From Mageeibacillus sp. UBA3708 (GTDB lineage Bacteria > Bacillota > Clostridia > Saccharofermentanales > Saccharofermentanaceae), in the NCBI GenBank assembly GCA_002371375.1, contig DFIB01000216.1:1-18707 (forward strand): a stretch of DNA of 18,707 bases, given 5' to 3'. The translations under genes were made by a program, and so were the position numbers. The notes under the pieces are model-generated. The model was not told the DNA's origin. It worked only from the letters and a program-made list of their open reading frames with translations, and did no database searches. Of this stretch, positions 1 to 18,707 are shown in pieces. Numbering within the stretch: position 1 is the stretch's first letter; the number at the start of each line of letters is the position of its first letter.

Positions 1-667
1 GCGGAACCGGTATATGTCTGTGCGGATATTGAAGCGATCGTAAAAGATGCAGTATTCGCAACAATCTTGAATGTTGCCGTCTTCGTCCCCGAATAGTTAC
101 CCTTACCCGTTACAGTCACTGTTGCAGTTCCGACATTTATGTTATTGCTGTAGGAGACTGTATAATCTGTTCCGGATACCAGCGTCTTTGATCCGTCCTT
201 AACTGTAACAGCAGGCTTGATAGCTGAACCTGTGTAAGTCTGATCCGCTATCGAACTGTAAGTCAATCCGCTTACAGCCTTTGCTTTAATAGTAAATTCA
301 GCTGTTGCAGTTCCTGCATAGTTGCCCTTACCTGTTACAGTCACTGTTGCAGTTCCGGCATTTATGTTATTGCTGTAGGAGACTGTATAATCTGTTCCGG
401 ATATCAGCGTCTTTGAGCCGTCCTTAACTGTAACAGCAGGCTTGATAGCGGAACCGGTATATGTCTGTGCGGATATTGAAGCGATCGTAAAAGATGCAGT
501 ATTCGCAACAATCTTGAATGTTGCCGTCTTCGTCCCTGAATAGTTACCCTTACCTGTTACAGTCACAGTTGCAGTTCCGACATTGATGTTATTGCTGTAG
601 GAGACCGTATAGTCAGTTCCGGATACCAGCGTCTTTGATCCGTCCTTAACTGTAACAGCAGGTGTGA
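1..667 (-). repeat. Recent 447-bp (two-domain, 149-codon) duplication inside the array
   Basis: Bases 1-220 match bases 448-667 with only about ten differences. The first 89 bases are identical and most later changes are at third codon positions. The offset of 447 bp is exactly 149 codons, i.e. two domains, so frame is kept. The unit between the copies (about 225-447) is also very close to both. Short-read assemblies can collapse such arrays, so the copy number here may be an underestimate. Confidence 0.85.
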
Positions 668-2723
668 TAGCTGAACCCGTATATACCTTATCTGCAATTG
701 AAGATATGACTGTTCCGCTCAATGATCTTGCAGCAATGGTAAATGTCCGGCTGCCTGTTCCTGAATAATTGCCGATACCCTGAACAGAGACTGTCGCAGT
801 ACCCTTATTAACATTGTTTGTGTATGTGGCTTCATAATCCGTTCCGTCTTTGAGAACAACACCATAACAGCTGACTGTTATGGCCGGTTTGATCGCAGAA
901 CCTGTATAAGTCTGCGATGCAATCGTGCTGACTGTAAGTGAACCCGGATCAGGCTCGATCGTAAAATCGATCTTCTTTGAACCGGTATAGTTGCCACACC
1001 CGGTAAGTGTTGCTGTTGCTGTGCCCGCATTTACATTATTCGCATAAGACAATGTAAAATCATAGGGACTGCTGAGAGTTACGGAACCGTCCTTTACAGT
1101 CGGATACGGCTTTTGGGCATATCCGCTATATTCATAGCTGCCTGTGAATGATGCCGTAACAGAGCTTATAGACTTAGGATTGATCGTAAACTCCACGGTC
1201 TTAGTTCCGCTATAGATTCCCTTGCCATATATAAAGATACTGGCTGTTCCGGCGTTGACATTCGCACTGTAACTTACGGTATAATCTGTATCCTTAACAA
1301 GTTGCGTTGTTCCATACTTCACGGTAACTGAAGGCTTGATCGCCGACCCTGTGTAAGTCTGTGCTGATACGGAACTTACCGTAGCGTCCGTTATCGGTTT
1401 GCCGATGATTTTGAAATAACATGAGATGGATCCCCTGTAATGTCCCTTACATGTAATAGTTACCCTCGCACTCGACGATATGGCGGTATTGTTGTAATAT
1501 GTCAGGGTATAATCTGTTCCTTCCTTAAGGACAGTGGAACCGTCTCTCACAACAACCTTTGGCGTTATCTCAGATCCTGTATAGACCTGATCGGGAATGC
1601 TGCCGATAGTCAGATTATTTACACTGATCCCATAGATCGTGAAGTGCTTGGTGGCCGTACCGGTCAGTATATTGCTGATACCGGTAATGTTGATTTCAGC
1701 TGAACCGGGTTCAACATTATTTGTAAATGTAAGTGTATAATCCACATTCTCCTTGAATACGATATTACCGTATTTGACAGTGACATTAGGGATTATAGCA
1801 GAACCGTTATATGTGTACGTTGAATCTGTAGTGCAGCTCACAAGGGACGCATTTACCGGATTAATATTGAAATTATAATCCTTTGATCCTGCATAATTCC
1901 CAATACCTGTCAGCGTCATTGTCGCTGTTCCCACATTCACATTATTACTGTAACTTACAGTATAATCCGTACCTTCAACCAGAACCTGTGATCCGTTCCT
2001 GAGAGTAACGTTCTGTGTCAGCGCCGAACCGGTATAAGTCTTGTTACTAACAAAGCAATAAAGAGATGATATCTGCCTTGGGACGATCTTAAATGTCATT
2101 TTCTTTGATCCGGTATAATTGCCGGTCATCGTAACGGTAGCAGTAGCTGTTCCGATCTCCGTATTATCAGAATAACTCACCGTATAATCCGTGCCTTTGA
2201 CGAGAGTCCTCGTACCGTTCTTTATCACAGGATTGGGTATTATCTCACTTCCTGTGTATTGCTGATCTGCTATATCAGCAAATGTAAGGTTACTTGCCGG
2301 CTGCTTGGTAATCGTGAAAGTGGCAGTTCTCTCTCCTTCAAAACTTCCCATACCGGTAATAGTAACTGTCGCAGTTCCCGGATTGGTATTATCAACACAT
2401 GCAACTGTATAATGCGTATTCTTTTTCAGAGTGGTTCCGTTCAATGTCAGAGTGATCTGCGGAACAATGGCTCCGCCGGTATAATTTACCGACTGTAAAG
2501 CATTTATTGTACAATCATTGATATCACGCTTGAGGATCTCAAACGTTATATATCTGCTGCCGGAATAATTGCCCTTTCCGCTAATGTTAATATATGCACC
2601 GTTCGTTACGTACTTGTTATTTGAGTAACCGGTAATGGTATAATCAGTTCCTTCAACAAGTGTCTTGTTCCCCCAAGTAATTACCGGCTTGGGAGTCACA
2701 CCTTCCGGGTCAAATCTGATGAC
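1..2723 (-). repeat. In-frame tandem array of ~75-aa Ig-like repeats (12 full, one cut by edge)
   Basis: Twelve recognisable units plus one cut off at the edge, each about 222-228 bp, follow each other from about codon 325 of the CAP protein. The consensus is YTGSAIKPAVTVKDG, then a GTDYTVSYSNN block, then GTATVTVTGKGNYSGT. The first unit is the most divergent (FDPEGVTPKPVITWGNKTL). Units near the CAP domain differ at many residues, for example YNGSAIIPNVTVKYG and YSGYAQKPYPTVKDG. Units between about 1 and 720 are almost identical in protein and DNA. This is the pattern of recent duplication at the distal end of the array. Confidence 0.88.
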
Positions 2724-3695
2724 ACCCGGAACTGTGCAAGTAATCTCTGAATCGCCTATACTCTTGGCATAGACGGTAACGTTATTTACATATGAATAAG
2801 TCTTCCCGCCGAAAGTCACACTTGCCGTCAACTTGCACGTTCCCGTTCCGACAGCGGAAACAGACTTGTTGTTTACGACCGTGAGCACCGATGTATCGCT
2901 TGATTGCCAATTAAGATTTGTAAGTTCATTTGAAGGGACCATTATTCCGCGTGATCCATAGAATTCTACAGGCTGATAATAACCGCTTATTCCCGGCAGT
3001 TCCTTAGTCTGACCATACACCATACTATAGAACGAACTATCTGCATAGATCTTGAAATCTGCCGTTGAAGTATCTATCCTGACTGTTCCTGTCTTCGTAC
3101 CCGTAACTGCTGTGGTAGCGGCAGTATTACTGTTCTTCGTGCCGAATTCCTGCACCCAGTAATCATAACCGCCATAACTCACATGCGCGATACCTATCGC
3201 CGTAAAACTCGAGCTGAGCATTGCTCTTCTATGGCCCTGACCGGAGTAATCGTCATTATTCTCCTGCCATATCACAAAAGCTCTGTCAGCCGATATACCG
3301 TAACTGCCGGCAGCAATATTCTCACCGTTGGATTTGACACCGTTGTAAGTACATGTATTCCAAGCTGTTCCGTCCGGTCTTGTATGATCAAAACTCACCG
3401 CTATCTCATATGCCCTCTGAAGTGCGATCTGCTCCAGAGCGTAGTCATATGTGTATGCCTTCAAGACTCCGCATGACACATCGACATTACTTGTATTCTT
3501 ATAAGTTGCAGTTCCGCTTGTCCTCCACTCATTAATCAGCTGGAGCTGATCTCTGGCAGACTGCATATCCACTTCATACGTAAGCGTAAAGGATCTGTAC
3601 GTGGCTGCGGAGACATTGCCAAGCAACATAAAAATAACAATAAAAGATGAGATAATTCCTGCAAAAGATTTGAATTTGCGTGATGAGGTAACCAT
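1..3695 (-). CDS. Secreted CAP-domain surface protein with Ig-like repeat stalk (C-terminus outside window)
   Basis: Open frame of 1231 residues from ATG 3695 to the left edge, no stop; the end is missing. AAGGAGG lies 7-8 nt upstream. Residues 1-30 are a signal peptide (RKFK, hydrophobic core, NVSA cleavage site). Residues about 42-187 match the bacterial CAP/SCP family: H104 in DHTRPDGTAW, GENIAAG at 124-130, GHRRAM at 154-159, and VQEFG closing the domain. C75 and C115 could pair. Residues about 212-310 resemble a Big_2 domain (WQSSDTSV, AVGTGTCKLTASV). From about residue 325, tandem ~75-residue repeats carry YTGSAIKPAVTV, GTDYTVSYSNN and GTATVTVTGKGNYSGT, a repeat common in clostridial surface proteins. 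The protein is probably exported and surface-displayed, with the CAP head on a long stalk. Any wall anchor would be outside the window. Enzymatic activity of the CAP head is not known. Confidence 0.9.
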   Translation of the reverse strand, partial: MVTSSRKFKSFAGIISSFIVIFMLLGNVSAATYRSFTLTYEVDMQSARDQLQLINEWRTSGTATYKNTSNVDVSCGVLKAYTYDYALEQIALQRAYEIAVSFDHTRPDGTAWNTCTYNGVKSNGENIAAGSYGISADRAFVIWQENNDDYSGQGHRRAMLSSSFTAIGIAHVSYGGYDYWVQEFGTKNSNTAATTAVTGTKTGTVRIDTSTADFKIYADSSFYSMVYGQTKELPGISGYYQPVEFYGSRGIMVPSNELTNLNWQSSDTSVLTVVNNKSVSAVGTGTCKLTASVTFGGKTYSYVNNVTVYAKSIGDSEITCTVPGVIRFDPEGVTPKPVITWGNKTLVEGTDYTITGYSNNKYVTNGAYINISGKGNYSGSRYITFEILKRDINDCTINALQSVNYTGGAIVPQITLTLNGTTLKKNTHYTVACVDNTNPGTATVTITGMGSFEGERTATFTITKQPASNLTFADIADQQYTGSEIIPNPVIKNGTRTLVKGTDYTVSYSDNTEIGTATATVTMTGNYTGSKKMTFKIVPRQISSLYCFVSNKTYTGSALTQNVTLRNGSQVLVEGTDYTVSYSNNVNVGTATMTLTGIGNYAGSKDYNFNINPVNASLVSCTTDSTYTYNGSAIIPNVTVKYGNIVFKENVDYTLTFTNNVEPGSAEINITGISNILTGTATKHFTIYGISVNNLTIGSIPDQVYTGSEITPKVVVRDGSTVLKEGTDYTLTYYNNTAISSSARVTITCKGHYRGSISCYFKIIGKPITDATVSSVSAQTYTGSAIKPSVTVKYGTTQLVKDTDYTVSYSANVNAGTASIFIYGKGIYSGTKTVEFTINPKSISSVTASFTGSYEYSGYAQKPYPTVKDGSVTLSSPYDFTLSYANNVNAGTATATLTGCGNYTGSKKIDFTIEPDPGSLTVSTIASQTYTGSAIKPAITVSCYGVVLKDGTDYEATYTNNVNKGTATVSVQGIGNYSGTGSRTFTIAARSLSGTVISSIADKVYTGSAITPAVTVKDGSKTLVSGTDYTVSYSNNINVGTATVTVTGKGNYSGTKTATFKIVANTASFTIASISAQTYTGSAIKPAVTVKDGSKTLISGTDYTVSYSNNINAGTATVTVTGKGNYAGTATAEFTIKAKAVSGLTYSSIADQTYTGSAIKPAVTVKDGSKTLVSGTDYTVSYSNNINVGTATVTVTGKGNYSGTKTATFKIVANTASFTIASISAQTYTGS

Positions 3696-3718
3696 AATAC
3701 GCCCTCCTTATTAACTCT

Positions 3719-3747
3719 AAATTAGTTTGTAATCCTGCAGTTGTCAA
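3719..3747 (-). promoter_or_regulatory. Probable sigma-A promoter of the CAP surface protein gene
   Basis: On the minus strand a perfect TTGACA (3742-3747) is followed by a 17-bp spacer and TAATTT (3719-3724), a weak -10. The AAGGAGG ribosome site and ATG 3695 follow. This suggests the gene is transcribed separately from the nadE operon that precedes it. Confidence 0.55.
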
Positions 3748-3818
3748 GATATATTATCCGCATGTACTGCTTATATCCATAGGACACAAAAGATAAGTCA
3801 AAGGTTCATTCATTATCC

Positions 3819-3845
3819 CCGGATGTCACAGGAATGTGTCTCCGG
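3819..3845 (-). terminator. Imperfect hairpin downstream of nadE, possible weak terminator
   Basis: CCGGA and TCCGG arms, with an inner CACA/TGTG pairing around TTCC, form a stem with a small internal loop about 60 nt after the nadE stop. There is no T-run after it, so intrinsic termination is doubtful. A second short hairpin (CCTGC-N8-GCAGG) lies right after the stop codon. The remainder of 3748-3902 shows nothing else recognisable. Confidence 0.25.
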
Positions 3846-3902
3846 CAAAGTATGCAGTACCTGCTGCGTATAATTCACTCCGCACCTGCATGAGTTAGCA
3901 GG

Positions 3903-5822
3903 TTAGTCGCGTGCGCTCTCGAGATCATCCATCCACATCTGATAACTCGTGTCCGAACTCATTCTCAAGTCACCTCGCGGCGACAGCGCTACCGTACCGA
4001 CTTTGGGACCGTCCGGCAGACATGATCTCTTGAACTGCTGGGTAAAGAATCTTCTTATAAAAGTCTTAAGCCATTTGTAGATCGTGTCATCATCATAGAT
4101 TCCGTCGAATGCAACGACAGCCAGACGGTAGATCTTGGACGGTGCAAAACCATAGCGGACAAAATAGTACAGGAAGAAATCATGAAGTTCATAAGGACCT
4201 ACTATATCCTCTGTCTTCTGTACGATATCACCCGATTCATCAGGCGGAAGCAGTTCAGGCGATACGGGGGTATTCAAGACATCTGTAAGGACTTCTGATA
4301 AAGAAGGCTGCTCATCTCTGACGCGCTTAGCCTCATACTGAACAAGATACCTCACAAGAGTCTTGGGAATTGATCCGTTGACGCCGTACATTGACATATG
4401 ATCGCCGTTATATGTCGCCCATCCGAGCGCCAGTTCCGACAGATCACCCGTACCGATTACGATACCGTTGCACTGGTTGGCAATATCCATAAGCAGCTGC
4501 GTACGCTCCCTTGCCTGGGCATTCTCATATGTAACATCGTGTTCATCGGGAGACTGGGAGATATCCTCAAAGTGCTGCAGAACACTCTTGGAAATGTTTA
4601 TTTCGCGGATAGATACCCCGTAGGAATCTGCCAGCTCGATTGAATTATTCTTCGTTCTTGAAGTCGTGCCGAAACAAGGCATCGTCACAGCATGGATATT
4701 TCCACGAGGGATTCCCAGATAATCGAAAGCATGAACCGTAACGATCAGTGCCAATGTCGAATCGAGGCCTCCTGACAGTCCGATTACCGCATCAGAGCAA
4801 TTAATTGCAGACAATCTCGTTGCAAGACCCATGGCCTGCATGCCAATTATATCCTCGCACCTGCTGTCAAGTTCTTTGCCTGATTTAGGCACGAATGGTC
4901 TTGTCGATATCTCTCTTGCAGGCACATCAATATCAGGTAATTCAAAACTGATATTCACCACATCAACACTTCTGTCAGTCTCGGCATAAAAAGTATTTAT
5001 TCTCTTTCGCTCATGCGAGATACGCTCAAGGTCGATATCGGCCCATATAAGTTCCTCATCGTATCCCCTGCGCTCTTCCAGCACTTTACCATTCTCACAT
5101 ATTATGTCATGACCTGCGAAAACAAGATCCGTCGATGATTCTCCGAATCCGCAGTCACTGTAAACATATGCGCAAAGCTGTTTGGCCGAGGCCACTGACA
5201 CAAGATCCCTGCGGTATCCTGCCTTGCCGATAACCTCATCTGAAGCAGACGGGTTAACAATGACAGTTGCTCCTGCCATACAGTAGCCGACAGAGGGATT
5301 GTCCGGCACCCACAATTCCTCACATATCTCAACAGCGATCGCCAGATCGGGATACTCCTCGTGTTCGAATATCAGCTTGCCGAACGGAATGCCTTCATAT
5401 GTACAGCCGAGTTCACCCTCTTCATATGCATTGAAATACCTTGTCTCGTAGAACTCGCCATACCCCGGGATTATACTTTTGGGGACTATACCTGCCACCT
5501 CGCCCCTGCAAAGAACGGCGGCACAATCGTATAGCTTGTGATTCATCTGTACGGGCAGTCCGACAATTATTGCCATCTCGAGGCAGGCTGTCCTGTCAGC
5601 TATATCCAGCAGAGCGTAGAATGCGGCATCGGTAAGAGTCTTATGAAGGAACATGTCCTGACATGTGTATCCCGTTATCGACAACTCCGGAAATACGAGC
5701 ACAGATATATCTTTCTGTGCGGCAATAGTTGACAGTTCAACTATTCGGTCTGCGTTATAACTGCAATCTGCTACTTTGACATTGGGCGTGGCACAGCCGA
5801 CTCTGACAAATCCGTCTCTCAT
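3903..5822 (-). CDS. nadE: Glutamine-dependent NAD+ synthetase
   Basis: Final step of NAD biosynthesis: ATP-dependent amidation of nicotinate adenine dinucleotide, with ammonia released from glutamine by the N-terminal domain. At 639 aa it has the long two-domain form. The nitrilase-type glutaminase domain (about 5-290) shows the Glu-Lys-Cys triad as E46 (FPELSITGY), K115 (VPKSIIPG) and C167 (EICEELW). The synthetase domain (about 320-639) has the ATP pyrophosphatase loop GLSGGLDST at 348-356 and the motifs GTGDLSELALGW and NGSIPKTLVRYL. The ATG is 2 nt after the stop of the acyl-CoA ligase gene, and AGAGG overlaps that gene's end, so translation is probably coupled. It is the last gene of the thioesterase-ligase-nadE operon. 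All key residues look intact. Confidence 0.96.
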   Translation of the reverse strand: MRDGFVRVGCATPNVKVADCSYNADRIVELSTIAAQKDISVLVFPELSITGYTCQDMFLHKTLTDAAFYALLDIADRTACLEMAIIVGLPVQMNHKLYDCAAVLCRGEVAGIVPKSIIPGYGEFYETRYFNAYEEGELGCTYEGIPFGKLIFEHEEYPDLAIAVEICEELWVPDNPSVGYCMAGATVIVNPSASDEVIGKAGYRRDLVSVASAKQLCAYVYSDCGFGESSTDLVFAGHDIICENGKVLEERRGYDEELIWADIDLERISHERKRINTFYAETDRSVDVVNISFELPDIDVPAREISTRPFVPKSGKELDSRCEDIIGMQAMGLATRLSAINCSDAVIGLSGGLDSTLALIVTVHAFDYLGIPRGNIHAVTMPCFGTTSRTKNNSIELADSYGVSIREINISKSVLQHFEDISQSPDEHDVTYENAQARERTQLLMDIANQCNGIVIGTGDLSELALGWATYNGDHMSMYGVNGSIPKTLVRYLVQYEAKRVRDEQPSLSEVLTDVLNTPVSPELLPPDESGDIVQKTEDIVGPYELHDFFLYYFVRYGFAPSKIYRLAVVAFDGIYDDDTIYKWLKTFIRRFFTQQFKRSCLPDGPKVGTVALSPRGDLRMSSDTSYQMWMDDLESARD

Positions 5823-5824
5823 AA

Positions 5825-7525
5825 TCAGTACCTCTTAATCTTTTTGGAAGTGTTCTTCTCAAATTCTGTCTTGCGGAGAACAACTCTCTTGATCCTCTTG
5901 TAATTCGGAAGCTTCTCATTGGCTTCCTCGGAGACCTGCTTGAGCAGAGCTTCGATCTTATCGTCTGAAGCGCCCTCACCAAGCTTCGCCTCGACCTGCT
6001 CCATATCAGGGAAAATGGTTGCAACAATAATAGTATCGTTCTTCACCTCATCTTCCACACCTGATACGACACTCTCTGCAACGTACGGAGACAGTGACAG
6101 CAGGTATTCAATCTCCTCAGGGAAAACATTCTTGCCGTTCTTGGCAATGATTACGTTCTTCTTGCGGCCTGTGATGATACAGAAGCCATCCTTATCAATA
6201 TATCCGAGATCACCTGTATGATAGTAACCGTCTTTATCGAGAGCCTTGGCAGTAGCCTCGGGATCGTTATAGTAACCGAGGAAAATATTATCTCCTTTTG
6301 CGATGAATTCACCGATTCCGTCTTCATCCGGATCAAGCACTTTGACGTCACATCCCGGAAGCGGAAGCCCTGCCGCATGATTCTTGAAGTCGACGTCCCT
6401 GTTGAGCGCGAGAATCGGCGCACACTCCGTAAGACCGTATCCCTGAATACAGATAAAACCCATGTCCTGGAAGAATCTCAGCATATCGGGGTTGACCGGG
6501 GCTCCGCCCAGAATGATAAGCCTCATTCTTCCGCCGAAGACTTCGTGGATGTCTTTGAACAGCTTTTTCCTCACGTCAATATGGAGCTTCATAAGGAACC
6601 TCGACAATTTGATTCCCGTACGGAGTTTCTTAGCTTGCTTGGGGTCCTCGTTGACCTTCTTCATGATCGCTTTGTAGAACATCTCAAGCATTACCGGAAC
6701 CATCAGCACACAGGTGGGCTTGGCTTCCTTGATATTGGATGTGATATATCTGAGGCCTTCACAAATAGCTATTGTGGATCCTCTGTACACCTGTCCGAGG
6801 AATCCGCACGTACACTCATATGTATGATGCAAAGGCAGAACAGAGAAGAAAACGTCATCCCTGTAGATATAAACCATCGAATACATTGCCATCAGGTTCT
6901 TGCATATATTACGCTGGCAGAGCATGACCGCCTTGGATTTGGCCGTTGTCCCGGATGTGAACAGGAGAATGGTCATCTCATTCTCATCAATCGGAGTCTC
7001 AAGATAATCGCTGTTACCGGCTGCAAGAAGGTCTTCACCCTCTTTGAGGAGAGCGGAGAAAGACATAAATCTGGAATCCTTTGTATCATCCATGCTCACA
7101 TAATACTTGATAGTGGGAATCTTGCCGTACACCTGATCAACTACAGACAGCTTGGATCCTGAGAATATCAACACATCAACTTCGGCTCTTACAAGACAGT
7201 TCTCTATCTCTTCCGGATGGAGTTCCTTATCTATAGGAACGACACAACCAACACCGTTAGTCGTTGCAAGATAAGAGACAAACCACTCATATCTCGTCTC
7301 TGACAGTATAGCTACGCGTGCACCCTTTCTGACCCTTTTGAACAGTGCTGTTCCGAGAGAATCAATATCGTGATCGTATTTCTCGGTTGATACGGGGACA
7401 TATTCCCCACCCTTGACGGGCTTATGCAGGAAGACGGGATTACCCGGGAACTCACGCACACGTGTCTTGATAATATCTCTTAAATTCGTGATCTGTGTGA
7501 CTTCATAAAGCGGAATATTCTTCAT
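5825..7525 (-). CDS. AMP-forming long-chain acyl-CoA (or acyl-ACP) synthetase
   Basis: A 566-residue ANL-superfamily enzyme that activates a carboxylic acid, probably a fatty acid, as acyl-AMP and then transfers it to a thiol. Visible motifs: ATP loop LLFTSGTTAKSKAV (187-200), GGAPVNPDM (340-348), GYGLTECAP (362-370), YHTGDLG (435-441), GRKKNVI (453-459), and a C-terminal NTSKKIKR that carries the likely catalytic lysine (K562). No transmembrane segment is obvious. The start ATG is one base after the thioesterase stop (TAA-G-ATG), with GGAGG in the end of that gene. The gene next to it releases fatty acids from ACP, so a free fatty acid substrate is likely. Whether the acceptor is CoA or ACP cannot be told from the sequence. 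Confidence 0.92.
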   Translation of the reverse strand: MKNIPLYEVTQITNLRDIIKTRVREFPGNPVFLHKPVKGGEYVPVSTEKYDHDIDSLGTALFKRVRKGARVAILSETRYEWFVSYLATTNGVGCVVPIDKELHPEEIENCLVRAEVDVLIFSGSKLSVVDQVYGKIPTIKYYVSMDDTKDSRFMSFSALLKEGEDLLAAGNSDYLETPIDENEMTILLFTSGTTAKSKAVMLCQRNICKNLMAMYSMVYIYRDDVFFSVLPLHHTYECTCGFLGQVYRGSTIAICEGLRYITSNIKEAKPTCVLMVPVMLEMFYKAIMKKVNEDPKQAKKLRTGIKLSRFLMKLHIDVRKKLFKDIHEVFGGRMRLIILGGAPVNPDMLRFFQDMGFICIQGYGLTECAPILALNRDVDFKNHAAGLPLPGCDVKVLDPDEDGIGEFIAKGDNIFLGYYNDPEATAKALDKDGYYHTGDLGYIDKDGFCIITGRKKNVIIAKNGKNVFPEEIEYLLSLSPYVAESVVSGVEDEVKNDTIIVATIFPDMEQVEAKLGEGASDDKIEALLKQVSEEANEKLPNYKRIKRVVLRKTEFEKNTSKKIKRY

Positions 7526-7526
7526 C

Positions 7527-8261
7527 TTATACCTCCGGCTTTTGCATAATGATCACGGCATGAACCGAGTCATCCGTCCTGTCCTTTATAATAACACAAT
7601 GTGTGTCTCCGTCACTCGAATATTCAAGAAGAACAGTCTCACCCGGCTTGATCTCCTTCCTGTAGCAGACTTCCACATCATCGAACATCAGCTTGTCCAC
7701 ACCTTCCGGAAGCACCTCTTCCGCCAGATCAAGATAAGATGCATTATGAACGTGTCCGTTAAGGTCTATCATCGACTTGATCACCTTGAATTCCGCGCTG
7801 CTGATCAGCGGAAGATCGGGAGCGTTGCGTGTGAACTTGAATTCCGGGAAATTTACCCTGTCACTCTCAAGGCCGTAACAATCAATCTCTTCAGGAGACA
7901 GTTTGATCGGCCTGCCTGTCTCCGGTGATACTGCCACCCAGTTGGATGTGGCTATTGCTATGATATTACCTTCCATATCACGGATCTCATAATCTCTCGC
8001 AGCTTGAAGTCCCTTATATGAACGTCCCCATGTCACGGCCTTGATCGATGCACATGCCGCGGGTCTTGAATACACTTCCATCTTCCAGTTCAGCACAACC
8101 CAGGTCAGATGACTGATATCCTTCTCACCTGTACTCTGCCCGACCATCAATCCGTGGACATTTGCCGTATTTGACAGGGCCTCGATGAGAGCTTTATTTG
8201 TGATCTTATTGCCTTCACCCACATCCTGAAGCCCGACGAAAAAACACTGTTCTGCCTGCAT
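7527..8261 (-). CDS. Acyl-ACP thioesterase (double hot-dog fold)
   Basis: Hydrolyses acyl-ACP to free fatty acid. The product is 244 aa from the chosen start, a usual length for bacterial members (PF01643 family). The second hot-dog domain has the catalytic signature IDLNGHVHNASYL (165-177), matching the family D-x-N-x-H-x-x-N-x-x-Y pattern. The N-terminal half has VVLNWKMEVYSRP, typical of the first hot-dog. A longer frame can start at ATG 8279, but its codons 2-3 form AGGAGG, which sits 9 nt before the internal ATG at 8261. That is an ideal ribosome site, so 8261 is preferred. First gene of the operon with the acyl-CoA ligase and nadE. Confidence 0.9.
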   Translation of the reverse strand: MQAEQCFFVGLQDVGEGNKITNKALIEALSNTANVHGLMVGQSTGEKDISHLTWVVLNWKMEVYSRPAACASIKAVTWGRSYKGLQAARDYEIRDMEGNIIAIATSNWVAVSPETGRPIKLSPEEIDCYGLESDRVNFPEFKFTRNAPDLPLISSAEFKVIKSMIDLNGHVHNASYLDLAEEVLPEGVDKLMFDDVEVCYRKEIKPGETVLLEYSSDGDTHCVIIKDRTDDSVHAVIIMQKPEV

Positions 8262-8285
8262 TAATGCACGCCTCCTCATCCATAT

Positions 8286-8313
8286 TTGCTCATCGTATAG
8301 TATATGTTATAAT
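8286..8313 (+). promoter_or_regulatory. Extended -10 promoter giving a near-leaderless transcript
   Basis: A perfect TATAAT (8308-8313) is preceded by TGT (8305-8307), making an extended -10. A weak TTGCTC (8286-8291) sits 16 bp upstream. The ATG of the next gene begins 6 nt after the -10, so transcription should start at or within 1-2 nt of the start codon. Confidence 0.6.
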
Positions 8314-8327
8314 CACGTCATGGAAAA
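8299..8327 (-). promoter_or_regulatory. Candidate promoter of the thioesterase-ligase-nadE operon
   Basis: Minus strand TTTTCC (8322-8327), 17-bp spacer, TATACT (8299-8304, 5/6 match). The -35 is weak and lies over the start codon of the divergent gene at 8320. This promoter therefore overlaps the opposing one completely. Confidence 0.45.
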
Positions 8328-8769
8328 GAGAGATTTGATCGACAGAATATTTATAGCTTTTTGCGCGTTGACCCTGGTGTCGGTGTTTCTGCCGTGTGAT
8401 GAACTGGATAAGATCAGAAGCGGGATTTCAATACCTGTTTACTCTTCAATACTTGACGGCAAAGCCGGCTTTGTACACATTCTTCTGCCGGTCGCTGCGG
8501 CCTTCATGATCATCATCGGCAAGCGTGTGATCGCCTCATTACTCGGTTTTGTCACTGTGGGATTTAACGGCTTTACCGTATATTATTTCTGGGATCAGAG
8601 TGAATATATTGTCAATGCTTTCTCCTCCGGGAGCAAGTTGGGCGAGCTCTACCAGATGATCGGTTATGACGGCTGCACACATATCCTGCCTCTTGGATTC
8701 TATCTGGCAGTAGTCGCAATGTCATTATTGCTTCTGATATCTATTGTGAACCTGATAATCAAGGAGTGA
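8320..8769 (+). CDS. Unrecognised four-helix membrane protein
   Basis: 149 aa. I do not recognise the family. Hydrophobic segments lie at about 10-26, 49-66, 70-90 and 122-146, with short charged ends (MEKRDLIDR at the start, IIKE at the end). C46-like catalytic motifs or known domains are absent. No Shine-Dalgarno sequence precedes the ATG; instead a strong -10 is 6 nt upstream, so the mRNA is probably leaderless. No alternative in-frame start with a ribosome site is visible. It converges on the gene at 8773-9330, 3 nt apart, which is also a small four-helix protein. Function unknown. Confidence 0.75.
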   Translation: MEKRDLIDRIFIAFCALTLVSVFLPCDELDKIRSGISIPVYSSILDGKAGFVHILLPVAAAFMIIIGKRVIASLLGFVTVGFNGFTVYYFWDQSEYIVNAFSSGSKLGELYQMIGYDGCTHILPLGFYLAVVAMSLLLLISIVNLIIKE

Positions 8770-8779
8770 TTATCACTCC
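8763..8779. terminator. Perfect palindrome holding both convergent stop codons
   Basis: GGAGTGA-TTA-TCACTCC is a 7-bp perfect stem with a 3-nt loop. The TGA stop of the plus gene (8767-8769) and the TGA stop of the minus gene (8775-8773) lie in opposite arms. It could act as a bidirectional terminator or mRNA 3'-end stabiliser. No clear T-run follows on either strand, so strong intrinsic termination is uncertain. Confidence 0.45.
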
Positions 8780-9330
8780 GTTCCGCCCTTCTTACTGAAC
8801 ATCTGTATCATCAACTCGATAAACTGGATCGGGCCCAGATCTCCGAGTCTTCTGTGTCCGCCTTCACTGTTCAGATACATATCAACCCTGCTGGCAAGGA
8901 TATTAACGAGCTTGAAGAGCAAGACACAAAGGACTCCCAGGAATACGAGAACATTCGGCGGATATTTCACACCGGGAACAAAAAAAGCCAATAGCAGATG
9001 TCCCGCCCAAATCCCGACGAAAGTGATACCAAGCCACCTCAGTTCATAAGAACCTGCCTGTGTGACAAGATCGTCGATGTTGTGCACCCTGAAGTAGAAA
9101 ATGAATACTGCCAGACATGCCAGTGCATTTGTCAAGCCTCTGTATATACCGTAATCAACAAGGCGTAACATAAATTTATCTGATATAAATCCCACATGGG
9201 GCAACGTATCGCTCATGAGGCAGAACATTCCAAAACAGAACATTGCAAGGAAAAGAACAGTCAGCACGATGAATAAAACCATCATGCTCCTGTTAAATCT
9301 TGTCCTTGCTGTACATTCCATATTACGCAT
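8773..9330 (-). CDS. Unrecognised four-helix membrane protein with cytosolic tail
   Basis: 185 aa, family not recognised. Hydrophobic segments lie at about 14-37, 62-80, 95-112 and 120-143, with a hydrophilic tail (MYLNSEGGHRRLGDLG... ending FSKKGGTE). The start at 9330 has GAGGTG 5 nt upstream and a good promoter at 9358-9387, so the gene is transcribed independently of the sensor operon that precedes it on the same strand. A second ATG three codons later lacks a ribosome site. The tail segment FIELMIQMF is amphipathic and might lie on the membrane. Function unknown. Confidence 0.75.
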   Translation of the reverse strand: MRNMECTARTRFNRSMMVLFIVLTVLFLAMFCFGMFCLMSDTLPHVGFISDKFMLRLVDYGIYRGLTNALACLAVFIFYFRVHNIDDLVTQAGSYELRWLGITFVGIWAGHLLLAFFVPGVKYPPNVLVFLGVLCVLLFKLVNILASRVDMYLNSEGGHRRLGDLGPIQFIELMIQMFSKKGGTE

Positions 9331-9357
9331 TTTTGCACCTCGAACAATACTCTCGAA

Positions 9358-9387
9358 ATAATACAGAGTTCTTTTTTACTGTATCAA
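9358..9387 (-). promoter_or_regulatory. Promoter of the 185-aa membrane protein gene
   Basis: Minus strand TTGATA (9382-9387), 18-bp spacer, TATTAT (9358-9363). Both hexamers match the sigma-A consensus at 5 of 6 positions. The start codon is about 28 nt downstream. Confidence 0.65.
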
Positions 9388-9392
9388 GTATA

Positions 9393-9536
9393 TCATTTTC
9401 TTGCAGAGATTGCCCTGTCTTTGTCGCTTATTTCCACTCTGTTCCAGATAATAGAATCCACGTAATCCTGAGCTGAGTAACTTCCGAGTTCTTCGGCCTG
9501 ACCATCAAAGTAATAGCATTGATTACAATTACAGCC
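9393..9536 (-). pseudogene. Orphan 47-codon frame without a start, likely gene remnant
   Basis: Between sensor A and the next promoter, the minus strand has a stop-to-stop frame of 47 codons. It begins GCNCNQCYYFDG, continues AQDYVDSIIWNRVEISDKD and ends SARK followed by TGA. Codon use (AGA/AGG, GAT/GAC, GAA) looks like that of neighbouring genes and the composition is protein-like. A TAA lies directly before the first codon and there is no ATG, GTG or TTG in frame. It is best read as the decayed 3' end of a small protein with a CxCxxC cluster. A peptide made by frameshifting is possible but unsupported. Confidence 0.4.
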
Positions 9537-9563
9537 TTAATTATTGGTTCTTCACGTGCGCAA

Positions 9564-10439
9564 TTATTTAATATTGATCAGGATCTCGTCTATCATCTCT
9601 GATGCTATCGACTTATCTTCATCCGTATTCTGCGCCAGATGATGCTCTATCTGTTCGATATAATTCACAACATCATGCCTCATAAATCTGGCTCTCTCGA
9701 TCTCACGCTGAATGCGTTCATAATAATCGCTGTCATATTTTATATAAGCATCCATGATCGCCTTCTCTTTCTCTGCAAGACGCACCTTCTCGTAGCGCCG
9801 GTAGAAGGACATAACAGAGAATATGCCGAGCAATGTCGTACCGAGGATGACTATGCTCCAGAAGACAGTATATCCGAACGATGTGTACAGATTACGGGAG
9901 TATATCGGAAGTATATATACAAACATTACCGTAGGGATTATGAACAGTATGACAATTGGAAATAAGACTCCTCTGAGCGCTTTACGCTTGTGTAAGACTA
10001 TTTCGAGCATATAAAGGCCTATTATCAACATCTCCGACCAGTGCGTCATCAGTATGGTATCTGACCACTCCTCCGCCTTGGCATAGATATAATAACGGCC
10101 TACAAAATTGCACATATATAAGACGAGCGTAACAATAACCAACGCTGCCATACCGGTCGCGATGCTGTAGAATATTATCAGGAGCTTCCTCCTTAATCTG
10201 TCTTTGTTGATCAGGAAGACGATAACGATTACCGTAACGGTCGAGAATGTGATTGTATCGAACCACTTTGCCGCGAGATTGTTGTAAACTGCCAGATCCA
10301 TCAGAAGCGTTCCGATAAGTAGACAGATATATTTGTTACGAATCCTTCTTCTGTCTGTCAGGGAGACGACCATATAAGCCATAAAGAACTGCTCTATGGT
10401 TGCTATCAGCATCTGAACTACAAGAGCACGACCTTCCAT
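9564..10439 (-). CDS. Sensor A: AgrC-like 7-TM sensor with histidine box but no ATPase domain
   Basis: 291 aa. Seven hydrophobic segments (about 6-27, 37-54, 60-78, 86-110, 129-148, 157-180, 187-212) are followed by a coiled coil (RRYEKVRLAEKEKAIMD) and a histidine box, FMRHDVVNYIEQIE, with H255, D256 and N259 in the HPK10/AgrC arrangement. The protein then ends at residue 291, within what should be the second dimerisation helix. There is no N box, G box or any ATP-binding region, and the 233 bp after the stop encode none. Its ATG is 3 nt after the stop of sensor B, so it is the last gene of the operon. On its own it cannot autophosphorylate. I infer that sensor C phosphorylates it in trans and that it then passes phosphate to the LytTR regulator. 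The ligand is unknown. Confidence 0.88.
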   Translation of the reverse strand: MEGRALVVQMLIATIEQFFMAYMVVSLTDRRRIRNKYICLLIGTLLMDLAVYNNLAAKWFDTITFSTVTVIVIVFLINKDRLRRKLLIIFYSIATGMAALVIVTLVLYMCNFVGRYYIYAKAEEWSDTILMTHWSEMLIIGLYMLEIVLHKRKALRGVLFPIVILFIIPTVMFVYILPIYSRNLYTSFGYTVFWSIVILGTTLLGIFSVMSFYRRYEKVRLAEKEKAIMDAYIKYDSDYYERIQREIERARFMRHDVVNYIEQIEHHLAQNTDEDKSIASEMIDEILINIK

Positions 10440-10442
10440 ATA

Positions 10443-11294
10443 TCACCCGGCGAGCCTCGCCTCAAGCTCTTCCATCAGTTTCCCGGCAGTCTCCATCGAT
10501 CCGCTGTCCCCGAGTTCTGCAAGAGCCCTTATCTGCTCAGTATAATTTATAACGTCATGACGTATGAATCTCACCTTATCGATCTCTCCCTGGACCAGTT
10601 CGAAATAATTCCTGTCGAATCCCTCGACCTGTTCCATCAACTCCTTCTCTTTGGCGAGCATATACACACGCTTGCTTGCAGTAATGAAGCGGATGAAGAG
10701 TAACACTAATACCTGATTGATCAGAATAGCCAGTATTCCGGTAGTAACAGATAAACCGAGGCTGTGATTGCCTTCATCTACGATCAGCACGATCAGATAG
10801 AGCAGGATAAGAAGCGGAATCAGCGCTAAGAGTATTGTTTGCATTGCAACCATCTTCTGCCTTCTGCGCCTATATGCCATTACCGATATGAGGCAAATGT
10901 CACAAAACAGCGTTGTCGAGAAAGTATAGAAGAGCTCCCTTGCGGATCCTTTATCGCTGTCAAGCGGCAAGATACCCAGCAAGTATGCTATCAGGAGCGA
11001 TAACAGGCCAACAACGACTGTCATTCCCGCAAAGGCAAGGAATATAGTTATTCTTTGGCGCAACCTGTCTTTGTTCAAGGCAAAAGATATGACCGCCAGG
11101 GACCCAAAGTAAAGCAGCGCCGTATGGACATAATTGAAATAAGCATAATTAAGACAACACATGACCATAAGAAGGCATCCTAATGGGTAATTGATATAAT
11201 TCGGGAAGCGTCTTGTCTCACTGATCTGGACAAGCGAATAAATAAACACAATACCGTAAAAGCATCCCTCTGTTATTATCCACGCCGGATTCAT
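10443..11294 (-). CDS. Sensor B: AgrC-like 7-TM sensor with histidine box but no ATPase domain
   Basis: 283 aa from ATG 11294. A TTG at 11315 could give seven more residues, but AAGGAG lies 7 nt before the internal ATG, and that ATG overlaps the sensor C stop as ATGA. The N-terminal region has about seven membrane segments and a linker, LAKEKELMEQVEGFDRNYFE. The histidine box FIRHDVINYTEQI carries H246. The protein stops about 37 residues later with no ATPase domain. It aligns without gaps with sensor A through linker and histidine box, and shares the NKDRLR loop after the third helix. The sensor region is otherwise diverged, suggesting a different ligand. Its truncation point matches sensor A, so the short form looks selected rather than accidental. 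Confidence 0.88.
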   Translation of the reverse strand: MNPAWIITEGCFYGIVFIYSLVQISETRRFPNYINYPLGCLLMVMCCLNYAYFNYVHTALLYFGSLAVISFALNKDRLRQRITIFLAFAGMTVVVGLLSLLIAYLLGILPLDSDKGSARELFYTFSTTLFCDICLISVMAYRRRRQKMVAMQTILLALIPLLILLYLIVLIVDEGNHSLGLSVTTGILAILINQVLVLLFIRFITASKRVYMLAKEKELMEQVEGFDRNYFELVQGEIDKVRFIRHDVINYTEQIRALAELGDSGSMETAGKLMEELEARLAG

Positions 11295-12640
11295 ACGCGT
11301 TCTCCTTCGCTGCAATTGAGCATCATTGTAAAGACCGATACATGATCCCTGATATCGACAGTCAATTCACCGTCGTACCTGCGGGCTATGTTCCGAAGTA
11401 TCTTAAGTCCGTAGCCGTGAACGCCGATCGGATTATCCTTTGTTGTACTAAGTTTGGTAATATCATCTACGACTTCAGAAGATACAGTCGGATTCTCAGT
11501 TCTTATGACGAGAAGTTCTCCCTTCTTCGCAATATTCAGATTGACGTATGGGTCTGATCCGGATTCCTTATAAGTTGCCGCGGATTCTATTGCATTGTCA
11601 GCAAGATTCGATACGACAGAAGACAGATCCAGCTTGGATATATTCACATCTCCGGGGACAACAGCTTTGACACTCATCGGAATATCAAGCGACTCAGCCT
11701 TGCGCATCTTAAGTGTAAGGACCATATCAACTGTTGCTTCCTCACAAAAGTGCATGCCGGTCATCTTATCAACATCGGTGCCGATCTTATTCATCAGTTC
11801 TTCATTGCTTCCTGTCTTACCTGACTCAATATTTGCCTTGATCTCACCGATACGCTTAAGAATGTCCTTTTTGATCTTATCGGTCTCTGACAGTTCCTGC
11901 TCCATTGTCTCAAAATATCTCTTATCAAGATGGGCAAGGTTAGCCTTAAGCTCTTCTTCCTTCTCCCTCTCATAGAGTTTATCGTTGCTTGCAATAAACC
12001 TGATGAAGAGAATATTGATCGCTGTGTTAAACACAAGTGCTCCGATACCTGCCATCATCGCATAGGTCATATCCTGTGCCAGATCATTACGGAATATCAG
12101 AGTAAGATAGATCAATTGCATTAACGGCAGAAGCGCGAGCAGCAATATCGGTATGACAACATTTTTTACCTGTTTACGGTTATGCCAGAGGATAATGATG
12201 GTGTACATTGTAATGTCGCATACTTCCATAAACATCCTGTTGTAGTTAAGGAAATAAGGACCTCGATCGGAATTGGTGAAAGCTGTTATTCCAAGAAGGA
12301 GATAGAGGTATATCTCATACAGTATCTCAAGCAGAACTGACGGCACGACCAGCATAACAAAAGCGATCAATTTCCTCTTGATACTGTCACGGCTTAATAC
12401 CAGTATCGTGACCAGAATGCAGGACATGGATACTATATAAGGGCTCATATCCCAGACATCAATTACTTCGACTATAACACAATTATAGAAGATCCCTAAC
12501 CCGATCATAGCCATACCGAAGAGGTAATTGATTACCTTGTTATCTGTCCTTCTCTTCGTGGTATATGCCATGAGCAGATAGACCATGAAGAAGATCTCAA
12601 CCAAAGCAGCTATTACTTGAAGAACTGCAGAACCTGTCAT
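11291..12640 (-). CDS. Sensor C: AgrC-like kinase with GHKL ATPase domain but Lys replacing the acceptor His
   Basis: 449 aa: seven membrane segments (within 1-217), a coiled-coil linker (YEREKEEELKANLAHLDK), a dimerisation helix, and a C-terminal GHKL ATPase domain (about 300-445). The N box SNLADNAIESA (344-354) keeps both Asn and the Asp. TENP (381-384) and the G box GVHGYGLKIL (406-415) are also present. In the gap-free alignment with sensors A and B, 'RHDVxNY' becomes KKDILKR: the acceptor His is K258 (AAG, 11867-11869) and the box Asn is also Lys. No other His falls nearby in the helix. The start overlaps the regulator's stop as ATGA, with GGAGGT 8 nt upstream. It should bind ATP but cannot phosphorylate itself on the usual residue. 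I infer it phosphorylates A and B in heterodimers. Confidence 0.9.
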   Translation of the reverse strand: MTGSAVLQVIAALVEIFFMVYLLMAYTTKRRTDNKVINYLFGMAMIGLGIFYNCVIVEVIDVWDMSPYIVSMSCILVTILVLSRDSIKRKLIAFVMLVVPSVLLEILYEIYLYLLLGITAFTNSDRGPYFLNYNRMFMEVCDITMYTIIILWHNRKQVKNVVIPILLLALLPLMQLIYLTLIFRNDLAQDMTYAMMAGIGALVFNTAINILFIRFIASNDKLYEREKEEELKANLAHLDKRYFETMEQELSETDKIKKDILKRIGEIKANIESGKTGSNEELMNKIGTDVDKMTGMHFCEEATVDMVLTLKMRKAESLDIPMSVKAVVPGDVNISKLDLSSVVSNLADNAIESAATYKESGSDPYVNLNIAKKGELLVIRTENPTVSSEVVDDITKLSTTKDNPIGVHGYGLKILRNIARRYDGELTVDIRDHVSVFTMMLNCSEGERV

Positions 12641-13347
12641 GCGAGCATACCTCCGAGATATCTTGTCAGGGCAATCCTGACCTCCTTCGCCCTCGCCTGG
12701 CTTACCGGGATCGCTGCCCCTGTATCGAGAACAGCAGTATCACTCCTGAGTCTCTCGACATGTTTCAAATTAACTATAAAACTCTGGTGCGTCTTCACAA
12801 AACTGTCATCCAGCTTTGCCTCAACGTCCTTTATCCTGGAATAAAAAGAATACACATTGTTGACCGTGTGTAACTTCATAAGACGCTTATCACTCTCATA
12901 ATAAAGGATATCCGAATATGGAACACTTACTATCTGAGCGCCGGAAGAGAATGAGAACTTTGACCTCTCCAGCTTCTCTATAGACGAGATCGCCTTGTCA
13001 ACAGCAGCCCTGAGCTTGTCTGACTTCACCGGCTTTTGCAGGTAGTATACCGGCTCCACCTCAAAAATATCCTGCGCGTATTCATGGAATGCACTTGCAA
13101 AGATAATCTGTATTTCCGGATTCGAACACTTAAGCTTAGCAGCCAACTCTATCCCGCTCGAATTGGTTCCATCCGAATCTATCAGATCGATATCCATAAT
13201 AAGAACATCGTAAAAGCTGTCTTCGGCGATATCCGCTATCTTATAGGCAAATGCGTGATCAAACACCCCCGGGTAGAATTCCTCTATCATGGCGTGCAAC
13301 TCGTTTACTGTATTTTTGTTATCATCACATATCAATAATTTATGCAT
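12637..13347 (-). CDS. LytTR-family response regulator (AgrA-like)
   Basis: 236 aa, first gene of the sensor operon. The receiver domain (1-122) has the acidic pair D8-D9, phosphoacceptor D52 (LIMDIDL), S85 (IIFASAF) and K105 (LQKPVK), all as expected for an active receiver. The LytTR DNA-binding domain (about 135-232) shows SDILYYESDKRLMKLHT, DDSFVKTHQSFIVNLKHVE and PVSQARAKEVR. The gene has no Shine-Dalgarno site; an extended -10 sits 8 nt before ATG 13347, so the mRNA is probably leaderless or nearly so. A later start would remove D8-D9. It should receive phosphate from the histidines of sensors A and B. Target sites were not found with confidence. Confidence 0.95.
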   Translation of the reverse strand: MHKLLICDDNKNTVNELHAMIEEFYPGVFDHAFAYKIADIAEDSFYDVLIMDIDLIDSDGTNSSGIELAAKLKCSNPEIQIIFASAFHEYAQDIFEVEPVYYLQKPVKSDKLRAAVDKAISSIEKLERSKFSFSSGAQIVSVPYSDILYYESDKRLMKLHTVNNVYSFYSRIKDVEAKLDDSFVKTHQSFIVNLKHVERLRSDTAVLDTGAAIPVSQARAKEVRIALTRYLGGMLA

Positions 13348-13355
13348 AAAAGCAT

Positions 13356-13364
13356 ATTATCACA
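13356..13364 (-). promoter_or_regulatory. Extended -10 promoter of the signalling operon, very close to the ATG
   Basis: Minus strand TGT followed by GATAAT (13356-13361; 5/6), with 8 nt to the start codon. The -35 region is only AT-rich (TTATTA-like). With the usual 6-8 nt from -10 to start point, the untranslated leader would be 0-2 nt. Confidence 0.5.
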
Positions 13365-13476
13365 AATAAAAGAATAATTAATAAATTTATCCCCAAACAA
13401 TTGAATCATCCGGCAGCACACCGAAGAACTAATTATCTTATTCGCAAAATATTTATCGTTTATCATTAAAAAGTTG

Positions 13477-13505
13477 TTGACAAAGATAAAAAGCAGCAGT
13501 ATAGT
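13477..13505 (+). promoter_or_regulatory. Strong sigma-A promoter of the DUF2975-XRE operon
   Basis: A perfect TTGACA (13477-13482), a 17-bp spacer and TATAGT (13500-13505, 5/6). Transcription should start near 13512, followed by AAGGAG (13538-13543) and ATG 13551. It diverges from the signalling operon, with about 115 bp between the two -10/-35 regions. Confidence 0.75.
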
Positions 13506-13550
13506 AACAGCATAACCGGTTTACAGATCAAACGAATAAGGAGAATCATT

Positions 13551-14141
13551 ATGAACGAAGAGAATGTAAAGCTTGCCAAGATCAAGAAGAGCTGCAAGGC
13601 AGGCAGGATAGCATCTAAGGTGCTGGGCATTATCGGGATAGTCGCTTTCGTGCTGGTAACGGTAGGTGCAATCGTAATCCTCGGCATGGGCAAGAATTTT
13701 GACAACGCACTGGCAGAGGCGGAAGGAACACTTAACATCAGCTTCAAGAGCGGCATCGCGGAAGCGAGAATAATGGGTATCAGTGTTGGTGACATATCGA
13801 ATATCGAGACTGATGTACCTGCAATAAGAGAGATACTCGATGATCACCCCATGAGCTTTGTCTTTGGCTCCTATCTCTTGGGCATAGCGGTGCTTGTGCT
13901 GATAACCACAGTTTTGTTATTTATCATCAGCAGCACTTTCGCGACGATAGAGAAGCAGGATACGCCGTTCACCGATAAAGTTATCCGTAAGGTCACCGCA
14001 ACACTTATCATCCTCTCGGTTATCATGCTTCTGACGATTGGCGGTGGAGCAGCAATTATAGGATTACTGACAACATGGGTTATCTATACGATTTTGGATT
14101 ACGGGAAGACCCTTCAGATACAGTCTGATGAGACTTTATAA
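13551..14141 (+). CDS. DUF2975-family membrane protein
   Basis: 196 aa. A charged N-terminus (NVKLAKIKKSCKAGR) is followed by a first membrane helix (24-46), an outside loop rich in acidic residues, and further helices at about 104-127, 148-165 and 167-184. The segment ATIEKQDTPFTDKVIRKV and the C-terminal YGKTLQIQSDETL are the characteristic DUF2975 signatures. In this family the gene normally sits directly before a small Cro-like regulator, as it does here (12 nt gap). The pair resembles B. subtilis YoaS-YozG. The molecular function of the family is not established; a membrane signal controlling the paired regulator is a reasonable inference. Confidence 0.85.
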   Translation: MNEENVKLAKIKKSCKAGRIASKVLGIIGIVAFVLVTVGAIVILGMGKNFDNALAEAEGTLNISFKSGIAEARIMGISVGDISNIETDVPAIREILDDHPMSFVFGSYLLGIAVLVLITTVLLFIISSTFATIEKQDTPFTDKVIRKVTATLIILSVIMLLTIGGGAAIIGLLTTWVIYTILDYGKTLQIQSDETL

Positions 14142-14153
14142 GGAGGGCAGGAC

Positions 14154-14363
14154 ATGGGACAGATTATACTGAGACTTGACAGGGTCATGGCGGACCGCAA
14201 GATGAGCCTGAATGAACTGGCAGAGAAGGTTGGTGTATCGAATGTCAACCTGTCTAAGATGAAGAACGGGAAGATATCAGCGATAAGGTTCTCAACACTG
14301 GAAGCGATATGCGATGCACTCGACTGTCAGCCCGGGGATATACTGGAATACAGTAAGGAATAA
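14154..14363 (+). CDS. Small XRE/Cro-type transcriptional regulator (YozG-like)
   Basis: 69 aa, essentially one helix-turn-helix domain. The HTH spans about 18-41 (SLNELAEKVGVSNVNLSKMK), followed by NGKISAIRFSTLEAICDAL and CQPGDILEY, typical of the HTH_26 type. GGAGGG lies 6 nt before the ATG. It is co-transcribed with the DUF2975 protein and probably controls their shared operon and perhaps others. A strong hairpin follows 15 nt after the stop. Confidence 0.92.
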   Translation: MGQIILRLDRVMADRKMSLNELAEKVGVSNVNLSKMKNGKISAIRFSTLEAICDALDCQPGDILEYSKE

Positions 14364-14378
14364 GGGAACCCTACATAA

Positions 14379-14415
14379 ACAAACTTCCGGCCTGTCTGAC
14401 AGACCGGAAGTTTGT
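14379..14415. terminator. Strong, probably bidirectional terminator
   Basis: A 12-bp perfect stem, ACAAACTTCCGG (14379-14390) pairing with CCGGAAGTTTGT (14404-14415), closes a 13-nt loop that can itself pair. It lies between the convergent XRE and aquaporin genes. On the minus strand it is followed by TTATG; on the plus strand by AATTAT. It probably ends both transcripts. The remaining 80 bp before the aquaporin stop contain only a short GCAGC-AA-GCTGC palindrome near 14473-14484. Confidence 0.75.
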
Positions 14416-14496
14416 AATTATCTGTAATTCAGAACTCGAGGATTAGTGCAAACACCATCTCTATCAAATTGAGCAGCAAGCTGCGTATGTAGAGCT

Positions 14497-15195
14497 TTAC
14501 TTTCTTCCTTCCCACGCTCTATGAACAAATGCAGCAATTCCGCCGCCGCATAAGGGAGCAACGATGAACACCCAGAGATCCTTGATCGGCTCGAAGTTGC
14601 CCTCGATTGCTGCGAATACAGCAGGTCCGATACTTCTCGCGGGATTTACTGATGTTCCCGTAAGACCGATACCGAGAATGTGAACCATAACAAGCGACAG
14701 ACCTATGATGAGTCCGCCGAAGGAACCATGCTTTGCCTTGTCGGAAGTAACACCAAGGATGACAAGAACAAATATGAAAGTAAGCAGGAATTCAACTACA
14801 ACACCGATAAAGAAACTGTTCTTTACGCCTGCGAGTGCGTTCGCACCAAAGCCTTTTGTTTTGTCTTCAATTCCGGCGCCTTCGAATATCAGCCACAAAA
14901 AACCTGAGCCTACCAAAGCACCACAAACTTGTGCTATACAATATCCGAAGAATTCACCGATCTTCATTCTGCCGTCGAAGAGACAGGCCAGCGATACAGC
15001 GGGATTAATGTGACATCCGGATACGTTACCTACACAGTATGCCATTCCGACAATAACAAGACCGAAAGCAAAAGCCGTGAGAATATATCCGCTTCCATTA
15101 GCGGCATCGCAGCCTACGAGCATAGCGGTTCCGCATCCGACGAGCACGAGGGTCATCGTCCCGATAAACTCGGCAGACAATTTCTTCATGTCCAT
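14497..15195 (-). CDS. aqpZ: Aquaporin (AqpZ-type water channel)
   Basis: 232 aa from ATG 15195, which has AGAGGA about 9 nt upstream. A TTG at 15231 would add 12 residues but lacks a ribosome site. This is an MIP-family channel with six membrane helices and two half-helices bearing NPA at 64-66 (SGCHINPAVSL) and 184-186 (TGTSVNPARS). The selectivity filter positions read F44, H172, T181 and R187, the same set as E. coli AqpZ (F/H/T/R), so water rather than glycerol is the likely substrate. Single gene, convergent with the DUF2975-XRE operon. An inverted repeat, CTGTT-N6-AACAG (15222-15237), lies just upstream and could be an operator. Confidence 0.93.
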   Translation of the reverse strand: MDMKKLSAEFIGTMTLVLVGCGTAMLVGCDAANGSGYILTAFAFGLVIVGMAYCVGNVSGCHINPAVSLACLFDGRMKIGEFFGYCIAQVCGALVGSGFLWLIFEGAGIEDKTKGFGANALAGVKNSFFIGVVVEFLLTFIFVLVILGVTSDKAKHGSFGGLIIGLSLVMVHILGIGLTGTSVNPARSIGPAVFAAIEGNFEPIKDLWVFIVAPLCGGGIAAFVHRAWEGRK

Positions 15196-15295
15196 AAGTA
15201 AGTTCCTCTTTTCATTGTATTCTGTTGACAATAACAGTTATCTAAATATTACACCAAACAAATCAACCTCATATTACACACTAATGACAAAAATA

Positions 15296-15304
15296 TGTTA
15301 TATT
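15296..15304 (+). promoter_or_regulatory. Extended -10 promoter of the hydrolase fusion gene
   Basis: TGT followed by TATATT (15299-15304) makes an extended -10 with a 5/6 hexamer; no good -35 is seen. A start point near 15311 leaves a short leader with GGGGGTGG just before ATG 15330. Confidence 0.45.
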
Positions 15305-15329
15305 TATCTACATATTTGGGGGTGGACAC

Positions 15330-16889
15330 ATGATAAGCTTTGGATTCTCTTATGTCGGATTGATATTTCTCGTAATGCTCTTTATACCGAACTTTTTCTG
15401 GGCAAAGAATCAGCCCGTTGATTATGATAAATATGTGAAGAATGAGAATAAGGTATTACTCGTTTTCGAACGGTCCGGAGAAGTACTTGTATCGGTCATT
15501 TCCCTGATTTCCGGCGGAATGGGTATAAGGGTTTTCTCGCTCTGGATCGGGTGGCTCATAATCGCATTCATTCTTATGATTCTTTACGAAATGTACTGGA
15601 TCAGGTATTTCAGGAGCGATAAAACAATGGCGGATATGTATTCGTCCTACGCAGGTTTCCCCGTAGCCGGGGCTTCCCTGCCTGTTATCGCCTTCGTTTT
15701 ACTCGGGATTTACGGGAGCAATATTTTCCTTGTAGTGTCTGCTGTAATCCTCGGGATCGGTCACATCGGCATCCATCTCGCGCACCGCAAAGAGGCAGGG
15801 ATCGCCGGGCCGGCACGCTCGGTTAAGAGGACCATATTGACAGTCATCCGGCTGCTGATACTCATTCCGGCAGTGTTAGTGATCGCCGTGTCAACTTACT
15901 TTATCGCAATACGCAATTATAACTACCTCTCCAATCTGATTACGGGTGACGGCATTGAAGAACAGACGTATCTTGATATCAACGGGCAGAAGCAGTTCGT
16001 GACAATACGCGGCAGGAATGCCAAAGCTCCTGTCATCCTCTATCTGCATGGCGGACCGCTTAGTCCGGACAGCTCCATGGATTACGTCTTCAGCAATTAT
16101 CTGATAGACGATTATATCTTTGTGAACTGGGATCAGAGGGGATGTGGCAGAACTTACTTTGCAAACGGAGACAGTGATAACAGTACTGTCAACTTCGATC
16201 AGGCAGTCAAGGATCTTGATAAGTTAGTAGATTACCTGTGCGAAAGATTTGACCGTGACAGGATAATTATTATGGGCCACTCGTACGGATCGCTGCTCGG
16301 AAGCAGATATGCATATGAATACCCGTCGAAAGTAACAGCCTATATCGGTATCGGTCAGTTCATCAATAACGACGCAGCCATCAAAGCAGAGTACGAGGAT
16401 GCTCTGAGGATTGCCGGGGAACATGGCGACGACACCTCAGCTATGACCGCGGCCTATGATAAATATATGCAGAATCCTACCCTCGAAGCAAGCACTGAGG
16501 TATCCGGCTATGCTTCTTACTACCACACGGCACCCAAAGAGTCCAACAACATCCTCGCTGCTCTCAAATCTCCTTATCTGGCCTCAGACGATGTAAAATG
16601 GCTGACAAAAATAATGAGCTTCGATGATTTCGTAAGAATGAGCGGTCCTCTGGTCGACACCATTACTGAAGCTGACCTCTTCACCACACAGCCTTCATAT
16701 AAAGTACCGGTATTCTTCATCACCGGAGGTTGTGACTGGAACTGCGCATATCCCGTTATGGTCGATTATGCCAATCAGACCCGCTCAGAATACAAGATCA
16801 TCGAAGGTTGCGGACACTACGTTCATGCCGACGCACCGGAGGAATTCGCCTCTGCCGTCAAAGGGTTCCTTCAGAAGCCTGTTGTCTGA
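15330..16889 (+). CDS. Membrane-anchored S33-type alpha/beta hydrolase (proline iminopeptidase-like)
   Basis: 519 aa in one uninterrupted frame. The first ~155 residues form a multi-helix membrane domain (segments near 5-22, 51-64, 70-90, 112-128, 132-150) with the conserved-looking YDKYVKNENKVLLVFERSGE. A further helix (168-192) leads into an alpha/beta hydrolase domain (about 205-516). Catalytic elements are intact: oxyanion HGGP (240-243), WDQRGCGRT (267-275), nucleophile elbow GHSYGS with S318, D469 (GGCDWNC) and H496 (GCGHYVH). HGGP plus DQRGxGRT is typical of proline iminopeptidases (MEROPS S33), but close relatives include esterases, so the substrate is uncertain. From what I recall, the two halves usually occur as separate proteins, so this looks like a fusion. 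Single gene; a GTTGT/ACAAC hairpin begins over its last codons. Confidence 0.88.
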   Translation: MISFGFSYVGLIFLVMLFIPNFFWAKNQPVDYDKYVKNENKVLLVFERSGEVLVSVISLISGGMGIRVFSLWIGWLIIAFILMILYEMYWIRYFRSDKTMADMYSSYAGFPVAGASLPVIAFVLLGIYGSNIFLVVSAVILGIGHIGIHLAHRKEAGIAGPARSVKRTILTVIRLLILIPAVLVIAVSTYFIAIRNYNYLSNLITGDGIEEQTYLDINGQKQFVTIRGRNAKAPVILYLHGGPLSPDSSMDYVFSNYLIDDYIFVNWDQRGCGRTYFANGDSDNSTVNFDQAVKDLDKLVDYLCERFDRDRIIIMGHSYGSLLGSRYAYEYPSKVTAYIGIGQFINNDAAIKAEYEDALRIAGEHGDDTSAMTAAYDKYMQNPTLEASTEVSGYASYYHTAPKESNNILAALKSPYLASDDVKWLTKIMSFDDFVRMSGPLVDTITEADLFTTQPSYKVPVFFITGGCDWNCAYPVMVDYANQTRSEYKIIEGCGHYVHADAPEEFASAVKGFLQKPVV

Positions 16890-17306
16890 CCGGATCGTAT
16901 GACCGGACAACAGACCGGAATCGGCCGCGGCGCAAATCCGCTGTTCCGGGCGCGGCGAAAGGATATCCGATGCTGTTGATTTGAGATAGTTATAGGCGCT
17001 CGCAGTAACTTTGTGAATAAAAACGGCTTTGCCGGAACATGTTTGCTGCGTACGCAGACTACTTGTGCATCTAAATTGGTTTAGTGGAACATTTTGTCTG
17101 CGCTCGCAGACTACTTGTGCATCTAAATTGGTTTAGTGGAACACTTTGTCTGCGCTCGCAGACTATTTGTGCATCTAAACCGGTTCAGTGGAACATTTTG
17201 TCTGCGCTCGCAGTATTTCATAGTCTACCGGTTCTTCACGGAATATGCGGGATTATGCACTTACGCACCCCGCCTGCTCAGGCTCCCCCGTCTCTCGAGG
17301 GCGCCA
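16890..17306. other. 417-bp intergenic region: GC-rich inverted repeats and 52-bp tandem repeats
   Basis: No convincing gene. From the left it holds a hairpin GTTGT...CCGG-N9-CCGG-ACAAC (16881-16910), three copies of GACCGGA, and a GC-rich inverted repeat (GCCGCG near 16924 with CGCGGC near 16951). Next come a lone GCGCTCGCAGTA (16996-17007), a CGGC-TTT-GCCG hairpin (17024-17034) and the 52-bp repeat array. The last 90 bases, before the purM stop, include GCCTG-CT-CAGGC (about 17272-17283). None of the hairpins has a proper T-run. Small frames of 70-85 codons on the plus strand come from the repeats and are not credible genes. Confidence 0.7.
17041..17215. repeat. 52-bp tandem repeat, three copies plus a partial, each with two hairpins
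   Basis: Units at 17041-17092, 17093-17144 and 17145-17196, period exactly 52 bp, then a partial copy to about 17215. Each unit contains GTCTGCG-CT-CGCAGAC, a perfect 7-bp dyad; in unit 1 it is CTGCG-TA-CGCAG, still self-complementary. Each also has CTAAATTGGTTTAG, or CTAAACCGGTTCAG in unit 3. Changes tend to keep the pairing. Another GCGCTCGCAGTA core lies upstream at 16996. Confidence 0.88.
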
Positions 17307-18479
17307 TCAGTACCTGTACTCTTCCCCTCCGTACTTGATGATAACTTCATTTGAATCTGTACCGGATGCTTCAGTACGGCCGACAATACGCGCGTCGATG
17401 TTGAATGACTTCGCTATGTCTATTATGCCTTTCGCCGCGCCCTCGGAATCACAGTAGAATTCGATTCTGTGACCGCAGTTGAATACCTGGAACATCTCTT
17501 TCATGGGAATGTCACCCGAATCGTAGATTGCTTTAAACAAAGGCGGCATCTCGAAAAGGTTATCCTTGATATACCTGATACCCTTACCGAAATCCTTACA
17601 CTTGCCCTGTCCTCCGCCTGTACAGTGAATGATACCGTCGACTCTGTCTCTGTAATTATCAAGTATCTGCGCAATAACAGGAAGGAATGTTCTCGTAGGT
17701 GACAGAATGGCCTCACCAACTGTCTGTTCTGAACCGGGGAGCTTGTCCGTCAGTCTGAACTTACCACAGTACGCTTTCTCTTCGGGGATCGTCTCGGAAT
17801 ATGACTCTTTGAAATTCTCGTAATAGTACTTGGACAGAAGGAGATGTCTTGCTGCCGTAAGTCCGTTGGATGACATGCCTGAATTATATGAACTCTCGTA
17901 TGTTGCCTGACCAAATGAAGCAAGTCCGACTATATAATCGCCCGCCTTGATGTTCGCCGCATTGATAATATCCGACCTCTTCGCTCTTGCAACGATTGTT
18001 GAATCAACTATAAGCGTTCTTACGAGATCTCCGACATCTGCCGTCTCGCCACCGCACATTGTGATGTTGATGCCCAGATCAGCGAGCTTTGATACCATCT
18101 CGTCGTAACCCTCGATGATCTTGGCAATTGCCTTGCCGTCAACTCTGTGGGCATTGCGTCCGATCGTATTGGACAGAGACATATTCTTATATGCGCCAAC
18201 GCATGCAAGGTCGTCAGTATTCATTACGAGAGAATCCTGGGCAAGTCCCTTGAACCAGTCGTAATTACCTGTCTCCTTGAACATGAGGTAGGCTACGGAA
18301 GACTTCGTGCCTGCACCATCTGCGTGGATAGCAGTGCAGTATTCGGGATCACCTGCTATATCAGGGATCAATTTGGCAAATGCACCCGGGAAAACACCCT
18401 TATCCTGGTTCTTAACCGCTGCCTTTACCTCGTCCTTTGTAGGTGACACGCCTCGTGATAAATAAGATTCTGCTGACAT
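17307..18479 (-). CDS. purM: Phosphoribosylformylglycinamidine cyclo-ligase, long form (AIR synthetase)
   Basis: ATP-dependent closure of the imidazole ring, making aminoimidazole ribonucleotide in purine biosynthesis. Motifs of the PurM family: HADGAGTKSS (52-61), NTDDLACVGA (87-96), GGETADVGD (143-151), SNGLTAAR (204-211), LSPTRTF (259-265) and HCTGGG (285-290). At 390 aa it exceeds the usual ~345-residue PurM and matches the longer form that I associate mainly with Bacteroidetes and some clostridia. GGAGG lies 6-7 nt before the ATG. No other purine gene is in the window. It follows rnpB on the same strand with only ~31 bp between. Confidence 0.92.
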   Translation of the reverse strand: MSAESYLSRGVSPTKDEVKAAVKNQDKGVFPGAFAKLIPDIAGDPEYCTAIHADGAGTKSSVAYLMFKETGNYDWFKGLAQDSLVMNTDDLACVGAYKNMSLSNTIGRNAHRVDGKAIAKIIEGYDEMVSKLADLGINITMCGGETADVGDLVRTLIVDSTIVARAKRSDIINAANIKAGDYIVGLASFGQATYESSYNSGMSSNGLTAARHLLLSKYYYENFKESYSETIPEEKAYCGKFRLTDKLPGSEQTVGEAILSPTRTFLPVIAQILDNYRDRVDGIIHCTGGGQGKCKDFGKGIRYIKDNLFEMPPLFKAIYDSGDIPMKEMFQVFNCGHRIEFYCDSEGAAKGIIDIAKSFNIDARIVGRTEASGTDSNEVIIKYGGEEYRY

Positions 18480-18497
18480 GATATCCTCCGAATTGCA

Positions 18498-18525
18498 ATA
18501 GTATTTCCGTGAAGCAGGCCGGTAA
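18498..18525 (-). promoter_or_regulatory. Possible purM promoter overlapping the rnpB 3' end
   Basis: Minus strand TTACCG (18520-18525), 16-bp spacer, TACTAT (18498-18503), each matching consensus at 4 of 6. If used, the -35 lies inside the last paired bases of RNase P RNA. Read-through from rnpB is the alternative, as no terminator is visible between them. Confidence 0.3.
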
Positions 18526-18707
18526 GCCGGGTTCTGTATATGACGATCATCTATCCAGATCTGCCGTTGCCGGCAGATTCAAGCTGTCTCCTCATGGCCC
18601 GCGGACAGCGGTAAATGCCATTCCACGACATTGCTCCGGGTGGGGTTTACAAGGCCGGTATGTCTCCATACCGCCGGTGAGCTCTTACCTCGCCTTTTCA
18701 TCCTTAC
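18511..18707 (-). ncRNA. rnpB: RNase P RNA, type A (5' part outside window)
   Basis: The minus strand reads through the hallmark conserved elements of bacterial RNase P RNA: GAGGTAAGAGCTCACCGGCG, GTAAACCCCACCCGGAGCAA, a GGATAGATGATCGTC block, and the 3' ACAGAACCCGGCTTACCGGCC. Their order matches a type A RNA, from about the P7-P11 region to the 3' end. The 5' portion, including GAAAGTCCGGGC, lies beyond 18707. The exact 3' end is uncertain by a few bases. It cleaves 5' leaders from pre-tRNAs. Confidence 0.95.

What the first reader, a model, noticed from the sequence alone, without database searches (positions are those of the whole stretch)
9564..12640. Split histidine kinase: ATPase without acceptor histidine, two acceptors without ATPase
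Seen directly: sensors A and B carry intact boxes (RHDVVNY, H255; RHDVINY, H246) and end 36-37 residues later with no N or G box. Sensor C has N box SNLADNAIESA and G box GVHGYGLKIL, but its box reads KKDILKR (K258, AAG). The alignment across linker and box is gap-free, and the regulator keeps D52. Known: HPK10/GHKL kinases need His on the dimerisation helix and ATP from the catalytic domain, often acting between subunits. Inference: C phosphorylates A and B in heterodimers, which then feed the LytTR regulator. I know of no described AgrC-type system built this way.
Basis: partly seen in the sequence, partly recalled or inferred. Interest (0 to 1): 0.93.

Follow-up and report, generated by a model that had tools for sequence, protein, structure and literature searches.

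The report
AgrC-type sensor kinase split between proteins
Some rumen bacteria and relatives carry operons in which one membrane protein keeps the ATP-binding half of a sensor kinase but has lost the histidine, while its neighbours keep the histidine but have no ATP-binding half, so together they likely work as one shared, mix-and-match sensor.

Summary
In the window, C has an intact GHKL ATPase domain but Lys at the phospho-acceptor site; A and B have RHDxxN boxes and stop 36-37 residues later. It is no artefact: the same genome has a second RR-C-B-A operon with Gln in C, and a congener has RR-C-B with Ala. In 13 C proteins (the window's included) the site is K, Q, A, E or S, never His, while six checked ATP-box residues are invariant; 11 of 11 A/B proteins keep His and lack an ATPase domain. 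Of 50 GHKL sensors read in the host's family, 49 have His; the exception is truncated. Nine of 13 C proteins keep only 2-3 predicted membrane helices.

A class-wide search led to a second lineage in another family (G441, G586, G595, with a likely intermediate in G585): His-only sensors, a LytTR regulator, and an ATPase subunit with Asp at the site. Trees reject the donors of both lineages as one clade, and likewise the acceptors.

Best reading: a split HPK10/AgrC-type kinase in which C likely phosphorylates A and B in mixed dimers. Phosphotransfer and dimers are inferred. Split kinases are known among CheAs; the results listed by my ten searches showed no AgrC/LytTR version.

The parts
12637..13347 (-). 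LytTR response regulator (236 aa), first gene of the operon; phospho-acceptor D52 codon at 13192-13194
   Evidence: Pfam Response_reg 5.1e-12 and LytTR 2e-21; D present in the regulators of all three lineage-1 operons
11291..12640 (-). C: ATPase subunit (449 aa), 6 hydrophobic helices by hydropathy, dimerisation hairpin without His, intact GHKL ATPase domain
   Evidence: HATPase_c_5 1.1e-15; hydropathy; AF2 mean pLDDT 74, hairpin helices 191-273 and 279-295, ATPase 304-442; Foldseek best hits AgrC module 6e52/6e95 (rmsd about 21 over the whole module), AgrC ATPase domain 4bxi rmsd 3.2
11867..11869 (-). codon AAG, Lys258 of C, at the phospho-acceptor His site
   Evidence: gap-free alignment; the column is K,Q,Q,A,K,E,Q,Q,Q,E,E,E,S in 13 C proteins
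11585..11611 (-). N box of C (SNLADNAIE, residues 344-352)
   Evidence: N345, D348 and N349 in 13 of 13 C proteins
11396..11422 (-). G box of C (VHGYGLKIL, residues 407-415)
   Evidence: H408, G409 and G411 in 13 of 13 C proteins
10443..11294 (-). B: sensor/acceptor (283 aa), 6 hydrophobic helices by hydropathy, hairpin with RHDVINY box, no ATPase domain
   Evidence: 8 of 8 B proteins are 281-283 aa with His and no precomputed Pfam domain; hydropathy; AF2 helices 244-261 and 264-282, block pLDDT 60-80 in a poor overall model
10557..10559 (-). codon CAT, phospho-acceptor His246 of B
   Evidence: sequence read; invariant in A3 and in 8 of 8 B proteins
9564..10439 (-). A: second sensor/acceptor (291 aa), 6 hydrophobic helices by hydropathy, RHDVVNY box, no ATPase domain
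   Evidence: 3 of 3 A proteins 291-293 aa with His and no precomputed Pfam domain; no ATPase hit; hydropathy
9675..9677 (-). codon CAT, phospho-acceptor His255 of A
   Evidence: sequence read; invariant in A5
12637..12640 (-). ATGA overlap of regulator stop and C start
   Evidence: same 4-base overlap in G000:C215 and G031
11291..11294 (-). ATGA overlap of C stop and B start
   Evidence: same 4-base overlap in G000:C215 and G031

Best explanation
The operon encodes an AgrC-type sensor kinase whose two catalytic halves sit on different proteins: C has the ATP-binding domain without the histidine, B and A have the histidine without an ATP-binding domain, and C likely phosphorylates them in mixed dimers so that they would pass the phosphate to the LytTR regulator. 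Shown by sequence: which half each protein keeps, the recurrence of the layout, the loss of His in C with its D(+1) and N(+4) partners lost or variable, and their retention in A and B. Inferred: that C pairs with A or B through the dimerisation hairpin all three keep; that C's ATPase reaches the partner's His in trans, as in the AgrC dimer; that A/B pairs without C act as regulator phosphatases through the retained HDxxN motif; and that signals arrive through the membrane domains, above all those of A and B, since 9 of 13 C proteins are predicted to lack most of theirs. The ligand is unknown. The confidence below is for the split core (C's ATPase serves A and B); mixed dimers are the likelier of two geometries.
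For: (1) Three operons of one lineage: window RR-C-B-A, G000:C215 RR-C-B-A, G031:C8 RR-C-B, with RR-C and C-B joined by ATGA overlaps in all three. (2) Site residue in C: 0 of 13 His, five different residues, at least 6 changes on the tree; N345, D348, N349, H408, G409 and G411 are 13 of 13. (3) A and B: 11 of 11 His, 0 of 11 with an ATPase domain. (4) 9 of 13 C proteins (292-320 aa) have 2-3 hydrophobic helices before hairpin and ATPase; 8 of 8 B have 5-6. (5) His is the norm: 49 of 50 GHKL sensors read in the host's family, the exception truncated, and 26 of 28 in the family of lineage 2, the two exceptions being G595's donor and a 198-aa ATPase-only protein. (6) A second lineage repeats the plan: G441 and G586 (one acceptor, donor of 284 aa with Asp), G595 (three acceptors, donor of 443 aa with Asp). 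One clade is rejected for the donors (p-AU 1e-5 on the ATPase domain, 5e-4 on membrane+hairpin columns) and for the acceptors (3e-4). (7) G585 looks intermediate: two His-only sensors next to a regulator, and a kinase that still has His but reads HRMED instead of HDMKN. (8) AgrC H239Q disrupts AgrC autophosphorylation (passage of PMC12930874); AgrC tails cross-phosphorylate (passage of PMC3673130). The C215 copy of C carries Gln naturally.
Against: No biochemistry. The lineage is rare among held genomes: close C and B in 2 species of the 188 searched in the order and no further species in a class sample of 391. Genomic context is known for 3 of the 13 C proteins; the other ten are metagenome predictions whose DNA I did not see, so a short C could in part reflect a mis-called start. 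In a first tree with distant kinases C was not one clade; without six long-branch rows it was (99/96); on the ATPase domain its support is weak (71/36). A common origin of A, B and C is unresolved (48/45); A groups about as readily with one-chain kinases.
Confidence: 0.8

Rival explanations
1. C is a pseudokinase of the DivL kind: its ATP domain is kept only for binding or allostery, and another full kinase of the cell phosphorylates A and B or the regulator directly.
For: DivL is a described pseudo-histidine kinase that regulates CckA (listing and starts of abstracts). G000 has full His-bearing relatives elsewhere, such as G000:C182 with its own regulator.
Against: A and B have no ATPase of their own, and C is the ATPase encoded near them in the three lineage-1 operons and in G441, G586 and G595. 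The six N- and G-box residues checked are 13 of 13 conserved. In G031, C keeps hairpin and ATPase while most of the sensor is gone.
Confidence: 0.1
2. Split kinase without mixed dimers: a C homodimer phosphorylates A/A and B/B homodimers from outside, as CheA4 does CheA3. This shares the split core; its 0.25 lies inside the 0.8 given to that core.
For: Precedent of CheA3/CheA4, where the ATPase domain of one transiently binds the His domain of the other (passages of PMC3591291).
Against: C keeps the dimerisation hairpin and the last membrane helices even where the rest of the sensor is gone. A, B and C share hairpin positions D239 and E249 (13/13, 8/8, 3/3); D239 is in 36% and Glu at 249 in a minority of 14 one-chain kinases. 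Suggestive only.
Confidence: 0.25
3. A and B are truncated, decaying kinases and C is a kinase that lost its His by drift; the operon is on its way out.
For: Decaying GHKL sensors do occur: a truncated kinase with Asn at the site in the control (L093); tandem sensors without ATPase beside a regulator in two frames, with a weak ATPase remnant, in G408. The regulator of G441 also reads in two frames, though not in G586.
Against: Frames are open in the three lineage-1 loci read as DNA. Box residues are conserved in the matching partners. The 11 A/B proteins all end shortly after the hairpin (281-293 aa). Two lineages converge on the plan.
Confidence: 0.04

Closest known systems
CheA3/CheA4 split chemotaxis kinase of Rhodobacter sphaeroides
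   Same: ATPase and phospho-acceptor on separate proteins; neither autophosphorylates alone; the acceptor is also a phosphatase of the regulator (passages of PMC3591291).
   Different: CheA proteins with P1-P5 domains in a cytoplasmic chemotaxis cluster; here membrane HPK10/AgrC-type sensors with a LytTR regulator, acceptors that carry their own membrane sensor part, and one ATPase beside 1-3 acceptors.
AgrC/AgrA and other HPK10-LytTR quorum-sensing systems
   Same: Polytopic membrane sensor, RHDxxN box (motif form recalled), HATPase_c_5 domain, LytTR regulator; C's model matches the AgrC kinase module best.
   Different: AgrC has both halves in one chain; here no single protein has both. No convincing AgrB/AgrD was seen beside the operon: of 8 window proteins scanned, 13551-14141 has only a chance-level AgrB hit (E 0.26); genes beside the C215 copy were not scanned.
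Hik36-Hik43 of Synechocystis
   Same: Called a split histidine kinase: two genes, one regulator (abstract and passages of PMC7656254).
   Different: A CheA homologue of the pilus cluster split into two genes; not a membrane HPK10 kinase.
DivL pseudo-histidine kinase; CCNA_03265 of Caulobacter
   Same: Kinase-like proteins without the acceptor His (DivL: listing and abstract starts, Tyr at the site recalled; CCNA_03265: passages of PMC11481889, where a heterodimer with another hybrid kinase is one option discussed).
   Different: Their proposed partners are complete kinases or phosphotransfer proteins; here the partners have no ATPase domain.

Membership tests
split histidine kinase | ATPase and phospho-acceptor His on separate polypeptides, neither having both | tested here: met
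   C 13 of 13 with ATPase and without His; A/B 11 of 11 with His and without ATPase
split histidine kinase | both parts encoded together | tested here: met
   3 of 3 lineage-1 loci with context; G441, G586 and G595 in lineage 2, G595 with an opposite-strand gene between
split histidine kinase | the ATPase part phosphorylates the His part | not testable with these tools
   needs a phosphotransfer assay
split histidine kinase | acceptor carries a phosphatase motif (HE/DxxN/T, the motif quoted in PMC3591291) | tested here: met
   HDxxN in 11 of 11 A/B proteins, not kept in C; activity untested
CheA-type split kinase | CheA domain set | tested here: not met
   no CheA domain in A, B or C in the Pfam scan
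HPK10/AgrC kinase (A or B alone) | GHKL ATPase domain in the same chain | tested here: not met
HPK10/AgrC kinase (C alone) | RHDxxN phospho-acceptor box | tested here: not met
   K258, and 0 of 13 His in C proteins
HPK10/AgrC kinase (operon as a whole) | polytopic sensor, HATPase_c_5 and LytTR regulator | tested here: met
DivL-like pseudokinase | acts on a complete partner kinase | tested here: inconclusive
   the operon partners A and B have no ATPase domain, but an unlinked complete partner is not excluded

The most novel reading that the evidence does not exclude
AgrC-type receptors have split at least twice into a shared, His-less ATPase subunit and one to three sensor/acceptor subunits, making obligate heteromeric receptors in which a single ATPase serves several senses and kinase (mixed dimer) is separated from phosphatase (acceptor pair) - a natural switch-like sensor whose order of assembly (acceptors first, then His loss, then loss of the donor's sensor) can still be seen.
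Probability: 0.6. Interest if true: 0.86.

Novelty: new variant of a known kind. Interest (0 to 1): 0.77.

Why it matters
Sensor kinases are usually single chains that pair with themselves. If the reading is right, here the two catalytic halves are on different membrane proteins, so the receptor would be obligately mixed. One ATPase could then serve several sensors, and phosphorylation could be separated from dephosphorylation, the arrangement that modelling says allows ultrasensitive or bistable output (passages of PMC3591291). The two origins and the G585 intermediate make the evolution of such receptors testable. It also warns annotation against writing off His-less GHKL sensors as dead kinases, or ATPase-less sensors as fragments.

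Tried and rejected
Assembly or frameshift error: rejected by the second copy, a second species and two near-identical MAG contigs and by the absence of ATPase remnants. Another conserved His in C as acceptor: H237 is in 8 of 13 and a His five residues after the site in 4 of 13, so neither is conserved. G408 tandem sensors without ATPase: not counted as split, because the regulator reads in two frames and a weak ATPase remnant (E 0.019) follows. Short frames in genus g106: the three I read (L182, L216, L217) have His and ATPase in one chain; other short frames listed, and G377, were not read. Viral contigs: no relative. Genome contigs gave two loci that are near-identical copies of one sequence. 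B's structure model was too poor for a fold search.

Rows left out: the first tree warned of long branches, so 6 distant one-chain kinases were dropped for the second. The two-lineage tree used 10 of 13 C, 5 of 8 B, 3 of 3 A, 7 of 14 one-chain kinases, 2 of 3 G595 acceptors and 8 of the 28 sensors of the other family; its lineage-2 donor group included G585's His-bearing kinase. In one search the lineage-2 donor group held G441 and G586 only; G595's donor sat among the others. The 50 control loci were the 30 kept and 20 that I picked near the weak end of its (cut) list.

The ten literature searches covered split, pseudo-, heterodimeric and His-less histidine kinases, AgrC dimers and HPK10. No AgrC/LytTR split system was among the papers listed; some searches listed only the top 10-15 of 36-395 papers. 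'heterodimeric histidine kinase' returned 0. Most subscription papers are missing from that library.
Full report
WHAT IS THERE. On the minus strand the window holds a four-gene operon: LytTR regulator (12637-13347), C (11291-12640), B (10443-11294 from its ATG) and A (9564-10439). Pfam finds HATPase_c_5 in C (E 1.1e-15), Response_reg and LytTR in the regulator, and no ATPase domain in A or B at E <= 1. No ATPase remnant follows A or B. The AlphaFold2 model of C (mean pLDDT 74) has hairpin helices ending at 273 and spanning 279-295 and an ATPase domain from 304 to 442. Its best structural matches are the AgrC kinase module (6e52, 6e95; the whole-module superposition is loose, rmsd about 21) and, for the ATPase domain alone, AgrC 4bxi (rmsd 3.2); a profile of C also finds 4bxi and 6e52 by sequence (E 1.2e-4 and 0.0058). 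B's model is poor overall (54.8), but its last two helices (244-261, 264-282) read as a hairpin. A and B thus stop about where the ATPase domain would begin.

IT RECURS IN THE HOST'S GENUS. The same genome has a second operon on contig C215 (L009): regulator 63% identical, C 60% with Gln at the His site, B and A with His and no ATPase domain. Of 115 genomes of the family, one other has a C above 50% identity, G031. Public contigs with the same sequence are titled Clostridiales RGIG7976 and Lachnospiraceae RGIG8400, water buffalo rumen, and are near-identical. There the order is regulator-C-B, C has Ala at the site and two hydrophobic helices instead of six, and no A gene lies next to B. Of 188 genomes of the order, only these two hold a close B; a class sample of 391 added no species with C. 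The regulator-C and C-B junctions are ATGA overlaps in all three loci.

THE PATTERN HOLDS IN THE PROTEIN DATABASE. The search with C gave 14 proteins among the 7994 candidates scored. P0015 (E 2e-11, normal box) is a one-chain kinase and is set apart, which leaves 13 C proteins, including the window's own, the C215 type and the G031 type. The site reads K,Q,Q,A,K,E,Q,Q,Q,E,E,E,S: no His. The D(+1) and N(+4) of the box are lost or variable. At least 6 changes occurred at the site on the tree, while N345, D348, N349, H408, G409 and G411 are 13 of 13. B gave 8 proteins and A gave 3, the window's own included; all 11 keep the His and none has a Pfam ATPase domain. P0004 (a C) and P0025 (an A) report the same longest-contig length, 22599, so they may be linked (inference). 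Nine of 13 C proteins (292-320 aa) have only 2-3 hydrophobic helices; the 8 B proteins have 5-6. For one of the nine (G031) I saw the DNA.

CONTROL. Among HATPase_c_5 sensors of the host's family, 50 loci were read (the 30 kept by the search and 20 weaker ones I picked). 49 have His at the site; one has Asn, and its frame ends inside the G box. The 14 one-chain relatives used for comparison all have His, but that count is circular, because they were anchored on an HD/HE motif, and the profile used for the 50 was built from them. In the family of lineage 2, 26 of 28 loci read have His; the other two are G595's donor and a 198-aa ATPase-only protein.

A SECOND ORIGIN. A class-wide search (391 genomes) with the membrane-plus-hairpin part of A, B and one-chain relatives led to G441 in another family. 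It has a 288-aa His sensor without ATPase domain, a LytTR regulator (in two frames in this assembly) and a 284-aa protein with two membrane helices (by eye), an intact ATPase domain and Asp at the His site. G586 has the same three genes with an unbroken regulator. G595 has three tandem His-only sensors, an opposite-strand aldolase-like gene (named by eye), then a 443-aa donor with Asp and a LytTR-type regulator (these were aligned, not scanned with Pfam). G585 has two His-only sensors and a regulator near a contig end. A kinase at another contig end, whose first residues repeat the last ones of the former contig, still has His but with HRMED in place of HDMKN. Within G586, acceptor and donor align over the last membrane helices and hairpin (E 3e-14), better than the acceptor does with the window's B (E 9e-6). 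Holding the donors of both lineages as one clade is rejected on the ATPase domain (p-AU 1e-5; G441 and G586 for lineage 2) and on the membrane-plus-hairpin columns (5e-4; four lineage-2 rows, G585 among them). Holding the acceptors as one clade is rejected too (3e-4). The groups were named after the first observations, so these p values are a guide. Whether lineage 2 split once or more often is open (p-AU 0.21 for one clade).

HOW IT LIKELY WORKS. C has the ATP-site residues but no acceptor; A and B have the acceptor, the DxxN motif and a membrane sensor part but no ATP site. AgrC tails cross-phosphorylate (passage of PMC3673130), G-box glycines of AgrC are described as critical for ATP binding (passage of PMC6755735), and H239Q disrupts AgrC autophosphorylation (passage of PMC12930874). 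The natural reading is that C pairs with B or A and phosphorylates them in trans. Where C lost its sensor, the signal would enter through B. Acceptor pairs without C would be phosphatases. All of this paragraph beyond the sequence facts and the three passages is inference. The ligand and the target genes are unknown; A looks like an optional second input.

WHAT IS KNOWN. Split kinases are characterised for CheA3/CheA4; the same paper counts 1556 of 42417 HisKA proteins without HATPase domain in SMART, 711 of them with the phosphatase motif, and suggests split kinases among them (passages of PMC3591291). Hik36-Hik43 is a split CheA homologue (abstract and passages of PMC7656254). A His-less hybrid kinase of Caulobacter has been suggested to form a heterodimer with another kinase, as one option (passages of PMC11481889). 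PMC8895600 on the evolution of two-component quorum sensing has no occurrence of 'HPK10', 'split', 'lacking' or 'truncated' in its text. The papers listed by my ten searches include no AgrC/LytTR example (some lists were cut). I therefore call this a new variant of a known kind, with two origins.

Noticed in passing
L009 6513-7202 (G000:C215): A second LytTR-type gene downstream of the paralogous operon has lost the phospho-acceptor Asp of its receiver (Gly at that place); 37% identical to the window's regulator.
   Followed up: partly
L183 (G595:C181) 3903-9950: Three tandem His-only sensors (two nearly identical), an aldolase-like gene on the other strand, then a His-less full-length sensor and a LytTR-type regulator.
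   Followed up: yes
L215 5056-8100 and L180 3451-4398 (G585): Two His-only sensors beside a regulator, and a kinase on another contig end that keeps His but has lost the D and N of the box; looks like an intermediate of the split.
   Followed up: partly
L181 3679-4275 (G595:C102): A 198-aa protein with little beyond a GHKL ATPase domain and Arg at the His column; no partner was identified in the stretch read.
   Followed up: partly
L146 5531-8086 (G408:C81): Two tandem sensors with SPOB_a box and no ATPase domain, next to a regulator that reads in two frames; a weak ATPase remnant follows; probably decaying.
   Followed up: partly
L093 672-1742 (G042:C3): Truncated GHKL kinase with Asn in place of the acceptor His; its frame ends inside the G box.
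   Followed up: partly
L012 1003-3704 (G000:C172): A separate agr-like set in the same genome: regulator, full-length kinase and an AgrB-like membrane protein (names by eye, not from a call).
   Followed up: no
window 13551-14363: Divergent pair beside the operon: a membrane protein (by eye; eleven weak Pfam hits only, among them AgrB at E 0.26) and a small Cro/C1-type regulator (HTH_26, E 2.2e-25).
   Followed up: no
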